A DNA stretch of 64,000 nt from Acaryochloris sp. CCMEE 5410 (GTDB lineage: Bacteria; Cyanobacteriota; Cyanobacteriia; Thermosynechococcales; Thermosynechococcaceae). A model generated the notes under the pieces. The model was not told the origin of the DNA. It saw only the letters and a list, made by a program, of their open reading frames with translations, and ran no database searches. Shown here in pieces: positions 1 through 64,000 of this stretch (positions within the stretch are counted from its first letter, which is position 1; every line of letters begins with the position of its first letter). The translations under genes and the position numbers were made by a program. The DNA lies in the NCBI RefSeq assembly GCF_000238775.2, contig NZ_AFEJ02000001.1, positions 2,294,001 to 2,358,000 on the forward strand. The letters run 5' to 3'.

Positions 1-1
1 T

Positions 2-2182
2 GGGTTAGCTGAACTCGAAGGCTTTGTCCTGCCCACCTTCCGTACGGTGGTAATTACGGACCGCGAGTTTTTCGGTCAGCATACCCTGGCGACGCCCACC
101 TATATTCGTAAACGACGGCGGGCAGCCTCTAAACAGGTCGATCCAAATAAGCTCCAACCGGGTGATTTTGTCGTCCACCGCAATCATGGGGTTGGTAAGT
201 TTCTTAAGCTAGAGAGTCTTACCCTCAACCATGAAACCCGTGAATATTTGGTATTGCAATACGCCGATGGCACCTTACGAGTTGCTGCCGATCAGTTGGG
301 CTCTCTGTCTCGATTTCGGACCACGGGAGAAGGTCGGCCCCAGCTCAACAAAATGTCTGGGAAAGCTTGGGAGAAGACCAAAAATAAGGTTCGCAAATCC
401 ATTAAAAAACTGGCGGTGGATCTGCTGAAGCTCTATGCCCAGCGGGCTCAGCAGGAGGGCTTTACCTTTCCTCTCGATCAGCCCTGGCAAGAAGAAATGG
501 AAGACTCCTTCCCCTATCAGCCCACTGCCGATCAACTGAAAGCTGCCCAAGATGTAAAGCGGGATATGGAAAACCCTCGCCCTATGGATCGGCTGGTGTG
601 TGGGGATGTTGGCTTTGGCAAAACTGAAGTAGCCACCCGTGCGGTCTTTAAAGCTGTTACCGCAGGTAAACAGGTGGCCTTCCTCGCACCGACCACCATT
701 CTCACCCAGCAGCACTACCACACTCTTAAAGAACGGTTTGCTCCCTACCCGATTCAAATTGGTCTCCTTAATCGCTTCCGCAGTGCCGAAGAACGCAAAG
801 ATATTCAAAATCGATTAAAAACCGGAGAGTTAGATATTGTCGTCGGCACCCATCAACTACTGGGGAAAAGCGTCAACTTCCGGGATTTAGGCCTGCTGGT
901 GATTGACGAAGAACAGCGGTTTGGGGTGAATCAAAAGGAGAAAATCAAAACTCTAAAAACCCAAGTGGATGTGCTCACCCTTAGCGCTACTCCCATCCCT
1001 CGGACCCTATATATGGCCCTGTCTGGGGTGCGAGAAATGAGCCTGATTACCACTCCACCCCCCTCTCGTCGTCCGATTAAAACCCATCTGTCTCCCTACG
1101 ATCCAGAATCAATTCGCAGTGCCGTGCGCCAGGAGCTAGACCGAGGCGGCCAGATCTTTTATGTGGTGCCTCGCGTGGAAGGCATCGAAGAAGTGGCGGG
1201 TAAGCTGCGGGAAATGGTGCCCAGTGCCCGGATTGCCATTGCCCACGGTCAGATGGTGGAGGGGGAGTTGGAGGCGACCATGCTCACCTTTAGTAACGGC
1301 GACGCGGAGATCCTAGTCTGTACCACCATTATTGAATCGGGACTGGATATTCCCCGCGTAAATACCATTTTGATTGAAGATGCCCAAAAGTTTGGCCTCT
1401 CCCAGCTCTATCAGCTTCGAGGTCGGGTGGGGCGCGCGGGGATTCAAGCCCATGCCTGGTTGTTTTATCCCAATCAAAGTTCCCTCACGGAAAAAGCCCG
1501 CAAGCGACTTCGGGCGCTGCAAGAGTTTAGTCAACTCGGGTCTGGCTATCAGTTAGCCGTTCGAGATATGGAAATTCGGGGCGTCGGTAATTTGCTGGGG
1601 GCAGAACAGTCGGGACAAATGGAGGCCATCGGTTTTGACCTGTATATGGAGATGCTGGACGAGTCCATCAACGAAATTCGCGGTCAAGAAATCCCCCAGG
1701 TGGACGAAGCCCAGGTGGACCTCAACCTAACCGCCTTTATTCCCGCCGATTACATTACCGATTTAGATCAAAAGATGAGTGCCTATCGGGCCGTGGCCTC
1801 AGCAGAGACCAAAGCCGACCTTACCCAAACCGCCGTAGACTGGAACGATCGCTATGGTCCGATTCCCGATTCAGCCCAACAGCTATTGCGAATTATGGAA
1901 CTCAAGCAGTTGGCAAAGTCCCTAGGCTTCTCGCGGATTAAACCAGAGGATAAACAGCATGTGATGTTAGAAACCCCGATGGAGGAACCGGCCTTTAAGT
2001 TACTGAAGGAGAATCTACCTGAACATTTGCGATCGCGTTTCGTATACTTCCCCGGTAAGGTAACGGTCCGAGGGCTTGGCGTTATGAAAGCCGACCGCCA
2101 ATTGGAAAGCCTGATCGACTGGCTAGGCAAAATGAAGGGGGCCTTGCCTGAAGTCGAAAAAGCTTTAGTGGAAGCAGGTTAG
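2..2182 (+). CDS. mfd: Transcription-repair coupling factor Mfd (C-terminal part)
   Basis: Mfd is a DNA translocase that removes RNA polymerase stalled at lesions and recruits the UvrABC excision machinery. The frame is open from base 2, so the gene begins before the window; about 726 residues remain. Visible in order: the CarD-like RNA-polymerase-interaction domain ([17 protein letters not shown], near 155-210), the helicase Walker A (GDVGFGKTE, near 604-630), the DEEQ box ([10 protein letters not shown], near 899-930), motif VI ([13 protein letters not shown], near 1405-1440) and the C-terminal TRCF domain. The N-terminal UvrB-like part is missing because of the window edge. The last 161 bp are repeated downstream at 5648-5808. 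The identification is secure. Confidence 0.97.
2022..2182 (+). repeat. mfd 3'-end direct repeat, copy 1 (in the intact gene)
   Basis: These 161 bp match 5648-5808 without gaps. The only differences are at 2140, 2146, 2158 and 2170. All four are third codon positions and all are synonymous (GGG/GGT, TTG/TTA, GAA/GAG, GTG/GTA). The first 118 bp are identical. A short stretch past the stop codon is also alignable (GAGCAAGAGGTT against GAGCAAAAAGTT at the same offset). The pattern suggests copy 2 came from a functional mfd allele, as happens when an integrating element carries a replacement 3' end of its target gene. Confidence 0.9.
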
Positions 2183-2228
2183 AGCTAAGGTTATCACCTG
2201 GAGCAAGAGGTTAATTGCCTGATATCCA

Positions 2229-2264
2229 TAGCATAACGGTTGCGGGGTGAAACGCTTTGTTAGG
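2229..2264 (-). other. attC-like sequence at the end of higA
   Basis: Read on the minus strand, the higA stop codon lies inside GCCTAAC, and the stretch ends 35 bases later in GTTATGC. Integron attC sites start with RYYYAAC, often overlapping the stop codon of the cassette gene, and end with GTTRRRY. The outer seven bases pair with one mismatch. The stretch is shorter than usual attC sites (about 57-141 bp) and the last box is imperfect, so this may be a degenerate site or a coincidence. The integrase remnant to the right, transcribed in the opposite direction, makes an integron origin plausible. Confidence 0.3.
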
Positions 2265-2547
2265 CAACAGATAAACGTTTGATCTCTATATCACCAACTG
2301 CTTGCTCAGCTTGCCACAGGTCATATTGCATTTGTTGGTTCAACCAACTTTCAGGAGACGTATCAAAAGCTTTACTTAATCGAATCGCCATTTCAGGACT
2401 AATTCCTGCTCTACCATTTAAGATTGCAGATAGAGTCTTTCTACTAACCCCCAGTGCATCAGCAGTTTCAGTCACAGTTAGATTTAACGGCTCAATACAA
2501 AGTTCCTTGAGAACTTCGCCAGGATGGGGTGGATTATGCATTTTCAT
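2260..2547 (-). CDS. higA: HigA-family antitoxin (XRE helix-turn-helix)
   Basis: This 95-residue antitoxin neutralises the HigB ribosome-dependent mRNA interferase encoded just upstream and normally represses the shared promoter. The N-terminus has the HigA signature ([14 protein letters not shown]), followed by an XRE-type helix-turn-helix ([39 protein letters not shown]) and a C-terminal tail ([16 protein letters not shown]). The start codon overlaps the stop codon of higB by one base (TAATG), which indicates translational coupling. A second in-frame ATG two codons in (MHNPPHPG) is an alternative start. The toxin-first order is typical of hig loci. The stop codon falls in an attC-like sequence. 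Confidence 0.9.
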
Positions 2548-2825
2548 TAGTGGTAATCCTCAAGATCGACATCACAAGCATCAACACCATCGAAGGTGAA
2601 GGTAATCCGCCAGTTTCCAGATATTCTCACTGACCACGTTCCTTTGCGTTGACCAACTAATTCATGAAGCACCAAACCAGGCAAATTCATGTCTTTTGGA
2701 GACGTTGCCGCATTGAGGCGAGCTAGAATGATCCGAATCCGTTTAGCATGATTTGTCTGAATGCCTCGGGTGCTTCCTGACTCAAAAAATTGCTTTAATC
2801 CTCGATGTTTGAAGCTAATGATCAT
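2547..2825 (-). CDS. higB: HigB-family toxin (RelE superfamily)
   Basis: HigB-type toxins are small ribosome-dependent endoribonucleases of the RelE/ParE fold. The product is 92 residues from [14 protein letters not shown]. The family's C-terminal strand pattern is visible ([19 protein letters not shown], then DVDLEDYH). The frame also opens six codons earlier, at 2843, but that codon lies inside a palindrome that looks like the HigA operator, and 92 residues fits the family length, so I prefer 2825. The gene overlaps higA by one base. The toxin looks intact: the Arg and aromatic residues expected near the C-terminus are present. Confidence 0.9.
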
Positions 2826-2830
2826 CGGTC

Positions 2831-2862
2831 GATTGTAACCCATAACGTTACTAGTTACAATC
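2831..2862. promoter_or_regulatory. Inverted repeat upstream of higBA, probable HigA operator
   Basis: GATTGTAAC (2831-2839) and GTTACAATC (2854-2862) form a perfect 9 bp inverted repeat with a 14 bp spacer. The spacer contains the palindrome TAACGTTA (2843-2850). The site sits just upstream of the preferred higB start, where XRE antitoxins usually bind to repress their own operon. Binding by HigA is inferred. Confidence 0.6.
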
Positions 2863-2940
2863 TGGCGAGAGGATCAGGGCCTGACGTCAAGGATAACCGG
2901 GCCAAGAACTGACGTTGATGAGCAAAATGAATGTATGACG

Positions 2941-3804
2941 CTATTCCGGCTCCGGTTCATCCGTTTGTTTTGTGCCACATTCTTGAGTTGACGTTGCCTT
3001 TAACAAGTGGTCGCGGAACGCATCTGGTAACAATTTTGCATTTCCACTGCTAACCGTACCGCAGCAAACCGTTGACAGGTAGTCGCCAGCCTTACGCCAA
3101 AGGTCATCACAGTCGGGGTCGTTCTTGGCCACGGTGAGAACATGACCGTCCTTGTAGCTTCGGCAAATATCGAAGAGCAGTCCTCCTGTATGGGATTCAA
3201 GGCGGTCAATGTACTGAATGAACCATCCCTCGTATTCCATTTCTGGAACTTGGTCAGGTAAGCATTTATCACTGGCGTAGTACCGCCATGTAACTTTGCG
3301 CCCGGAGTCATTCAACAGTTCGAGCCACATTATTGGCGATGGCAGCCTTCCGTTCGGCAAGATCACTGTGAAATCTCGATTACTCAGCCATTCTGGAACG
3401 GGTTCATCGACATCGACTACTGATGTCACCTCAAAACTTTCAGCGACGATTCGCAGAACTCCCGGAATATCAATCTCGAATCCGATGCCCTGTCCAGCGT
3501 TATAGGAATTCGCGCCTTCGGCCAGATGTTCAGGATGATATGTCCCATCAAGAGCATACTCCGTAATGTCTTGAGCCACGAGCTCGATGGTACGCAATGT
3601 CCGTGGTTCTCCGGCCGCGTAGCTACCAGCGACCTGGAATTGGAGGGTTAGCCGGACATCGGTTGCATCGTTACGGCCCGGAAGCGGCTCCAAACACGAC
3701 ACTGACGCGTCGTGTAAGAAATGGTTTCGGTGAATCCATTCATCGAGCGCTGTGACAGAATCAATTTGCACGGTATCGAAATCCGAAAGCGGTCTCCGAG
3801 GCAC
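2941..3804 (-). CDS. Hypothetical protein, 287 aa
   Basis: I do not recognise a family. The protein is soluble, without a signal peptide or membrane segment. It is rich in beta-type sequence in the first two thirds (for example DVRLTLQFQVAGSY and GIGFEIDIPGVLRIVAESFEVTSV). The C-terminal region contains WYRYY-like aromatic residues and a Cys pair (TVCCGTVSSG), and the protein ends in an acidic DEPEPE tail. It is transcribed in the same direction as higBA and opposite to the integrase remnant at 3987, the polarity expected of an integron cassette. Base composition is more GC-rich than that of the second unknown gene of the island (6099-6629), in keeping with a mixed origin. The start is the first ATG of a long open frame; no clear ribosome binding site was seen. 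Confidence 0.6.
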   Translation of the reverse strand: MPRRPLSDFDTVQIDSVTALDEWIHRNHFLHDASVSCLEPLPGRNDATDVRLTLQFQVAGSYAAGEPRTLRTIELVAQDITEYALDGTYHPEHLAEGANSYNAGQGIGFEIDIPGVLRIVAESFEVTSVVDVDEPVPEWLSNRDFTVILPNGRLPSPIMWLELLNDSGRKVTWRYYASDKCLPDQVPEMEYEGWFIQYIDRLESHTGGLLFDICRSYKDGHVLTVAKNDPDCDDLWRKAGDYLSTVCCGTVSSGNAKLLPDAFRDHLLKATSTQECGTKQTDEPEPE

Positions 3805-3832
3805 AGAACTATTAATTAGACGGATGGCGGCT

Positions 3833-3900
3833 GATAATTCCGGTATGGAGGGTATTATCCGCTAAGTACCGTATAACTCCGACTTTAGGGTCATTATCCA
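3833..3900. repeat. Short repeats upstream of the integrase remnant
   Basis: GATAATTCC (3833-3841) is nearly inverted relative to GGTATTATCC (3851-3860). A second GGTCATTATCC lies at 3889-3899, in direct orientation about 38 bp away. Tyrosine integrases often have such repeats as binding sites beside their own gene, and integron attI sites lie just here. No function can be shown from sequence alone. Confidence 0.25.
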
Positions 3901-4084
3901 GTAGTTTGCTGTAATTAGAAAGCCATTTTTGAGAATCTGAATAATGATAAGCCTTACTCCATAAAGCTTTCAAGCTTCCTGTATCCATGTCCGACTCGCC
4001 TAAACTCTTTGATCAAATCCCCACCACCTTTCGGCTCAAGCGCTATAGCCCTAAGACCGAAAAGTTTTATCTCTACTACATTAA

Positions 4085-5386
4085 GGGATCTACAAATAAA
4101 TAAGGTACCCATCAATTGGGCACAATCTTGATATCCCATTTGGGTAACGCTTCAGAACATAGCCATTGTTGTTTGTAGGCTTCTAGCTCATCTGAGGGCA
4201 CAGTAATGTTCTTTTCATAGGTGCCCTCAATCAAATGAACCAAAGGCTTCAATCCATTCCAGGTCATATTCGATGCCCACTGGACAGCCGTATCAATGGA
4301 GTTGAGGATAGTGCCATTCCAATATTGTTCCAAGGCTGCCCAACATCGCTCAATCGGATTGTATTTGCTGTGATAGGGCGGATAGTAAATCAGATGAACC
4401 GATAATCGTGTCATTTGGACAAACTCAACCATACGCTTGATAAATTGTGTGCGGTTACTGCGCACTGCAGAGCCGCCATCAAGGTTAATTTCTAATCCCT
4501 CTATCTGAGGATAGTTATCGTGATGTTCGCGCCACCAAGCCTCTAAACAATCAACAATAAAATCAGTAGTTTCAGCAGACTGACCAAAGTAAATTGACAG
4601 TTGCCCTGCGAGCACATCGAGAATCCCGAAGGGTACCAAAATAGCGTCCCAATGGTCATCATGGTCATTGGCTTTTGTCGCGTCTAGGGTACGAGCTTTG
4701 CCGCCACGAGAGAGGTTGCCAATTTTAACTTTGGCTTTGCTATCAATCGAGATGCGCAATAGGTTGGGGGCCGCATCGGCAGCATAATTGGCTTGAGCGA
4801 CATTTGCGAAAATCGCATCGGTTTGCGGCAGTTTTTTCAGGGGTTTAACTTTTGGGTTTTTTAAGCGATAACCCATTCGATTCAATAGATTGCCGATGGT
4901 TTGACGGGTTGGTAATGCCTCATCGCTGTAGCCTTTCTCCTCAATCAATGCCTCACGCACGGCCCTGGCACTGATACGGGTGTAGTACAACGTTGATTTG
5001 AACTTCGGATCAGCTTGGGCTTCACCATCAACTAAATCCCGAATGTCAGTTGCTAAATGGGGTAGTTTCGTTTCGCTAAGCTGACGACCTCGGGCTTGAT
5101 AGTTGTCAACGCATCTAATGCCAGTCCGTCGTTCATCAAGGCCCAGTTGAACACTGGTACGTCTCCAACCTAAATGACGCTCAGCTTTGCGGGCAGAGCC
5201 GTCCAGGTAGTCTTCAGCCACTTTTGCCATGAATGCTCGCTTGTGTGGGCCTGTCAGTTTCTTGGCGGCATCTCGAAACGTCTCTTTTATAGGGGCATCT
5301 AGCATCAGATATCCTCAAAACAATCGGTCAATCATGTATTGACTTGTTTCTTAGATTCGCAGGTACTTTATTTCTTGGCAAGTCCC
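4085..5386 (-). mobile_element. ISAzo13-family insertion sequence with terminal repeats and TAA duplication
   Basis: The element is 1302 bp. The left end reads GGGATCTACAAATAAATAAG; the right end, read inwards on the other strand, GGGACTTGCCAAGAAATAAA. These are imperfect inverted repeats of about 26 bp that continue into GTACC on both sides. TAA is found on both flanks (4082-4084 and 5387-5389) as a 3 bp target duplication. The element carries one transposase gene on the minus strand. It interrupts the integrase remnant exactly between Ile and Lys/Asp codons. Confidence 0.88.
4112..5305 (-). CDS. ISAzo13-family transposase
   Basis: This 397-residue DDE transposase mobilises the surrounding element. 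Features typical of the family are an N-terminal helical DNA-binding part (SARKAERHLGWRRTSVQLGL), a middle region that recognises partners (RTLDATKANDHDDHW) and a C-terminal DDE catalytic core: LRISIDSKAKVKIGN with the first Asp, LEINLDGGSAVRSNRTQF with the second, and HSKYNPIERCWAALEQYW with the terminal Glu. The frame is open over its whole length, and both element ends and the target duplication are intact, so the element may still be active. The start is the ATG at 5305; the element's right end lies 81 bp upstream. Confidence 0.93.
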   Translation of the reverse strand: MLDAPIKETFRDAAKKLTGPHKRAFMAKVAEDYLDGSARKAERHLGWRRTSVQLGLDERRTGIRCVDNYQARGRQLSETKLPHLATDIRDLVDGEAQADPKFKSTLYYTRISARAVREALIEEKGYSDEALPTRQTIGNLLNRMGYRLKNPKVKPLKKLPQTDAIFANVAQANYAADAAPNLLRISIDSKAKVKIGNLSRGGKARTLDATKANDHDDHWDAILVPFGILDVLAGQLSIYFGQSAETTDFIVDCLEAWWREHHDNYPQIEGLEINLDGGSAVRSNRTQFIKRMVEFVQMTRLSVHLIYYPPYHSKYNPIERCWAALEQYWNGTILNSIDTAVQWASNMTWNGLKPLVHLIEGTYEKNITVPSDELEAYKQQWLCSEALPKWDIKIVPN

Positions 5387-5647
5387 TAAAGACTTTCTCC
5401 GGTATCACGAAATGCGTCCACCCCGAGAACTCGGTGTTCAGGAAATTCATGAATACCTTTCTCTTCTGGCTGGAAGAAAGCACGTCGCTGCATCCACTCA
5501 AAATATTGCCTTGAGTGCCTTGCTCTTTCTGTAAAACAAGTGTTAAAAAATTGACCTGACCTTATCCCGAACTCAGGTTAGATAAGTAATTGATCTACTT
5601 TTCTCAGAATCAGTGCCGACTTCGTGTAAACGCCAGAAAACTTGTTA

Positions 5648-5808
5648 AACATTTGCGATCGCGTTTCGTATACTTCCCCGGTAAGGTAACGGTCCGAGGG
5701 CTTGGCGTTATGAAAGCCGACCGCCAATTGGAAAGCCTGATCGACTGGCTAGGCAAAATGAAGGGTGCCTTACCTGAAGTCGAGAAAGCTTTAGTAGAAG
5801 CAGGTTAG
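5648..5808 (+). repeat. mfd 3'-end direct repeat, copy 2 (gene fragment)
   Basis: A promoterless copy of the last 53 codons and the stop codon of mfd, 97.5% identical to 2022-2182 (four synonymous differences in the last 43 bp). It begins abruptly at AACATTTGCG with unrelated sequence upstream (CAGAAAACTTGTTA). An open frame runs through it from 5590, but nothing suggests that it is translated as a separate gene. It most likely marks the junction of an element that integrated at the 3' end of mfd. Confidence 0.88.
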
Positions 5809-6098
5809 ATTGAATAACCCTATCTTGAGCAAAAAGTTCACTTCGTAAACCCCATAACTAAAAAGGGTTGTTCAGATTTCTCCAACCCCGACTAATAAAA
5901 TAGGTTGCTTTGTGCGTGTTTAGAGGCTAACACCGGCCAATTTTGATTCGCTTGGGAAATAGAGTCAGAAATATCTTCTTGCTACAGCCGCTGCACATCC
6001 GCACTAATGAGTAGGTTATACTCTACGCTTAAACACAAACCCTAATCATCACAATACTTTCAGGAGTTGTGGGTAAGGCACAGACTTAATAAGGAGAT
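5809..6098. other. Intergenic region with a MITE-end-like motif
   Basis: No gene is visible. The first 30 bases after the mfd fragment align loosely with the sequence after the true mfd stop. Near 6059-6084, TTTCAGGAGTTGTGGGTAAG resembles the right end of the MITE at 44274-44506 (CTTCAGGACTTGTGGGTAAG), suggesting a solo or degraded relative. I saw no matching left end. Confidence 0.4.
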
Positions 6099-6629
6099 AT
6101 GATGAGCGATTTTTATGAATTCGCCCTATTATTTCATATCAATCTAGATATTTCAAACGAAGAGAAAAACACACTTTCATATATAGTTCAAGGACAAGGA
6201 TTCAATCTTTCTTCAAAATCAATAAATCCTTGTTTTTCTGAGTCTGCATACACCACAACTCTCCCTTCAGGCATACCGATGGTTGTTGTGCCTGCTTGGC
6301 ATGCTTTTTTGCGTGATGGTCATAGTGAATTTGAAGATTATCTACCAGGAAGCTTTGGTAGCTCATTTTCAGAAGATAGATTGGCAGCCCGTCAAATCAT
6401 CCATGAAGATTCATTTTTTAACGTTTGGTATGATTTCGGCCCTTGGTTAGCTAAAGTGAGTTTAACAGCAGGATTAGTTGGTTATTATCGTAATCTTGAA
6501 GATGAATCCATAGAAAAAACTAATTTAATTTACTTTAAAGATGGTCATATGATTGAACGATCTAATCAGAACTTTCAATCAATCAATAACTTTCTACAAA
6601 ATCTAGAAGCTATTTTGTCCGAGGAATAA
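6099..6629 (+). CDS. Hypothetical protein, 176 aa
   Basis: No family recognised. The gene is well supported by a strong ribosome binding site (AAGGAGAT) just before tandem ATG codons; the second ATG (6102) has the better spacing. The protein looks soluble and aromatic-rich, with segments such as GIPMVVVPAWHAFLRDG and SFFNVWYDFGPWLAKVS. A central loop is rich in Gly/Ser (LPGSFGSSFSED), and the C-terminal end is helical (NQNFQSINNFLQNLEAIL). It is clearly more AT-rich than the flanking chromosomal genes, consistent with an acquired island gene. It stands alone between the mfd repeat copy and the Cys-repeat gene. Confidence 0.65.
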   Translation: MMSDFYEFALLFHINLDISNEEKNTLSYIVQGQGFNLSSKSINPCFSESAYTTTLPSGIPMVVVPAWHAFLRDGHSEFEDYLPGSFGSSFSEDRLAARQIIHEDSFFNVWYDFGPWLAKVSLTAGLVGYYRNLEDESIEKTNLIYFKDGHMIERSNQNFQSINNFLQNLEAILSEE

Positions 6630-6877
6630 TCTGAGTACGATTAGAATTAGAAAAAAATTAGTATAGCAGTCAAATAGTTTCACCTTTTTTGTCTGAACAA
6701 TCCAGAATATTATCTGTTCAACCTAATGTAAAAAGCAAGAGACTACTCCCATCCTAGTGAAAGAATGATAAGTGGTGACCAACCAATCTAAACCTTGCAT
6801 AGTCAATACTTTCAAACTAGCAATTATATGTAATCTTGGGACAGGAAGGGAGTAGCACCCTCATTGCTGCAAATTAA

Positions 6878-7177
6878 TTAATAGCTCTTCCCAGATTTTT
6901 TAGCAGCACAAGGGTCTTTAGCAGCGCAGGGATTCTTAGCTGCACAGGGGTCTTTAGCGGCACAGGGATCTTTAGCGGCACAGGGATCTTTAGCGGCACA
7001 AGGATTCTTGGCAGCACAGGGATCTTTAGCGGCACAAGGATTCTTGGCTGCACAGGGATTATCTACGGCAGCAGCGCAAGGATTAGCATGGGTTGGGGGA
7101 GAAAGGAGAGTTGTTGTGGCGACCCCAACGGTCAACATAGAGGTAGAGGCCAGTAATGCTAAATATTTGACTTTCAT
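6878..7177 (-). CDS. Secreted low-complexity protein with (N/D)PCAAK hexapeptide repeats
   Basis: The 99-residue product starts with a clear signal peptide (MKVKYLALLASTSMLTVGVA, cleavage near THA-NPC). One degenerate unit (NPCAAAVD) is followed by nine perfect tandem units of N/D-P-C-A-A-K, and the protein ends in KSGKSY. Each unit has one Cys and one Lys, so the exported chain has ten evenly spaced cysteines. This could serve metal binding or disulfide or other cross-linking at the cell surface; that is inference. The start at 7177 has GGAG eight bases upstream; the frame extends seven codons further without a better site. The 18 bp DNA units lie at about 6900-7080 and are prone to copy-number change. 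Confidence 0.7.
   Translation of the reverse strand: MKVKYLALLASTSMLTVGVATTTLLSPPTHANPCAAAVDNPCAAKNPCAAKDPCAAKNPCAAKDPCAAKDPCAAKDPCAAKNPCAAKDPCAAKKSGKSY
6900..7080. repeat. Tandem 18 bp repeat coding for (N/D)PCAAK
   Basis: About nine full 18 bp units of the type GGCAGCACAGGGATCTTT occur head to tail inside the secreted-protein gene. Differences between units are mostly at third codon positions and at the first base of the Asn/Asp codon. Such arrays change length by slippage or recombination. Confidence 0.8.
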
Positions 7178-7416
7178 ACATAGAACTCCAGAAATCAATG
7201 GGTCGGTTCAAAACCTACTCTTAAATAGTTAAAAGAAGTTGAATAAGGGTAGCCTGAAGACTAAATGAGTTTTTATGAGAAATATATGAGTTTTTCTAGA
7301 GATATTTCAGTGATTAAAAATGACTCGTTAGGTTGACACCATTGTTTTAGGCTTTCATCTCACCGAGATGAAATTTATGGCGATCCGCTTCCCGTCAAGA
7401 CTGTAATAGATTTATT

Positions 7417-8966
7417 GTTACTGCCCAGGCTGAAGCACTGGTCTAACAGGATTGTCAGCAAAAATACTTTTGAGTGCATCCAGTACAGGGATATCTTGCT
7501 TTCTCAAAGTTGAAATATAACCGCGAATGCGGCAGAACTGCTGGGCACCTGCCAAGGAGCGAAAACATCCCGATATCTTCTGCTTCAACTTCATCATGCG
7601 GATATCGCGCTCAGCCTGATTGTTATCAAAAGGCACCTGAAAATCATACATAAACGCCAAGACAGCAGCTTGGTGCTTTCGAAGTCGGTCGAGCAAGTTT
7701 TTGGGTGTACTCTGCTTCTGCTTGCCTCGTTTCTTGGGTGCATTTTCATCGACGGTTGGCATTGGATTATGCTTGAATCCATCGGCTAACACTTGGCGAT
7801 ACCGCTGCTCAAACGCCTCGACTTGTCTCGCATCGAGAACGCTTAAGTGTTCAGCTTTTGCCCGCTCTACCTCAGCTTTGATATCTAGCAGCAGTGAGAT
7901 CATCTCCTCAGCCCAAGGTTGTTTGTAGCGTTCAACAATAAATCGGAGTTCGCGCAAATGATGGGCATTGCATAAGCTATGCGTACAACCATAGCGGGCA
8001 TAGCTCTTCCAACCATCATGAATACTCGTGCCCGTAAAGTTTGGCAGAATATCCATTTCGTCCATCGCTGCTGTGCCGCGTTTGGCATGGACAAAGTAGT
8101 AGGTTAATCCACTCGTACAAGCGACATGCAGCCACCACAACTTGCTGTTGACTCGCAACCCCGTCTCGTCAAAATGTCCCACAGCTGCTTGCTCAATAGC
8201 GTCTTTGATCTGGGCTTCAATCGGTTCTAATTGCTGGGCACAGGTTGTACGGGTGTTGCACAGGGTTCCTTCAGAAACCTGACAACCCAAGAGGTCTTTA
8301 AGCAGTTCACGGGTGCGCTCAAACGGCAACAGTTGAGCCTCCATCAAATACACCATCAAGCCTTTGAGATTACTGCCATACTGAACCACATTGGTGACAT
8401 CGCTGGGGAATTTACCCCGGTTCAAGGTTTGACAGTGCTCACAATATTTGACTTCTGCTTGATGCTCGATGACCTGTAATGACAAGGAGGGCAGCTCATG
8501 AACCTGGCGCAGTTCATACTCAAGGACGGCGACCTCTGTTAACGAGGCACCACAGCCTTGACATTGAGTGACTGGATGTAACACTACGGCATCGACGGTT
8601 TCACGCCATTCCAAGGTACTACCGGGATGGCCTTTTTGACCCCCACTTTTACGCTTACTCTTACCCCGTAGACTTTGGTCCGCTTCCCAAAGCCATCGCT
8701 TGAGGGTGGTTTACTACTGTTCCGACTATCTTTGCCAAGATGCTCTTCTAGTCGCTCTATCCGTTTAATAAGAAGGGTGACCAGCTCAACAACTGCATCC
8801 TCTCCTTGATGGTAGATTGCTCGAATATCAGATTCACTAATTTTCTGGTCAGAGACTTTCTTGTTCAACGAATGAGTACGGATTGACTGCTGGTGTGCTT
8901 AAAACATAGTCTCAGATAGAGTTATACCTTCATTCTCAACACAATGATTTAAGCCTGGGCAGTAAC
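7417..8966 (-). mobile_element. IS66-family insertion sequence with 8 bp target duplication
   Basis: The 1550 bp element has inverted ends GTTACTGCCCAGGCT at 7417 and on the complementary strand at 8966. The 8 bp GATTTATT is present on both sides (7409-7416 and 8967-8974), the duplication length known for IS66. Only the main transposase gene is present; the accessory orfs of larger IS66 members are absent. The perfect duplication indicates a fairly recent insertion. Confidence 0.92.
7418..8868 (-). pseudogene. IS66-family transposase, interrupted by one frameshift
   Basis: The transposase would be about 483 residues. The N-terminal part (8868 to about 8675) has the helical IS66 leader (LVTLLIKRIERLEEHLG) and the SRNSSKPPSSDGFGKRTK motif. 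The frame then changes by one base near 8674-8676 (ACC AAA GTC), after which the other frame reads SLRGKSKRKSGGQKGHPG, exactly what the family has. The second part contains the zinc-finger (CQGCGASL, CEHCQ) and the DDE core with VGHFDETGLRVN and PFDNNQAERDIRMMK; the stop codon lies inside the terminal repeat. Loss of one A from an AAAA run explains the shift. A programmed shift is possible but not usual for this protein. Confidence 0.85.
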
Positions 8967-8974
8967 GATTTATT

Positions 8975-9148
8975 TTGTTCATTTCCAATGTGTTGTACCT
9001 ATAACGCGATACAACTAATATTCAGGCAACTTTGCCGTAAAAATACTCTCAAGAATAAATTGTGACTACCCATTTTGCCACCCCATGAATTGTTTGCAAA
9101 AGATGAAAGGTGCCTTGCCTAAAATCAACTGGACCTTTGTAAAGGCAG
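8975..9148. other. Intergenic region after the IS66 element
   Basis: No gene. It includes the right flank of the IS66 target and, at its end, the diverged third copy of the mfd 3' end described separately. Confidence 0.5.
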
Positions 9149-9156
9149 ATGTATGA
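9085..9156 (+). repeat. Diverged third copy of the mfd 3' end
   Basis: Read in frame, this stretch gives MNCLQKMKGALPKINWTFVK and ends in a stop at 9154-9156. The mfd C-terminus is [25 protein letters not shown] is identical, and the following residues match in spacing and mostly in character (K/E, I/V, F/L, V, K/E, A). At DNA level ATGAAAGGTGCCTTGCCT differs from the mfd copies at only one or two positions before diverging. It may be the far boundary of the island, or an older integration scar. It overlaps the probable start of the transporter gene. Confidence 0.6.
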
Positions 9157-10096
9157 GTTGCCCCAGACTATGATTGGTTTTCTGATCGTCTTACTGGGCG
9201 CCGTCTTCTTTTGTTTTCAAAACGTTATCGTCCGCATTCTATTTAACGAGTACACTGTTGCTGGCCTGCTGCAAACAGGAGGGTTCGTTGCCCCTTCTCT
9301 CCCCAACTCTTTTTTGTTAATGGCGATGCGGATGGTTTGGGTGGTGCCGTTGGTATCAGCCATGACGCCGCTGTTTTACCCTTCGTTGTGGTGGGACTTA
9401 AGAAAGCTGGGTCAAAAGCAGAATCGCCCTGACCTAATGCGATCGCTGCTGGGTGGAGGATTTATGTACCTCTACCTGGCACTGCTCTATTTCTCTGTGG
9501 GTTTGATTCCAACTGGAATTGCCCTAACCCTATTTTTCACCTTTCCCGTTTTTACAGCCCTCCTCTCCTGGTACTTCTTTGGTGCTGCACCCTCCCGATT
9601 TCGCTGGACGGTCATGGGATTAGTCCTGGTCGGGAGTGCCCTTACGGTTCCTCAAACTGGATTAACGGCCAATGCGTTAGGGGTTGGATTAGGCATTGGA
9701 TCAGGTATTGCCTATGCCATCTATACGGTTCTTGCTCAAAAAAGCTTTGAGCGTGTCCATCCCGTTCCCTATACCTGGATTAGCTTCGCGGTTACGCTGG
9801 TCTTGTCCTGTATCAGCTTGTTGTTCTGGACACAGCCTGAAGCCATTGAGTGGGGGCCTTTATGGATTGGGGGCTTGTTATCTGCCATTGCCACGTCAAG
9901 CGGCCACCTGCTCAACAATATGGGGATTCGCCTGATTGGGGCCACCACAGCATCCATTATCGGGGCTACCAATCCAGCGTTAACGGTTGTCTTGGCATGG
10001 TTTGCCATTCAAGAAACCCTCAATCCACTCCAAATTTTCGGTGTTATTTTGGTCACCTTTAGTGTGGCTTTGCTCAGTCGGGAAAAGAAGAAGTAG
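9149..10096 (+). CDS. EamA/DMT-family membrane transporter
   Basis: This 315-residue inner-membrane protein belongs to the drug/metabolite transporter superfamily, which exports small metabolites or amino acids; the substrate cannot be told. It shows about ten hydrophobic segments and two EamA repeats. The first starts near residue 8 (MIGFLIVLLGAVFFCFQNVI); the second starts near residue 170 (LTANALGVGLGIGSGIAYAIYTVLAQKSF) and ends with ATTASIIGATNPALTVVLAWFAIQETLNPLQIFGV, the classic end of such repeats. A start at 9149 is the longest possibility. The ATG at 9170 (MIGF) also fits, since the first codons overlap the mfd-like scar. It is the first chromosomal-type gene after the island. Confidence 0.88.
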   Translation: MYELPQTMIGFLIVLLGAVFFCFQNVIVRILFNEYTVAGLLQTGGFVAPSLPNSFLLMAMRMVWVVPLVSAMTPLFYPSLWWDLRKLGQKQNRPDLMRSLLGGGFMYLYLALLYFSVGLIPTGIALTLFFTFPVFTALLSWYFFGAAPSRFRWTVMGLVLVGSALTVPQTGLTANALGVGLGIGSGIAYAIYTVLAQKSFERVHPVPYTWISFAVTLVLSCISLLFWTQPEAIEWGPLWIGGLLSAIATSSGHLLNNMGIRLIGATTASIIGATNPALTVVLAWFAIQETLNPLQIFGVILVTFSVALLSREKKK

Positions 10097-10275
10097 ACCC
10101 AGACATCGTAAGGCAAGCGTATCGCCTGTTATGCTTGATGGCCTTTCTGGAGATAGGATTGAGCGACTGTTGCTCAGGTTTATTCAGTTGCGATCGCAAC
10201 ACCAATACATGTCCCTTCAGCAGGAGCTATCAATGCAAAAGCATACATCTAATCGCGGGGATAATCTGCTTCAAA

Positions 10276-11761
10276 CGGGCGTAAGCACAGAATCGGGGAT
10301 GTATGGCTCAAAGAAAAACGGGTCAAGGACAATAGATCCTGTACCCGAATCAAAAACTTGTCATGAGCCTAACATCGCAATTGCCAACCGTACTAGAGCA
10401 TCACGAATTTCTAGAACAGGTCGAAGCACTCAAAGAATCACCCAGCCTGAGTCAGATGGTTTATATCGTTCTGCAAATGGGTTTGTATTTGGCTCGATGG
10501 CTTCTGGAGGATGAACTCTCACGGCGAGCAAAAACAGTATTTGAATGGCCTAGGTGTAGCACCTGCGGAACCCGCTTGCACTCGAAGGGATGGGAATCTC
10601 GTCAGATGCAGACACTGGTGGGAAATATTTACTGAAAGCGACGGGTGGGTCGTTGTCCAAAAGGGTGTCCAGGTAGTCTATCAGCTCCTCTGGACCAATC
10701 CATTGGGATTACCTCTTACCAGCACAGCAGTAAAGAACTGGTGCGTCTAGGCTGCTTGTTAAGTCTATTTATGCCCTATGAACTGGCCAGTTGGATGCTG
10801 AGTCAGTGGAGTGGTTTATCCGTCAGTTCATCAAGCTTGTGGAATTGGGTGCAAGTCATGGGCAACAAAGCTTATCAGGAGCTAGAGGCTCAACTCAAAG
10901 CTCAAGCATCAGGTGAACAGGCTCCTAGTGAAGCGATTTCAGAGGTGTTGTCTGCTCTGCCTTTGGCCATTGCTGCTGACGGTGTGATGGTGCCCTTTCG
11001 CCCCACTCCGAAAACCCCCAAGGGAAAAATCCAGTGGCGAGAAGTTAAAGTCGCTATCTTAGCCCGCCTGGGAACACGGCTCACCCGAGCTAAAAAGAGT
11101 GTCCCCCAACTACTGCGTCGAAGACTGGTAGCAGTATTGGGCGATATCGACCAGTTCATCCCCTTACTGCAACTCGAAGCCCGCAAACAAGACTTTGAAT
11201 CGGCCCCAAGCGTCATCTGGTTGAGTGATGGGGGCGAGGCTTCTGGCGAGTCTACCGCACCTTGTTCTCTCACTGTGCTGTGGCAGTTCTCGATTTTTTC
11301 ATGCAGCAGGCCATCTTGCACGAGCAACAAAAGTGATGTTTGGGGATGTTCGCTCTGCTCAAGCCCAAGCCTGGTTTCGGCGCTGGCGACACCAATTGCG
11401 ACATGGGCAACACCTATTAGTATTGCGGTCCTTGACGATGTTGATTCACTCACAATTGTTTACGGGCAAATCTTTTACGACGTTGCTCCAGGTACAGGCT
11501 TATTTCCAGCGCCATCTGCGACACATCCAATATCGCCACTTTGAACAACTACAGATACCGCTGGGGTCAGGAATGGTCGAAAGTGCTTGTAAGTGGCTGA
11601 TTCAACAGCGCTTTAAGGGGGTTGGTATGCGCTGGAGTGAGGATGGTTTCAATCATCTACTCATGCTGCGGCTTGCCTGGGTCAATCAACGGTTTGACTC
11701 CCTATTCCCAGGGGTAACCATTCCGAAGTCTAAGGCATCCCCGATCCATTAGCTACGCCCG
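10276..11761 (+). mobile_element. ISKra4-type insertion sequence, degenerate
   Basis: The element is about 1486 bp with ends CGGGCGTA...TACGCCCG plus further inverted similarity inside (ATCGGGGATG on both arms). CTTCAAA occurs on both flanks (10269-10275 and 11762-11768) as a 7 bp duplication. It may be 8 bp if the shared G is counted. The transposase gene is broken by a stop codon and two frameshifts, so the element cannot move on its own. Confidence 0.85.
10363..11752 (+). pseudogene. ISKra4-family transposase, multiply disrupted
   Basis: The reconstructed product is about 460 residues. The N-terminal part has LEHHEFLEQVEALKESPSLS and a zinc-ribbon-like CSTCGTRLHSKGWESRQMQT. An in-frame TGA at 10633-10635 follows LVGNIY. 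The same frame resumes with KRRVGRCPKGCPGS and runs to VIWLSDGG near 11235. There the frame changes (the next reads RGFWRVYRTLFSHCAVAVLD), and it changes again near 11295 (HAAGHLARATKVMFGDVRSA). The C-terminal part has the family's LGSGMVESACKWLIQQRFKG motif. One nonsense codon and two frameshifts mean that this is a decayed gene. Confidence 0.88.
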
Positions 11762-11977
11762 CTTCAAACTGATGCACAATCGACAGAACTTCTATGGCCA
11801 ACTGCTTTGCCAGTTGGGTCATCAGTCTTTCCTTTTGAGCAGGTGCATTCATCAACCTCAGTCGCTACAGATCTAGACTGTTTCGTTAAGGAAAAAAGCC
11901 AAACGCAGAATTATAGCCAATAAGGCACACTCCAGGTTGATCAGGTTTGGAATGCAGGCCGACCAAACCACTAAATA

Positions 11978-13613
11978 GGGTTTGCTGAAAAAGTAAATTG
12001 AGCTAATTCCTGGCATCAAATCGTACAATCAACCCAGTTGTGACGGCCAGGGCCATATTCCTTCACTGGCCCTAGAAAAGCCCCAAGGCAGCCCTGGCAG
12101 CTCCATAACGCTTTCCAACACCAGCAATCCCACCCAAAAATGAATGATAAAAGGTGGCGGAGCCACCGCTCTAGATTCATCACCAAGAACGTGATAGCAA
12201 TCGCACTAGCAGCCGTATCCGCTAACTTCGCCATCACTCGATTCAAGCCAAATCTTCGCTTGGCCTGCCCAAACTTGCCCTCAATTTGGACTCTCACCTT
12301 TTCGTCCTCCCGTGCTTGTTGCTTGAGTTGGCCCTGCACCTGGGGGTCTTGTTGAGGTCTTCCTAACGGTGGTCCACTCAATCGGATACCTCGAGCTTTA
12401 CACCATCGTCGATTAGCTCGGGTTCGATAGATTTGGTCGGCATGGACTGAGAGAGGATAATGGCCAAAGCGACGATGAAAAGCTTCCACTTGATATTGAA
12501 GATGCTGGGATTCATTGAACGCATCCCAGCTTAAACGTTCCAGAAACACACATCCGTTGACACAACTGAGGGATAGCTTGGCCCCAAACTCAACAGGTAC
12601 TCCAGCTTTGCCTCGGACCATCGGTCGGACATGAGGCTGAGTGAGGCTGACAATACGGTCATCTACTCGACGCACGTGCTGTTGATACATCCACTCTTGC
12701 TGTCGAAAGACTTCATGAATCACCAGCAACAGACGGTACTGTCGCCGGGACAGTCGGGACAGAGACGCTCCTAAAGCTATCAATCCATCAATGTGGGCTA
12801 GATTCCGACGCACATAGCCCAACTGCTGACGAATCCCTTTACGAATCAGCTTGCGACTCGGTTGACGTTTCTTGGCAATGGCCAGATAAGCTTTGCGGGC
12901 CTTTTGGCGGTAGGTGCGAGGTTTGCCCTTGAGAGACAGCATGACTTGAGCATATAAAGCATCAAGGATGGCTTCACTCGCTTTGCGGGCATCATTGAGC
13001 AGATCTAAGTCTGTCGGATAGCGAATATCGGCTGGCGCACAGGTCGCGTCTATCAACAATTGGCCCTGGTTGGGAGGGGCAGGAGGCTCATCTTCGTCAT
13101 CTTCAGGAGAAGGAGATGACTCAGGGGACATCACAACAGGAGAACCCTCAGATGCGAGCACTGATTCCACGACTGCGTCGTTGACTTGAGTCAGTAGCTC
13201 TAGATTCAACCGTTGGCGAAAGTGAACCAGCATGGAGGCATCAAACGGAGCACTCTCTCGATATTCACTAAACCCCAGAAAGTACTGCAAGTAGGGGTTC
13301 TCTCGAATCTGTTCTACGGTCTCTGCATCGGATACACCCAGTTTCTCTTGATGATTAAGGTCCCTAAGGCCACACGAAAGGGTTTGGCAGGTGCCCCCAT
13401 GGTCTGACTGAATTGCTCTGCATACTCTGACTCAAAGCTCTCCCAAGGAATCAGCTCGGCGAGTTTGACCCAGCGATTCTCTTCTGATAGTTTGCCTCCG
13501 AAGGGCAAGTAGAAGTTCTTAAAGGACAGTTGACCGGGGGATGGACGACGATACATTGGGGTGCATGTGCAAAGGTTTTGAGTATTTTGAACGATTTTCC
13601 TTGCACTTCTCAA
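11978..13613 (-). mobile_element. IS5-type insertion sequence, frameshifted, right end not found
   Basis: The left end probably starts at GGGTTTGCTGAAAAAG (11978). I could not find its inverted partner beyond the transposase start at about 13556, so the right end may be deleted or too diverged. No target duplication could be assigned. Together with the frameshift in the transposase this suggests a dead or truncated copy. The coordinates are therefore approximate on the right. Confidence 0.6.
12016..13556 (-). pseudogene. IS5-family (IS5/IS1182-like) transposase, one frameshift
   Basis: The first part (13556 to about 13347) starts MYRRPSPGQLSFKNFYLPFG and reaches FRVALGTLIIK. One base is missing near 13347 (ATC AAG AGA), after which the other frame continues with EKLGVSDAETVEQIRENPYL and the DUF772-type helical region (SAPFDASMLVHFRQRLNLEL). 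The DDE core follows: QGQLLIDATCAPADIRYPTD, then AKLSLSCVNGCVFLERLSWD, and near the C-terminus KVRVQIEGKFGQAKRRFGLN. The central acidic/Pro stretch PESSPSPEDDEDEPPAPP is a normal linker in this subgroup. A single-base deletion inactivates the copy unless frameshifting occurs. Confidence 0.85.
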
Positions 13614-13619
13614 GGGCGC

Positions 13620-14036
13620 TCAACACTTGGATACACTGCAAATATTCAACCTTAGACTTTCGAAGCAAGCCCTAAATAGAGTAGTATGGCCCGACTGAAC
13701 AGCGTAAACGGTGTAACGATATTCACAAGGATCATCTTCTAACCCTCTTTCTTCATCACCAACAGCAATATGAGTTGCCAAAGACACATGGTTTTCTTGA
13801 TGGATTTTCTTGTATTTCAAGAAATCTTTAGGGGAAGGAGGAGTCAGGCTAAGGTCCAAGGCACGGAGTTGATAAGCGTCCTCATAACGTTGCTCTCGCA
13901 AGGCATAGAAATAGTCAAAAATGACCTTCTCTCTGGCATTACGTGGAACAGTTGAACCTCTAGCTTTCATCCGCTCTTCCACGCTGGGTCGACACCCAAC
14001 CAATACTACAAGACACACGATCAGTATTTTCTTCAT
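13620..14036 (-). CDS. Putative lipoprotein, 138 aa
   Basis: The N-terminus MKKILIVCLVVLVGCRPSVE has a lipoprotein signal peptide with lipobox LVGC, so the mature protein should be anchored to a membrane at Cys15. The following part (EKVIFDYFYALREQRYEDAYQL) resembles the start of small NTF2/DUF4878-like domains found in lipoproteins, but the match is weak. It is the last of three genes read in the same direction, 28 bp after a small gene and downstream of the desaturase. Its 3' end is close to the broken IS5-type element, so the last residues (CFESLRLNICSVSKC) could derive from a rearranged junction. Confidence 0.7.
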   Translation of the reverse strand: MKKILIVCLVVLVGCRPSVEERMKARGSTVPRNAREKVIFDYFYALREQRYEDAYQLRALDLSLTPPSPKDFLKYKKIHQENHVSLATHIAVGDEERGLEDDPCEYRYTVYAVQSGHTTLFRACFESLRLNICSVSKC

Positions 14037-14064
14037 CTTGAGGTCATCCCTGATGGGCTAACTC

Positions 14065-14298
14065 CTAGGATAATTCCAAGTTAGGGGGATGCCGAAAAGC
14101 CCGAATCACTATGCGCTTTGCCTCACGTTTATTAACGTTGGCAACACATTCTACCGCAGGCCACAGATGCATCGTTCCAATCTTCTCCTCTTCTCGCACA
14201 ATCCATAATGCATCTTCGAGAGTCTGGCCCAAATCCATTAAAGCTTGAAGTCTATTCTCAATCCGTACCTGATCTGATTTTCCCCATAACCGTGACAT
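14065..14298 (-). CDS. Small hypothetical protein, 77 aa
   Basis: No family recognised. A strong ribosome binding site (AGGAGG, seven bases before the ATG) supports the gene. The sequence is mostly helical and charged (RIENRLQALMDLGQTLEDAL), without membrane segments, and ends in KREAKRIVIRAFRHPPNLELS. It starts eight bases after the desaturase stop codon and is followed after 28 bp by a lipoprotein gene, so the three probably form one transcript. Confidence 0.65.
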   Translation of the reverse strand: MSRLWGKSDQVRIENRLQALMDLGQTLEDALWIVREEEKIGTMHLWPAVECVANVNKREAKRIVIRAFRHPPNLELS

Positions 14299-14306
14299 TC
14301 GGCCTC

Positions 14307-15434
14307 CTAAGGATCAATCGTCAAAGGACAAATCATAGATTGCTCACCTGACCAAGTGGTAAAGGTCTGATCATCTTCGTAATGCCTAGGTGTTTCCAAC
14401 ATTAACTTCCATACTTGGCCGACAGGCAGTAAATGAAAGCGCTCAGGATAGTGCTTCAGTAGCAACTCCTGCACCATTGGGTAATAGTCAGAATTCATTC
14501 CCGGAAAAAGATGGTGTTCCGTATGATATGAAAAATTAAAATGCAGAACATCAAAGATCTTAGGAACCCTCAGAGAAACGCTATTGACTAGCGGATCATT
14601 AATGGCCGTCATCGGTGACAGCATATGGTTGGTGTAGATGTAAAACATGGCGCCTGCATGGCCAATCCAGATCGGTAGGAAATAACTGAAGAGCAATTTC
14701 ACAGGGTCAAAACTCAGGCTAGCCATGATACCTACATGAACCAGGATAATGAGAAAAACTTCTCTAACAATTGCCCATCGCTCCCGGCGGCTGATCGTAA
14801 ATGCTGCCGGAACATAATCCACATCCTTACGATTGAATAACACCACAGATGTCATATTCCTAAAGGTATGAACCCCCCAAGCATGGCCCATCCCCACGAT
14901 TAACCCAAAGGGACTGACTTCATTAGACGGCACAAACCGATCCTGGATCCATTTACCCCAAGTATTGGGCTGATTGTAGAGATAGTTACGATCAGGATCA
15001 ATCTCAGAATTGGTATTGCGGTGGTGTTCACGATTATGGACCGCACGCCAGAGTGTAGGTGGCATCCACAACATAGATAGTCCCAAAAAGCTAACTAAGC
15101 GAAATAGTCTTGAATGTCTGACCCCACTGCCATGCATCAAGTCATGACAACTGAAGAGCAACACTATGACGCTATTCCCCATCACCAGGGAAATAGGCAG
15201 ATATAGCCATAACCAATACCATTGCCATTGATCCATATAGCTCGCAATAGCCCAACCAGCGACTAGCATTGCTAGATTGATCACCAAAAACCAAATTTTA
15301 TTCAGATTGGGGGTAAAAGCTTCATCAGGCAATAAAGGGCGTAACTGTTTGACATAGTCGGCATGCGATATTAACGCATCCGTTCGACTCTGCTTCACAT
15401 CAGAAGCAGCAGATGAGAGAGGAGCTAAAGTCAT
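14307..15434 (-). CDS. Fatty-acid desaturase family protein
   Basis: This 375-residue integral membrane di-iron enzyme belongs to the family that introduces double bonds into, or hydroxylates, lipid chains. The three histidine boxes are present: HDLMH, HNREHH and, near the C-terminus, HTEHH (in SYHTEHHLFPGMNSDYYP). Hydrophobic segments lie at about residues 50-100 and 225-265. Its regiospecificity cannot be read from sequence; it is not an obvious DesA, DesB or DesC. It begins a three-gene run with the small protein and the lipoprotein downstream. The first 30 residues (MTLAPLSSAASDVKQSRTDA) are Ser/Ala-rich and probably cytosolic. Confidence 0.9.
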   Translation of the reverse strand: MTLAPLSSAASDVKQSRTDALISHADYVKQLRPLLPDEAFTPNLNKIWFLVINLAMLVAGWAIASYMDQWQWYWLWLYLPISLVMGNSVIVLLFSCHDLMHGSGVRHSRLFRLVSFLGLSMLWMPPTLWRAVHNREHHRNTNSEIDPDRNYLYNQPNTWGKWIQDRFVPSNEVSPFGLIVGMGHAWGVHTFRNMTSVVLFNRKDVDYVPAAFTISRRERWAIVREVFLIILVHVGIMASLSFDPVKLLFSYFLPIWIGHAGAMFYIYTNHMLSPMTAINDPLVNSVSLRVPKIFDVLHFNFSYHTEHHLFPGMNSDYYPMVQELLLKHYPERFHLLPVGQVWKLMLETPRHYEDDQTFTTWSGEQSMICPLTIDP

Positions 15435-15743
15435 GTAGTTTTAACGTTCGGAATGGGGAACATTTCACCTGTATTTGTTGACAGGCGAAAGAGTGCTATC
15501 AGAAATTTTTTGCACTCATACCTAATGCTGAAAGTCAGCGGCACAAAAAATCTGCGAAAACCTTAATTTGAAGAATTTCTAGAGATTGGTGAGCAACAAT
15601 TCGAGCACGCTGTCCATTCTAATGGATCGTTCTTAAGTTTGCCAGATATACAGATTTGCGGAACAGTTGAATCGCAAAATACACTGAATCACTATCAATA
15701 GTCATCGCTTTTAATTGCAAGCTCAAGCAGGTTAAGTCTACCC

Positions 15744-16367
15744 ATGACCAACTATTCCAAATTCCGAGCATTATCGCCGACCGTCTACGCCGATGCCTTA
15801 GGCCGCAAGCAGTTTATGGATATTGGCATTAAAGAACTTTGGCCTCAAATACCGAGAATTGCAGGACCCGCCTACACCGTACGCTGTCCACCTGGAGACA
15901 ACTTGATGCTCCATGCCGCGATATACCGTGCCCCAGCAGGGAGTGTCATCGTCGTCGAAGCCGGTAATGTAGACTATGCCGTTTCAGGCGGGAATGTCTG
16001 TGCTATTGCCCAAAGGAGGCAGATTGCTGGTTTTGTCGTTGATGGTGTGATCCGAGATATCGCTGAAGTTCGAGCAGCCCAATTCCCCGTTTTTGCAAGA
16101 GGGGTCAGTCCCATCCCTGGCATCAAACAAACCCTGGGAACCCTGGGCAAACCGATTTATTGTGGCGGGGTTCACGTTCACCCCCAAGATATTATCGTTG
16201 CGGACGAAGAGGGAATTGCCGTTATTCCAGCGGCTGACCAAGCCGCTGTCTATGAGATTGCCTACCAAAGAACCGTAAAAGACGCGTCTCTATCCCTCGA
16301 AGAATGGGAAGCGGCCCACAAAGCTAAAATTGCTAGAATTCTCTTAGAACAAGGCTTTACCGAATAA
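15744..16367 (+). CDS. RraA-family protein (HMG/CHA aldolase-like)
   Basis: This 207-residue protein has the RraA fold. Family members are either RNase E inhibitors or divalent-metal-dependent aldolases/decarboxylases acting on 4-hydroxy-4-methyl-2-oxoglutarate and oxaloacetate. The conserved core is present: RIAGPAYTVRCPPGDNLMLH, then VIVVEAGNVDYAVSGGNVCA, GFVVDGVIRDIAEVRA with the G-x2-R-D metal/substrate motif, and GVHVHPQDIIVADEEGIAVI. The G-x2-R-D motif fits the enzymatic branch better than true RraA, which is inference. It is followed after 19 bp by an acetyltransferase gene on the same strand, probably co-transcribed. Confidence 0.88.
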   Translation: MTNYSKFRALSPTVYADALGRKQFMDIGIKELWPQIPRIAGPAYTVRCPPGDNLMLHAAIYRAPAGSVIVVEAGNVDYAVSGGNVCAIAQRRQIAGFVVDGVIRDIAEVRAAQFPVFARGVSPIPGIKQTLGTLGKPIYCGGVHVHPQDIIVADEEGIAVIPAADQAAVYEIAYQRTVKDASLSLEEWEAAHKAKIARILLEQGFTE

Positions 16368-16386
16368 CTGATACGAGTCTCTTCAT

Positions 16387-16827
16387 ATGAATATCGTGTT
16401 AGCCAATACAGACCATCTTGCTGATGTGGCCATGTTATTTGACCACTATCGGGTGTTCTATCACCAGCTCTCCAATGTCCATGCGACCGAGCAGTTTATC
16501 GCTGATCGATTTCGCAATCAAGATTCCACCATCTTCCTCGCTATAGATGAAGACAGTGGCGTTGGGTTCACCCAGCTTTACCCCAGTTTTTCTTCCGTCT
16601 CAATGGGGCGGGTATGGATTTTAAACGACTTATTTGTGCTCCCTTCCCATCGCCAGCGAGGTATTGCCACCCAATTGATGCAGACAGCCACCGATTATGG
16701 CCGAGAAACCGGAGCGATACGCTTAGTATTAGCTACTGAAAAGACCAATACTGCAGCCCAAGCCCTGTATGAATCCCTAGGCTATCAGCTGGATCGGACG
16801 TTTAATCATTTTTCTTTAACCCTATAA
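16387..16827 (+). CDS. GNAT-family N-acetyltransferase
   Basis: This 146-residue single-domain GCN5-related acetyltransferase transfers acetyl from acetyl-CoA to an amine; the substrate is unknown. The acetyl-CoA-binding motif A is clear: RVWILNDLFVLPSHRQRGIA, followed by TQLMQTATDYGRETGAIRLV. The C-terminal motif B follows (LATEKTNTAAQALYESLGYQ). It lies 19 bp downstream of the RraA-like gene. Confidence 0.9.
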   Translation: MNIVLANTDHLADVAMLFDHYRVFYHQLSNVHATEQFIADRFRNQDSTIFLAIDEDSGVGFTQLYPSFSSVSMGRVWILNDLFVLPSHRQRGIATQLMQTATDYGRETGAIRLVLATEKTNTAAQALYESLGYQLDRTFNHFSLTL

Positions 16828-16922
16828 CCGGCCTCTCTCAGCTCAAGCCACCCTGCCATACAGGAATTGGGGCACATCAGCAGGGTGCGTTAGGGGCTTA
16901 TGCGATGCAGGCTTGCGATCGC

Positions 16923-18353
16923 TTACAAATCACCAAATCCTTTTCTCTTTTTATTTTTCTTCTTCTTGCCCATACCGCCACGCCAGCCACCACGACTAGG
17001 ACGGCCACCCCCCATCATCGGATTGCCTCCACCCGCAGGAGACATACCGGGCATTTGTCCTTGTCCCATCTGCTGCATCATCGATCGCATCCGCTGGAAT
17101 TCCGTCACGAGCTTGCCGACATCGTTTTGCGTATAGCCCGACCCCTTGGCAATCCGGCGACGGCGACTCGGGGAATTAGAGAGTAACTGGGGATTCTTGC
17201 GCTCCTCCTTGGTCATGGAGTTAATCATCGCTTCCGTCTGCTGCAGCTTGGTTTCCCCTTCCTGGAGCTGAGAGTTGGATATCTTGCCCATCCCTGGGAT
17301 CAGCTTCATCACGCCGCCCAAAGACCCCATATTCTTGAGCAAGCGCATTTGCTTGAGAAAATCAGTGAAGTCAAACTGAGCCTCCATGATCTTCTTCTGC
17401 ATCTTCTCCGCATCGGCGATGTCAAACTCTTCCTGAGCTTTTTCCACCAGCGTCAGCACATCCCCCATCCCCAAGATGCGGGATGCCATTCGATCCGGAT
17501 AGAAGGGCTGCAGCGCCTCAACTTTTTCTCCAACCCCCACAAATTTAATGGGCTTACCGGAAATTTGGCGAATCGAGAGGGCTGCACCCCCACGGGTATC
17601 GCCATCCATCTTGGTCAGGATTGCCCCAGTGATACCGATCTGATCATGGAAGGTTTGGGTCAGATTTGCCGCTTCCTGACCCGTCATAGCGTCGACAACC
17701 AGTAAGGTCTCGTCCGGTTTGATGGCTTTTTTAATGTCCGCCAACTCCGACATCATTTCGGGGTCAATTTGCAGACGACCGGCGGTATCCACAATCACCG
17801 TGTCTACATTTTGCTCCCGGGCCGCTGCTAGACCTTGGCGGGCAATTTCAACGGGGTTCGCATCCGTTCCCAGTTGAAAGACCGGGACATCGATCTGCTC
17901 CCCCAGGGTCACCAACTGGTCAATGGCCGCGGGTCGATAGATATCCGTGGCCACCAGGAGAGATGTCTGCTCTTGTTTGCGCAAATGCAGGGCAAGTTTG
18001 GCCGTTGCCGTGGTTTTACCGGTACCCTGTAAACCCGCCATTAAAATCACGGTGGGCGGCTTATTGGACTCCGCTAAGGGCTCATTGGTCGCCCCCATGA
18101 TCTCAACCAGCTGATCATGGACAATTTTGATAAATTGCTGATCCGGCTGCACCCCCGTGATCACCTCGGCCCCTAAGGCCGATTCCCGCACGTCTTCAAC
18201 AAAATCTTTAACGACTTGTAAATTAACATCCGCTTCCAAGAGCGCTCGCCGAACTTCTTTGAGGGCGTCCTGAATGTTCGACTCCGAAATTTTAGTCTGA
18301 CCTCGGAGGGTTTTCCAGGCGGATTCAAGCCGATCTGATAGGGCTTCAAACAT
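16923..18353 (-). CDS. ffh: Signal recognition particle protein Ffh
   Basis: Ffh binds signal sequences on nascent membrane proteins together with 4.5S RNA and targets them to FtsY and the membrane translocon. The 476-residue protein has the N-terminal helical bundle (residues 1-85), the GTPase domain with G1 GLQGTGKTT (107-115), G3 DTAGR and G4 TKMDGDTRGG, and the methionine-rich M domain (for example MRSMMQQMGQGQMPGM). The C-terminus ends in a Gly/Lys-rich tail (KKKKNKKRKGFGDL), as in other cyanobacterial Ffh proteins. Length and motifs are normal. Confidence 0.98.
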   Translation of the reverse strand: MFEALSDRLESAWKTLRGQTKISESNIQDALKEVRRALLEADVNLQVVKDFVEDVRESALGAEVITGVQPDQQFIKIVHDQLVEIMGATNEPLAESNKPPTVILMAGLQGTGKTTATAKLALHLRKQEQTSLLVATDIYRPAAIDQLVTLGEQIDVPVFQLGTDANPVEIARQGLAAAREQNVDTVIVDTAGRLQIDPEMMSELADIKKAIKPDETLLVVDAMTGQEAANLTQTFHDQIGITGAILTKMDGDTRGGAALSIRQISGKPIKFVGVGEKVEALQPFYPDRMASRILGMGDVLTLVEKAQEEFDIADAEKMQKKIMEAQFDFTDFLKQMRLLKNMGSLGGVMKLIPGMGKISNSQLQEGETKLQQTEAMINSMTKEERKNPQLLSNSPSRRRRIAKGSGYTQNDVGKLVTEFQRMRSMMQQMGQGQMPGMSPAGGGNPMMGGGRPSRGGWRGGMGKKKKNKKRKGFGDL

Positions 18354-18406
18354 AGCGGGTTACCTATTTGCAGATAATTATTTTGACATAGGAGCGGTAG
18401 ACGCCG

Positions 18407-19573
18407 CTACTTAGACGAAACCGTGGCAGAGGAAGGAGTCCTCGTCACGGCAGACGTAGACTGTTTCTCCAGAACCGTCTGATAATAGCCTTCCAATTGC
18501 CGAGTCGCTGCTGCCCAGCCCCACCGTTCTGCTTCTGCTCGGGCATTACGGCGAATGGTTTCTCGCTCTTCGGAATTAGCGAGTAAACGTTGGGTGGCTT
18601 GGATAAAGTCTTGATCACTAGTGGGGTCAAACAGATATCCGTTGGCCTCATCTTCGACAATATCGGTAATGCCGCCAGAGCGAGCGGCAACCACGGGACA
18701 TCCCGCAGCCATGGCTTCCAGGAGCACCAATCCTAAGGTTTCGGTTCGAGAGGGGAACATAAAGCAATCAGCAGAGGCAAAGGCCGAAGCCAAGGTTGTG
18801 CCAGACATATACCCAGCAAAATAGGTCTTTGTACCCGCGAAATGCTTCTCCAGATCCTGACGATAGGGACCATCCCCCACCAATGCGAGGCGAGCCGAGG
18901 GCATGGCATCCAAGATCAACTTGATGCGGTCGATTTCTTTCTCGGCAGAGAGTCGGCCCACATAGAGAAGCAAGGGCGCATCTGGATTTCCTTGACTGAG
19001 CAGCATGCGCATATCCGCCGACGCTAACTCTGGCTGAAAGGTATCAATATCCACCCCGCGCTGCCACAGGGCCAGACGTTCAATTCCCTGTTCCCCCAGC
19101 TCTTCTACCATGGCATTCGAGGTACAGAGGTTTAAGAGGGCCTGATTATGCCCCGCTTTGAGCATTTCCCACAGCACCCCTTCAAACATACCTAAGCCGT
19201 AGTACTTCAAATAGTGGGGCAAGTGGGTATGGTAAGACGCGACCAAGGGGATGTGGTGCATCTTACTAAAGAATAATCCAGCTAATCCCAGCACCGCCGG
19301 ATTGACCACATGGACGAGATCGGGCTGAAACCGAGTCAGGGCATCTCCAATAGAGGGACGAGGGAGCGCTAATTTCAGTTCAGGATAGAGGGGGAGGGGA
19401 AAAGCAGAAACACCATGAACTTGGGCTCCCTTATATTCCGTGATGCCACCATCGGGTGAGAAAACTAAAACTTGGTGACCGTCTTGTTGTAAATGGGCAA
19501 CCGTATGACAGAGGCGGGTGACGATTCCATCTACCTTAGGCAGGAAGGTTTCAGTAAAAAAGGCAATTCGCAT
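18407..19573 (-). CDS. sqdX: Glycosyltransferase, SqdX-type sulfoquinovosyltransferase
   Basis: SqdX transfers sulfoquinovose from UDP-sulfoquinovose to diacylglycerol, the last step of the thylakoid sulfolipid SQDG. The 388-residue protein is a GT-B, family 4 glycosyltransferase: MRIAFFTETFLPKVDGIVTR at the start, the acceptor-side HVVNPAVLGLAGLFFSK and SYHTHLPHYLKYYGLG stretches typical of cyanobacterial SqdX, and the donor site PSRTETLGLVLLEAMAAGCP followed by VVAARSGG. The assignment relies on these N-terminal stretches; a related mannosyltransferase is possible but less likely. The C-terminal tail is Ser/Thr-rich. Confidence 0.88.
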   Translation of the reverse strand: MRIAFFTETFLPKVDGIVTRLCHTVAHLQQDGHQVLVFSPDGGITEYKGAQVHGVSAFPLPLYPELKLALPRPSIGDALTRFQPDLVHVVNPAVLGLAGLFFSKMHHIPLVASYHTHLPHYLKYYGLGMFEGVLWEMLKAGHNQALLNLCTSNAMVEELGEQGIERLALWQRGVDIDTFQPELASADMRMLLSQGNPDAPLLLYVGRLSAEKEIDRIKLILDAMPSARLALVGDGPYRQDLEKHFAGTKTYFAGYMSGTTLASAFASADCFMFPSRTETLGLVLLEAMAAGCPVVAARSGGITDIVEDEANGYLFDPTSDQDFIQATQRLLANSEERETIRRNARAEAERWGWAAATRQLEGYYQTVLEKQSTSAVTRTPSSATVSSK

Positions 19574-19751
19574 GGATACAGTTGCATCGAAAGGAGCAAT
19601 GGAACATCCCAGAAGAGGGTCTGGCGTCCCAGGATACGGTGTGGCCTTTAGGCCTTCTTCTCAAAGTACCAGGAAGTCGGAATGTTTAGAACTGCTTTCT
19701 AGGAGAACCAACTAGCGGGCGGTGAGGGAATCGAAGGGAAAGTCTTATCGA

Positions 19752-21143
19752 TTAAGCCGTTAAGCCTTGCACACAGGCTTCCACTTCAGCGGCTTGGGTG
19801 GGTAAAGCCGACGTTAAGACCTGGCATCCCTCGGCCGTGACCAGCACATCATCTTCAATTCGAATTCCACGGACATCTTCAAATTGGGCCAGTCGATCCC
19901 AATTGACACAATCCCGATACTGCTGGCGGAGGTTAGGGTTCTGGAGCAGAGCAGGAATTTGGTAAAAGCCGGGTTCAATGGTGACCAGCATCTGAGGGCG
20001 TAAGGGCCGATCTAAACGCAGATAGCGTAACCCCCTGCGATCGCATCTCTGTCTCCCCGGTGCATAGCCTGCCAAGTCCCCTAAATCTTCCATGTCGTGC
20101 ACATCCAACCCTAGTAGGTGGCCAATCCCATGGGGGAAAAACAGCGCATGAGCATCCCGGTCTACCAGGGCTTCAGGCTGTCCCTTGAGAATGCCGATCT
20201 CGACCAGACCCGAGGCAATGGTCTGAGCCGCCAACAGATGCAGATCGCGAAATTCTACCCCAGGTCTGATGGCGGCAATACAAGCATCATGAGCCGCCAG
20301 GACCAGGTCATACAGATCACGCTGGGTGGCAGAAAACTGTCCTGATACTGGCCATGTTCGGGTAACATCGGCAGCCCAGCCTAGGGGCGTTTCTGCCCCA
20401 GCATCCACTAACAGCAATTCGCCCGGTGCCAAGGCATGGGGATAAGCATCGTTATGAAGGACTTCGCCGTGAACTGTGACAATGCTGGCATAAGCCGTCG
20501 AGCATTGGTGGGCCATCATCACGAACTCAATTTCGGCTCGAATCGCTGCTTCAGAGGCGTGATTAAGGGTTGATCTCATCCCATGCAAATGAGCTGCCAC
20601 CGTAATGTCGGCCGCCTGCTGTAGCTGGGCCAGAGCAAACTCATCCTGCTGTAGCCGCAATTGAATAAGGGCATTCGCTAGATGATAATCCCGGTTGCCC
20701 TCCTGATCCTGACTCTCTTGAATCGGCGGAATAGGACGTCCTAGCCACTCGATTTGCTGTTGATGGGTCGCTGATGAGGGGACAGGCAAGGTAGCTGCAT
20801 GGCTTGCCCAGCTAGAGACCGCAGAGAGAGGTAAGTGAGTCTCAGCCCCGATCTGATCTGCGATTTCGGCTCGACTCAAGCTCGGACCATGCCATAGGGC
20901 GGCATCGGGGTGGGGCTCATCCCAAAATAAGGTCAGCTGACCCGCCTCTAGGCCAATCACCGCATTTTGTAGGGGCAATCCAGCCAAGTACAAAAAATGA
21001 CTGCTGGCACGAAAGGGAAACTGATTGGCAGCAAAGTTGCGGGGAGGGGCTACTCCAGACCAGAACAGTGCTTTACCTTGGAACTGTTGTCCTAGCTGGT
21101 GGCGTCTATGGCGTAAACAAGACTGATCTGTGGGGGTTAACAC
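19752..21143 (-). CDS. pepP: Xaa-Pro aminopeptidase (M24)
   Basis: This 463-residue enzyme removes N-terminal residues that precede proline. The N-terminal creatinase-type domain (residues 1 to about 170) is followed by the pita-bread catalytic domain. The di-metal ligands are visible: Asp in LLLVDAGAETPLGWAADVTR (two), His in FFPHGIGHLLGLDVHD, and Glu in LVTIEPGFY and GIRIEDDVLV. Its start lies two bases downstream of the HpsJ-like gene's stop codon, suggesting co-transcription with the HpsJ-exosortase genes upstream. Confidence 0.93.
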   Translation of the reverse strand: MLTPTDQSCLRHRRHQLGQQFQGKALFWSGVAPPRNFAANQFPFRASSHFLYLAGLPLQNAVIGLEAGQLTLFWDEPHPDAALWHGPSLSRAEIADQIGAETHLPLSAVSSWASHAATLPVPSSATHQQQIEWLGRPIPPIQESQDQEGNRDYHLANALIQLRLQQDEFALAQLQQAADITVAAHLHGMRSTLNHASEAAIRAEIEFVMMAHQCSTAYASIVTVHGEVLHNDAYPHALAPGELLLVDAGAETPLGWAADVTRTWPVSGQFSATQRDLYDLVLAAHDACIAAIRPGVEFRDLHLLAAQTIASGLVEIGILKGQPEALVDRDAHALFFPHGIGHLLGLDVHDMEDLGDLAGYAPGRQRCDRRGLRYLRLDRPLRPQMLVTIEPGFYQIPALLQNPNLRQQYRDCVNWDRLAQFEDVRGIRIEDDVLVTAEGCQVLTSALPTQAAEVEACVQGLTA

Positions 21144-21145
21144 CC

Positions 21146-21856
21146 TTACCTCGTTCTCACATTCGGAAATTTACGAGCCGTATTGCCAATATAAAGAAAA
21201 GACAGCCCCGCAATCAAAGCGCCAACTAACCATTTAATCGTCTGTTTGAAGAGTTGAGCCGGTTGTCCAGAGGCTCGATTGATCTGGCTTTGCAAGCTAG
21301 CCAAATTCGATTTGAGTTGCCCTAAGACGCCTGCTTTAATCGTTTCTTGATCCCGCCCTTCCGTCAACTGCGGCTGAAATTTTTGTGCCCATTCCGCCAC
21401 TTCTGCCGCCGGGGCCTCACTCAAACGCTGCTCCAGATTTTTAATGTCCGCCGCTTGTTTCACCAAGGCTGCGCTGGTGGTCTGGTTCTGTCTCCCTAAT
21501 CGGAGGCTATCGGAAATCCCTAAAGGAATCATCAGACAGTAAATCACGCCAATAATGATGGCTAAAGCAGGTATCACCTGAAAGCAGAACCGATCCAGGG
21601 ACTGACGGAATCGACGCCCCCCAGAGATCACCAATGCAAAGCCAATCAGCGGCACGGGAGACCGCTCAACCAAGCTACCAATGGTTTCTAATTCCCAGGC
21701 TGGATCTTGCAGCTGGGGCGGAATTAAAAGAGCCAAGGTATCCACTAAGGTCAATAGCAGCAGCCCATAGCCTGCGATCCGCAATACAAAGGTAGACAGC
21801 CACTGATTCTTACTGGGCGGTGCAGGCGTCGATGGAGCAGGTTGTTGTTTTGCCAT
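21146..21856 (-). CDS. HpsJ-like membrane protein
   Basis: This 236-residue protein resembles HpsJ, a cyanobacterial membrane protein from the hormogonium polysaccharide locus. It has four hydrophobic segments (about 25-47, 72-82, 92-112 and, near the C-terminus, IKWLVGALIAGLSFLYIGN). The soluble coiled-coil-like part between them (LVKQAADIKNLEQRLSEAPA, then LGQLKSNLASLQSQINRASG) is typical of the family. The N-terminus is Pro/Ala-rich. It lies between the exosortase gene (49 bp upstream) and pepP (2 bp downstream) on the same strand, consistent with a role in export or surface polysaccharide. Confidence 0.8.
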   Translation of the reverse strand: MAKQQPAPSTPAPPSKNQWLSTFVLRIAGYGLLLLTLVDTLALLIPPQLQDPAWELETIGSLVERSPVPLIGFALVISGGRRFRQSLDRFCFQVIPALAIIIGVIYCLMIPLGISDSLRLGRQNQTTSAALVKQAADIKNLEQRLSEAPAAEVAEWAQKFQPQLTEGRDQETIKAGVLGQLKSNLASLQSQINRASGQPAQLFKQTIKWLVGALIAGLSFLYIGNTARKFPNVRTR

Positions 21857-21904
21857 GGATAATCAGTTCTCGTACAGTACAGGACAGATAAGCCACCTCA
21901 CTTG

Positions 21905-23431
21905 CTAAAGACTCAGGTTAGGCATGCGATTTCGCCACCATTCATGCCAGGATAACCAATTTGATTCCAAAATAGAGAAAACTTGCTGAGGGGGCTGCTG
22001 ATTCAAGGGCATCGACAGATGCATCCAAAGACAGCGATCGTCAATATAGTCTCGGCCCAGCAGATACCAATGGCTATTCCAATTGTGGATAAAATGCCCC
22101 TCTTCCACCGTCCCTAATCCCCCTGGATCCAGACAGGCACTCAAGTAAGCTCGATCCCCATGGGTATAGACGGCATAGTAGTTCGCTCCTTGCTGGCGCA
22201 CTTGCAGCTGAGGTAAAGGCTGCAGGGCTTGATCTGCAATCGGGTAATTTTCTAGAAAGCGGAGCAAGTCCCCGGTGGTACCCGTCACATAGCTCATGTC
22301 AATTTGAAGATCCAGACCTTGGACTAGATATTGATATTGATGCTGAGCCAGGATTTCAGAATAGGCATTGCCTTGTTGCCCCGGACGGGCCTGGCTGCGG
22401 TTTAGGGTTGCCTGCTTCAGGGGCACCTGTTGAGGAAACTGAAAGGGTTGGCGATCCAGGGTCATGGCCTTCCACAAGATTCCGGCTTGAACCACTACCG
22501 CGCCCGCCAGCACGGGTGCAACGGTCAGCAACCGCCATCGAGGCAAGGTCGCTGGGGTACTCGAGGTGCTGCCCGTCTTGGGCGTATCCTTGCGATGGAG
22601 AAGAAAGACACAAAAGCCCGCAAAGATCAGCATGGCTAGCACGGGAAAAAGATTCGAGCCTTCCCCTTCATGCCAATAGTGAAAAGCCTCTTGATAGTCG
22701 GATGCGGCCAACAGGGTCATCACGCTTAAGCGAATCACATTCACCCCATAGGCTAAGCCCACGCCCACACAAGGCACCACCAGCTTCTCCCACCCGCGAG
22801 TGGGCACCATCACCAGAAAGATGAGGGACAGTCTCAGGAGTTCCAGCATCGCCTTAAGCCCCGAGCAGCCTCGATAGACCTCAATGCCGCCTCCAGGCAG
22901 GAGAACAAACACCCCCTGGCGCTTCACCTCCACCCCTACGTACCAGAGCATTGCCGTTGTGGATTGGGCCGCCACTTCACTAATGTTGATGATTTGATCG
23001 GTCCATTGGGCCAAAATCCCTTCGGGGAGGGCTAAGACCAACAAAACCCCCAGCTCTCTACGATAGGTGCCCAAGCGCTTGGCACTGGAGGCTAATAGCC
23101 CCAACCCCAAGCAAAAGAGAAAAGGCTGAATCCGCACAAACGGATCGTAGTCAGGCATCACCCAACTTTTATACCAGGCCCAAGCAATCAGTAGACATCC
23201 AGCAGCCGTTGAATAGGGTTCGCTGCGCAAGGGCAAACCCTGGCGTCGCGTCCAAACCGAATAGGAAACAATGGCCCAACAGAGACCCATAATGGCGACC
23301 AAATCGGCATTCCGGGTGTGTATCCACGCCAAGCTCAAGTTGAGAAGCGCTAAACCCACCGCAATAGCTCCCAAGCAAAGCTCAGGGCGTTGGGCCAGTT
23401 GGTACCGTTGCCAAAGACTAAAGGGGTTCAT
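21905..23431 (-). CDS. Cyanoexosortase fused to an EpsI-like C-terminal domain
   Basis: Exosortases are polytopic membrane Cys proteases/transpeptidases that process proteins with PEP-CTERM-type sorting signals. The 508-residue protein has about eight transmembrane segments in residues 1-280 with the catalytic triad: Cys189 (EVYRGCSGLKAM), Arg234 (NVIRLSVM) and His251/His254 (FHYWHEGEGSNLF). A further segment near 305-325 is followed by a soluble periplasmic domain (330-508) that looks like the exosortase-associated EpsI-type protein, encoded separately in many genomes. I see no PEP-CTERM substrate in the window. It probably forms an operon with the HpsJ-like gene. Confidence 0.88.
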   Translation of the reverse strand: MNPFSLWQRYQLAQRPELCLGAIAVGLALLNLSLAWIHTRNADLVAIMGLCWAIVSYSVWTRRQGLPLRSEPYSTAAGCLLIAWAWYKSWVMPDYDPFVRIQPFLFCLGLGLLASSAKRLGTYRRELGVLLVLALPEGILAQWTDQIINISEVAAQSTTAMLWYVGVEVKRQGVFVLLPGGGIEVYRGCSGLKAMLELLRLSLIFLVMVPTRGWEKLVVPCVGVGLAYGVNVIRLSVMTLLAASDYQEAFHYWHEGEGSNLFPVLAMLIFAGFCVFLLHRKDTPKTGSTSSTPATLPRWRLLTVAPVLAGAVVVQAGILWKAMTLDRQPFQFPQQVPLKQATLNRSQARPGQQGNAYSEILAQHQYQYLVQGLDLQIDMSYVTGTTGDLLRFLENYPIADQALQPLPQLQVRQQGANYYAVYTHGDRAYLSACLDPGGLGTVEEGHFIHNWNSHWYLLGRDYIDDRCLWMHLSMPLNQQPPQQVFSILESNWLSWHEWWRNRMPNLSL

Positions 23432-23531
23432 AAGGACAGTGACAGAGAGGAGGATGCGTCATTCCCAGCCAATTCAGAGTCAATGATAAATACATCTGAC
23501 CCGACTGGGGAGAATTTCCCTATCAATCCAT

Positions 23532-24449
23532 CTATTGGGCCGTTCGGGCAAGTGGGCTAGTATTACAAGCCCCTGCAATCTTAAAGGGGACTGTTTTTGT
23601 AAACTTACGTTTCTTATGAGGCTTTTGCACTTCGACATGGAGGTGCGGTCCCGTACTCCAGCCCGAATTACCGCTATAGCCAATCAGCTGTCCTGCCTTG
23701 ACGCGGTCCCCTGACTTGATGGAGACTTTGCTGCGGAAGCCTTGCTGCAGATGCACATAGACAGAGCGATACCCTTCATCATGCTCAATCCAAACATAAT
23801 TGAAGCGAGAAATATTTTCCTTGCCGCCCCCGGTATCGGGGTATTTATCCTGAACGGCAATCACCTTCCCTGCCCGCATGGCATAGACTGGGGTACCGAT
23901 ACTGGTAGCTAAATCATAGGCATATTCCATTCGGCCTCGGTGGGTTCTGCCCCGAATCCCTTGACTTAACCAGCCCTGACCATTGAGGGGATGACAAAAT
24001 CCTTTGAGGGGGGAGTCTACGGAAGCTTGCTTAGCCAATGGTGCATCCACAAAGGCTGGATAGTAAATTTCGGAGGATGAAGGGGTAAACCGAGAGCCAC
24101 CTGTGGCGGGTTCTCCACCGCCAATATCATTATGGGAAAATAGCGGCTCCTTGGGGCGACGCTGATCGGTTACTTCTGGTAGTTGAGCCATGACTTTGGG
24201 CAAGCTAGGGAGCAGCGTACTAGCGGTTAACACGCAGGTGGCAATCACATTGCGCCAACGTTGCTCATTTAGAGCTTGGCGGACTTGCTTGGGAGTAACC
24301 ACTCCCTGCTGAACCAGAATTTCGCCCAGTCTTTGATGGCTAGTTCGTTGAGTGGCTAACGCATCACGCAATTGGGCTGAACTAATTAGCCCTTTTTGCA
24401 GTAGGACTTCACCCACTCTAATTTTGTCTTGATGGCGCCGCATGATCAC
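23532..24449 (-). CDS. M23-type peptidase domain with tandem MshEN-like N-terminal repeats
   Basis: The C-terminal half is a lysostaphin/M23-type zinc metallopeptidase fold, which usually cleaves peptidoglycan cross-links. Zinc-site motifs are present: THRGRMEYAYDLA (an expanded H-x-D region) and GPHLHVEVQ. The N-terminal 60 residues contain two copies of a helical repeat (RVGEVLLQKGLISSAQLRDA and RLGEILVQQGVVTPKQVRQA) of the kind found in MshE/GspE N-domains, which bind c-di-GMP in some proteins. A hydrophobic segment follows (VIATCVLTASTLLPSLPKVM), so the repeats should be cytosolic and the peptidase periplasmic. GTG at 24449 (AGGAG six bases upstream) is the preferred start; ATG 24443 is an alternative. 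Confidence 0.85.
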   Translation of the reverse strand: MIMRRHQDKIRVGEVLLQKGLISSAQLRDALATQRTSHQRLGEILVQQGVVTPKQVRQALNEQRWRNVIATCVLTASTLLPSLPKVMAQLPEVTDQRRPKEPLFSHNDIGGGEPATGGSRFTPSSSEIYYPAFVDAPLAKQASVDSPLKGFCHPLNGQGWLSQGIRGRTHRGRMEYAYDLATSIGTPVYAMRAGKVIAVQDKYPDTGGGKENISRFNYVWIEHDEGYRSVYVHLQQGFRSKVSIKSGDRVKAGQLIGYSGNSGWSTGPHLHVEVQKPHKKRKFTKTVPFKIAGACNTSPLARTAQ

Positions 24450-24776
24450 TAATTGCTCCTAGGGGGGAATTCTTGCAGAGAGAGGACAAATAAGCTGATG
24501 AAATGGCGCAAACAGGTCCATTCCCGGTATTCAACCGAGTCCTTGACAATCTGAAGCCGTCGTTGAGTTAAGGGAACAGATGGGTATGATTGAAATTTTT
24601 CGCCGACAGAATAAAGCTAAAACTCTGAAATCATCCCTATACCTAGTTTTCCCTGATTTAGGTAAAAAGCGATCTCTTGTGCCAAAGAACTTTGACTCCA
24701 GGAGCTATGACCAGTAATGTTTTGACTGCAAGGGTATCTCAACATTGAATTAAACAGTTGGTCATAAACGGGTGAT
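24450..24776. other. Intergenic region between divergent genes
   Basis: 327 bp between the M23 gene (minus) and the hypothetical exported protein (plus). It must hold both promoters. I saw no clear operator, repeat or RNA gene. Confidence 0.4.
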
Positions 24777-24791
24777 TTGCATAAAAAAGAC

Positions 24792-25346
24792 ATGATTCAT
24801 CAATCGATGTTTAGGCTAAACCCATGGTTCGCCCATGGGTTACCTCCGTTGCCCAGAGTGCGGCAATGTTGCCAAATCGGAATCCTGAGTCTATTGACAT
24901 TGGGACTATCACCAGCCCAAGCGTGTACCCATGCTTGGCAAGGGAAAGAATATACAGAACTTCCTGCTGAATTTTGCCCCGGCTATGCCGATGCTCTATT
25001 GGGGAAGCAAGGGCTATATGAATATGGCAGCGTCGTGTGCGATCGCAAAGAAGGATCGTACTTTTTCCTGCAGCGGCTTGTCCGCTACACCAAAAACCAA
25101 AAGGCCGTCTGGAAAATTGTCCAAATTAAACCCCTGTCAAAACTGCACCAGGATGAACTGGCCTTGAGTCAAGGCTGCCAGCAAACCGATCAGGACCGAC
25201 AGGCCATTTTTGCCATTGTCCGAGAAGACTCAAAAGCGTTAACCACCCGAAGGGCTTGGGCTATCGACTTTTCTAACGAAGCCCTGATTAACCTCGATCC
25301 CACCACGGTAATCTGTCAAAGTAGCGATCCGCGCTTCGTCCCCTAG
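24792..25346 (+). CDS. Hypothetical exported protein
   Basis: No family recognised. The product (about 184 residues) has a signal-peptide-like N-terminus with a long n-region and the hydrophobic stretch IGILSLLTLGLSPAQA, cleavable after AQA, so it should reach the periplasm or exterior. Six Cys are present in the mature part (CTHAW, FCPGYA, VVCDRK, GCQQT, ICQSS and others), allowing disulfides. The open frame begins with TTG at 24777; the ATG codons at 24792 and 24807 are more plausible starts, and no strong ribosome binding site decides. Confidence 0.6.
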   Translation: MIHQSMFRLNPWFAHGLPPLPRVRQCCQIGILSLLTLGLSPAQACTHAWQGKEYTELPAEFCPGYADALLGKQGLYEYGSVVCDRKEGSYFFLQRLVRYTKNQKAVWKIVQIKPLSKLHQDELALSQGCQQTDQDRQAIFAIVREDSKALTTRRAWAIDFSNEALINLDPTTVICQSSDPRFVP

Positions 25347-25358
25347 CTCCTCTTGGGG

Positions 25359-25736
25359 CTACTCAATGGTTTGACTGGTGACATCTACCGCCTGGACATC
25401 AATGGTGCCTGGCTCCGTGGGACGTTGAAAGTTAGCGTTTTCGACGACAACGGATTGGCCACAAAAGGGGCAGGTGGTCTGGGTGTTTTTAAGTCCCGTT
25501 AGCGGGTTGCCACAGGAGGGACAAGTTCCCTGGATTAAGTTGCGGCCCAACCACCAGCGCAGCCCCACAAATAGGACCACGGGTGTCACCAGGATTAAAC
25601 CAAATAAGACCAGTAACGATTTGAGCACCCAGCCCAAGCCAATCGATCCGAACAAGACCACAACAATCGCAATGGTCAACCAAGACCGAATCACAGATAA
25701 GCCAGCAGAAAAACGCTGAGATTGATTCAGATTCAC
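25359..25736 (-). CDS. Membrane protein with C-terminal zinc ribbon
   Basis: This 125-residue protein has two adjacent transmembrane segments (about residues 15-35, WLTIAIVVVLFGSIGLGWVL, and 36-60). A C-terminal four-Cys zinc ribbon follows (CPSCGNPLTGL, then CPFCGQSVVVENANF), ending in an acidic/Thr tail. Such cyanobacterial proteins are of unknown role. The gene converges with the exported-protein gene, with only 12 bp between their stop codons. Confidence 0.75.
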   Translation of the reverse strand: MNLNQSQRFSAGLSVIRSWLTIAIVVVLFGSIGLGWVLKSLLVLFGLILVTPVVLFVGLRWWLGRNLIQGTCPSCGNPLTGLKNTQTTCPFCGQSVVVENANFQRPTEPGTIDVQAVDVTSQTIE

Positions 25737-25901
25737 TAGGGGGCTCCTCAGCTTAAACTAGAGCTGCATTCACTTCCATAGTAGTCGGTTAACTCTCACC
25801 CTTGAAGGATGAGTCATTAAACGCAACGGACCCATTACGGGTTCTCGAATTATTTTCTAGAATGCAATGAGTTTTCCTATTTTTTAACCTTTTTCAAACC
25901 C

Positions 25902-28070
25902 ATGGGCAGTTCTCCCAATTTTTTGAAGCGCTTAGCCCCTTGGATCATCTCCATGGGACTCAGCAGTGCCCTCGTCTTAGGGTTGGCCTGGCTATTTTTG
26001 AAACCAAAGTTGGAATCCACGGATCAGCCCTTGCCATCGCCACAGGTTTCAACCGTCAATTCCGCTCTGGTGGCGTTACGGCCTCTCCCTGCCCAACAGC
26101 GGATAGAGCCTCTTAAACAGCTGGCCCAGCAGGGCACTGCCCAAGAACAGAATCAGGCCCGGTATGTGTTAACTGCGGACTTGATTAACCTGGGCCAAGG
26201 GGCAGAAGCCCTGCAGTGGTTAGAGGGGCTGGAAGCGCGTTACCCTCTATTAGGGAGCCATATCGCCGTTCTCCAGGCTGAGGCCCAAACCCTAGCGGGG
26301 CAGACAGAGCAAGCCACCAAGACTTGGCAGCGCATTATTGCCGACTATCCCCAAGAACCCGCTGCAGCAGAAGCTTTATTTGTACTCGGCCAGCAACAGC
26401 CTGAACTCTGGCAGCAAGCCATCGCTGATTTTCCCGCCCATCCTAATACGGTGAAGATTGCTGTAGAGCAGTTAAAGAAAAAGCCCAAGCAGTTGCCTCT
26501 GCTGATGTTGATTGCGGAGCATGGCTTATTTTTAACCAATTACGGAGACTACTTAACCCAGCTGACGAAGGAATTCAAAGGCCAACTCAAACCCGCTGAT
26601 TGGCAAATTATCGCCTTTGGATACTGGGAAAAACAACTGTATAAGGAGGGGGCACTGGCCTATGCCCAAGCCCCCCAGACTGCCCAAACGGCTTATCGAG
26701 GTGCACGGGGCTTGCAGCTCGGGGGAGAAAAGAAAAAAGCGATTGCCGCCTATCAAAAAATGATCGCCGCCTATCCCCAGGCCAAAGAAACGCCCCTGGC
26801 CTTGAGCAAGCTCGCTAGCTTAGAGAAAGATTTGAGCAAAGCAGCCCAACACTATGATCGGGCCTTTCAGCTGAGTCAAGACCAGCAGCCCACCTTAGCC
26901 GCCCAAATCCTCGGGGAGCGAATTCAGCGGTTAGAGAAGGCCAAACAGCCGTCTTCCACCTTTGAGAAAACGTTGCTGCAACAGTTTTCCGCTTCCAACG
27001 ATGCAGCGGCCCTACGGTGGCAGCAGGCAGAGCGGCAGCGGAAGGCAGGGGATCTGGCTGGTGCCCGCAAGTTGGCCTTGGACATCCAAGCGCAAAATCC
27101 CAATAGCCCCCAGGCCGCAACTGCCGTGTTCTGGGCCGGGAAATGGGCCTCCACCGCAGAGGATCGGCAAGCAGCCTTTCAAACCCTCTGGCAGACCTAT
27201 CCTGACTCCTACTATGCCTGGCGAGCAGCGGTACTATCGGGCTGGAACGTCGGCGATTTTACGTCGATTCGCTCCTTCCAACCCCAAATTCGGTTTCCCA
27301 GTACGCAGCTGCCCTTGGCTACCGGCTCTCCTGCCCTAAAAGAGCTATACCAGCTCGGACAGAGCAAAACCGCCTGGGCTCGCTGGCAATGGGAGTTTCG
27401 CAATCGCCAGCAGCCCAGCTTATCAGAGCAGCTCACGGATGGATTATTGCGCCTCGGGGTGCAGGAATACCTAGACGGCATTTATATGCTGGCCAATCTG
27501 GAAACTCGGGCACGGGAGGAAAACGATCCCGAAAAGCTGGTCGAAAAGTGGCAAGATCATCTGGGCTTTGAACAGGCCCTGTTTCCCTTGGCCTACTTCA
27601 CCCCCATTCGCAAATGGTCCAACCAGCGCAATCTGAATCCATTGCTGGTGCTGAGCCTGATGCGGCAGGAATCTCGGTTCCAGCCCAAAATCCGCTCCGT
27701 CGCGGGAGCCGTAGGGCTGATGCAGGTGCTGCCAGAAACCGCTGAATGGGTGAGTGAAAAAGCAGGTCTCAAAGACTATCAAATCGACGGCATTGATGAC
27801 AACATCAATCTCGGCACCTGGTACCTGGACTATACCCATCGCAACTACAACGACAATTCCATGCTTGCGATCGCAAGCTACAATGCTGGCCCTGGTAATG
27901 TAGATCGATGGGTTAAACAGACTTCAGTGACGGATGTCGATGTGTTTGTCGAAGAGATTCCTTTCCCAGAGACGAAAAACTATGTCAAATCCGTCTCTGA
28001 GAACTATTGGAATTATCTCAGGCTCTACAATCCCCAAATCCAACAGCTGATGCGAGAGCAGGCCCAGTAG
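25902..28070 (+). CDS. slt: Soluble-lytic-transglycosylase-type murein hydrolase
   Basis: Slt enzymes cleave the glycan strands of peptidoglycan with formation of 1,6-anhydromuramic acid. The 722-residue protein has an N-terminal membrane anchor or signal (residues 13-37) and a long alpha-solenoid of TPR-like repeats (about 70-520). The C-terminal SLT domain has the catalytic Glu590 in SLMRQESRFQPKIRSVAGAV, then GLMQVLPETAEWV and SMLAIASYNAGPGNVDRWV. The layout matches Slt70. No neighbouring gene is close enough to be co-transcribed. Length is slightly above that of enterobacterial Slt70. Confidence 0.93.
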   Translation: MGSSPNFLKRLAPWIISMGLSSALVLGLAWLFLKPKLESTDQPLPSPQVSTVNSALVALRPLPAQQRIEPLKQLAQQGTAQEQNQARYVLTADLINLGQGAEALQWLEGLEARYPLLGSHIAVLQAEAQTLAGQTEQATKTWQRIIADYPQEPAAAEALFVLGQQQPELWQQAIADFPAHPNTVKIAVEQLKKKPKQLPLLMLIAEHGLFLTNYGDYLTQLTKEFKGQLKPADWQIIAFGYWEKQLYKEGALAYAQAPQTAQTAYRGARGLQLGGEKKKAIAAYQKMIAAYPQAKETPLALSKLASLEKDLSKAAQHYDRAFQLSQDQQPTLAAQILGERIQRLEKAKQPSSTFEKTLLQQFSASNDAAALRWQQAERQRKAGDLAGARKLALDIQAQNPNSPQAATAVFWAGKWASTAEDRQAAFQTLWQTYPDSYYAWRAAVLSGWNVGDFTSIRSFQPQIRFPSTQLPLATGSPALKELYQLGQSKTAWARWQWEFRNRQQPSLSEQLTDGLLRLGVQEYLDGIYMLANLETRAREENDPEKLVEKWQDHLGFEQALFPLAYFTPIRKWSNQRNLNPLLVLSLMRQESRFQPKIRSVAGAVGLMQVLPETAEWVSEKAGLKDYQIDGIDDNINLGTWYLDYTHRNYNDNSMLAIASYNAGPGNVDRWVKQTSVTDVDVFVEEIPFPETKNYVKSVSENYWNYLRLYNPQIQQLMREQAQ

Positions 28071-28153
28071 GTCTGCCTTGGCAGGCTGGCGCTGACGATG
28101 CCGTGACTAGGCCCGTCTGTTCTGTTGTCTGCGAGCCGTGATGGCTCGATGGG

Positions 28154-28846
28154 TTAGTTGTTCAACCGAAGATAGCCCCGCATGCCTGCCCGCAAAGGAC
28201 TCTGACCATCACGATCTTGGCGATTAACGGAAGATAGCCGGGTATTGGCGTTTTTACGCGCCCAGACCACTAAATCTTCCCCATCCACCCGGATGGTGCC
28301 TCCTAAAATCTTGATGGCTAGTTGGCCGTTCTCACATTCCATATTGCGGAGGGCATGCCATTTTTCTCGATGGCTGGTGGGACCATGCCCCCAGATCATC
28401 AAGTCCAAAGGAATACCGGACCGGACGCTATAGCCCCGCCCCCAGCACACCCGCCACAGTTCTCGGGCCGTCGTGCATTGCATTTCATAGTCGTTGGAAG
28501 GTGCACAATAGCGATAAATATAGCAATCGCTCATATCGCTTTTGGCCAGGGGATAAAAGCTCTGATCCATCATGGCGTCATGGAGCACACCCCAATAGGC
28601 CGATACGGGACGAATTTTCGCCGAGATAGGAGCTTGCTTGAGGTTCGCCGTCGAAATCACGCCTTCTTTATTGTCAATTAGCTGCATACTATCGAACAAC
28701 GGCTCAGTACGCAGATTAGCGTTGGACAATAAAACAGGCCGACCTTGAACAAACCCTTCTACAAAGGTTTGAATGAGTTCACTATCTGAAAGTGAGTCAT
28801 CAGAGTTGTGAGAGGACATGGCTAAATTCGGTTGGGTAAGGACCAT
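28154..28846 (-). CDS. Conserved-looking hypothetical protein, 230 aa
   Basis: No family recognised. The protein appears soluble, with no signal peptide. Notable segments are the acidic N-terminal SSHNSDDSLSDSELIQTFVE, a central aromatic/Cys part (DCYIYRYCAPSNDYEMQCTT followed by ARELWRVCWGRGYSVRSG), and a C-terminal part with LAIKILGGTIRVDGEDLVVW. The ATG at 28819 (MSSHNSDD) is an alternative start. The gene stands alone between slt and ppk, converging with slt. Confidence 0.65.
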   Translation of the reverse strand: MVLTQPNLAMSSHNSDDSLSDSELIQTFVEGFVQGRPVLLSNANLRTEPLFDSMQLIDNKEGVISTANLKQAPISAKIRPVSAYWGVLHDAMMDQSFYPLAKSDMSDCYIYRYCAPSNDYEMQCTTARELWRVCWGRGYSVRSGIPLDLMIWGHGPTSHREKWHALRNMECENGQLAIKILGGTIRVDGEDLVVWARKNANTRLSSVNRQDRDGQSPLRAGMRGYLRLNN

Positions 28847-29339
28847 GATGTTGCACCTGCTGTTGAGTCGTTCGTAGCGAAAAAAGTATGAACAGTACGT
28901 TCAAATAAAAGCACTGTCATCAGTGAATACCCCCAGCAGAGATTTAAATATAACATCGGCATATTAAGACCCGCACTAATAATCTTGACCTTTGTCAGAA
29001 AATATTCAAAAAAATTGGATCTGTGATGGGGCAGAAAGGCTTGCTCCATCAGCAACAGCTCCCTAAACACCGACCACAACCTCTAACATCTATTAGGATT
29101 GAAAATGACTGATTCATCATCGAAAGTTCAGCCTTCAGTCCGCCCAGATCAATCATCTTGGGTCCGAGGTCTAACCCCTTTTCGATATCGGGTCAGCGAT
29201 AAACCTATGTAACGATAGCTGCAACGGAGTGTTCATGCTTAACGTATCGTTTACCTACGACCAGCAAAATTAAGCTCTAAGCGCTTCTTCTCCAGACCCC
29301 CGTTCCCTGCCTTAGATCACTCCAGATAAATACAAACCC
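28847..29339. other. Intergenic region upstream of ppk
   Basis: 493 bp between a minus-strand hypothetical gene and ppk. An 85-codon open frame on the minus strand (28822-29079) overlaps the neighbour and has no coding character I can support. No RNA or repeat was recognised. Confidence 0.4.
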
Positions 29340-31727
29340 ATGGGTTCAGATAGCATTCGAATTTATACCTTGGCACGGGAGCTGCAGCTAAGCTCCAAAG
29401 AAGTGCTTGCCCTCAGCCATCGCTTACACATCGAAGCCACCACCCCCAGCAGCTCGGTCAGTCAGGCAGAGGCGGATCGAATTATGGCAGCGGTGCAAAC
29501 CAATGGTGCAGCTCCTGCGCCTACCCCACCACCCCAAAAAACTGCAGCATCTCCGCCCGAGATTAATCTGCAGGACCCAGCCTATTACCTCAATCGTGAA
29601 ATTAGCTGGCTGAAGTTTAATCAACGGGTTTTGCATGAAGCCTTTGATGAGCGCACATTGCTGTTGGAGCGGCTCAAGTTTATGGCTATTTATAGCTCGA
29701 ACTTGGATGAGTACTTTATGGTGCGCGTCTCGGGCTTAAAGCAGCAAATTGCCGCTCAGGTCACCCAGCGTTCTCTTGATGGATTAACGGCCCAAGCGCA
29801 ACTCGATGCCATTCACCGGGAGTTGAAACCTGAAATTCAACAACAACATCAATACTTCACGGAATTCCTTAAACCTGAGCTGGCGAAAGAGAATATTTGC
29901 CTGCTCGACTACGACAATCTCAATCCGCAACAAGTTGCCTTTCTCCATCAGTATTTTCTAGATCAGATCTTTCCGGTCTTAACGCCATTGGCCGTAGACC
30001 CTGGTCATCCATTTCCCTATATCTCCAATCTCAGTCTGAATTTAGCGGTGCTGGTCAAAGACACCCAAACGGGTGATGGACATTTCGCCCGCGTTAAAGT
30101 GCCGAGTATGCTGCCCCGGTTTATTGAATTACCGGAGAACAGTTGCGATTGTTCGACCTGCCGCTGGAGTGGCGTCCCCATTGAACAGGTGATTGCCCAA
30201 AACCTAGAATTTCTATTTCCAGGCATGACCATTCAGGCCTGTTACCCATTTCGGATTACCCGGAATGCCGATCTAGAGCTGGAAGAAGATGAGGCGGATG
30301 ATTTACTCCTGGCCATTGAGGAAGAACTGCGCAAACGCCGCTTTGGGTCGGTGGTGCGGATGGAGATTCAAACCGGAACACCAGACTTTATTTGTCAGAC
30401 CCTGATGCGGGAACTGGAGCTGGATGAAAGCGATGTCTATCATATCGAGGGGCTACTCGGCCTAAGTGATCTGATGGGGCTGGCCTTTCTCCCCTTCCCC
30501 CATCTGCAGCAGGCGCCCTGGACTCCCATTGTGCCCTCGCGATTACGCAAGGTGGAACAGTTAGAGATGCCTGTGGTCGCCGCCAATGGGCATCCAGACA
30601 AAGCTATCAAGGAATCGCCCACGGATATCTTTTCGGTGATTCGGGGGGGCGATCTTCTCGTCCATCATCCCTATGACTCGTTTACAGCGACGGTGCAAAA
30701 ATTTATCACCCAAGCCGCCCATGACCCCAATGTTTTAACGATTAAAATGACCCTCTACCGGACGGCAGCGGACAAAGGGTTGGCCAGTTCTCCCATTGTC
30801 AGCAGTCTGATTGCTGCGGCGGAGAATGGCAAGCAAGTGGTGGCCCTGGTGGAGTTAAAAGCCCGATTTGATGAAGAGAATAATATTGTCTGGGCTAGAA
30901 AGTTAGAGAAAGTCGGTGTCCATGTGGTCTATGGGTTAGTGGGCCTCAAAACCCACACTAAGATTGCCTTGGTGGTTCGTCGAGAAAGCAAGCAAATCCG
31001 TCGCTATGTCCATATCGGCACGGGTAACTATAATCCGAAAACTGCTCGCCTCTATACGGACTTAGGGTTGCTGAGCTGTCGCGATGAGTTAGGGGCGGAT
31101 CTGACGGATCTGTTTAACTATTTGACGGGTTTTTCTCGCCATCAAAGCTATCGGAAGCTGTTGGTGGCTCCGGTCAATTTGCGCGATCGCATTTTGGAAT
31201 TGATCAATCGAGAAATCGATCACCAGCGCCAGAGCAACTCAGGCCGCATCATCGCCAAGATGAATTCCCTGGTCGATCCTAAAATTATTCGAGCCCTGTA
31301 TCGTGCTTCTCAAGCGGGAGTGAAGATTGATCTAATTGTGCGCGGGATTTGTAGTCTGAAACCTGGTGTGAAGGGAGTCAGCGAGACGATCAATGTAATC
31401 AGCATTATCGGTCGCTTTCTGGAGCATGACCGCATTTTCTATTTCCATAACCAGGGGCAGCCTACGGTGCTAATTGGCAGTGCGGATTGGCGTCAACGCA
31501 ATCTAGATCGTCGGGTGGAGGCGGTGGTTCCCATTGAGGATCCGGCTTTAGTGGCGGAGCTGCGAGAGTTATTGGAAATTATGCTTTCGGATAATCGCCA
31601 AGCCTGGGAGTTGCAGCCGGATGGAACGTTTATTCAACGACGTCCTGGACCAGATGAACCCGAACGATCGACCCATGAGTTGTTGATGCAGCGGGCGACT
31701 CAGTATGCCCACTGTTTGTTGCATTAG
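29340..31727 (+). CDS. ppk: Polyphosphate kinase PPK1 with an N-terminal IF2_N-like domain
   Basis: PPK1 reversibly polymerises the gamma phosphate of ATP into polyphosphate. The PPK1 body starts near residue 75 (AYYLNREISWLKFNQRVLHE) and contains the N, head and two catalytic C domains. Catalytic motifs include LVGLKTHTKIALVVRRESKQ with the first histidine of the site, RYVHIGTGNYNPKTARLYTD, and near the end FYFHNQGQPTVLIGSADWRQ. Before it, residues 5-50 (SIRIYTLARELQLSSKEVLA, then RLHIEATTPSSSVSQAEADR) match the small IF2_N domain of translation initiation factor IF-2, followed by a Pro/Ala linker. Total length is 795, against about 690-720 for ordinary PPK1. Confidence 0.94.
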   Translation: MGSDSIRIYTLARELQLSSKEVLALSHRLHIEATTPSSSVSQAEADRIMAAVQTNGAAPAPTPPPQKTAASPPEINLQDPAYYLNREISWLKFNQRVLHEAFDERTLLLERLKFMAIYSSNLDEYFMVRVSGLKQQIAAQVTQRSLDGLTAQAQLDAIHRELKPEIQQQHQYFTEFLKPELAKENICLLDYDNLNPQQVAFLHQYFLDQIFPVLTPLAVDPGHPFPYISNLSLNLAVLVKDTQTGDGHFARVKVPSMLPRFIELPENSCDCSTCRWSGVPIEQVIAQNLEFLFPGMTIQACYPFRITRNADLELEEDEADDLLLAIEEELRKRRFGSVVRMEIQTGTPDFICQTLMRELELDESDVYHIEGLLGLSDLMGLAFLPFPHLQQAPWTPIVPSRLRKVEQLEMPVVAANGHPDKAIKESPTDIFSVIRGGDLLVHHPYDSFTATVQKFITQAAHDPNVLTIKMTLYRTAADKGLASSPIVSSLIAAAENGKQVVALVELKARFDEENNIVWARKLEKVGVHVVYGLVGLKTHTKIALVVRRESKQIRRYVHIGTGNYNPKTARLYTDLGLLSCRDELGADLTDLFNYLTGFSRHQSYRKLLVAPVNLRDRILELINREIDHQRQSNSGRIIAKMNSLVDPKIIRALYRASQAGVKIDLIVRGICSLKPGVKGVSETINVISIIGRFLEHDRIFYFHNQGQPTVLIGSADWRQRNLDRRVEAVVPIEDPALVAELRELLEIMLSDNRQAWELQPDGTFIQRRPGPDEPERSTHELLMQRATQYAHCLLH

Positions 31728-31846
31728 GACATCACGCAGTATTCTCCTGGGACCAGTTTTAAGTTTGCTAGGTATTCAGGTCAGCGTTTATACAAAAGCC
31801 TTCACTCTATCCTCCATTGCCAAGCATCTAAATCAATGGAGATATG

Positions 31847-32566
31847 ATGAAAAGATGCGATAGGTGTCTACCCATGACTCTTTCTCTGGACAAAACTGAA
31901 TCGCTGATCTTCCAGCGTCGGGACGCAACTTGGCAAGACTATGTGGCTATCCGGGAAGGGAAAGACGACTGGCGCAAGATTGCGTTTCATGCAGGATGGT
32001 TATGGGTTGATATGGGGACAGAAGGGCCAAATCATGCTTCATTTAGTGATTTAATTACAGCAGTCTTTTTTGTTTGGGCCTTTTTACATCCTGAAGATGC
32101 CTTGCAATCCTATGGCCGTTGTTTATTGGAGCTACCCGATACTCATGCCTGTGCGCCTGATTTAGTGCTGTATAAGGGAGAGAGTTTTCCTCGGTGGCAA
32201 CCGGGTGAACCTCGCCGCATTGAGCTGAATCGCCACCGTTTGCCTGATTTGGTGGGAGAAATTGCAGATACGACGCTGAATATTGATCTGGATGAGCAAA
32301 AGCAGCTTTATGCCAGTTTGGGAATTGCTGAATATTGGGTGATTGATGTTAAAGGTAGACAGCTTTTTGCGTTTGGGCTATCTGAAGTGGGTGTATATGA
32401 GACCCTCGAATCTTCACAAGTATTGACGGGGCTACCGATTGGCCTTGTGGAACAAACGTTAGAACGTTTAACGGTGGGGACGAATACGGCGGCAGCCAAT
32501 TGGTTGATGCAGCAGTTGCAAGTTCAAACGTCAACAGGCGAAGAATTGACAGCCGAGGCGACATAA
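31847..32566 (+). CDS. Uma2-family (DUF820) putative endonuclease
   Basis: Uma2 proteins carry a PD-(D/E)XK nuclease-like fold, are very numerous in cyanobacteria and have unknown biological roles. The conserved parts are here: ACAPDLVLYKGESFPRW with the Asp, LVGEIADTTLNIDLDEQKQL with the Glu (usual form LVIEVSDSTL), then YASLGIAEYWVIDVKGRQLF. The usual I-E-V is changed to G-E-I but keeps the Glu. The ribosome binding site GGAG (31838-31841) favours the ATG at 31847 over 31844; ATG 31874 (MTLSLDKTES) is also possible. About 240 residues. Confidence 0.85.
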   Translation: MKRCDRCLPMTLSLDKTESLIFQRRDATWQDYVAIREGKDDWRKIAFHAGWLWVDMGTEGPNHASFSDLITAVFFVWAFLHPEDALQSYGRCLLELPDTHACAPDLVLYKGESFPRWQPGEPRRIELNRHRLPDLVGEIADTTLNIDLDEQKQLYASLGIAEYWVIDVKGRQLFAFGLSEVGVYETLESSQVLTGLPIGLVEQTLERLTVGTNTAAANWLMQQLQVQTSTGEELTAEAT

Positions 32567-32604
32567 GCACTTCTAGAGTAATGTTTCATTGCTTGTGATG
32601 ATGA

Positions 32605-34329
32605 CTACTGTGTCTCCAGTTCACTCATGGGTAAAAGCAGGCTTGATAGGATCTCTTCGCGAGTTGCTTTTGCGACATAGCAATCACTATTAAGACATTC
32701 AGCCAACAATTTGTTGGCATTAAAATACTGTCTTAGCTTGTCGGTTTGAATAGTGGTGAACTGCCAATCATGACCTATATTGCGATGGTTCACCATCACT
32801 GCCCGCAAATTTTCTGTCCATAATTTTCCCGCAGTTTTCCACCAACTGGTGAATGCTTTACTATTTTGGCCATCAGGTATTTGAGACTTTAAGCTTTTCA
32901 ATTGAATACTAGTTTCAGGATCATTCCTTTTTAGTAATTCGATTTTGGCCAGTCGGTCGAGGGCGAAGACGAGGGCGCTGGCGCTATCGAGGGAGAAAGA
33001 GAGATTACTAGCAATAGCAAGGTTGAGATTGAGGGCAAGGTCAAGGGCAAGGTCACTGGCGCTGGCGAGAGCAAGGTTGCTGGCACAGGCAAGGTCATTG
33101 GCAAGGACGCTGGCGAGATCGAGATCACTAGCGCTAGCAATAGCAAGAGCGAGGTTGCTGGCGCTAGCACGAGCGAGGGAGAGAGTATGGTTGAAGGTAA
33201 GTTCGAGGTCGAGGGCAAGGTCGCTAACGCTGGCGCTGGCGCTGGCAAGGTCGAGGTCACTGGCGTTAGCAAAGGCGAGGTTGTTGGCGCTGGCAAGGGC
33301 AAGAGCAAGGGCGAGGTAAAAAGCTCGAATTGCTTCTGATTTATGGTCAGCTTTGACAGATCGAGCTTTTACACGAACCCAAGCCAGAAAATCTTGTAGT
33401 TCAGGCTCATCAGCAATGAACCGATCAGTTTTGCTTTTGAGCAATCTGAAAAACTCATCGGCTTCAGGCAATATCCCCACAACCAGGAAAAAAACCTCTC
33501 TATAACGTTTTTCAAAACAATGCTTAACAAGATTTTCTAGGGTTATAGAGAGCTTAGACGTTGGACTAGTAATTTGTTTGGCCGTGAAATATTCGTGAAA
33601 TGTCAAATGCGAGAAAGAATAAATTCCCCGCGCACGTTCCACCAAAAGACCATGTTGGGCTTCAATAGATTTGAGTACAGCTTCGCTATCCAGTTGTAGG
33701 GCTTCTTCATCTTCATTAGCACCCTGTAAATTACGGATATATTCGATTATTTTCGTTTCCACAACTTGCTGTTTGAAGAAGTAGTCCCCTTGCTCAAAAG
33801 TTTGATAAGCTAATTGACTTAGCAGATCTTCCTTCCGCTTCAGTGACAGTTTTTTATAGACTTGATCTCGCTCAATATTACGTTTGGCATCCCATTTCTT
33901 CAGCAGAACATCTAACCCCTCTTTATAAAGTTCTGATCGATTATGGGGAAAATCGTTAGCTTCACCAAATACCAAACACAGCAACGTTAATAAGAGTGGA
34001 TTAGTTGCTAGCTCTTGAATTGGCTTGTTATCTTGCAACTGTTTGATGAAATTTTTGCCCTTTTCATTATCTTTCTTAGTTCGAAACCATTTCTTAGCAA
34101 AGTCTCTTATTTGTTCCTCATTAAAATCAGCAATTTCCACTTCAGTAAACTGCTCAAAGGTATATTCACGGGCAGCAATCCGACAGGTCATTACACATTG
34201 GCAATCACGGAACTCTTCCGTAAAAACCTTTATTAAATTCAGCACTCGATTATGATCTTTAGTCTGCACTTCATCCAGACCATCCAGTAAAACTAAAACA
34301 TGTCCATCCTTTAATACTGGGGTAAGATC
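32605..34329 (-). pseudogene. NACHT NTPase, C-terminal part (after the ISAs1 insertion)
   Basis: This piece continues the gene that starts at 36243. It begins at the insertion point with the Walker B/sensor stretch HVLVLLDGLDEVQTKDHNRV, then the NACHT core (FRDCQCVMTCRIAAREYTFE, then IQELATNPLLLTLLCLVFGE) and a winged-helix part (GLLVERARGIYSFSHLTFHE). A helical spacer follows, then a strongly biased repeat region (about 32950-33320) made of short Ala/Ser/Leu/Asn/Asp units, and a final unique domain (FTSWWKTAGKLWTENLRAVM). The usual start in this fragment (34269) is not a natural start. STAND NTPases of this type act as sensors, some in phage defence. Confidence 0.88.
32950..33320 (-). repeat. 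Low-complexity coding repeat in the NACHT gene
   Basis: About 120 residues consist of irregular repeats of the type A-S-A-S-D-L-A-L (for example DLDLASASASVSDLALDLEL and NLALASASDLALDLALNLNL). DNA repeats are of the form CTGGCGCTGGCAAGG with variations. The regular Leu spacing of about five to six residues suggests a solenoid similar to pentapeptide repeats, possibly the sensing part of this STAND protein. The opposite strand is also open (Ala/Arg-rich), which is a by-product of composition. Confidence 0.75.
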
Positions 34330-35495
34330 CAGGGTTGTTTTACGTTCCTCCTAGAAAAAATAGGATGGTTCTACTGACCAACAGTAGAGAGACCGATGAG
34401 CCATCTAATCGATACTTTGAAGCAAGTCCCGGATTTCCGCAGTGCCCATGGCCGTATTCATCCGTTATGGCTGCTGTTGCTATTGATGGTGATGGGCATG
34501 CTTGCTGGATATCAAGGGTACCGTCCGTTAGAAACCTTTGTGAGCGATTATCGCCAGCCTTTAAGTGAGCTATTGGGGCTTGAGAGCCTCGAAGTTCCGT
34601 CTCACTGTACCTTTCGTCGAGTGATGAAGGGGCTTGACTTCCAAGCGTTGAGCCACCAATTTGAAGCATGGATGCTCTCGAAAGCCCAGACTCACTCTCC
34701 CGATAATTATGCAGCCTCCATTGATGGCAAACGGATTCGTCAGGGGCTGACAGATGCCAAGGGGAAGCAGCGTTTTGTAGGGTTGGTGAGTTTATTTGCG
34801 GTGGAAGCAGGCATCACCCTCAAGCTCGAAGCCCTCACTCAGGAGGATAATAGCGAAATCAAAGTCGTCCAGGCACTGTTGGAAACCCTTCAACTCGATG
34901 GCTTGCTGATTACCATGGATGCCTTACACGCCCAAAAAAACACTTGAGAAGATTGTGGCCTCGGGTAACGACTATCTTGTGGCGGTCAAATCCAATCAGG
35001 GAAGACTTTACGACCACCTCCAGACTTACTTTGAGTGTCTTAAACCCATGGCTGAGCACATCCACTCCGCCCAAAGTAGAGGACGAGATGAACATCGGTG
35101 TATACAGGTTTATGAGCCTGTCGGCATAGCCCTACAAGAATGGGAGGCAATTCGCTCTGTGCTTTGTGTCCAACGATGGGGCACTCGCAAAGGAAAGGAG
35201 TATCACAATACGGCCTATTACATCAGTTCAGCTGCCACCTCACCCCAGCATTGGCAATCTCTGGTCCGAGAACATTGGGGCATTGAAAATCGGTTGCATT
35301 GGCCGAAGGATGTTGTTTTTGGCGAAGATGATTATCGACTCGAAGATGAACAAGCACTGCTCAATTGGTCAGTGCTTAGAACTATTGGGATTAATATCCT
35401 GCGGCTAAACGACTATCAATCCCTCAAAACCGCGATGACTAAGCTGGCTAATCGGGTCGATATTATTTTTTCGCTGCTAACTTAAAACAGCCCTG
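34330..35495 (+). mobile_element. ISAs1-family insertion sequence inside the NACHT gene
   Basis: 1166 bp, with inverted ends CAGGGTTGTTTTACG at 34330 and CAGGGCTGTTTTAAG read inwards from 35495. The 10 bp GGGTAAGATC is present on both sides (34320-34329 and 35496-35505), a duplication length known for ISAs1. Removing the element and one duplication restores an open frame of about 820 codons for the NACHT protein, so the insertion is the only lesion seen there. The transposase is itself frameshifted. Confidence 0.93.
34396..35485 (+). pseudogene. ISAs1-family transposase in two frames
   Basis: The first frame (34396-34947) has the N-terminal DDE_Tnp_1-associated domain (VPDFRSAHGRIHPLWLLLLL, then VPSHCTFRRVMKGLDFQALS) and the start of the DDE core (AASIDGKRIRQGLTDAKGKQ, LLITMDALHAQKN). 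At an A7 run (34934-34940) the frame changes: the next frame continues with KTLEKIVASGNDYLVAVKSN and reaches SLVREHWGIENRLHWPKDVV with the terminal Glu, ending at 35485. One extra A, or two missing, explains the shift. Transcriptional slippage on A7 could restore a full protein of about 363 residues, so the element may not be dead. Confidence 0.86.
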
Positions 35496-36243
35496 GGGTA
35501 AGATCGGCTTCATTAACTTCACAAGCTTTCCATTGCTGAGAAATATAGCTTTGCAAATCGGGTTTATCTGCTGATTCAGCTAACTCTTTCAAAGTGACAA
35601 ACACAGGAATCCGATGGGATTCAAACTCTCCTTGATTGCATTGGGTCGCCAACCGTTTCATAAAAGTGGTTTTGCCCGCTCCCGGCTTCCCCAAGATCAT
35701 CAGCTTGTTATAGCGTGAAACCGCTTCTAATCCTGGCACTCTCTCAACACGTATCTGCCCCAGCATTAAGCGATCAAAGTTGTTAATGTTACAGTCTTGC
35801 CATAGCTCTTCAACCCCTAGACGTTGCCTTCCAGACAGTTTCTCCAAAATATTGACGCGGGTATAAATCTCACCAATTCCAATCGGTTGTTCCATATCCA
35901 GCACCCGCATCGTGCCACAGCGATTGTGAATATCAGCATTTACCTTTTGACGAATATCTTGAACAAGCGTACTGATATTAGTTGTAATTTGAGTCTTTTC
36001 AGTTATGCTTTGAGCAATCTCAACTCCTGCGACTTCTTCCCAATCAAGATCTAATGCTTTACAAAAACCGACAAACAGCTTTTTACTGACCTTCTTGCCT
36101 GAGCAAAAATTGATAGAAGGCTGGCGGCTACAATCACAATATTTCCAGAGATCATCTCTACTCCATTGCTTATTTGTTAAGGCTCGCTCAATTAATTCGA
36201 TGCTTTGCGGGGTTGCTGCTAGCGATTTCGCGGCCATGCTCAA
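35496..36243 (-). pseudogene. NACHT NTPase, N-terminal part (before the ISAs1 insertion)
   Basis: This is the 5' piece of a STAND NTPase. Residues 1-75 look like a helix-turn-helix-type effector-associated domain (SIELIERALTNKQWSRDDLW, then KKVSKKLFVGFCKALDLDWE). The NACHT domain follows with the P-loop LMILGKPGAGKTTFMKRLAT (around residue 185) and then IPVFVTLKELAESADKPDLQ. The frame runs into the insertion sequence and ends after a few foreign codons. With the C-terminal part (32605-34329) the intact protein would have about 820 residues. Bacterial NACHT proteins include antiphage sensors; here the gene is inactive unless the IS leaves precisely. Confidence 0.9.
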
Positions 36244-36466
36244 TTTTTCATCATTTGCCTATATTTTACTTATCAGTGCTAGCGGAGCTATTTTACGCAC
36301 CTTATAGAGATACTTTGCGAAGATAATTCGTTTGACAGCCATTCTATTTGCCCAAAGTCATACCCAACTCATCCCAAAGTCAAACCTTTCAGAACCTTTT
36401 CAGGGACTGATCTTTATAGATTCTTTCAGCAATATGGACTCATACAAACAAATCGCGGAGTTCATG

Positions 36467-36703
36467 ATGCGACAACACAAATCGACTGCTATCTCTAAGC
36501 TCATCATCACGACCTTGTTATTCTTTACCCTTAGCACAGGTAGTAAAGCCGTTCAGTTAGCCAATAAGCCCACCCTTTCAGAACAACAAGACCGTATATT
36601 TGACATCGCTCTAGTTGCATCCTCATTAGGGGGCAAAGCTCTGATCACTTGGCTAAATCATCGCCAGAATAAGTCCGATAAAGGCGATGATGACGATGCA
36701 TAA
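36467..36703 (+). CDS. Small putative exported protein
   Basis: The product (about 78 residues) has a signal peptide or N-terminal anchor (MRQHKSTAISKLIITTLLFF) and a second mildly hydrophobic stretch (IALVASSLGGKALITWLNHR), ending in an acidic KGDDDDA tail. GGAG lies six bases before the ATG at 36467; the open frame extends further upstream, to 36332, without a better site. No family recognised. It lies between the divergent NACHT gene and the convergent tex gene. Confidence 0.5.
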   Translation: MRQHKSTAISKLIITTLLFFTLSTGSKAVQLANKPTLSEQQDRIFDIALVASSLGGKALITWLNHRQNKSDKGDDDDA

Positions 36704-36796
36704 GTCCAAGGGTCGCAAGACTTGGACTTCCTTCCCTTTTATACATCCTGACCAGTCTGAACGATTGGCTCTGACTAACAAAAAAGGGAGCGAACG

Positions 36797-38959
36797 CTAT
36801 CTTCTGCTAGAGGTCGAACGCATCGATAAACCAATACGTTTGAGTTTTTGGTTCACCTCTAGAACCCGCACCTTCACCACTTGCCCCACCTTCACAATCT
36901 GCTTAGGATCTTTCACAAATTGATCCGCCATTTGGGAAATATGGACCAGGCCATCTTGATGGACGCCAACGTCGACAAAAGCCCCAAAATTGGTGACATT
37001 CGTGACAATCCCTTCCAACTCCATTTCAGGTTTAAGATCCGTCAGTTCCGTAATACCTTCTTTGAACTTGGCGTATTTGAATTCAGCCCGTGGATCGCGG
37101 CCTGGTTTTTCCAATTCCGCCATGATGTCTTTGAGAGTAGGCTCACCAATCGTGTCAGTCACATAGGTATTGAGATCTCCCGGCCTCAGATGCGCGGGAA
37201 TCTCTGCGATTTGGCTAAGGGGTAGCTCTAGATCTTCGCTAATCGTCTTGACCACACCATAACTTTCGGGATGGACAGCGGTATTGTCCAGGGGATTATC
37301 CCCCGTCCGAATTCTCAAAAAGCCAGCGGCTTGCTCAAAGGCTTTGGGGCCGAGCTTGGCGACTTTGAGAAGCTGCTTGCGGTTTTTGAATGCCCCATTT
37401 TCGTTGCGATAGGTGATGATATTGTTGGCAATCGCCCCCGTAATCCCCGACACAAAGGTCAGTAGTTCTTTGGAGGCCGTATTCAAATCGACCCCTACAT
37501 AGTTCACACAGCTTTCCACCGTCTCTTCTAGCTTTTGTTTCAACAGCTTTTGATCCACATCATGCTGATATTGGCCCACGCCGATGGACTTGGGATCAAG
37601 CTTCACCAATTCTGCCAGGGGATCTTGGAGACGGCGGGCAATACTAATCGCCCCGCGCACCGTAATATCTAAATCAGGAAATTCGGCAATGGCAATTTCA
37701 CTGGCCGAATAAATCGAGGCACCGGATTCATTCACCATCACCTTAATGGGCTTACGGTCTAGGGTTTTTAAGACATCCGCTACAAAGGCATCGGTTTCTC
37801 GGCCCGCTGTTCCATTGCCAATGGCAATCAGGTCGATTTGATACGTTTGAATGAGGCGGGCAACGGTTTTGGCGGCTTGGTCTCGCTGCCTCGCTGCCTG
37901 GTGGGGAAAAATCGCCTGGTATTCCAAAAATTTACCCGTATGATCCAGGGCAACCACTTTGCAGCCGGTGCGAAACCCTGGATCAATCCCCAAGGTGGGC
38001 TTCATTCCCGCAGGACTAGACAGCAGTAGTTCCCGTAAATTGGTGGCAAAGGTTTGGATCGACTCGCTATCCGCCTCCGCTTTGCAGGCAGCCCGAACCT
38101 CCTTGACCACGGATGGTTTAATCAGGCGAGTATAGGCATCCTTCACCACCTCTCGGAAAAAATCTCGCACAGCTCGAATTTTGGAACGAATTACCCGCTC
38201 TTCCATATCCCCCAAGATCCGCTCTTCATCAGTCGCCAACTCGACTTTGAGAATACCTTCTGCTTCTCCTCGATAGAGGGCCAGCAAATTATGGGCCGGA
38301 ATATTCTTGGCTCGGGCTTGGTAACTTCGGTACATCTCAAACTTGGTACTCCCTTCTGGGTATTTGGATTTCACCTGAGACACAAACTCGCCGACTTGGA
38401 AGAAGCGATTTTTGAGATGGGCACGAATCTCAGCCTGATCGGCAATTCCTTCCGCCAAAATATCCGAGGCCCCCTGCAACGCATCCTCGGCAGTGGCAAC
38501 ATCTTTATTGATATAGCGAGCCGCTTCTGTTGCCAGATCCTGGCTCAGGGTTGCTGTGGGTTTATTGAGGGCTTGCAGCCATTGAGCCAAAGGTTCTAAT
38601 CCTTTTTCTTTGGCAATGGTGGCTCGGGTGCGTCGTTTAGGACGATAGGGCAAGTAAAGATCTTCGAGTTCAGTTTTCAGCAAACAAGCTTCGATCTTGG
38701 CTTGGAGCGGCTCTGTTAGCTTATTCTGTTGGGCAATGGAGTCTAGGATCGTCTTCTTGCGCTCTTCCAGTTCAGTCAGGTAGGTAAACCGTTCTGAGAG
38801 TTGCCGCAGCTGGGTCTCATCCATTTGCCCGGTTCGCTCTTTACGATACCGCGCCACAAAGGGAATCGTTGCCCCTTCAGCAAATAAGTCCAAGGCATTT
38901 TGCAGGCGCTGAGGGGAAATCGATAGCTCTTGAGAGAGTATTTGAACAATATTCAACAT
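36797..38959 (-). CDS. tex: Tex family RNA-binding transcription accessory protein
   Basis: Tex is a conserved bacterial relative of eukaryotic Spt6 that binds nucleic acids and affects transcription. The 720-residue protein has the N-terminal Tex domain (from LSISPQRLQNALDLFAEGAT and PFVARYRKERTGQMDETQLR), a YqgF-like RNase H fold (LGIDPGFRTGCKVVALDHTG, IAIGNGTAGRETDAFVADVL), helix-hairpin-helix motifs (VNYVGVDLNTASKELLTFVS) and a C-terminal S1 domain (ELEGIVTNVTNFGAFVDVGV). Length and domain order are normal. Confidence 0.96.
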   Translation of the reverse strand: MLNIVQILSQELSISPQRLQNALDLFAEGATIPFVARYRKERTGQMDETQLRQLSERFTYLTELEERKKTILDSIAQQNKLTEPLQAKIEACLLKTELEDLYLPYRPKRRTRATIAKEKGLEPLAQWLQALNKPTATLSQDLATEAARYINKDVATAEDALQGASDILAEGIADQAEIRAHLKNRFFQVGEFVSQVKSKYPEGSTKFEMYRSYQARAKNIPAHNLLALYRGEAEGILKVELATDEERILGDMEERVIRSKIRAVRDFFREVVKDAYTRLIKPSVVKEVRAACKAEADSESIQTFATNLRELLLSSPAGMKPTLGIDPGFRTGCKVVALDHTGKFLEYQAIFPHQAARQRDQAAKTVARLIQTYQIDLIAIGNGTAGRETDAFVADVLKTLDRKPIKVMVNESGASIYSASEIAIAEFPDLDITVRGAISIARRLQDPLAELVKLDPKSIGVGQYQHDVDQKLLKQKLEETVESCVNYVGVDLNTASKELLTFVSGITGAIANNIITYRNENGAFKNRKQLLKVAKLGPKAFEQAAGFLRIRTGDNPLDNTAVHPESYGVVKTISEDLELPLSQIAEIPAHLRPGDLNTYVTDTIGEPTLKDIMAELEKPGRDPRAEFKYAKFKEGITELTDLKPEMELEGIVTNVTNFGAFVDVGVHQDGLVHISQMADQFVKDPKQIVKVGQVVKVRVLEVNQKLKRIGLSMRSTSSRR

Positions 38960-39045
38960 GGGTAGAACAATGTCAGATCCTAGGTCTCCCCATAGTTTAA
39001 GGCGTAAGCTAGCTATAGCTCCTTTTCAAGATGATTCTCTAGTTC

Positions 39046-39300
39046 ATGCAGCCCAACCATCGTCGATGTATCAGTTGTCGCCACATTGCCCCCAAATCTG
39101 AGTTTTGGCGGATTGTTCGGGTCTATCCCGATCATCAAATCCAGCTCGATCAAGGCATGGGTCGGTCTGCCTATCTCTGTCCCCAGGCCGATTGTCTCAA
39201 GGCGGCGCAGAAGAAAAATCGGTTGGCGAAAGTGCTCAGAGCAAAGGTGCCTGATAGTCTTTATCAGGCACTATGGGAGCGGCTAGAGGTTCAGTCCTAG
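39046..39300 (+). CDS. YlxR-family (DUF448) protein
   Basis: YlxR proteins are small RNA-binding-like proteins usually encoded between nusA and infB. The 84-residue product has the family core: RRCISCRHIAPKSEFWRIVR, then GRSAYLCPQADCLKAAQKKN. Here the gene stands outside the nusA-infB context, next to tex (divergent) and a lysozyme-like gene, whose stop codon it overlaps by four bases tail to tail. Confidence 0.85.
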   Translation: MQPNHRRCISCRHIAPKSEFWRIVRVYPDHQIQLDQGMGRSAYLCPQADCLKAAQKKNRLAKVLRAKVPDSLYQALWERLEVQS

Positions 39301-40034
39301 CGCGTCGTTTCCACGGATTGGTTGGCCACCGTGGGCAAATAGTTGGTCGGTAACCCATTGGCTAGGGCAATTTCTTCCGCCAGCATGCGTTCGTAAATCT
39401 GCATTAGGTGGGGGGTCACCTTATTACTCTCAATGCCATAGCCCAAACTGGTCCACGTTCCCGACAGCCGTTTCAGAACCGTTTGGAGCTGGCCATCTTC
39501 TAGGAGTTGGGGAATATCTGTCCCCCAATAATGGATGTCATCTAACCAAGCATGGACTACTCGGTCCTGGTATTCAGGGGCAAAACTATAGCGTCGCCAC
39601 ATCCATTCTCCCGTCGGGGCAGGATGATACTTCTCTGCAGTTTCTAACCAGGTGGTCGTAATAAACTGATAACGTCCAGCCGCCGTCGTGCATAGCCCTT
39701 GATTCGGTCCCCACCGAATGGGAATGCAGCGATCGGGGTGCTCCTGCAAATTTTCGATATGGCTACCGCCATAAAGCACGGTGTAGGGGCTAGCATCATT
39801 CGATTCACTGGCCGAAATCGTCCGCATTAAGGCCCGGAGATAGGGATTGCCCCCAGACATGGCAAGGGGGGCAATTCTACCCGGCTCTGTAGTAGGCCAA
39901 GTTAAACTCTTGGGGTCAAACTTGGGCAGCACCAACAAGGCTCCCAAGCCTAGAAGCAAGGTCAACGACACACCCAAACGCCAAGCCATGCGATGGATCG
40001 GTTTAGCCTGTTTGGAGGATGAACTAGACGCCAA
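39297..40034 (-). CDS. Lysozyme-like glycoside hydrolase (GH24/GH104-type)
   Basis: This 245-residue protein has an N-terminal signal anchor (MAWRLGVSLTLLLGLGALLV) and a lysozyme-like catalytic domain. The catalytic region is LMRTISASESNDASPYTVLY with the acidic residue, followed by TTAAGRYQFITTTWLETAEK, the typical muramidase motif of phage-lysozyme-like families. It presumably acts on peptidoglycan in the periplasm. The signal anchor argues for a cellular cell-wall enzyme rather than a prophage endolysin. Confidence 0.82.
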   Translation of the reverse strand: MASSSSSKQAKPIHRMAWRLGVSLTLLLGLGALLVLPKFDPKSLTWPTTEPGRIAPLAMSGGNPYLRALMRTISASESNDASPYTVLYGGSHIENLQEHPDRCIPIRWGPNQGLCTTAAGRYQFITTTWLETAEKYHPAPTGEWMWRRYSFAPEYQDRVVHAWLDDIHYWGTDIPQLLEDGQLQTVLKRLSGTWTSLGYGIESNKVTPHLMQIYERMLAEEIALANGLPTNYLPTVANQSVETTR

Positions 40035-40143
40035 AGGTTAACTCCCTAAGCAATAAAACGGCTTAGATTGAAAGGATTAAACCAGTATGAATGAGATCTT
40101 AGGTCAGTCCCAGCTGGAAACTCGACTAAGTTCATATACTCAC

Positions 40144-40800
40144 TTAAACACTAGCAAATAAGTCAGGGATTGGTCGGTCTAACGCTTCAGACGGAGCAAC
40201 GATTTCAACAATCTTATTGTGAGAGGATGCAGCCGTCAGAGCTTCAATACAAACTTCAGCCACTTTGGTCCGGGGAATGCTGCCTTCAAATAAAGTATCG
40301 GGGGCAGACATGACGACGGAGTTATCGTTATCCTCGTTCTTCAGTCCACCGGGACGGACGATGGTATAGGTAAGCCCACTGTTTTGAATATATTGTTCGG
40401 CCTGCTTCTTCCAAACCAATACCAAGAAGAACAGATTCAGGGGATGCAGCAGCTTCGATGTACAGAGGGAAGAGACCAAAACAAAATGCTCAATGTTTTT
40501 GGCTTTGGCTACATCCACTAAGTTTTTGGTCCCCAGGTAATCAATTTGTAGGGGTGCAAACGGATTAAAGCCAGGAGCCGCTCCGGTGGCGCAAAGGAGG
40601 ACGTTACAATCTGCGATCGCACTTTCTAACGAACTCGCATCCAATACATCGCCCACCACTAACTCAGCAGCTTCCGGTAAGAGTGCTTTTGCTCTATCAA
40701 TATCTCGAACCAAAGCTCGTACGGGAATGCCCCGTTCAACTAATTGAGACACAATGCGGCGACCCGTTTGACCCGTTGCTCCAGCCACAAATGCTTTCAT
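40144..40800 (-). CDS. NAD(P)-binding atypical SDR protein
   Basis: This 218-residue protein has an N-terminal Rossmann fold with the atypical short-chain dehydrogenase motif (MKAFVAGATGQTGRRIVSQL). Further parts of the NAD(P)H-binding family follow: VVGDVLDASSLESAIADCNV, FVLVSSLCTSKLLHPLNLFF and IVRPGGLKNEDNDN. Similar cyanobacterial and plastid proteins (Ycf39/HCF244/Tic62-like) assist in pigment or protein assembly; this one is shorter and its substrate is unknown. Confidence 0.85.
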   Translation of the reverse strand: MKAFVAGATGQTGRRIVSQLVERGIPVRALVRDIDRAKALLPEAAELVVGDVLDASSLESAIADCNVLLCATGAAPGFNPFAPLQIDYLGTKNLVDVAKAKNIEHFVLVSSLCTSKLLHPLNLFFLVLVWKKQAEQYIQNSGLTYTIVRPGGLKNEDNDNSVVMSAPDTLFEGSIPRTKVAEVCIEALTAASSHNKIVEIVAPSEALDRPIPDLFASV

Positions 40801-41037
40801 ATGCGTATGATCCTTGCGTCGTCACAATCAAAAACAATGAAATCACCTTAAACAAGATGACATTCATCTCTTCAGTTTAACGATTGCTTGACTGCATTGC
40901 TCTGCCGAGGAGAAGCAATCAATACTACTTCCCTTGAATGGATCAAGCTGAAAAAGGCTAACTCCATCGTCTTCAATCACTACATACACTATTGCCCAAT
41001 TGTCGATGAGCAGAATGCATCGATGACCGTTTCAGAA

Positions 41038-41328
41038 TTACTTGTAATTAAAATTGCCGACTACCGGAAAGTTGTATACCAAGTCGTCGCTAAGCAGGTA
41101 GTCATATCTATCAAAATCTAAATGGTGTTCAGTACTGCGAAAATAGTGACTATATTGATAAAAACCAGGTCCCGGATAATAGTTCGGATAGTACTGAGTT
41201 ACAGGGGAAAAGACGATCACTGGCACATCTTGACCAATGGGCACCCCAAAGAAAGACTGAGTCTGAGCCTGGGCGGGAAGAACACTCAACCCTGTGATAA
41301 CTGTCGTTAAAAATATCGTAGATTTCAT
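41038..41328 (-). CDS. Small exported protein, cassette A gene 4
   Basis: The 96-residue product has a signal peptide (MKSTIFLTTVITGLSVLPAQ, cleavage after AQA). The mature part is rich in Tyr, Phe and Pro (TQYYPNYYPGPGFYQYSHYF) and ends in DDLVYNFPVVGNFNYK. No family recognised. The start at 41328 has AGGAG eight bases upstream. The paralogue in cassette B differs by only a few residues (Val/Ile in the signal peptide, Arg/Lys in FDRYDY). Probably secreted or periplasmic. Confidence 0.75.
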   Translation of the reverse strand: MKSTIFLTTVITGLSVLPAQAQTQSFFGVPIGQDVPVIVFSPVTQYYPNYYPGPGFYQYSHYFRSTEHHLDFDRYDYLLSDDLVYNFPVVGNFNYK

Positions 41329-41510
41329 CGTTAAATCTCCTAGCAACAACTGCCTTGGAGTACTTTTCAAGACAAGATCGATAGGTCAGAACAGTGATTT
41401 TCCATAACGGCTCAACCAAGTGAGCACTCTCACAAGTGGCTGCAAGATCAACCACCTGTTTGTGTATGGACAATCCGCTCAATCCTTGTTGGGGCATACA
41501 CTATGTAAGC

Positions 41511-41889
41511 TTAAAAACTAAAATCGACAGTGTGGTCAACAGCGTAGTCCGAATAGTCATACGCTTCAAAAAGCCGAGTACGTTCAATTCTTCTGCGATG
41601 CCCCATTTCTACTGCCTGACTCTTAGCTGAGTTGATGTAGGTATAGGTTTGCTCTTGGGTCACACCATTCACTGTGGACGAAGAGCGGGTTGTTGTAAGC
41701 TCATCCGACGTATTGAGAGAAACACCAATGGACTGATCATCCTGGGTTTGTTGGCCTGTAATTTCTCTAATATGGCGTCCACCCGACGAGTTCTGAAACG
41801 TCATCACGTGCACTATCTGGGCATAACAAGGTGATGTACTGAAAACGGCATAGACTACAGCACCATAAAGTATTGGCTTCATCTGCATT
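41511..41889 (-). CDS. Small exported protein, cassette A gene 3
   Basis: The 125-residue product has a signal peptide (MQMKPILYGAVVYAVFSTSP, cleavage near CYA-QIV). The mature part is Thr/Ser/Gln-rich (SLNTSDELTTTRSSSTVNGV) and ends in RLFEAYDYSDYAVDHTVDFS plus a final Phe. This end resembles that of gene 1 of the cassette (ESYDFDGIDKTHTVGSSFSF), so the two proteins may be distant paralogues or share an export or assembly signal. GGAGGG seven bases upstream supports the start. No family recognised. Confidence 0.75.
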
Positions 41890-42148
41890 ACTTGCGCCCT
41901 CCAAAATCCTAATAAACTCACATAGCGTCGTAATAGTCCTGGCACTTCAACTAAGCTGAAGTCAATCTTGCTTGCAGCTCTTTACTCCAAACTAGAGATC
42001 ACGTTGGAGTTATGGACATAATTCAAGCCTCAACAGGAATGCATCTAGGTCGAAATCACTTTCGCCGGATCTATACAAGTGCAAGATTACTGAGCGACAC
42101 CCTTCGAGAATAAGTAGGCAACACACAGTGTTATCCTCTGAATCGACA

Positions 42149-42874
42149 TTAAAGCAACTCTTTAGCCGTCAATCGTTGAGGCCCTTGAACAGCAGGCAAC
42201 TCTGAAGTTGAGTTAGGTAATGCTGTCTTGAGTTGTGGTTCTACTGGAGATGGGGTCTGCGCTTGAGGTGGATTCTGTGGACTATTGCCATACTCTCGCA
42301 CCGTAGGCGTTGGAGCGGGTTGCTGCCCTTGTAATGCCGGACGATTCGAGGCAGAAGGAGAGGGCTGAGGAATCGCAGCTTGACGAACCGTTACAGGCGG
42401 ACAGTCAACATTAGCCACTTCCATCAGCGCTGTATAGCTGACATCAATACCTGCTTTAACCATTTTGGAATAGTTACTGATTAACAGAAAACAGGTTTCA
42501 AGCTTCGCTTTCCCTAATTGATTCTTGGCGTACTGCTTACAGGTATCCATCCCAAAAGAATGGGTATAGGTAATCGCACCTCCAACCGTACCGGTATCAA
42601 AGGGACCTACACCACTGCCATAGGCTGACACGCTTAAACCATTACTGGTACAGTCTGCTATGCCATTGCCAACAACACTGCGGCCTAAGGTTGTACTGTT
42701 GACCTGAGTATTTACTAATGAGCCCTGCTGATCAAGATTGACTTCAGGGTTAGCTGTTGATTGGGAGTTGTTAGGTACTGTGATGCTATTTGTCGTTTGG
42801 GCTAAAACTGAGCCAGATGACAATGTCAACATTCCCACAACCGATGTACTCAACAGCCCAAGACGATAACGCAT
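42149..42874 (-). CDS. Exported protein with Pro-rich tail, cassette A gene 2
   Basis: The 241-residue product has a signal peptide (MRYRLGLLSTSVVGMLTLSS, cleavage near LAQ). A Gln/Asn-rich linker follows, then a conserved core with four cysteines (IADCTSNGLSVSAYGSGVGP, FGMDTCKQYAKNQLGKAKLE with TCFLL, and NVDCPPVTVRQ), and a long Pro/Gln-rich tail. The start at 42874 has an AGGAG site. The copy in cassette B has an extra five residues (STPVS) in the tail. No family recognised; a periplasmic or surface accessory protein is my inference. Confidence 0.75.
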   Translation of the reverse strand: MRYRLGLLSTSVVGMLTLSSGSVLAQTTNSITVPNNSQSTANPEVNLDQQGSLVNTQVNSTTLGRSVVGNGIADCTSNGLSVSAYGSGVGPFDTGTVGGAITYTHSFGMDTCKQYAKNQLGKAKLETCFLLISNYSKMVKAGIDVSYTALMEVANVDCPPVTVRQAAIPQPSPSASNRPALQGQQPAPTPTVREYGNSPQNPPQAQTPSPVEPQLKTALPNSTSELPAVQGPQRLTAKELL

Positions 42875-42899
42875 GATTGATTCTCCTGAGCTGAGCAAA

Positions 42900-42924
42900 G
42901 GGGCAACAGCTTAGCTGCTGCCCC
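42900..42924 (-). terminator. Hairpin between genes 1 and 2 of cassette A
   Basis: On the minus strand GGGGCAGCAGC-TAA-GCTGTTGCCCC forms an 11 bp stem (one G-U) with a 3-base loop, followed by TTTGCTC. The U run is short, so it may act as a partial terminator or as an mRNA-stabilising end that makes gene 1 more abundant than genes 2-4. The same hairpin is present in cassette B at 46678-46702. Confidence 0.7.
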
Positions 42925-42962
42925 TTGTTTGTTTGGCTTAGATATGAAGCAGCTAGCTTGAT

Positions 42963-43412
42963 TTAGAAGCTGAAGCTAGAGCCAACGGTGTGAGTCTTGT
43001 CGATGCCATCAAAGTCATAGCTCTCATAGACATGAACGTTGGTGTCTTTTGTAAATAAACCGGATTCTCTTGACCAGCTAGAAGACTTGGCAACAGAGTA
43101 ATCCGTTTCAGAGAATAATCCGTTGTAAGTCGTTGTGGACTTACGGCAATTGCGTCCACAGTACTTAGTTTGAGTCGTAGCACTACCGTCTTTAGTAGTG
43201 GTAACACCGACAGATACCTTGCTGGCATCAGCTCCAGCAGAACGAATACCGCCGTACCACTCATTAACATTAATACTGGTGTGAGAATAACCATTCTTGA
43301 TATCACGAATGGAGAAGCTGTTGGAAACACTAGCAGAACCTGCAAAGGCAGGAGCAGCAGCTAAACCCAAGAAAAGTGCAGAGCAAAGGGGTAGAAGGCG
43401 TTGAGCTTTCAT
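42963..43412 (-). CDS. Exported protein, cassette A gene 1 (probable major product)
   Basis: The 149-residue product has a classic signal peptide (MKAQRLLPLCSALFLGLAAA, cleavage at AFA-GSA). The mature protein is rich in Ser, Thr, Gly, Asp and Tyr, with a single Cys pair (YCGRNCRK), and ends in ESYDFDGIDKTHTVGSSFSF. The C-terminal aromatic is typical of proteins handled by outer-membrane machinery, though no beta-barrel is evident. A ribosome binding site (GAGG) precedes ATG 43412. It is first in the unit and followed by a hairpin, which suggests high expression. The B copy differs mainly in a central block around the Cys pair. Function unknown. Confidence 0.75.
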   Translation of the reverse strand: MKAQRLLPLCSALFLGLAAAPAFAGSASVSNSFSIRDIKNGYSHTSINVNEWYGGIRSAGADASKVSVGVTTTKDGSATTQTKYCGRNCRKSTTTYNGLFSETDYSVAKSSSWSRESGLFTKDTNVHVYESYDFDGIDKTHTVGSSFSF

Positions 43413-43506
43413 ATTAAACCTCACTAAGGTGAATAAATTTTTAGAGATCAAAGCAATCGGGGCTGCACACCGACAAAATAGGCAATCATCCCTGCTTAGT
43501 TTCATT

Positions 43507-43551
43507 CAAATATTTGAGAAGCAGTTCATCACAACGCTTCAAATATTTGAT
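43507..43551. promoter_or_regulatory. Paired palindromes TCAAATATTTGA upstream of cassette A
   Basis: Two perfect 12 bp palindromes TCAAATATTTGA lie at 43507-43518 and 43540-43551, 33 bp centre to centre (about three helical turns), some 95-140 bp upstream of gene 1. Both are conserved in cassette B (47284-47295 and 47317-47328). They look like operators for a dimeric regulator that binds cooperatively; the regulator is unknown. Confidence 0.6.
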
Positions 43552-43853
43552 AAACAAGCAAAAGAAACAAAGAAAACTCATGACTCTTTTATTTCTTTCT
43601 AGATTGTTTAGTCAGGAATGATTGGGCCTACAGCTACTAAACACTGTAATTACAATAACCACTCTGAGAAGATTCTCAGGATTCTCTAAGTATTCCTTAA
43701 GTGAATAAAAAGATGCTTATATTTTATTGTTTTCAGAAATAATAATGATATGATAATAAGTTTTATCTTAAAATTTATTAGAGTAAAAATACTTTTAATG
43801 ACCTAATTATAACCATCAATTACCATGTAATGCAACCCACAAAATATGACTTT

Positions 43854-44858
43854 CAATCAATAAAATACATGAGTTATCTCAGGCTCACAACTCCTGAAAT
43901 ACCTACAACACAAAGAGAAGGCATTGATTGTTGACGAAAAGATTGCATGAAGAAAATTAAAATAGAGAGCACAAAAAGACCTAGAGACCCACTATAACTG
44001 ACACAATCTGACGAGATAATTTTATTTTAGCCTCTAAAAATTATTGATCATCACTTGATACCTTTCTAGTCGTTCAAGCTATCTAAAAAGTTCATTCTAG
44101 TGAAGCGTCAATGAACCTTCTTCAATAACAATCACATCTAGCTGCATAAACTTGAAAAGTGAAAATTAGGCCGAGCCATAAAAATTGAACCACACACAAC
44201 GTCGCCCATGATCTGCACCTACTGAGGCATCGTAAAGTGCTTGATCTACAGGGTGACCAACCTATCTAACACTCTATGCCTTACCCACAAGTGGATTAAA
44301 CGCATATGCAGAAGCATTTTTGGTGCTAAGACAAATGTTTCAGTATCCCGTAGATTGGCCTTTTCCATAGCATCGTCAACGACAGAATAGGGGTTCAACC
44401 TCCTCGCCGTGCCCACTAGGCATTCTCTGGGGCAAAGAATAAGGGGGGTTAGCTCACCTCAAGTCTTTTGCTGGTAAGTACTTCAGGACTTGTGGGTAAG
44501 GCATAGATCTAACACTATTATGGGCAGAAAGCGCAGTAGCTCCATATCAATTACTGATCGTGATCGAGAAATAAGCGCGATCGTTACGTCACCAGAAATA
44601 TCTTGCACTGTTGAGATACAGCAACTATTGAGGCTATCGTTCCTTATGATTCTGCAAGTCAAATGGTTTTCTTAAAAAATTGAAAGCAAAAAGCGCTCGC
44701 AATAACGAGCGCTAGTCATAATGCTTAGAATAACTGAAAACTTTTAGGCTGCCGCCCACTTTCTTAAAGCATCTATTTATAAGAAGACTGAGGCCATCCA
44801 ACCCTCACTACCTGCAATCGCTGGATACAAGGGATTGGCGGATACCATAAATCTACAG
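43854..44858. other. Intercassette region
   Basis: About 1 kb without a supported gene. The first 240 bp are a diverged counterpart of 47633-47875. The rest contains the 233 bp MITE at 44274-44506. A 61-codon open frame at 44490-44675 begins in the MITE end and is not credible. The end (44690-44860) contains nothing I recognise. Confidence 0.6.
44274..44506. mobile_element. MITE, 233 bp, 19 bp perfect terminal repeats, 10 bp duplication
   Basis: CTATGCCTTACCCACAAGT (44274-44292) and its exact reverse complement (44488-44506) bound a short non-coding element. ATCTAACACT is present on both sides (44264-44273 and 44507-44516). Perfect 19 bp terminal repeats, a 10 bp target duplication and the absence of a coding frame define a MITE-type non-autonomous element. 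None of the autonomous elements in this window has the same ends. A related end occurs near 6059-6084. Confidence 0.9.
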
Positions 44859-44869
44859 CCGTTTCAGAA

Positions 44870-45160
44870 TTACTTGTAATTAAAATTGCCGACTACGGGA
44901 AAGTTGTATACCAAGTCGTCACTGAGCAGGTAGTCATATTTATCAAAGTCTAAATGGTGTTCTGTGCTTCGAAAATAGTGACTATATTGGTAAAAACCAG
45001 GTCCCGGATAATAGTTCGGATAGTACTGAGTCACCGGGGAAAAGACGATCACTGGCACATCTTGACCAATGGGCACCCCAAAGAAAGACTGAGTCTGAGC
45101 CTGGGCAGGTAGAATACTCAACCCTGTGATAACTGTCGTTAAAAATATCGTAGATTTCAT
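44870..45160 (-). CDS. Small exported protein, cassette B gene 4
   Basis: Paralogue of 41038-41328, 96 residues, with a signal peptide (MKSTIFLTTVITGLSILPAQ). The mature sequence is almost the same, with Lys in place of Arg in FDKYDY. AGGAG precedes the start. The few changes between the copies are conservative, so both copies seem to be kept functional or homogenised by gene conversion. Confidence 0.75.
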   Translation of the reverse strand: MKSTIFLTTVITGLSILPAQAQTQSFFGVPIGQDVPVIVFSPVTQYYPNYYPGPGFYQYSHYFRSTEHHLDFDKYDYLLSDDLVYNFPVVGNFNYK

Positions 45161-45314
45161 CGTTAAATCTCCTAGCAACAACTGTCCTGGAGTAGGGTTT
45201 TCAGAAAACACTGAAGGGTTAGAAGAGTGATCTTCCCTAGCAGCTCGCTGAGGTCAGCACACTGAATCGCCATAGATGTAGAGACTATTGGGTATCCAGG
45301 CAGTCAACTAGCAC

Positions 45315-45692
45315 TTAAAAACTAAAATCGACAGTGTGGTCAACAGCGTAGTCTGAATAGTCATACGCTTCAAAAAGCCGAGTACGTTCAATTCTTCTGC
45401 GATGCCCCGTTTCTACTGCCTGACTCTTAGCTGAGTTGATATAGGTATAGGTTTGCTCTTGGGTTACACCATTCACTGTGGACGAAGAACGGGTTGTTGT
45501 ACGCTCATCCGACGTATTGAGAGAAACACCAATGGACTGATCATCCTGGGTTTGTTGGCCTGTAATTTCTCTAATATGGCGTCCACCCGACGAGTTCTGA
45601 AACGTCATCACGTGCACTATCTGGGCATAGCAAGGTGATGTACTGAAAACGGCATAGGCCACAGCACCATAAAGTGTTAGTTTCAGTTGCAT
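45315..45692 (-). CDS. Small exported protein, cassette B gene 3
   Basis: Paralogue of 41511-41889, 125 residues. The signal peptide differs at several positions (MQLKLTLYGAVAYAVFSTSP), while the mature part differs at only two (Arg for Leu in DERTTTR, Thr for Met in AVETGHR). GGAGGG lies eight bases before ATG 45692; a TTG one codon earlier also opens the frame. It has the same C-terminal end as copy A. Confidence 0.75.
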   Translation of the reverse strand: MQLKLTLYGAVAYAVFSTSPCYAQIVHVMTFQNSSGGRHIREITGQQTQDDQSIGVSLNTSDERTTTRSSSTVNGVTQEQTYTYINSAKSQAVETGHRRRIERTRLFEAYDYSDYAVDHTVDFSF

Positions 45693-45911
45693 CAATCATG
45701 CCCTCCTTATTCGGGGTGCCTGTCCGAGACATTTCAATCCCGGGAGCTGAAGTCAGTCATATATGGCTGGCTTAATCACAGACTATAAAAGTCTTTCTTT
45801 AGCGCTGGAAATACTATCAAGCCAGAAATTCACAGCAATGCTTTTTGGTCTGATTAGGTCACAACAGAGAATCAAAGTAGGCAACACACAGTGTTATCCC
45901 CTGAATCGACA

Positions 45912-46652
45912 TTAAAGCAACTCTTTAGCCGTCAATCGTTGAGGCCCTTGAACAGCAGGCAACTCCGAAGCTGAGTTAGGTAATGCTGTCTTGAGTTGTG
46001 GCTCCGATGGGGATGGGGTCTGCGCTTGAGGTGGATTCTGTGGACTATTGCCATACTCTCGCACCGTAGGCGTTGGAGCGGGTTGCTGCCCTTGCAATGA
46101 AACCGGAGTCGATGCTGGACGATTCGAGGCAGAAGGAGAGGGCTGAGGAATCGCAGCTTGACGAACTGTCACAGGTGGACAGTCAACATTAGCCACTTCC
46201 ATCAGCGCTGTATAGCTGACATCAATACCTGCTTTAACCATTTTGGAATAGTTACTGATTAATAAAAAACAGGTTTCAAGCTTCGCTTTCCCTAATTGAT
46301 TCTTGGCGTACTGCTTACAGGTATCCATCCCAAAAGAATGGGTATAGGTAATCGCACCTCCAACCGTACCGGTATCAAAGGGACCTACACCACTACCATA
46401 GGCTGACACGCTTAAACCATTACTGGTACAGTCTGCTATGCCATTGCCAACAACACTGCGGCCTAAGGTTGTACTGTTGACCTGAGTATTTACTAATGAG
46501 CCCTGCTGATCAAGGCTGACTTCAGGGTTAGCTGTTGATTGGGAGTTGTTAGGTACTGTGATGTTATTTGTCGTTTGGGCTAAAACTGAGCCAGATGACA
46601 ATGTCAACATTCCCACAACCGATGTACTCAACAGCCCAAGACGATAACGCAT
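45912..46652 (-). CDS. Exported protein with Pro-rich tail, cassette B gene 2
   Basis: Paralogue of 42149-42874, 246 residues, with the same signal peptide (MRYRLGLLSTSVVGMLTLSS) and Cys-containing core. Differences are a five-residue insertion (STPVS) in the Pro-rich tail and scattered changes such as Ser for Asn in PEVSLDQ. An AGGAG site precedes ATG 46652. Confidence 0.75.
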   Translation of the reverse strand: MRYRLGLLSTSVVGMLTLSSGSVLAQTTNNITVPNNSQSTANPEVSLDQQGSLVNTQVNSTTLGRSVVGNGIADCTSNGLSVSAYGSGVGPFDTGTVGGAITYTHSFGMDTCKQYAKNQLGKAKLETCFLLISNYSKMVKAGIDVSYTALMEVANVDCPPVTVRQAAIPQPSPSASNRPASTPVSLQGQQPAPTPTVREYGNSPQNPPQAQTPSPSEPQLKTALPNSASELPAVQGPQRLTAKELL

Positions 46653-46677
46653 GATTAATTCTCCTGAGCTGAGCAAA

Positions 46678-46702
46678 GGGGCAACAGCTTAGCTGCTGCC
46701 CC
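46678..46702 (-). terminator. Hairpin between genes 1 and 2 of cassette B
   Basis: Identical to the cassette A hairpin at 42900-42924: 11 bp stem, 3-base loop, short U run on the minus strand. Its exact conservation fits a functional attenuator or terminator after the first gene. Confidence 0.7.
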
Positions 46703-46740
46703 TTGTTTGTTTGGCTTAGATATGAAGCAGCTAGCTTGAT

Positions 46741-47190
46741 TTAGAAGCTGAAGCTAGAGCCAACGGTGTGAGTCTTGTCGATGCCATCAAAGTGATAGCT
46801 CTCATGAACATGAACGTTAGTGTCTTTTTTGAATGCACCGTACTCTTTGGACCAGCTAGAAGAAGTGGCAACAGAGTAATCTGTTTCAGAAAATAGGCCG
46901 TTGTTTGTAGTCGTAGACTTCTTACAACCCCAACCACAGTATTGAGTCTGAGTAGTCGTGCTACCGTCTTGGGTTGTGGTAACACCGACAGATACCTTGC
47001 TGGCATCAGCTCCAGCAGAACGAATACCGCCGTACCATTCTTTCACTTTAATATTGGTGTGAGAATAACCATTCTTGATATCACGAATGGAGAAGCTGTT
47101 GGAAACACTAGCAGAACCTGCAAAGGCAGGAGCAGCAGCTAAACCCAAGAAAAGAGCAGAGCAAAGGGGTAGAAGGCGTTGAGCTTTCAT
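46741..47190 (-). CDS. Exported protein, cassette B gene 1 (probable major product)
   Basis: Paralogue of 42963-43412, 149 residues, with an identical signal peptide (MKAQRLLPLCSALFLGLAAA). The first 45 mature residues and the last 15 are nearly unchanged. The middle differs, including the residues around the Cys pair (YCGWGCKK here, YCGRNCRK in copy A) and the following segment (SSSWSKEYGAFKKDTNVHVH). This concentration of changes in one block of the most exposed-looking gene suggests diversification. GAGG precedes ATG 47190. Confidence 0.75.
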   Translation of the reverse strand: MKAQRLLPLCSALFLGLAAAPAFAGSASVSNSFSIRDIKNGYSHTNIKVKEWYGGIRSAGADASKVSVGVTTTQDGSTTTQTQYCGWGCKKSTTTNNGLFSETDYSVATSSSWSKEYGAFKKDTNVHVHESYHFDGIDKTHTVGSSFSF

Positions 47191-47283
47191 ATTAAACCTC
47201 ACTAAGGTGAATAAATTTTTAGAGATCAAAGCAATCGGGGCTGCACACCAACAAAATAGGCAATCATTCCTGCTTAGTTTCAT

Positions 47284-47328
47284 TCAAATATTTGAGAAGC
47301 AGTTCATCACAACGCTTCAAATATTTGA
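47284..47328. promoter_or_regulatory. Paired palindromes TCAAATATTTGA upstream of cassette B
   Basis: TCAAATATTTGA occurs at 47284-47295 and 47317-47328, with the same spacing and position as in cassette A. The surrounding 440 bp non-coding block is almost identical between copies, whereas the spacers inside the cassettes are not. This supports a regulatory role or a recent conversion tract. Confidence 0.6.
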
Positions 47329-47632
47329 TAAACAAGCAAAAGAAACAAAGAAAACTCATGACTCTTTTATTTCTTTCTAGATTGTTTAGTCAGGAATGAT
47401 TGGGCCTACAGCTACTAAACACTGTAATTACAATAACCACTCTGAGAAGATTCTCAGGATTCTCTAAGTATTCCTTAAGTGAATAAAAAAGATGCTTATA
47501 TTTTATTGTTTTCAGAAATAATAATGATATGATAATAAGTTTTATCTTAAAATTTATTAGAGTAAAAATACTTTTAATGACCTAATTATAACCATCAATT
47601 ACCATGTAATGCAACCCACAAAATATGACTTT

Positions 47633-48051
47633 TACTCGTCAACATACAGAAGGTATTCCAGAAGAATTATCTCCAAAAAGCCTACAGTACCTAAGAGAAT
47701 ATATAAATTATTTCCTAAAAGATTATATGAAGAAAATTGAAATTCAGAACATAAAAAGACCTACGACCTCACCATAACTGACATGATATGACGAGGAAAT
47801 CATATTTTCTTCTCTAAAAGAAGTCTGCCGTAACTGGATACCTTTTAGTCGTTCAACCGACCTGAAAAGTTCTCGACTAAAGACGAATGTTGATATCCCT
47901 CTCCTGATCATTAGAGAGCGTCAATCCTAGCTATGGGGCTTGCTTGCATGACCTGCTTACGGTCACCTACCATAACGAGCTAAACTGCTGTCTATGGGCA
48001 AGCCGTTACTGTTCAATGGTTTGCGCGTTGTTCTCTTTGCCACCCAACCCC
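47633..48051. other. Region between cassette B and argB
   Basis: 419 bp. The part to about 47875 is a diverged counterpart of the sequence after copy A (shared stretches such as ATGAAGAAAATT and AGTCGTTCAA). An open frame joins argB from 47944, but the start of ArgB is placed at 48052. No other feature seen. Confidence 0.5.
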
Positions 48052-48906
48052 ATGTTTAACGCTAGCGATCGCGTCCAAGTATTAAGTGAAGCGCTTCCTT
48101 ATATTCAATCCTTTGCTGGACGCACAATCGTCGTTAAGTATGGTGGGGCCGCGATGAAAGATAGCGCCCTCAAAGCCACAGTGATTCGAGATGTAGTGTT
48201 TATGGCTTGTGTTGGGCTGCGCCCTGTTGTAGTGCATGGAGGGGGGCCGGAAATCAATCTGTGGCTGGAAAAACTCGGGATTGAACCCCAATTTATGAAT
48301 GGTTTGCGCGTCACCGATGCTCCCACTATGGATGTGGTGGAGATGGTGTTAGTGGGACGGGTGAATAAAGAGCTGGTCTCTCTGATTAACCAAGCGGGTG
48401 GATCAGCGGTTGGAGTCTGTGGTAAGGATGGGAAATTATTGATGGCCCGTCCCCAAGGAGAATCAGGAATTGGGTTTGTGGGAGAAGTCGCTACAGTCAA
48501 CCCTCAACTCATTAATAACCTTCTAGACGGGGGACATATTCCGATTGTGTCCAGTGTAGCGACGGATGAAGAAGGTCAAGTGTATAACATTAATGCGGAT
48601 ACGGTGGCTGGTGAGCTGGCAGCTGCTCTGGATGCAGAGAAACTCATTCTGCTGACGGATACGCCAGGGATTCTCCAGGATTACCAAGACCCTACTTCCT
48701 TGATTCACAAACTAGATATTCGCCAAGCCCGCCATTTAATTACAGAAAAGGTCGTAGCAGGCGGGATGATTCCGAAAGTGACCTGCTGTATTCGCTCTTT
48801 AGCTCAGGGGATTCAAGCAGCCCATATTATTGATGGTCGGGTGCCTCATGCATTGTTGCTAGAAATTTTTACTGATGCTGGGATTGGGTCAATGATCACC
48901 GCCTGA
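48052..48906 (+). CDS. argB: Acetylglutamate kinase
   Basis: ArgB phosphorylates N-acetyl-L-glutamate, the second and controlled step of arginine synthesis; in cyanobacteria it is relieved from arginine inhibition by the PII protein. The product (284 residues) has the amino-acid kinase motifs [14 protein letters not shown] and [20 protein letters not shown], then [20 protein letters not shown] and [20 protein letters not shown], and the C-terminal [20 protein letters not shown]. The frame is open from 47944, but [18 protein letters not shown] at 48052 is the usual family start. Confidence 0.96.
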
Positions 48907-49034
48907 GGCGTCTTATCCACTTCACACCTATCACACCTAAAATTAATTTCTACCTATGCCTTTATCCCTTTGAATATGTTGCTCACCCTCTTCTGTCTAG
49001 TGGCTGAGCCTCAGTGAATCAGGACTGTCCTACT

Positions 49035-49742
49035 GTGCGTTTCGATATTGTCACCTTATTTCCAGAGTTTTTTACCTCTCCTCTCAATACCAGTCTGTTA
49101 GGGAAAGCCCTTGCGAATGGGATTGCGGAAGTTCATCTTACAAATCCTCGGGATTTCACCACGGATAAGCATCATCGGGTTGATGATGAAGTCTATGGGG
49201 GCGGAGTCGGTATGTTGATGAAGCCCGAACCTATCTTTGCGGCTGTGGAGTCTTTGCCCTGTTTGCCTCGCCGCCAGATTGTCTTGTTCACCCCCCAGGG
49301 GCGCCCCATGGATCAACCGCTATTTCATGAACTCGCGAATCATTACGATCAGCTCGTGATGATTTGCGGCCATTACGAAGGGGTCGATGAGCGAGTAGCT
49401 GAACATTTAGTCACCCAAGAGCTGTCTCTCGGAGATTTTGTGCTGACCTGTGGTGAGATTCCAGCGCTAACCCTTTTAAATGGGGTAATTCGTTTGCGAC
49501 CGGGCACGGTCGGCAAGGTCGAGTCTTTAAAGAAAGAGAGTTTTGAAACTGAGTTACTCGATTATCCGCAATATACTCGACCCGCTGAGTTTCGGGGATG
49601 GCAGGTCCCTTCTGTACTACGATCTGGCAACCATGCGCTGATTGAGCAGTGGCGACAGGAACAGCAGATCCAGCGAACTCGCGATCGCAGGCCGGATTTG
49701 TACCAAAAATGGCTCCAAAAATCAGAGGCCCCAGATCCTTAA
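49035..49742 (+). CDS. trmD: tRNA (guanine-37-N1)-methyltransferase
   Basis: TrmD methylates G37 next to the anticodon using S-adenosylmethionine and prevents frameshifting. The 235-residue product has the SPOUT/trefoil-knot motifs: RFDIVTLFPEFFTSPLNTSL at the start, then DEVYGGGVGMLMKPEP, VMICGHYEGVDERV and LSLGDFVLTCGEIPAL. The GTG at 49035 gives the canonical N-terminus; another GTG at 49014 would add seven residues. The 3' end overlaps the convergent rnhB by four bases. Confidence 0.95.
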   Translation: MRFDIVTLFPEFFTSPLNTSLLGKALANGIAEVHLTNPRDFTTDKHHRVDDEVYGGGVGMLMKPEPIFAAVESLPCLPRRQIVLFTPQGRPMDQPLFHELANHYDQLVMICGHYEGVDERVAEHLVTQELSLGDFVLTCGEIPALTLLNGVIRLRPGTVGKVESLKKESFETELLDYPQYTRPAEFRGWQVPSVLRSGNHALIEQWRQEQQIQRTRDRRPDLYQKWLQKSEAPDP

Positions 49743-50335
49743 TCTGGAAGTAAACTGACCTGACAAGGGGCAAAGGACAATCGATGTTGGCGCGTTGGTC
49801 CTAATTCTCGCAACGCTTGCCGATGTGTAGCGCTGCCATAGCCCTTATTCGACGCCAAATCATATCCAGGATAGCGCTGATCTAAACGGACAATCAGTTG
49901 ATCACGCCAGACTTTGGCAAGGATGCTTGCCGCTGCGATCGCAGGTTCGGATTGATCCCCCTTAACGACCGTTCTTTGCGGTACCGGTAAATTCGGAATC
50001 CGTTGATTTCCATCGACTAAGCAAAACTGAGGAGTAGATGGTAAACCCAGCACAGCCCGCCGCATGGCCAGTAAACTGGCCTGCAAAATGTTGAGGCGAT
50101 CAATCTCATATACTGACGCCATCCCCACCCTAAACCCCATTGCCACCTCTCGGATTTGGTTCATCAATATCATCCGACGCCGTGGCGATAGTTTCTTACT
50201 ATCCGTCATCCCTTGGGCCACTAACTGCTCAATGGCCCCATCAGAGAGGATGACGGTAGCCGCTACAACAGGGCCAAACAATGCCCCTCTACCGACTTCA
50301 TCAACACCTGCAATCTGCTCAGAGGCATAATCCAT
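49739..50335 (-). CDS. rnhB: Ribonuclease HII
   Basis: RNase HII removes ribonucleotides embedded in DNA and RNA of RNA-DNA hybrids. The 198-residue product has the catalytic pattern: IAGVDEVGRGALFGPVVAAT with Asp-Glu, then CLVDGNQRIP and SIYEID-type middle parts, and LASNKGYGSATHRQALRELG near the end. Length is normal. It converges with trmD with a four-base overlap. Confidence 0.95.
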   Translation of the reverse strand: MDYASEQIAGVDEVGRGALFGPVVAATVILSDGAIEQLVAQGMTDSKKLSPRRRMILMNQIREVAMGFRVGMASVYEIDRLNILQASLLAMRRAVLGLPSTPQFCLVDGNQRIPNLPVPQRTVVKGDQSEPAIAAASILAKVWRDQLIVRLDQRYPGYDLASNKGYGSATHRQALRELGPTRQHRLSFAPCQVSLLPD

Positions 50336-50561
50336 GCTTCACATGCGTACGAGTCCCCACACCACTATAGGGTCAAAGCTGATCAGCCCTGGGTTGATTT
50401 CCAGTTCTAGGACCAGGATCGAGGCAATACCAAGACCGCATCACTTACAGCCAGTGTTGGGGATTTAACATTGCTCAGCGAATGGATGGACATAACTCCA
50501 ACAAACTGCTTTTCTAAAACTAAGCCTTCTTCATCACGATCTATCAGTGAGGACTTCACTC

Positions 50562-50978
50562 ATGTCTCAATCTGCAAATGTTGTCAAACTCCTAAAGATC
50601 TTAATTGGTGTAGCCTGGCTAGATGGCACCGTTCAGCAAGCAGAACAAGTCTATCTACGCAAGATTGCCCATAATAAAGGTGTGGAAGAAGATCCAGAAC
50701 TACGCCCCTGGCTCTACGGATTACGGTCTGTGACCAAAGAAGAATGCTATGCCTGGGTAGAAGATTATTTAGGGAAAAAACCTAAGTCAGCCGCATATCA
50801 ACAACTCTTAGAAGACTTAAGTGGCCTAATCTATAGCGATGGCGAAGTAGCCCAAGAAGAAGCAAAATTTTTAACCCAATTACAACAACTCGATCCCAGT
50901 AATACTGATACCCCTCAATTTCGGGAATCCGTCACCCAAGCGGTCCAAAAGCTTTATCAAAGATGGATTAGTAACTAA
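50562..50978 (+). CDS. TerB-family protein
   Basis: The 138-residue product belongs to the all-helical TerB/TerD-associated family (tellurite-resistance B-like), found in many cyanobacteria, with unknown function and a likely metal-binding role. The core is visible: KILIGVAWLDGTVQQAEQVY and LIYSDGEVAQEEAKFLTQLQ, two acidic DG-type repeats. ATG 50562 (MSQSANVVKLLK) is preferred over 50547. It stands alone between rnhB and a 600 bp gap. Confidence 0.82.
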   Translation: MSQSANVVKLLKILIGVAWLDGTVQQAEQVYLRKIAHNKGVEEDPELRPWLYGLRSVTKEECYAWVEDYLGKKPKSAAYQQLLEDLSGLIYSDGEVAQEEAKFLTQLQQLDPSNTDTPQFRESVTQAVQKLYQRWISN

Positions 50979-51579
50979 TCACGGTTGTCCACGGTTGTCC
51001 TTGGCCTCTAGCATAATCAGGAGCATCTGGGGATGGGCGAGTCGTTCTGCGAGAGCCATATCCCCACAGTTCTTGAGTCATACATACCCTCCAGATGGTT
51101 GATCCATCAGCAACTTCATCCGTGATCATTCGACATGCAGCAATAGATACATCGACGTTTTTTTGTATCCAAAATCACAGTTTCAGCTTATTCACCGAAA
51201 AAATTAAATAAATCTGCTAGAACACGATGCTCTTCATAAGTTAGACGTATTTATATCTGGAAAAGCTTTGAAACTAACTACAAATTCTTGCGGATAAATT
51301 GTTGGTACCGATACTTGTCAGCCCAACAACTTACCCACAAAGCATTGTAGGTATTGACTTTTAAATACTCTATTGCAAATCCAGCAATTATGTGACTTAG
51401 ATCACATAGTGAATTCTTTTCTCGCGGTTAAATAATTAAAATCAGCGTGTGAATCTCTTCGATATCTGCAATAAACTCAAGGTTATTCACTTCAATTGAT
51501 CTCATTATTTTCAATCATTACTTATTCTTTGGCTTTTCAACTTCAACTTATTTACATGGAGCGCAAATAGCGTAAAGTC
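50979..51579. other. AT-rich intergenic region with a CRP-type site
   Basis: 601 bp without a supported gene. The tail of the TerB gene is followed by a short duplication (CACGGTTGTCC twice, near 50982-51000). The CRP-like site at 51390-51407 is listed separately. A short minus-strand open frame (51511-51759) overlaps the methyltransferase start and is not credible. Confidence 0.5.
51390..51407. promoter_or_regulatory. cAMP receptor protein-type binding site
   Basis: ATGTGACTTAGATCACAT contains TGTGA-N6-TCACA, a perfect match to the CRP consensus used by cyanobacterial SyCRP1-type regulators, with symmetric flanking A/T. It lies about 173 bp upstream of the methyltransferase start, in a long AT-rich intergenic region, and could activate that gene. 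The link to the gene is inferred. Confidence 0.6.
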
Positions 51580-52479
51580 ATGGTTCTGAGTGCAGTATCT
51601 TCCTCCACAAAACTTCCTTTTTTTAGTGCTCATATAGCCATTACTCAAAACAGTGATGGAATTTGGGCCGCTCCGATTCAAACTAGTCCTGCGATAGAAG
51701 CCAACAGTGTTTATTTCGGTCATCCAGAATGGGCAAAAGGCTACTTCGATTCTTGCCACCGCGATCAGGTCTTTCGGGAACGATGGTTATCCGTGATGGG
51801 CAGTTGGGATGACAAGGTTGTCGTCGATATTGGGTGTGGACCTGGCAACCTCTATGCCTCCATCGGCGGTTCTCCCCGCACCATCATTGGGGTCGATGTT
51901 GCTGAAGGGGGCCTCAAAATGGCAGCTCAGATCGGCTATACCCCGGTTCTTGCCGATGCTCACGATCTACCCTTCGTGTCTGAATTTGCAGATATCGTTG
52001 CTTTGAATGCAACCCTGCATCATTGTGAAGATATGCCAACGGTCTTGGCTGAAGCCGCTCGACTGGTAAAACCAGGGGGGCTCCTAATTGTAGATCATGA
52101 TCCCCAGCGCTCTGCTTGGAACTATCAAGGTCTTGCCCTGATGTTTTATAAAATGCGGCTGCCCATTTATCGGTTCTTTCTCCGCAATCTTCATATCGAT
52201 TCAGAAGAACGCCTCACTGCTTTGAAAACGGAAATTCATCATCGCCCCGGTGATGGTGTGACAGCTGAATTCTTTACCCAAACACTCCAGCCCAAAGGGT
52301 TTCAGGTCAATTTATTCCCTCATAACCAAACCGTGGGTGCAGATATTCTCAAAGGGGTACAAGGGGAATTTCCCCATTGGCGCTATGGGCTAGGACAGCG
52401 ACTGTCGGGCATCGATTCCCGCTCTCCTGAAGCAGCTTTGTCACTCTTGGTCGTGGCTCAAAAATCCCAGCAAGACTAA
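51580..52479 (+). CDS. Class I SAM-dependent methyltransferase
   Basis: This 299-residue methyltransferase has an N-terminal extension of about 80 residues before the Rossmann domain. SAM-binding motif I is VVVDIGCGPGNLYASIGG, motif II VDVAEGGLKMA, then VLADAHDLPFVSEFADIVAL and EAARLVKPGGLLIVDHDPQR. The substrate is unknown; the layout resembles UbiE/Methyltransf_11 enzymes. The start is ATG 51580, with no strong ribosome binding site. The gene faces a long upstream region with a CRP-type site. Confidence 0.88.
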   Translation: MVLSAVSSSTKLPFFSAHIAITQNSDGIWAAPIQTSPAIEANSVYFGHPEWAKGYFDSCHRDQVFRERWLSVMGSWDDKVVVDIGCGPGNLYASIGGSPRTIIGVDVAEGGLKMAAQIGYTPVLADAHDLPFVSEFADIVALNATLHHCEDMPTVLAEAARLVKPGGLLIVDHDPQRSAWNYQGLALMFYKMRLPIYRFFLRNLHIDSEERLTALKTEIHHRPGDGVTAEFFTQTLQPKGFQVNLFPHNQTVGADILKGVQGEFPHWRYGLGQRLSGIDSRSPEAALSLLVVAQKSQQD

Positions 52480-52525
52480 TAAGTTAGTTAATCAAAAATT
52501 ATTGATGCTTACAAATATTATCAGA

Positions 52526-53509
52526 CTATTTTTTAGCCTCATAATGTTCGTAAGCATCAATAATTTTTGACACTAAAGGATTGCGAACAATGTCGCCTTT
52601 GCCTAAGTGACAAAAGGAAATGCCTTCGATGGATGGCAGAATCTTTTGGGCAACCGCCAACCCTGAAGTTTGATGAGTGGGTAAATCAGATTGGGTGATA
52701 TCGCCTGTGATAACCATTCGCGAGTCCCTGCCTAGCCGGGTCAGCATCATTTTCATCTGGGCGGGCGTCGTGTTTTGCGCCTCATCAAGAATGACAAAGG
52801 CTCGGTTTAAGGTCCGTCCTCGCATATAGGCAAGGGGGGCAACTTCAATGGTGCCTCGCTCCATCAAGCTAGTAATTCGCTCTGCCTCAATCAACTCATA
52901 AAGGGCATCATAGAGAGGCCGCAAGTAGGGGTTCACTTTTTGCTGCAAATCTCCCGGCAGAAACCCGAGTTTTTCTCCGGCTTCAATAGCTGGGCGGGTC
53001 AGAATCAGCCGCTCATACTCATTGGCTAGCAGGGCTTGTACCGCTAGTACGGCAGCCAAATAAGTTTTCCCAGTACCAGCGGGACCAATCCCAAAGGTTA
53101 ACGTATATTTGCGAATGGCTTGGATGTACTGTCTCTGGCGAAGTGTTTTAGCCCGAATCTGCTCTCCTCGACGGGTCGTGGCTAAAATATCCTGCTGGAG
53201 GTCTTGCCATTCTTCTTGACGCTTGGTGTTGAGGACCTGGCGAGCAGCCATAATATCGACTGGCGAGATTGGTTGCCCGGTTTGCCAAGCCTCTTCTAGT
53301 AAATAAATCAGCTGCTGACAAAGTTGTGTTTGCTTATCCGTTCCAGAAATAAGGAGTTCTTGTCCTCGCAAAACCAATTGCGCCCCAGTTTGCTGAGCAA
53401 AGAGCTTTAAATTCCCTTGCTGCTCACCGGCTAGGGCAATTGCACTTTCTGGGGTGGGTAGCTGAAGCGTCAGTCCCATAATGACTTGAGATGAATAGGG
53501 GCGAGACAA
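52526..53509 (-). CDS. phoH: PhoH-like ATPase
   Basis: PhoH-family proteins are P-loop ATPases with roles in RNA metabolism or stress. The 327-residue product has the Walker A LTFGIGPAGTGKTYLAAVLA and Walker B AFVILDEAQNTTPAQMKMML, then RLGRDSRMVITGDITQSDLP, all typical. It is the third gene of the rpsP-KH-phoH run, an arrangement common in cyanobacteria that ties it to ribosome/RNA functions. Confidence 0.95.
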   Translation of the reverse strand: MSRPYSSQVIMGLTLQLPTPESAIALAGEQQGNLKLFAQQTGAQLVLRGQELLISGTDKQTQLCQQLIYLLEEAWQTGQPISPVDIMAARQVLNTKRQEEWQDLQQDILATTRRGEQIRAKTLRQRQYIQAIRKYTLTFGIGPAGTGKTYLAAVLAVQALLANEYERLILTRPAIEAGEKLGFLPGDLQQKVNPYLRPLYDALYELIEAERITSLMERGTIEVAPLAYMRGRTLNRAFVILDEAQNTTPAQMKMMLTRLGRDSRMVITGDITQSDLPTHQTSGLAVAQKILPSIEGISFCHLGKGDIVRNPLVSKIIDAYEHYEAKK

Positions 53510-53606
53510 ACGAAAACGAATCAGAAATTCTGATGTTGTGTCTATCAGTAGCCTTGAGCTTAAGACTACTCATAACAATAGATTCTTAACTGCGGAGCGC
53601 TTTTGC

Positions 53607-53930
53607 TTAACGGCGCCTTTTTTGAGGAGGCCTTTTGGGGCGAGAGGGCTGCTTATTCGCCCCTCCTTCATTGAAAACTTCCAGGTACACCGATTGGTTG
53701 GCTGCTTTGCCAGCCATTTCCAACACTGTGCGCATCGCTTGGATGGTCCGCCCACCTCGGCCAAACACTCGCCCTTTATCTGTTCCTGAAAAGGCCAGAC
53801 GGATCCAAACCTTACCACTGGCATTCGTCTCGCAGTCTATGCTCAAAGTATCCGAGGCTTCGAGAAAAGGTTCTACAAGAAAGCGAACAAGGACCGAATA
53901 ATCAGTCTGAGTGGTAGAGGTTGAAGGCAT
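53607..53930 (-). CDS. khpA: KH-domain RNA-binding protein (YlqC/KhpA type)
   Basis: The 107-residue product has a single KH domain (VLVRFLVEPFLEASDTLSID at the start, then GRVFGRGGRTIQAMRTVLEM with the GRGG loop) and a basic C-terminal tail (NKQPSRPKRPPQKRRR). Such proteins bind RNA, often together with a second KH/Jag protein. It lies 11 bp downstream of rpsP and upstream of phoH on the same strand, the usual neighbourhood. The basic tail is longer than in Firmicutes KhpA. Confidence 0.9.
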   Translation of the reverse strand: MPSTSTTQTDYSVLVRFLVEPFLEASDTLSIDCETNASGKVWIRLAFSGTDKGRVFGRGGRTIQAMRTVLEMAGKAANQSVYLEVFNEGGANKQPSRPKRPPQKRRR

Positions 53931-53941
53931 AAGTTAAAAGG

Positions 53942-54196
53942 TTAGGCTTTGGCCTTGGCGGGTTCTAAAAGACTAGCTTTTTCCAAAATGCGACGCACGG
54001 TGTCTGTAGGCTGAGCACCATCTTTGAGACGCTTTGCGATCGCATCGACATGCAGACGGGTTTCATCCGTGATGGGGTTATAGTATCCCAACTCTTCCAA
54101 GGGACGACCATCTCTGCGATCGCGGCTATTCATGGCCACGATTCGGTAGCTAGCAGCTCTCTTTTTGCCGTATCGCTTGAGTCTGAGTTTGATCAT
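53942..54196 (-). CDS. rpsP: 30S ribosomal protein S16
   Basis: S16 binds 16S rRNA early in assembly of the small subunit. The 84-residue protein is canonical: [20 protein letters not shown], then [20 protein letters not shown] and [20 protein letters not shown]. It is the first gene of the rpsP-KH-phoH run. Confidence 0.97.
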
Positions 54197-54429
54197 ATTG
54201 AGGTCGAAAATGCTCCGGTTGTTTGAGTAAGGTTTGCAAATTCCGGTAAAGGAATCAAGATAAATTTACTCAGATTCTCCATCATACCATTGTGTAGATG
54301 GAGATCAAGTCTCCATTTTCAATCCCTGTCGGAGAGATATCGCTGAAAGAGATTGGATCAACTTTTATGACAAATTACATGGGGCAAGGCTGCTTCTGTA
54401 CTGAAGTTTGGACAAAGCGGGTATAGTAA

Positions 54430-54444
54430 TGAGTATCATTCTCA
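54430..54444. promoter_or_regulatory. Fur/Zur-type operator before the metal transporter
   Basis: TGAGTATCATTCTCA is a 7-1-7 inverted repeat that matches the Fur-family pattern TGAnAATnATTnTCA at all but one specified position. It ends 10 bp before the ATG of the ABC ATPase, a position suited to repression by a metal-responsive regulator (Zur, Fur or Mur). Which metal is sensed cannot be decided here. Confidence 0.6.
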
Positions 54445-54454
54445 TGTCACATCT

Positions 54455-55195
54455 ATGCTCAAAGTCCAACAACTCGCCGTCGATTACCGAGGGGTAAGAG
54501 GGTTAGATGGTATTAGCTTTCAAATTGAGCCCGGCCAACTCGTAGGGATTGTCGGTCCCAATGGCGCTGGTAAAAGCACCATGATGAAAGCGATGTTGGG
54601 GCTTGTACCCACGGTGAGTGGCCAAGTGAGCTTCTGTACTTGTCCCCTGTGCAATCAGCTGGAGCGAGTGGCCTATGTTCCCCAGCGATCGCAGATAGAC
54701 TGGGACTATCCGATTACAGTATGGAATGTGGTGATGATGGCTCGGACCCGCAAATTAGGATGGTTCCGGGGTCCAAATCGAGCTACCAAAGAAATGGTTA
54801 AAACGGCTCTGGAGCAAGTTGAGATGCTGGATCTACAGCATCGTCGCATTGGAGAATTATCGGGAGGGCAACAACAGCGAGTCTTTTTGGCGCGCGCCTT
54901 AGCCCAAGATGCCGATATTTTTCTATTTGATGAACCGTTTAATGGCGTAGATCAACCCACAGAAGCCATTATGTTTCAGGTCTTTGCCAACCTCAAAGCT
55001 CAAGGAAAGATTCTATTAGTGAGTAGCCATGACTGGGGAGAAGCCATGTCTCAGCTCGATCGGCTATTACTCCTCAATCGACAGCTGATTGCTGATGGTC
55101 TACCCGACAAGGTCATGACCCCTGAGAACTTACAACAGGCTTACCGAGGGGTGTTAGGTCACTCCCATGGCCACGATCAGTCTTTTGTCTGTTAG
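54455..55195 (+). CDS. Manganese/zinc-type ABC transporter, ATP-binding protein
   Basis: This 246-residue ATPase powers metal-ion uptake by a MntABC/ZnuABC-type transporter. Motifs: Walker A GPNGAGKS (34-41), Q-loop region (AYVPQRSQIDWDYPITVWNV), signature LSGGQQQRVFLARALAQDAD and Walker B IFLFDEP. The PQRSQIDWD stretch is typical of the manganese/zinc/iron branch. Odd features are a Cys cluster CTCPLC (61-66) where relatives have no Cys, and a His-rich end (GHSHGHDQ), both possible metal ligands. The permease gene follows after eight bp. No solute-binding protein gene is nearby. Confidence 0.92.
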   Translation: MLKVQQLAVDYRGVRGLDGISFQIEPGQLVGIVGPNGAGKSTMMKAMLGLVPTVSGQVSFCTCPLCNQLERVAYVPQRSQIDWDYPITVWNVVMMARTRKLGWFRGPNRATKEMVKTALEQVEMLDLQHRRIGELSGGQQQRVFLARALAQDADIFLFDEPFNGVDQPTEAIMFQVFANLKAQGKILLVSSHDWGEAMSQLDRLLLLNRQLIADGLPDKVMTPENLQQAYRGVLGHSHGHDQSFVC

Positions 55196-55203
55196 CTGCA
55201 AAC

Positions 55204-56094
55204 ATGTTGGAGTGGTTTCTAGAACCATTAGGGTATGAATTTATCCGCAATGCCCTGGCAATCGGCATTTTAGTGGGGGTATTATGCCCCGTAGTGGGCA
55301 GCTATCTGATTATTCAGCGGATGGCATTATTGGGGGATGTGATTGCCCACTGTGTGCTACCGGGGCTGTCCATTGCGGCCTTTACGGGCATTGACATTAT
55401 GATTGGGGCTTTTAGCTCTGGGGTCGCGGGGGCGTTATTTATTACCTGGATTCGATCGCAATCTCGTATCAAGGCGGATTCAGCCATGGCTCTGACCTTC
55501 TCTACGTTTTTTGCCCTTGGCATTACGCTGCTATCGACCCTGAAAAATAAGTTTGACTTAGACAGCCTATTATTTGGCGATATCTTGGCCACGGCCCCCT
55601 CAGATATTCTGCGAACGTTAGGAATAACGGTTCTGATTTTGGCAGTGGTAAAGCTGACCTATAAGGAATTACTGCTCTATACCTTTGACCCCACGGGTGC
55701 CCAGGCCATGGGGTTGCCGGTGAATGCCCTTTATGTGGGCCTGATGGCAGTGACGACCCTGACCATTATTGCCAGTATGCAGGCAGTGGGGGTCGTCCTA
55801 GTGATTGCGTTACTGGTCGGACCTGCCTTGTCGGCTTATTTGCTGGTGCGCGAATTACATCAAATGATGATGTTAGGGGCTGTGCTGGGAGCAGGGGTAA
55901 GTACTGTAGGGGTTTACTTTAGCTACTATACGGAACTGCCTTCTGGCCCATCAATTGTATTGGTGTCTTCGTCGTTATTTATTTTGGTGCTACTGTTCAG
56001 CCCATCTCAAGGAATTTTAACTCGCCCAGCATTCTTGGCTCAGCTCAGACAAGTTTGGCAAACCAAGCAGATCAATCATCCCGATCATAAATGA
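55204..56094 (+). CDS. Manganese/zinc-type ABC transporter, permease
   Basis: This 296-residue membrane protein of the ABC-3 family pairs with the ATPase just upstream. About eight to nine hydrophobic segments are visible, with the family signatures GSYLIIQRMALLGDVIAHCV near residue 40 and QAVGVVLVIALLVGPALSAY near residue 195. It completes the membrane part of the uptake system; the periplasmic binding protein must be encoded elsewhere. Confidence 0.93.
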   Translation: MLEWFLEPLGYEFIRNALAIGILVGVLCPVVGSYLIIQRMALLGDVIAHCVLPGLSIAAFTGIDIMIGAFSSGVAGALFITWIRSQSRIKADSAMALTFSTFFALGITLLSTLKNKFDLDSLLFGDILATAPSDILRTLGITVLILAVVKLTYKELLLYTFDPTGAQAMGLPVNALYVGLMAVTTLTIIASMQAVGVVLVIALLVGPALSAYLLVRELHQMMMLGAVLGAGVSTVGVYFSYYTELPSGPSIVLVSSSLFILVLLFSPSQGILTRPAFLAQLRQVWQTKQINHPDHK

Positions 56095-56136
56095 GGGGGC
56101 TTTGTCGGTATATTGATCATCTCGCGCTGATGTAAC

Positions 56137-56358
56137 TTATCCGATGGTCAGCGCAAGGCTAATAGACACCTCCTCTACTCTCACCAGAGTATGCTGAAGC
56201 TCATCCCCTTGCAAATAAGGTTGCAGATCAGGATGTAATGTTGGCAAAGTATAACCTTGTATAGATGTTTTGATACTTAGCGGATCTAGGAAAGGGGGAA
56301 TGGTTGCCATCCCTCTTTGATGCAGTTCAAGCAGAGTAATCGATTGCCAAGATAGCAT
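56137..56358 (-). CDS. Small hypothetical protein, 73 aa
   Basis: An open frame with a possible ribosome binding site (AAGG seven bases before ATG 56358). The sequence MLSWQSITLLELHQRGMATI is followed by PPFLDPLSIKTSIQGYTLPT. No family recognised and no other gene on either strand here. It may be a real small gene or a chance frame. Confidence 0.35.
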   Translation of the reverse strand: MLSWQSITLLELHQRGMATIPPFLDPLSIKTSIQGYTLPTLHPDLQPYLQGDELQHTLVRVEEVSISLALTIG

Positions 56359-56451
56359 GACCAACCTTGCTGGACTGTAGGTAAGTTTTAGGTGATGCCT
56401 TTTTTAAAAAGCGCTTGGATCAGATCTGGGTTGCGAAAGATAAGGAGGTAT

Positions 56452-57003
56452 ATGACGAGCACAGAAACACCTATAGTATGGATCATGCTTGGGGTGGCAG
56501 GTTCCGGTAAAACGACTATCGGTCGCTTACTGGCTGACCGGTTAGACTGTGATTTTTTAGAAGGCGATCGCCGTCATTCTGCTGCCAATATCCAAAAGAT
56601 GGCTGCTCACACACCGCTAACCGATGCAGATCGCCAAGGGTGGCTGGAGGCGATCGCAGATGATATACGCCGAGCCATTGACTTAAAACGCGAAACCGTG
56701 CTCACCTGTTCAGCCTTGAAGCAAGCGCATCGTCAAAGACTGATGGCTTTGGGACCTGTACAGCTTGTCTGGTTAGAGCTATCAGAATCCGAACTCCGCC
56801 AGCGCTTGACTCAGCGAGACACTCACTACATGCAAGTTGAACTCCTCGCCAGTCAGCTGAACGCAGTTGAAGCAATTCAGCCCACAGAAACAGGGATTCT
56901 AACTGTTGATTCAACCCAACCTCCCGCATGGGTGGTTGAGCAAATCTGGCGGCAAGCCCTTCACTGCTACCCCCAATTGCAACGAGACTGGTGGCAGCGC
57001 TAG
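56452..57003 (+). CDS. gntK: Gluconokinase
   Basis: GntK phosphorylates gluconate to 6-phosphogluconate, feeding the oxidative pentose phosphate pathway. The 183-residue product has the P-loop IMLGVAGSGKTTIGRLLADR, the substrate-binding FLEGDRRHSAANIQKMAAHT, then LTDADRQGWLEAI and LTCSALKQAHRQRL, all diagnostic. ATG 56452 is preceded by a strong AAGGAGGT site; the open frame extends to 56392, but that part is not conserved. Confidence 0.93.
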   Translation: MTSTETPIVWIMLGVAGSGKTTIGRLLADRLDCDFLEGDRRHSAANIQKMAAHTPLTDADRQGWLEAIADDIRRAIDLKRETVLTCSALKQAHRQRLMALGPVQLVWLELSESELRQRLTQRDTHYMQVELLASQLNAVEAIQPTETGILTVDSTQPPAWVVEQIWRQALHCYPQLQRDWWQR

Positions 57004-57076
57004 TTGCCTGTAGGCCAGGTGAACAGGGATACTGCTGATAGGGATATTCCCTCCATTTGCTTATTCTCTTAGGATC

Positions 57077-57751
57077 ATGCCTGTGACTCTGCCTCACCCC
57101 CTTCAGCTTTTGGCCCCCCTTTTGAGTCCTGAGCATCTAGCACCTTTATTAGCTCTTCAGCAGCATTACCCTGAAGGACTGCTACATCAAAACTGGCCAG
57201 CCTACGCCCAAGGCTCTGATCCACTGGCGTTTTTGCTGCAAGTTTGGCGGGAGCAGCGTCCAGAAAGCGAGCCACCCGCCCCAATCTGGAAATGCGATGC
57301 CTCGGCCATCGAAGCCTGCCCGCATATTTCTACCTTGGTGAATAGTATCCACGGATTTCAGAGTGAAGAGGGCGATCCAGAACAATGGTTGGTGGCCGCC
57401 TGGTGGTGGGGAACAGCGGCGGTGGTCTGTCGAACTTCTGCGGATAAGTTGGAGAATGCGATCGCAGGCTGGTATCAGCGGTATCGTTGTGCAGTCCTCT
57501 ATTTGCAATCTCCTGAAATGGAGCAAGATGCACAAATTTTGAACGCTTATGAAGCCGACCTCACCTGTAGCCATTCCTTAGAAGTGCCCAAACAAGTCGA
57601 CTTATCGTGGGCGATTAAAGATGGCTTTGATTGGGGTCAATGGCAACTTCCTTCCGCCCTCCAACCTTGGGGCAGTCAAGCAGAATTGGGACAAACTGTC
57701 ATTGCAAACAATCCTGCCAAAACAGCTCCATCTTCATCTAAAAATAACTAA
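57077..57751 (+). CDS. Hypothetical protein, 224 aa
   Basis: No family recognised, though the layout suggests a cyanobacterial conserved protein. The N-terminal half is Leu/Pro-rich (LPHPLQLLAPLLSPEHLAPL). The middle has QWLVAAWWWGTAAVVCRTSA, and the end is Ser/Lys-rich. No signal peptide. It follows gntK by 73 bp and may share its transcript. A strong hairpin with a U run lies just downstream. Confidence 0.65.
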   Translation: MPVTLPHPLQLLAPLLSPEHLAPLLALQQHYPEGLLHQNWPAYAQGSDPLAFLLQVWREQRPESEPPAPIWKCDASAIEACPHISTLVNSIHGFQSEEGDPEQWLVAAWWWGTAAVVCRTSADKLENAIAGWYQRYRCAVLYLQSPEMEQDAQILNAYEADLTCSHSLEVPKQVDLSWAIKDGFDWGQWQLPSALQPWGSQAELGQTVIANNPAKTAPSSSKNN

Positions 57752-57770
57752 TTCATATTAAAAAGCACAT

Positions 57771-57815
57771 AAAAAGCTGATTTTCTACTCTCAGTGCAAA
57801 AAAATTAGCTTTTTT
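57771..57815 (+). terminator. Rho-independent terminator after 57077-57751
   Basis: AAAAAGCTGATTTT (57771-57784) pairs with AAAATTAGCTTTTT (57801-57814) with one G-U, and is followed by a T. The loop is 16 bases. The AT-rich stem and terminal U run fit a terminator, possibly bidirectional. Confidence 0.6.
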
Positions 57816-59141
57816 AGATTAATCTAGCAAATACCTAATGCGACAAGAGGCCACTGCAGGTGCCGGGAGGCGGCCTTTTTCTGCCAATTTTCGTAATGTG
57901 TGCGTGCAGAAATGATTGAAACGGGTATTGTTACCCTACGCCCTATCATTCTTCCAGTTGAGCCCATCGCCTCATGATGGTGAAAAGGCTGGTGAACTTT
58001 CACTCTCATCGCCCTAGCGCAGTCAGAGGATGACGGATCTGCCCCTAGTAAAGCCAATTTCAATATTTCTATCACGAAGGAATTATATAGAAATTGGCAT
58101 TTTCTAGGTTGATATTACTTTGAATGGCAAAAAAATCTATCTACAAACCTGATAACTCAACCCTTTTATTTATTCTATGACGGCAAATAATTCATTAGGT
58201 TTCTAACAAATACCAGCATAGAAAAAACCACAGAAAAAAATAGAGCACTCGACACCAGGCTAACTAACTACTCTCAATAATCATAGGTTTGACGACTGTG
58301 TGACAAAAAGCACATTTTTTTGGTTGATCGACAAAAATTATATTTTTTTCTGTTTACAACTGTTTTCAAATATGGTTATATATTACGTAAGCTTACTTCT
58401 GACTCAGGATAAGTCTCGATACTAGATTAGTTCTTGTGCAAGTTTAATTTTTTTATATTTCATATTGTTGCTCTCAGCATCTACATAAGACACCAGTGAT
58501 TTGAAGTATGCATGCGTCAACTCAATGTCTTTAAGTAGTGCTTGCAAACACATATTTATCATTTCCTCCGAGGTTCGTCCGCGTTTGTTTCAGTAATAGT
58601 TTTGTGATTACCACCAAAACGTTGTATTCCCGTCAATGTCCATACATGACTGGAATCTACCTATTGGCCGTTCAAGTTAGGCTATTGCAGAAATCTTATT
58701 TTTTATAGCGTCCGTATCACTATTAGCTATGCCAGTTTTGATGTCCCTAGCCGTCAGTATTCAGTCTGACGACAGTCTGTCCGAGATAGGTTCAAACCAT
58801 TTTAGTGTTGATAGGCCCAAGAACTACGATTCTCGATAACTTGGGTGCAGATGAATAACTAACGAAATAGTTTCATCCCTTTGGAGCTGATGCCTTGCTC
58901 TACCCTCACAACGGTAGAGCAGACGCCAACGGCATCCTCATTTCGTTTGGCGCAAAATACTGCTCCATCAACCGCTTTTTCTATTCATACCTAAGGCAAA
59001 TGTGGGGTATGAGGCTGTTCCACAGCCTTCTTTTTCTCCTCGTTCTTGTCGTCTTTTAATGCAGTCTGCCGGATTGGATCAGTCTGTATCATTTGCCTTT
59101 TTTTCTGGTTTTTGTCTTCCTATTTATTAAGGAGTTCGTTC
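57816..59141. other. Long non-coding region upstream of cysH
   Basis: About 1.3 kb, AT-rich, with no supported gene. An 83-codon minus-strand frame (57824-58075) and the N-terminal extension of the cysH frame (from 59046) are not credible. A perfect 9 bp hairpin TGCTCTACC/GGTAGAGCA lies at about 58894-58919. Stretches such as 58300-58460 are strongly A/T-biased. An undetected small RNA is possible but nothing identifies one. Confidence 0.45.
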
Positions 59142-59891
59142 ATGGTTCAAGCGATCAATACTGTCAATTCCCCTGTTGATGTTCCGAGTGCACTCACAAA
59201 TCTACCTCAGGATAATCCCCAAGAAATCCTCAGTTTTGCACTTAAAAAATTCGACAATATTGCCATTGCTTTTAGTGGTGCCGAAGATGTGGTTTTGATT
59301 GATATGGCTGCCAAAATTCGGCCAGATGTGAGTGTTTTCTGCCTCGATACTGGACGTTTGCACCCCGAAACCTATCGGTTTATTGAGCAAGTGAGAAAGC
59401 GTTACAAGCTTAATATTGAGCTATTGTTTCCTGATCCAGCTCAAGTAGAAGCGCTAGTCCGAGAAAAAGGGCTATTCAGTTTCTATAAAGATGGTCATAA
59501 AGAGTGCTGCAGCATCCGCAAAGTTCGACCTTTGCGTCGCAAGTTGTCCTCTCTAGATGCATGGATTACGGGACAGCGCCAGGATCAAAGCCAGACCCGT
59601 TCCAATTTACCCGTCATGCAAGTGGATACCGCCTTCTCCAGCGATGACCACACCTTAATCAAGTTCAACCCGCTATCCAACTGGACTTCAGATCAAGTGT
59701 GGCAATATATCGATAAAAATGAGGTGCCCTTCAATCCCTTACACTCCCAAGGGTTTGTTAGTATTGGCTGTGCTCCTTGTACCCGCTCCACATTGCCTCA
59801 TCAACACGAACGCCAAGGTCGCTGGTGGTGGGAAAATCCTGACGACAAAGAATGTGGTTTACACGCCAGTAACACCACTACTCAGAAGTAA
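59142..59891 (+). CDS. cysH: Phosphoadenylyl/adenylyl-sulfate reductase
   Basis: CysH reduces activated sulfate (PAPS or APS) to sulfite in assimilatory sulfur metabolism. The 249-residue product has the PP-loop-type start (NIAIAFSGAEDVVLIDMAAK), SVFCLDTGRLHPETY and the C-terminal PLSNWTSDQVWQYIDKNEVP. It has the two Cys pairs Cys122/Cys123 (ECCSIRKVRPL) and Cys210/Cys213 (GCAPCTR) that ligate a 4Fe-4S cluster, which points to APS use, though some cluster enzymes reduce PAPS. ATG 59142 has AAGGAG upstream; the open frame starts earlier, at 59046. A hairpin follows. Confidence 0.93.
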   Translation: MVQAINTVNSPVDVPSALTNLPQDNPQEILSFALKKFDNIAIAFSGAEDVVLIDMAAKIRPDVSVFCLDTGRLHPETYRFIEQVRKRYKLNIELLFPDPAQVEALVREKGLFSFYKDGHKECCSIRKVRPLRRKLSSLDAWITGQRQDQSQTRSNLPVMQVDTAFSSDDHTLIKFNPLSNWTSDQVWQYIDKNEVPFNPLHSQGFVSIGCAPCTRSTLPHQHERQGRWWWENPDDKECGLHASNTTTQK

Positions 59892-59901
59892 ATCTTTTGT
59901 T

Positions 59902-59932
59902 CCCTAGCGAAGCCTAGTTGACTTCGCTAGGG
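59902..59932 (+). terminator. Hairpin after cysH
   Basis: CCCTAGCGAAG (59902-59912) and CTTCGCTAGGG (59922-59932) form a perfect 11 bp stem with a 9-base loop. No U run follows, so it may stabilise the cysH mRNA or only weaken read-through. Confidence 0.6.
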
Positions 59933-60072
59933 GGTGTGAAATTGAACGTTGCTCAATCTCAGGTGAATGGCGCTCTAGCCATCTCCTGAAATGTCCTGGT
60001 GCCCAATTTTATTGGGTATCGCGACACTGAATCCCCCCTCATTTCTATTCCTAATTACAAAAACTTTGTGTC

Positions 60073-60408
60073 ATGAAAATCACCATGGTTCAAAAGGTTA
60101 AGCACAATGGGCAACCCTGTGCGAAATCGGCCAGAGTTCTCTCTGAGCTCGAAACGCTAGAGTTGCGAGATCGAATCGATCACCTTGTCACTGCTGATGA
60201 ACGGAATCCTGACAGTGAGGGCTTTGCCTTAGCAGCCCAGTACAGCGTTGATGCCGCTCCTTTTTTCATTGTGGAAAGTCCTGACGGGTCTTCCCGTCTC
60301 TATACGGCGTATCAACGGTTTCTGAAAGAGGTTTTGCACCAGGAGACCTCCGAAGATGCAGAGATTTCAGAAATTATGGCTCAAAGCCCCGACCTAGATT
60401 TCATCTAG
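60073..60408 (+). CDS. Thioredoxin-fold-like small protein
   Basis: The 111-residue product begins MKITMVQKVKHNGQPCAKSA and contains the strand-loop element AAQYSVDAAPFFIVESPDGS, whose Ala-Pro-Phe resembles the cis-Pro loop of thioredoxin or glutaredoxin folds. A single Cys (Cys16) sits where a redox Cys could be. The assignment is tentative. It lies between cysH and a YeiH-family transporter on the same strand, so a role with sulfur compounds or as electron donor for CysH is plausible inference. Confidence 0.6.
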   Translation: MKITMVQKVKHNGQPCAKSARVLSELETLELRDRIDHLVTADERNPDSEGFALAAQYSVDAAPFFIVESPDGSSRLYTAYQRFLKEVLHQETSEDAEISEIMAQSPDLDFI

Positions 60409-60448
60409 GCGCAATATCTACAATGTCCAGCTCAATCCGAGATTCCAC

Positions 60449-61501
60449 ATGAAACAACCTCGTACTGTGCAACTGGGTTCTGTCGCACCCAAAACCTATA
60501 CTGTGCAGCCGTCTGCACAAAAGAAATCGGGTTCCATTTTGTCCGGTCTACTGCTGACGTCTGGACTGGCTTTAGTAGCAACATTCCTGCATTTTCTACC
60601 GGGCTTACATTTTCTGAGTTCCCTCATTCTGGCAGTGGTTTTGGGGATTGCAGTCCGCAATATCTTGACGGTCCCCGCGTCTTGCCAGCCCGGCATTAAG
60701 TTCACCCTCAAGCGCATTTTACGACTCGCCATTATGTTGCTGGGACTGAGGCTGAGTGTGTCGCAAATCCTGGAAGTAGGGCCTAAAGGCCTAGGGATTG
60801 TAGCGGTTGTCTTAGGCAGCACCTTTATCTTTACCTGCTGGCTCGGCCGTCAGCTCGGGGTGAGTCGCCAACTCTCGCAATTGATTGCATCTGGTACATC
60901 GATTTGTGGCGCTTCTGCTGTGGTTGCCACCAACAGTGTGATTGAAGGGTCGGACGAGGATGTTGCCTATGCCGTCACGATTGTGACCGTTTTTGGCACC
61001 TTATCGATGCTGCTCTATCCTCTGCTGTTTGGCTGGCTAGCCCTAACGCCAGAAGCCTTTGGGGTGTGGACAGGCGCATCAATTCATGAAGTGGCTCAAG
61101 TGGTCGCTGCAGCGTTCCAGACCAGTCCAGTCAGCGGTGAGTTGGCAACGATTGCGAAACTGTCACGGGTGATGTTCCTAATTCCGGTGATGTTGACATT
61201 AGGGGTTCTATCTTTTCGGCAGCGGGTTGGAGATTCTAAATCACTGCCCATTCCTTGGTTTGTCCTCGGTTTTGTGGCACTGATTGGGGTGAGCAGTTTT
61301 CAGCTTTTACCCACTGCCTGGACTGAGGCTCTGACCCAAGGAAATAAATTTTTACTGACCGTGTCGATGGTAGCCATGGGGCTTGAAACCAAACTCCATA
61401 AGTTTAAGGAAATGGGTCTACGCCCCCTCTATTTGGGCGCTGCGGCCTGGTTGTTTATCTCGATTTTGAGCCTCACTCTAGTGGAAGCCTTCTATCTGTA
61501 A
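60449..61501 (+). CDS. YeiH-family putative sulfate exporter
   Basis: This 350-residue polytopic membrane protein belongs to the YeiH/UPF0324 family, described as putative sulfate or sulfite-related exporters; the function is not well proven. About ten transmembrane segments are visible, with family signatures ASGTSICGASAVVATNSVIE and GVWTGASIHEVAQVVAAAFQ. It begins 40 bp after the thioredoxin-like gene and ends just before a strong terminator. Its placement near cysH fits removal of excess sulfite or sulfate. Confidence 0.9.
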   Translation: MKQPRTVQLGSVAPKTYTVQPSAQKKSGSILSGLLLTSGLALVATFLHFLPGLHFLSSLILAVVLGIAVRNILTVPASCQPGIKFTLKRILRLAIMLLGLRLSVSQILEVGPKGLGIVAVVLGSTFIFTCWLGRQLGVSRQLSQLIASGTSICGASAVVATNSVIEGSDEDVAYAVTIVTVFGTLSMLLYPLLFGWLALTPEAFGVWTGASIHEVAQVVAAAFQTSPVSGELATIAKLSRVMFLIPVMLTLGVLSFRQRVGDSKSLPIPWFVLGFVALIGVSSFQLLPTAWTEALTQGNKFLLTVSMVAMGLETKLHKFKEMGLRPLYLGAAAWLFISILSLTLVEAFYL

Positions 61502-61533
61502 AGATCTCTTATCTACAGAGATCTCCATTTTTT
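61502..61533 (+). terminator. Rho-independent terminator after the YeiH gene
   Basis: AGATCTCT (61502-61509) and AGAGATCT (61517-61524) form a perfect 8 bp stem with a 7-base loop, followed by CCATTTTTTAG. It closes the cysH-YeiH group. Confidence 0.75.
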
Positions 61534-61666
61534 AGCTCAGTTTGAGTAGAGAACAGGTGCCAACTAAACCCTAGCCCATGTTAAAAACACATCCCTTTAT
61601 CGACTGCAGGTTTCTACAGGCGGAATGAAAGGTGTGCGACAATGGCTAGGGTTGAGTCGTGGAAAG

Positions 61667-62727
61667 ATGTTCAAAAGTCGGAAAGCTTGGATCTTAAGTG
61701 CGATCGCATGTCTGTTCGTGGTCTTTATGTCCTGCCAGTCTCCCCGGCCTGTCGCTCAATCTCCCCCGTCTCTCCATCGCCAGAGGCGACACCCGCAGCA
61801 TCGCCGCCCGATGCTCCGCCTCCAGCAACTGCTCCGCCGCCTGTCACCGCAAAGCCACCCCCCCTTGTTAATGGCGATCGGTTAATGGCAGATCTCAATG
61901 CTCTGAACTTTGAGCGCTACACGACAGCCGAGTTAAAGAAAACGAGAGCGTTTATGGCCCAAACCCTCTCGGCATCTGGCTGGACCGTAACAGAACAGCC
62001 TTTTGAAACAGGGGTGAATCTTGTGGCTGAACGTCCAGGTACAGACCCGAATGCAGGGGTCTTGCTGGTGGGCGCGCATTATGATTCAGTCCGAGGGTCT
62101 CCCGGATCGGATGATAATGCTACTGGGGTAGTGGCGGCTCTGGAAGTGGCGAGACTGCTAGGCGATCGCAAAACGATACGGCCCCTGCGTATTGTTCTAT
62201 TTGATCAAGAAGAAGCCGGACTGGTGGGCAGCTATGCCTATGCCCAACGCCCCGAAAATCTCCAAAATTTAGACGGCGTCGTGATCTTGGAAATGTTGGG
62301 CTACACCTGTTCGACACCAGGCTGTCAGCAGGTCCCTGGAGAATTCAAGGTGAAGCTACCGAGTGACAAAGGAGACTTTCTTGCGATCGCAGGCGATACA
62401 GAGCACCTACCGTTACTGAATGCCTTTAGCGAGCATCATCAGCCAACCTTACCTGCATTAGTCCCCGTCTCCATTCCTTTTAAAGGTCTATTAACCCCTG
62501 TCATCCTGCGCAGTGACCATACGCCATTTTGGTTTGAAGGAATAGGAGCCGTGATGCTCACCGATACCGCCCATCTGCGCAATCCCCACTATCATCGGCG
62601 CACCGATACACCAGATACGGTAGATGCAGCATTCCTAACGGGCAATGCTCAAACCGCTGTCAACGCAATCACCGCCCTCTTAGACCGACCGCAAAGTTTC
62701 TTGACGACTGAAACCGACAAATCTTAA
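61667..62727 (+). pseudogene. M28-family lipoprotein peptidase, frameshifted after the signal peptide
   Basis: M28 zinc aminopeptidases cleave N-terminal residues. The catalytic part is intact: LLVGAHYDSVRGSPGSDDNA with His and Asp ligands, LFDQEEAGLVGSYAYAQ with Glu, and later RSDHTPFWFEGIGAVMLTDT with the last His. It lies in the frame that opens at 61642 and ends at 62727. A lipoprotein signal peptide (MFKSRKAWILSAIACLFVVF, then MSC) lies in another frame starting at ATG 61667. The two join if one C is added to the CCCCC run near 61770-61774. The gene is thus frameshifted or phase-variable; a sequencing error in the homopolymer is also possible. A Pro/Ala linker follows the junction. Confidence 0.8.
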
Positions 62728-62990
62728 GCTTTCTCAGGATTCAGGCACTGCCTATCATTGCTCGTTTTCATGGATTAACCGTCTAACCCTCATATTTGGC
62801 TAGACTTTCCAGCGGTAGCTGCAGCACGATAGACTTCTACATATAATTAGAATATGTGAAAGAAATCATAAAGTATCGTGAATTTTTGTTGACTTTACTT
62901 TATGGTTAATCATATCTACACCGATTCAGGACCATCTGTTATTTTTCCTGCAATCATTTTTCGATTTATAAATAAACTGGAGATCTATCC
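62728..62990. promoter_or_regulatory. Upstream region of psbD
   Basis: 263 bp, AT-rich towards the gene. TTGACT (62889-62894) with TATCTA 18 bp downstream is a candidate sigma-70-type promoter, leaving a 5' leader of about 65 bases. GGAG (62979-62982) is the ribosome binding site. The promoter call is tentative. Confidence 0.4.
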
Positions 62991-64000
62991 ATGACCATAG
63001 CAGTCGGACGCGCCCAGGAGCGAGGATGGTTTGACGTCCTCGACGACTGGCTTAAGCGTGATCGGTTCGTCTTTATTGGTTGGTCAGGTATCCTACTTTT
63101 CCCCTGTGCGTTTCTATCCATCGGGGGATGGTTTACCGGCACAACTTTCGTAACTTCCTGGTACACCCACGGTCTTGCTAGCTCCTACCTAGAAGGGGCT
63201 AACTTCTTGACCGTTGCTGTATCCACTCCCGCCGACAGCCTCGGCCACTCCCTACTTCTACTTTGGGGACCCGAAGCTCAAGGTGACTTCACCCGCTGGT
63301 GTCAGCTGGGTGGACTGTGGAACTTCACCACATTACATGGTGTCTTCGGCTTGATCGGCTTCATGCTGCGTCAATTCGAGATTGCCCGTCTAGTAGGCGT
63401 GCGTCCTTACAACGCAGTTGCCTTCAGCGGTCCTATCGCCGTGTATGTTTCCGTCTTTTTGATGTATCCTTTGGGCCAATCCAGCTGGTTCTTTGCACCT
63501 AGCTGGGGTGTAACAAGCATCTTCCGATTCTTGTTATTTGCTCAAGGTTTCCACAACCTAACCCTCAACCCCTTCCACATGATGGGTGTTGCAGGTATTT
63601 TGGGTGGTGCGCTGTTGTGCGCCATTCACGGAGCCACTGTTGAGAACACCTTGTTTGAAGACGGTCAAGACGCCAATACATTTGCTGCGTTCACTCCGAC
63701 CCAAGCAGAAGAGACCTACTCCATGGTCACTGCTAACCGATTCTGGTCTCAGATTTTCGGGATTGCCTTTTCCAACAAGCGTTGGTTGCACTTTTTCATG
63801 TTGTTCGTGCCTGTGACTGGTCTATGGGCTTCTGCCATTGGCCTCGTGGGTATCGCCCTCAACATGCGTGCTTATGACTTCGTTAGCCAGGAAATCCGGG
63901 CTGCTGAAGACCCTGAGTTCGAAACCTTCTACACCAAGAACATTCTCTTGAATGAAGGTCTACGTGCTTGGATGGCACCCCAAGACCAAATCCATGAAAA
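62991..64000 (+). CDS. psbD: Photosystem II D2 protein (partial, runs off the window)
   Basis: D2 pairs with D1 to bind the photosystem II reaction-centre cofactors in the thylakoid membrane. The first 336 residues of about 351 are present: [52 protein letters not shown], then FRLLF-like helix D and the C-terminal [20 protein letters not shown]. TyrD (Tyr159 in FLMYPLGQ), its partner His188 and the special-pair ligand His196 are conserved. The protein differs from standard D2 by a one-residue deletion near residue 9 and at several otherwise conserved sites, for example [11 protein letters not shown] where Trp is usual. It may be one of several psbD copies. Confidence 0.97.

What the first reader, a model, noticed from the sequence alone, without database searches (positions are those of the whole stretch)
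29340..31727. Polyphosphate kinase carrying an IF2_N-like domain
The first 50 residues follow the pattern of the small N-terminal domain of translation initiation factor IF-2, then a Pro/Ala linker leads to a full PPK1. Such a fusion could connect polyphosphate synthesis with ribosomes or nucleic acids and is not part of standard PPK1 architecture.
Basis: partly seen in the sequence, partly recalled or inferred. Interest (0 to 1): 0.55.

Follow-up and report, generated by a model that had tools for sequence, protein, structure and literature searches.

The report
Polyphosphate kinase wearing IF-2's N-terminus
In Acaryochloris and its relatives the enzyme that makes polyphosphate has picked up, from its start codon on, the small first domain of translation initiation factor IF-2, and this extra domain is kept by selection although what it does is still unknown.

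Summary
ORF 29340-31727 (+) is a complete PPK1 whose residues 4-49 match Pfam IF2_N (29.4 bits as a fragment, cut-off 25.3; 24.9 in the full protein). A profile of 13 relatives hits Thermus IF-2 at E=2.4e-10, and the predicted fold lies 1.0 Å from Thermus IF-2 over 52 residues. The domain is homologous to the first (N1) domain of cyanobacterial IF-2, not the second; in two relatives DNA homology to infB runs from the start codon to codon 52 and stops. It is translated and constrained: dN/dS about 0.10, against 0.46 in the linker. The fusion is in 14 of 29 genomes of this order and in none of the listed matches from 130 other genomes of the class. Two genomes also hold a plain PPK1, so a duplication is old; Acaryochloris keeps only the fused copy. 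A Nostocaceae-type helicase captured the same segment separately. In most PPK copies the fold is kept, but the K-S-H motif that IF-2 conserves is lost. I think the domain docks PPK1 to a partner; E. coli IF-2 N1 binds NusA, but the partner here is inferred and untested. I found no published description. New variant of a known kind; interest moderate.

The parts
29340..31727 (+). fused PPK1 gene, 795 aa
   Evidence: PPK1 domains and IF2_N by Pfam; only PPK1 of the genome
29340..29501 (+). IF2_N (IF-2 N1-like) domain, residues 1-54; Pfam match residues 4-49 = 29349-29486
   Evidence: AF2 model of residues 1-55 pLDDT 86.5; fold match to IF-2 N1
29502..29579 (+). Pro/Ala/Ser-rich linker, residues 55-80, weakly constrained (dN/dS about 0.46), pLDDT under 50 at 56-72
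29586..29903 (+). PP_kinase_N domain, residues 83-188
29931..30482 (+). PP_kinase middle domain, residues 198-381
30624..31139 (+). PP_kinase_C_1, residues 429-600, holding His539 and His558 (30954-30956 and 31011-31013), invariant in the 13 fused proteins aligned
   Evidence: that these are the catalytic His motifs is recalled
31158..31646 (+). PP_kinase_C domain 2, residues 607-769
29238..29256 (+). upstream element CTTAACGTATCGTTTACCT, aligned in 6 of 6 Acaryochloris genomes; resembles a Pho box (consensus recalled), but the match in the window alone is no better than shuffles (111 of 300)
28154..28846 (-). 230-aa protein of unknown family upstream, next to fused ppk in 9 of the 13 other fused loci and in 0 of 16 plain loci

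Best explanation
This is a PPK1 with all its known parts that gained the first domain (N1) of IF-2 when the 5' coding end of infB (start codon to about codon 52) was copied in front of a ppk gene in the order of Acaryochloris and Thermosynechococcus (shown by sequence). It happened before or during the divergence of the two ppk paralogs of this order, possibly twice (inferred). The domain is translated, folded and under selection (supported by substitution patterns and prediction). Most likely it works as a docking module on a flexible tether: it brings PPK1, and so newly made polyphosphate, to a macromolecular partner of the gene-expression machinery, as IF-2 N1 itself docks to NusA in E. coli. 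The docking step and the partner are inferred; loss of the K-S-H motif in most copies suggests that the partner or the binding mode has changed from that of IF-2.
For: IF2_N over the Pfam cut-off in 14 of 29 order genomes, in the PPK1 frame. Closest to IF-2 domain 1: mean identities 31-64% (best single pairs 37-72%) against 13-22% for domain 2. DNA homology infB/ppk runs from -4 to +155 in G012 (70%, E=1.7e-16) and -3 to +155 in G007 (74%, E=1.5e-23) and ends there; in G014, G013, G010 and G000 such DNA homology is no longer detectable. Purifying selection: dN/dS median 0.10 in the domain, 0.46 in the linker, 0.03 in the core. Fold match Z 8.7, rmsd 1.0 Å. The fused copy is the only PPK1 in 12 of the 14 fused genomes, including near-complete ones such as G010, G013 and G014, so the domain is compatible with life on that enzyme. 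The same N1 segment sits on a helicase in Nostocaceae-type genomes and in stand-alone frames of 56-95 aa in picocyanobacteria, so N1 is used outside IF-2. E. coli IF-2 N1 was pulled down and cross-linked with NusA (PMC12297416, passages), and InfB is a polyphosphate-binding protein in E. coli (PMC12345225, passages).
Against: No binding, localisation or expression data. K34, H36 and R49, invariant in 8 of 8 IF-2 N1 domains compared, are kept in only 3, 2 and 5 of 13 PPK copies. NusA of this genome shows NusA_N and KH domains but no acidic-repeat domain in Pfam, while the E. coli contact involves KH2 and AR1. The domain evolves about three times faster than the PPK core. The PPK core tree does not put all fused copies in one clade, though one clade is not rejected (p-AU 0.129).
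Confidence: 0.5

Rival explanations
1. Start cassette: the 5' end of infB was useful as an efficient translation start and stable N-terminal cap; the domain has no partner and is kept only because a misfolded N-terminus would harm the enzyme.
For: The captured DNA begins at the start codon; the K-S-H motif of IF-2 is mostly lost while hydrophobic core positions stay; the domain evolves faster than the core.
Against: Kept through deep divergence in 7 genera, with dN/dS about 0.10; nothing upstream of the ATG is shared with infB beyond 4 bases; a shorter start would do, as plain PPK1 in the same order shows.
Confidence: 0.25
2. The domain acts in cis, as a regulatory or oligomerisation part of PPK1 rather than a docking site.
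For: A small helical domain on a flexible linker could reach the enzyme's own surface.
Against: The linker is long, of variable length (about 25-60 residues) and weakly constrained, which fits an independent tether better than a fixed contact; the same domain sits on an unrelated helicase.
Confidence: 0.15
3. The domain binds nucleic acid directly, as a winged-helix-like part.
For: Besides IF-2 the fold search lists DNA-binding domains: pSK1 Par (Z 8.4), RacA (Z 6.8), MerR-type regulators (Z 4-5.5).
Against: Net charge of the domain is -2 to +3, and -1 in the window, not strongly basic; a shared fold shows no function.
Confidence: 0.08

Closest known systems
Polyphosphate kinase 1 (PPK1; TIGR03705, structures 1xdp and 2o8r)
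   Same: All four PPK1 domains, aligned to solved PPK1s from residue 81-83 on
   Different: Solved PPK1s and the other cyanobacterial PPK1s examined lack a counterpart of the first 50-55 residues
IF-2 N1 domain (PF04760; Thermus IF-2 4b43/4b44)
   Same: Sequence, fold and start-codon position
   Different: No GTPase or tRNA-binding parts; K-S-H motif mostly lost
IF2_N-bearing SF1 helicase of Nostocaceae-type cyanobacteria (L121 and others)
   Same: Same N1 segment at the N-terminus, from the Met on
   Different: Helicase with AAA_11/AAA_12 domains, a separate capture; it keeps K-S at 34-35 in 4 of 4 and His36 in 3 of 4

Membership tests
PPK1 | PP_kinase_N, middle, C1 and C2 domains over curated cut-offs | tested here: met
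   TIGR03705 855.1 bits against a cut-off of 465.85
PPK1 | active-site histidines in GLKxHxK and HIGTGN motifs | tested here: met
   His539 and His558 invariant in 13 of 13 fused proteins; the motif roles are recalled
PPK1 | synthesis of polyphosphate from ATP | not testable with these tools
   needs an assay
IF2_N domain (PF04760) | score over the gathering cut-off | tested here: met
   29.4 bits for residues 1-77 against 25.3, but 24.9 in the full protein, just under; 14 of 14 fused copies in the order over the cut-off by six-frame search
IF2_N domain (PF04760) | N1 fold | tested here: met
   Z 8.7, rmsd 1.0 Å over 52 residues to 4b44; Foldseek ranks IF-2 first, E 0.015, none at 0.001 or below
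IF-2 as a translation factor | GTP-binding and initiator-tRNA-binding domains | tested here: not met
   no such domain in the Pfam scan
IF-2 N1 docking site | conserved K-S-H motif and Arg49 | tested here: not met
   window has T-T-P and Met at these positions; K-S-H kept in 2 of 13 copies
IF-2 N1 docking site | binding to NusA | not testable with these tools
   reported for E. coli (PMC12297416, passages); not tested here

The most novel reading that the evidence does not exclude
The infB start-codon-to-codon-52 segment is a portable bacterial N-terminal docking module: it was captured separately by PPK1 (perhaps twice within one order) and by an SF1 helicase, exists as stand-alone mini-proteins in picocyanobacteria, and anchors these proteins to the transcription-translation machinery, so that polyphosphate is made where genes are expressed.
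Probability: 0.3. Interest if true: 0.7.

Novelty: new variant of a known kind. Interest (0 to 1): 0.45.

Why it matters
Polyphosphate binds translation proteins, IF-2 among them, in E. coli (PMC12345225, passages), but how PPK1 is placed in the cell is little known (recalled). A natural PPK1 that carries IF-2's own docking domain gives a direct test: remove 55 residues and see whether PPK1, polyphosphate or gene expression moves. It would also give IF-2 N1, whose NusA contact in E. coli was reported in 2025, a second independent user.

Tried and rejected
Chance match: rejected. Wrong start codon: opposed by the conserved Met and codon-position pattern. General cyanobacterial trait: rejected. 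Origin from the second IF-2 domain: rejected by identity; the FastTree drew domain 2 inside the PPK rows on a branch of 2.8, which I take as long-branch attraction. Capture of the infB promoter along with the domain: no shared DNA upstream of -4, though age could have erased it. Pho box: the element is aligned in 6 of 6 Acaryochloris, but single-sequence scores are reached by 15-111 of 300 shuffles, and it is not seen in the other 7 fused or 10 plain upstream regions scored; left as a lead. Single origin of the fusion: undecided. The core tree nests plain copies between fused ones (96/83), one clade not rejected (p-AU 0.129); the N1 tree puts the G007 PPK domain with IF-2 of the same genome (97/85), one clade not rejected (p-AU 0.339); gene neighbourhoods differ. 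The full-length AF2 model is weak (pLDDT 64) and was used only for the N-terminal part and the linker. The quick tree reported the fused group as one side of a branch, with 75 rows uncounted; the careful tree does not.

Limits: one search kept the best 80 of 592 relatives. Searches list only the best rows; unlisted ones score lower. In one search fused rows scored 304-352 bits and every other listed row 234 or less. dS is near saturation (pS about 0.7; 2 of 15 pairs saturated in the domain, 7 of 15 in the linker), so dN/dS values are rough. One search left out L003-L008 and L051 as copies of G genomes; one search used 36 of the 104 rows. In one search, 2 of 20 fetched IF-2 stretches (G011, G186) gave no motif match and were left out. 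Two of 6 helicase loci (L123, L124) gave no motif match. Outside Cyanobacteria the fusion was looked for only among the non-cyanobacterial loci.

Full report
What is there. The window lies in an 8.09-Mb genome of the genus whose named members in the collection are called Acaryochloris (matched through contig lengths). ORF 29340-31727 codes for 795 residues. Residues 83-769 hold the four PPK1 domains, aligned to solved PPK1 structures from residue 81 on. Residues 4-49 match Pfam IF2_N: 29.4 bits alone, over the cut-off of 25.3, and 24.9 in the full protein, just under. The own genome has IF2_N in three places only: twice in IF-2 and here. It has one PPK1, plus PPK2-type matches on two contigs.

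It is real. In the order, 14 of 29 genomes have IF2_N over the cut-off in the PPK1 frame, 14 of 29 have only plain PPK1, and one incomplete genome shows neither. Thirteen fused proteins align from the first Met (the G001 copy is frameshifted and was left out). A profile of their first 55 residues finds IF-2 of Thermus at E=2.4e-10. The predicted structure of the window's domain (pLDDT 86.5) fits Thermus IF-2 N1 with Z 8.7 and rmsd 1.0 Å over 52 residues; Foldseek ranks IF-2 first, with E 0.015 at best for so short a chain.

It is translated and selected. Over 6 Acaryochloris genomes, substitutions in residues 1-52 fall 143/89/435 on codon positions 1/2/3, and dN/dS is about 0.10, against 0.46 in the linker and 0.03 in the core. 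dS is near saturation, so the values are rough; the codon-position pattern does not depend on that.

It comes from infB. Mean identity to IF-2 domain 1 is 31-64%, and to domain 2 13-22%. In G012 and G007, DNA homology between infB and the fused ppk of the same genome spans from 3-4 bases before the start codon to base 155, the end of N1, at 70% and 74%; in the four other genomes compared it can no longer be seen.

Where it occurs. In 145 genomes of the class, 143 have a PPK1 match; 4 listed matches begin at model position 1-3, in the IF2_N part, all among the 13 genomes of this order; no listed match from the 130 others begins before model position 23. Among 80 close PPK1 loci, 6 carry the domain and 74 do not at E<=0.05; the 6 are Acaryochloris or near kin.

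History. The PPK1 core tree holds all copies of the order together (99/94), with a plain clade (100/98), a clade of 12 fused copies (100/100), and a pair of fused copies from G007 and G012 (100/99), two genomes that also have a plain copy. Whether N1 was captured once or twice is open: one fused clade is not rejected (p-AU 0.129), nor is one clade of N1 domains (p-AU 0.339), yet the G007 PPK domain groups with IF-2 of G007 (97/85) and the two fused groups lie in different gene neighbourhoods.

What it may do. IF-2 N1 in E. [quoted passage not shown] InfB binds polyphosphate in E. coli, and ppk mutants have disturbed polysomes (PMC12345225, passages). So a docking role is the natural guess. Against a simple copy of IF-2's contact: K34, H36 and R49, invariant in 8 of 8 IF-2 N1 domains compared, are kept in 3, 2 and 5 of 13 PPK copies, while positions such as R7, L11, L15, S38 and A45 are invariant; and NusA here shows no acidic-repeat domain in Pfam. 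The two copies that keep K-S-H are those of G007 and G012. I therefore hold that the domain is a tether to a partner, that the partner need not be that of IF-2, and that a mere start cassette is the main rival.

The module elsewhere. A 1492-aa helicase (AAA_11, AAA_12; closest PADLOC model MkoA, 381 bits) carries the same N1 segment in several Nostocaceae-type genomes (family name inferred). These make N1 look like a module used repeatedly.

Literature. Searches for IF2_N with polyphosphate kinase (0 papers), for IF2_N or PF04760 (16 papers, 15 listed, no PPK1 among the titles), for Acaryochloris with polyphosphate kinase (2 papers, listing only) and for domain-architecture terms (35 papers, 12 listed) showed no description of this fusion. 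The library holds open-licence papers only. PMC1780047, PMC11838494 and PMC11322815 were read in passages.

Noticed in passing
L121:770-5248 (-); also L122, L126, L127 and, by frame length, G217, G399 and G058: SF1 helicase of about 1490-1510 aa with an IF-2 N1 domain at its N-terminus (42 bits in L121), a separate capture of the same infB segment; PADLOC model MkoA at 381 bits.
   Followed up: partly
L158-L163 (genomes G190, G164, G301, G141): Stand-alone frames of 56-95 aa in picocyanobacteria that consist almost wholly of an IF2_N domain; 1-2 per genome.
   Followed up: partly
window 32605-34269 (-): NACHT-NCH2 protein of 554 aa that seems cut at its N-terminus, with transposase-like ORFs at 34396-35485 beside it; its middle holds Ala/Ser/Leu/Asp-rich repeats.
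   Followed up: no
window 29238-29256: Conserved upstream element (C/T)TTAACGT...TTTACCT about 90-110 bases before the start in 6 of 6 Acaryochloris genomes, Pho-box-like.
   Followed up: partly
window 28154-28846 (-): Conserved 230-aa protein without a Pfam match next to fused ppk in 9 of 13 other fused loci.
   Followed up: partly
L090, L091 (G007); L095, L096 (G012): Two PPK1 paralogs, one fused and one plain, in one genome; several other cyanobacterial families also carry two PPK1 genes.
   Followed up: partly
L125:2193-2831 and 2699-4885 (G113): infB appears split in two overlapping frames (212 and 728 aa), while a relative (G267) has one frame of 923 aa: frameshift or assembly error.
   Followed up: no

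Follow-up and report, generated by a model that had tools for sequence, protein, structure and literature searches.

Tandem cassettes of putative exported proteins in Acaryochloris include a remote homologue of an uncharacterised cyanophage protein

The closest known cassette to the one described here is carried by cyanophages. In Sullivan et al. (2010; PMC3037559), it appears as a "cluster of five hypothetical proteins", which corresponds in part to T4-GC 235, 236 and 237 (phrog_848/1755, phrog_650 and phrog_564, respectively). In phages P-HM1 and S-SM1, the genes occur in the order T4-GC 237-236-235, followed by T4-GC 234 and 218 on the opposite strand. Apart from the 2010 description, nothing on these proteins was found in the literature. 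By analogy, the closest characterised kind would be curli, a multi-gene set of small exported proteins with phage-borne versions in pelagiphages. Phage-borne examples have been described (PMC7029224, PMC9599517 and PMC9004378), and the pelagiphage operons of the first two reports set a precedent for phage-borne extracellular fibres.

The window analyzed comprises 64,000 nucleotides of Acaryochloris sp. CCMEE 5410 (contig NZ_AFEJ02000001.1, positions 2,294,001 to 2,358,000). Two tandem head-to-tail units, A (41038-43412) and B (44870-47190), are located on its minus strand, each with four genes in a fixed order, which encode proteins of 149 (g1), 241 or 246 (g2), 125 (g3) and 96 (g4) residues. 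Both units were found at the place and with the order and lengths that the initial annotation had given for its four-gene cassette. In a crude check by sequence, all four proteins have a basic, hydrophobic and AxA-like N-terminus, in agreement with the signal peptides predicted for them earlier. The features are as follows.

47191-47661, minus strand: unit B leader/promoter region, 97% identical to the unit A leader and 83% to that of Acaryochloris IP29b_bin.176
46741-47190, minus strand: unit B g1, putative exported and probably beta-rich protein of 149 residues, C-terminus SFSF (sequence and HMM)
46676-46704, minus strand: unit B hairpin with a 13-bp stem and a weak U-tract, located in spacer 1-2 (folding)
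45912-46652, minus strand: unit B g2, putative exported four-cysteine protein of 246 residues, remote homologue of phrog_1755/848
45315-45692, minus strand: unit B g3, putative exported protein of 125 residues, g1 paralogue
44870-45160, minus strand: unit B g4, putative exported protein of 96 residues
44692-44713, minus strand: terminator-like hairpin with U-tract, 3' of unit B (such sites occur at a chance-level number in the region)
43413-43882, minus strand: unit A leader/promoter region
42963-43412, minus strand: unit A g1, 149 residues
42898-42926, minus strand: unit A hairpin in spacer 1-2
42149-42874, minus strand: unit A g2, 241 residues
41511-41888, minus strand: unit A g3, 125 residues
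41038-41328, minus strand: unit A g4, 96 residues

Elsewhere in the window, an exported-looking protein (6878-7198) is made up largely of one short repeat, of the NPCAAK(N/D)P type. A NACHT-type NTPase-like gene (32605-36243, assigned by eye) is apparently interrupted by a transposase in two frames (34396-34947 and 34919-35485), a longer copy of which is present in another extracted locus (L108, 697-1587).

The earlier statement that the proteins belong to no assignable family was borne out by profile searches of Pfam, NCBIfam and PADLOC. None of the eight window proteins matched a Pfam family at E<=1; their searches against NCBIfam, PHROG, PADLOC and PDB sequences produced chance-level matches only, and the anti-phage defence profiles of PADLOC gave no match to them at E<=0.1. 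No curlin repeat was detected among the eight proteins (Pfam, E<=1) and CsgF (PF10614) had no match in the Acaryochloris genome at E<=1, while its one CsgG-family gene (C1:3916534, beside a trypsin-like protease) is situated about 1.6 Mb from the cassette (~2336000). Membership in curli was therefore rejected, the cassette differing from that system in its lack of curlin repeats, CsgF and a linked CsgG. That the proteins constitute a divergent curli-type functional amyloid (type VIII secretion) is likewise improbable: the pelagiphage precedent, an N/Q-rich segment of g2 with a QxG...N stretch and the CsgG-family protein encoded in the genome would speak for it, but the same absences count against it, and comparison with CsgB of HTVC008M yielded no convincing match (E=0.79).

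The role in fibres or surface layers suggested in the initial annotation, with g1 as main product, was not established, as no fibre family was matched and the AlphaFold models of g1 and of the g2 mature domain (14-16 sequences) were too weak, with pLDDT values of 48-52. In these models, g1 is predicted at low confidence to be beta-rich, and a helix is predicted in g2 at pLDDT 70-84.

Profile-profile comparison (hhalign) of g1 and g3 gave 98.7% over 131 columns, and the two proteins, as judged from their sequences, are homologous over their full length. The relationship suspected from a shared C-terminal pattern was thus upheld, the likeness being wider than the C-terminus. The g2 protein is composed of the N/Q-rich N-terminal segment and a domain with four conserved cysteines, which are likely to form disulfides. 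From the second cysteine to the conserved glycine there are 30 residues in the g2 proteins of Acaryochloris, of a second set of cyanobacteria (family f2, Synechococcus-like), in two of the Nostoc type and in those of T7-like phages, and exactly 7 more (37) in those of T4-like phages and of one distant cyanobacterium (G164). The third cysteine follows the second by 16 residues in the Acaryochloris type and elsewhere by 23, or by 30 in a longer form. Such heptad-sized shifts are as expected of a helix or coiled coil, which this part of g2 may form.

Units A and B share 89.3% (g1), 97.5% (g2), 96.3% (g3) and 95.2% (g4) identity, with dN/dS values of about 0.21, 0.12, 0.21 and 0.04, respectively, which are those of units under purifying selection. 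The proposal that only the coding sequences are conserved was rejected: the 470 bp 5' of g1 (97.2%) and spacer 1-2 (98.9%) match the genes in their conservation between units, and the leader is 83% conserved in Acaryochloris IP29b_bin.176 (L033). Spacers 2-3 and 3-4, originally called unrelated, are not wholly so, as the first ~45 nt of the former and the last ~100 nt of the latter align between the units, far above shuffles. The simplest reading is that the segment was duplicated recently and that blocks were replaced in two of the spacers. Since dS between the units depends on the gene (0.077 to 0.32), patchy gene conversion between them is possible. The duplication is recent in the lineage, because IP29b_bin.176 has only one unit at the corresponding position of its chromosome, flanked by argB and a Rossmann-fold (NmrA-like) gene, and because dS of the units to that copy (about 0.9-1.3) exceeds that between A and B (0.08-0.32).

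The existence of the hairpin that had been noticed 3' of g1 was confirmed (29 nt, 13 bp). It is near-identical in both units, and the 91-nt region containing it folds at -30.4 kcal/mol (z -3.35). However, its U-tract is weak, being UUU only, so that the hairpin is at best a weak terminator or RNA stabiliser.

The distribution of the cassette in cells was analyzed further. The 8.1-Mb Acaryochloris genome encodes a third, divergent unit (L006, 8013-10441) arranged 1-2-3-2b, 2b being a second g2. A search with g2 detected matches in 10 of 390 cyanobacterial genomes, all of one family. The taxa named in the genome scan were Acaryochloris, Acaryochloridaceae SU_2_1, Petrachloros, Lyngbya confervoides BDU141951, a Limnothrix MAG and Thermosynechococcaceae MS004. 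The general order in cells is g1 (one to three tandem copies), g2, g3 and then g4 or 2b; some lineages have g1-g2 only, and the order 1-2-3 is retained in the Acaryochloris relatives and in L. confervoides BDU141951. The linkage assumed at the outset thus recurs, with a fixed order in other genomes, and the genes were found neither unlinked nor absent in all relatives. The one to three tandem copies of g1 are as expected of a subunit. No dedicated exporter was linked to the cassette.

Beyond this family, the g1 profile gave weak matches in three distant cyanobacteria (G191, G382 and G164), each with a g2-like gene beside it, and comparison of these g1 proteins with the Acaryochloris type gave 94.8%. 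The distant g2-like proteins, used as queries, in turn led to four f2 genomes (2.4-3.0 Mb), which are probably picocyanobacteria, and to one further genome (G303). In the three distant cyanobacteria and in family f2, a g2-like gene with the identical Cys/Gly pattern adjoins secreted g1-like genes, as in Acaryochloris, but the gene order and the g1-type sequences are different, and the f2 operons are larger, with extra cysteine-containing secreted proteins. In nearly all cellular loci the g1-like gene adjoins the g2-like gene, the exceptions being contig ends or broken loci.

Several other genes were observed near these loci. Proteins with an AAA_35 domain, some of them with WD40 repeats, are encoded no more than a few kb away from several of the g1-g2 loci, in genomes of different genera (L006, 1-4649; L041, 706-2130; L042, 5243-6628; L078, 2220-5741); their adjacency is only suggestive of partners of the cassette, because the Acaryochloris genome contains 16 such matches. 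In one genome (G262; L091, 8866-11419), two near-alike tandem exported proteins of 392 residues follow the g2-like operon, and a similar 378-residue protein occupies the same position in locus L093. A further exported protein of 220-246 residues is encoded near the cassette in three genomes (L039, 6612-7274; L040, 27-767; L043, 9639-10364).

The connection between cells and phages was established through g2. One g2-like protein of family f2 matched phrog_1755 at 6.9e-9. A superfamily alignment of g2 sequences from phages, from f2 and of the Nostoc type, from which the Acaryochloris-type sequences were left out, matched Acaryochloris g2 in hhalign at 97% (E=1.2e-10, 145 columns). The independent HMM of this superfamily, run against 2492 ORFs that were in part redundant, recovered the g2 proteins of the Acaryochloris type, among them the two window copies at 1.5e-5 and 2.2e-4, ahead of any unrelated ORF, and no match other than g2 fell below E=1. 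By these intermediate profiles, g2 is a remote homologue, rather than a member, of the uncharacterised phrog_1755/phrog_848 (T4-GC 235). The link rests on intermediate sequences, since the phrog_1755 profile alone found nothing in the Acaryochloris genome at E<=1. Similarly, window g2 had no match in PHROG and none when plasmid and phage records were searched with it directly, and a scan of the viral contigs with the Acaryochloris-type alignment returned nothing; the phages were reached only through Nostoc-type and Synechococcus-type sequences. One cellular operon (that of G303) contains phrog_564 (two copies), phrog_650 and phrog_1755 together and bridges cells and phages.

Homology of g1 to the phage partners was looked for without success: hhalign probability of g1/g3 against phrog_650/564 was about 10%, no homology of g1 to phrog_650 or to the Synechococcus-type partners was detectable, and the comparison with the S-CAM7 partner was borderline (E=0.0069). 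The cyanophage cassette nevertheless resembles that of Acaryochloris in three respects, namely the remote homology of T4-GC 235 to g2, a secreted g1-like gene immediately 5' of T4-GC 235 on the same strand, and the mutual similarity of phrog_650 and phrog_564, as of g1 and g3. In contrast, g1 is not detectably homologous to phrog_650, and the phages add DUF6450 and phrog_570, where Acaryochloris adds g3 and g4 or 2b.

In phages the pair is common. The S-H38 protein (tblastn) had matches in phage records numbering at least 464, of which almost all were cyanophages. Related g2 proteins were also detected in Vibrio phages; a Vibrio-phage query found nothing in the viral contigs. Among 160 viral contigs sampled with two single phage protein queries, a secreted g1-like gene is beside g2 in 157, the contigs being interrelated and not 160 independent events. 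T7-like cyanophages have DUF6450, g1-like and g2 in this order beside the terminase genes, or close variants thereof. DUF6450 (phrog_721/2714), a small membrane protein, is near g2 in 75 of 80 T7-like and 38 of 80 T4-like contigs.

The lysis genes of T7 are likewise located next to its terminase genes. This arrangement, together with the frequency of DUF6450, would suit an envelope-breaching lysis module, in which g1 and g2 weaken the outer membrane or the wall, the phages employ them with a holin-like DUF6450 late in infection, and cells have kept or captured the pair. Such a role is rather unlikely: no lysis role is annotated for DUF6450, nothing in the Acaryochloris genome matches it above cutoff, the lipobox or membrane anchor that classical spanins have is missing from g1 and g2, and tandem amplification of g1 and purifying selection in cells would be odd for a lethal module.

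In some phages (Vibrio phage 431E46.1 and S-CAM7), the g1-g2 pair is near tail genes; shortly 3' of the pair, Synechococcus phage S-CAM7 also encodes a type IV pilin-like protein (L097, 6953-7384; GFTLIELMVVVAIVG). The proximity of tail genes would fit a virion component (fibre or decoration), of which the cellular copies were phage-derived remnants. This is very improbable, for the cellular units are intact, syntenic across species and under purifying selection, with no phage genes nearby, and T4-GC 235-237 bear no virion annotation in S-SM1. In that record T4-GC 969 and 112 are "virion structural" and T4-GC 235-237 "hypothetical", which weakly disfavours a virion role. The same annotations suggest, if indirectly, an action in the infected cell, as would be the case if the pair coated the surface or blocked receptors, used by phages against competitors (superinfection exclusion) and by cells against phages or grazers. 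The presence of the pair in most of the cyanophages sampled, across two unrelated morphologies, as well as in cells, is consistent with such masking, but there was no PADLOC match, and this explanation is doubtful.

Assembly at the surface is preferred here to a part in lysis or exclusion. The cassette may be a secreted envelope module with g1/g3 subunits and a g2 partner, an interpretation that we consider quite possible, if short of probable. In such a module, g1 and its paralogue g3 would be subunits, probably beta-rich, that have a conserved aromatic C-terminus, are exported by the Sec pathway and assemble at the outer membrane or cell surface. The g2 protein, with its N/Q-rich N-terminal segment and helix-containing four-cysteine domain, would be exported with them, dock onto the g1/g3 proteins and then anchor, cap or nucleate the assembly, while g4, or in some genomes the second g2 (2b), would have an accessory role. 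A structural subunit is favoured by the tandem amplification of g1, the existence of its paralogue g3 and the low-confidence beta-rich prediction; the predicted helix-containing four-cysteine domain of g2 favours an anchoring or capping partner. The phage copy would remodel the host envelope during infection. We tentatively make the broader proposal that cyanobacteria have a hitherto unrecognised secreted two-protein envelope system in common with most of the marine cyanophages sampled and with some Vibrio phages, that the phage version remodels the surface of the infected cell, and that Acaryochloris has three units of the cellular one.

The module is real, conserved and uncharacterised, and its proteins are predicted to be secreted. 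No homologue in any characterised system was found for them, and "new" here denotes the lack of a characterised relative, the function being inferred. Their only relatives are uncharacterised cyanobacterial proteins and the unexplained cassette of most sampled marine cyanophages. Marine cyanophages destroy a large part of the photosynthetic bacteria in the ocean. The question why almost all T4-like cyanophages have these "hypothetical" genes dates from 2010, and it is now directly testable by means of a cellular operon of few genes, for which expression in laboratory strains is feasible. One laboratory study could inform both the cyanobacterial cassette and the cyanophage gene.
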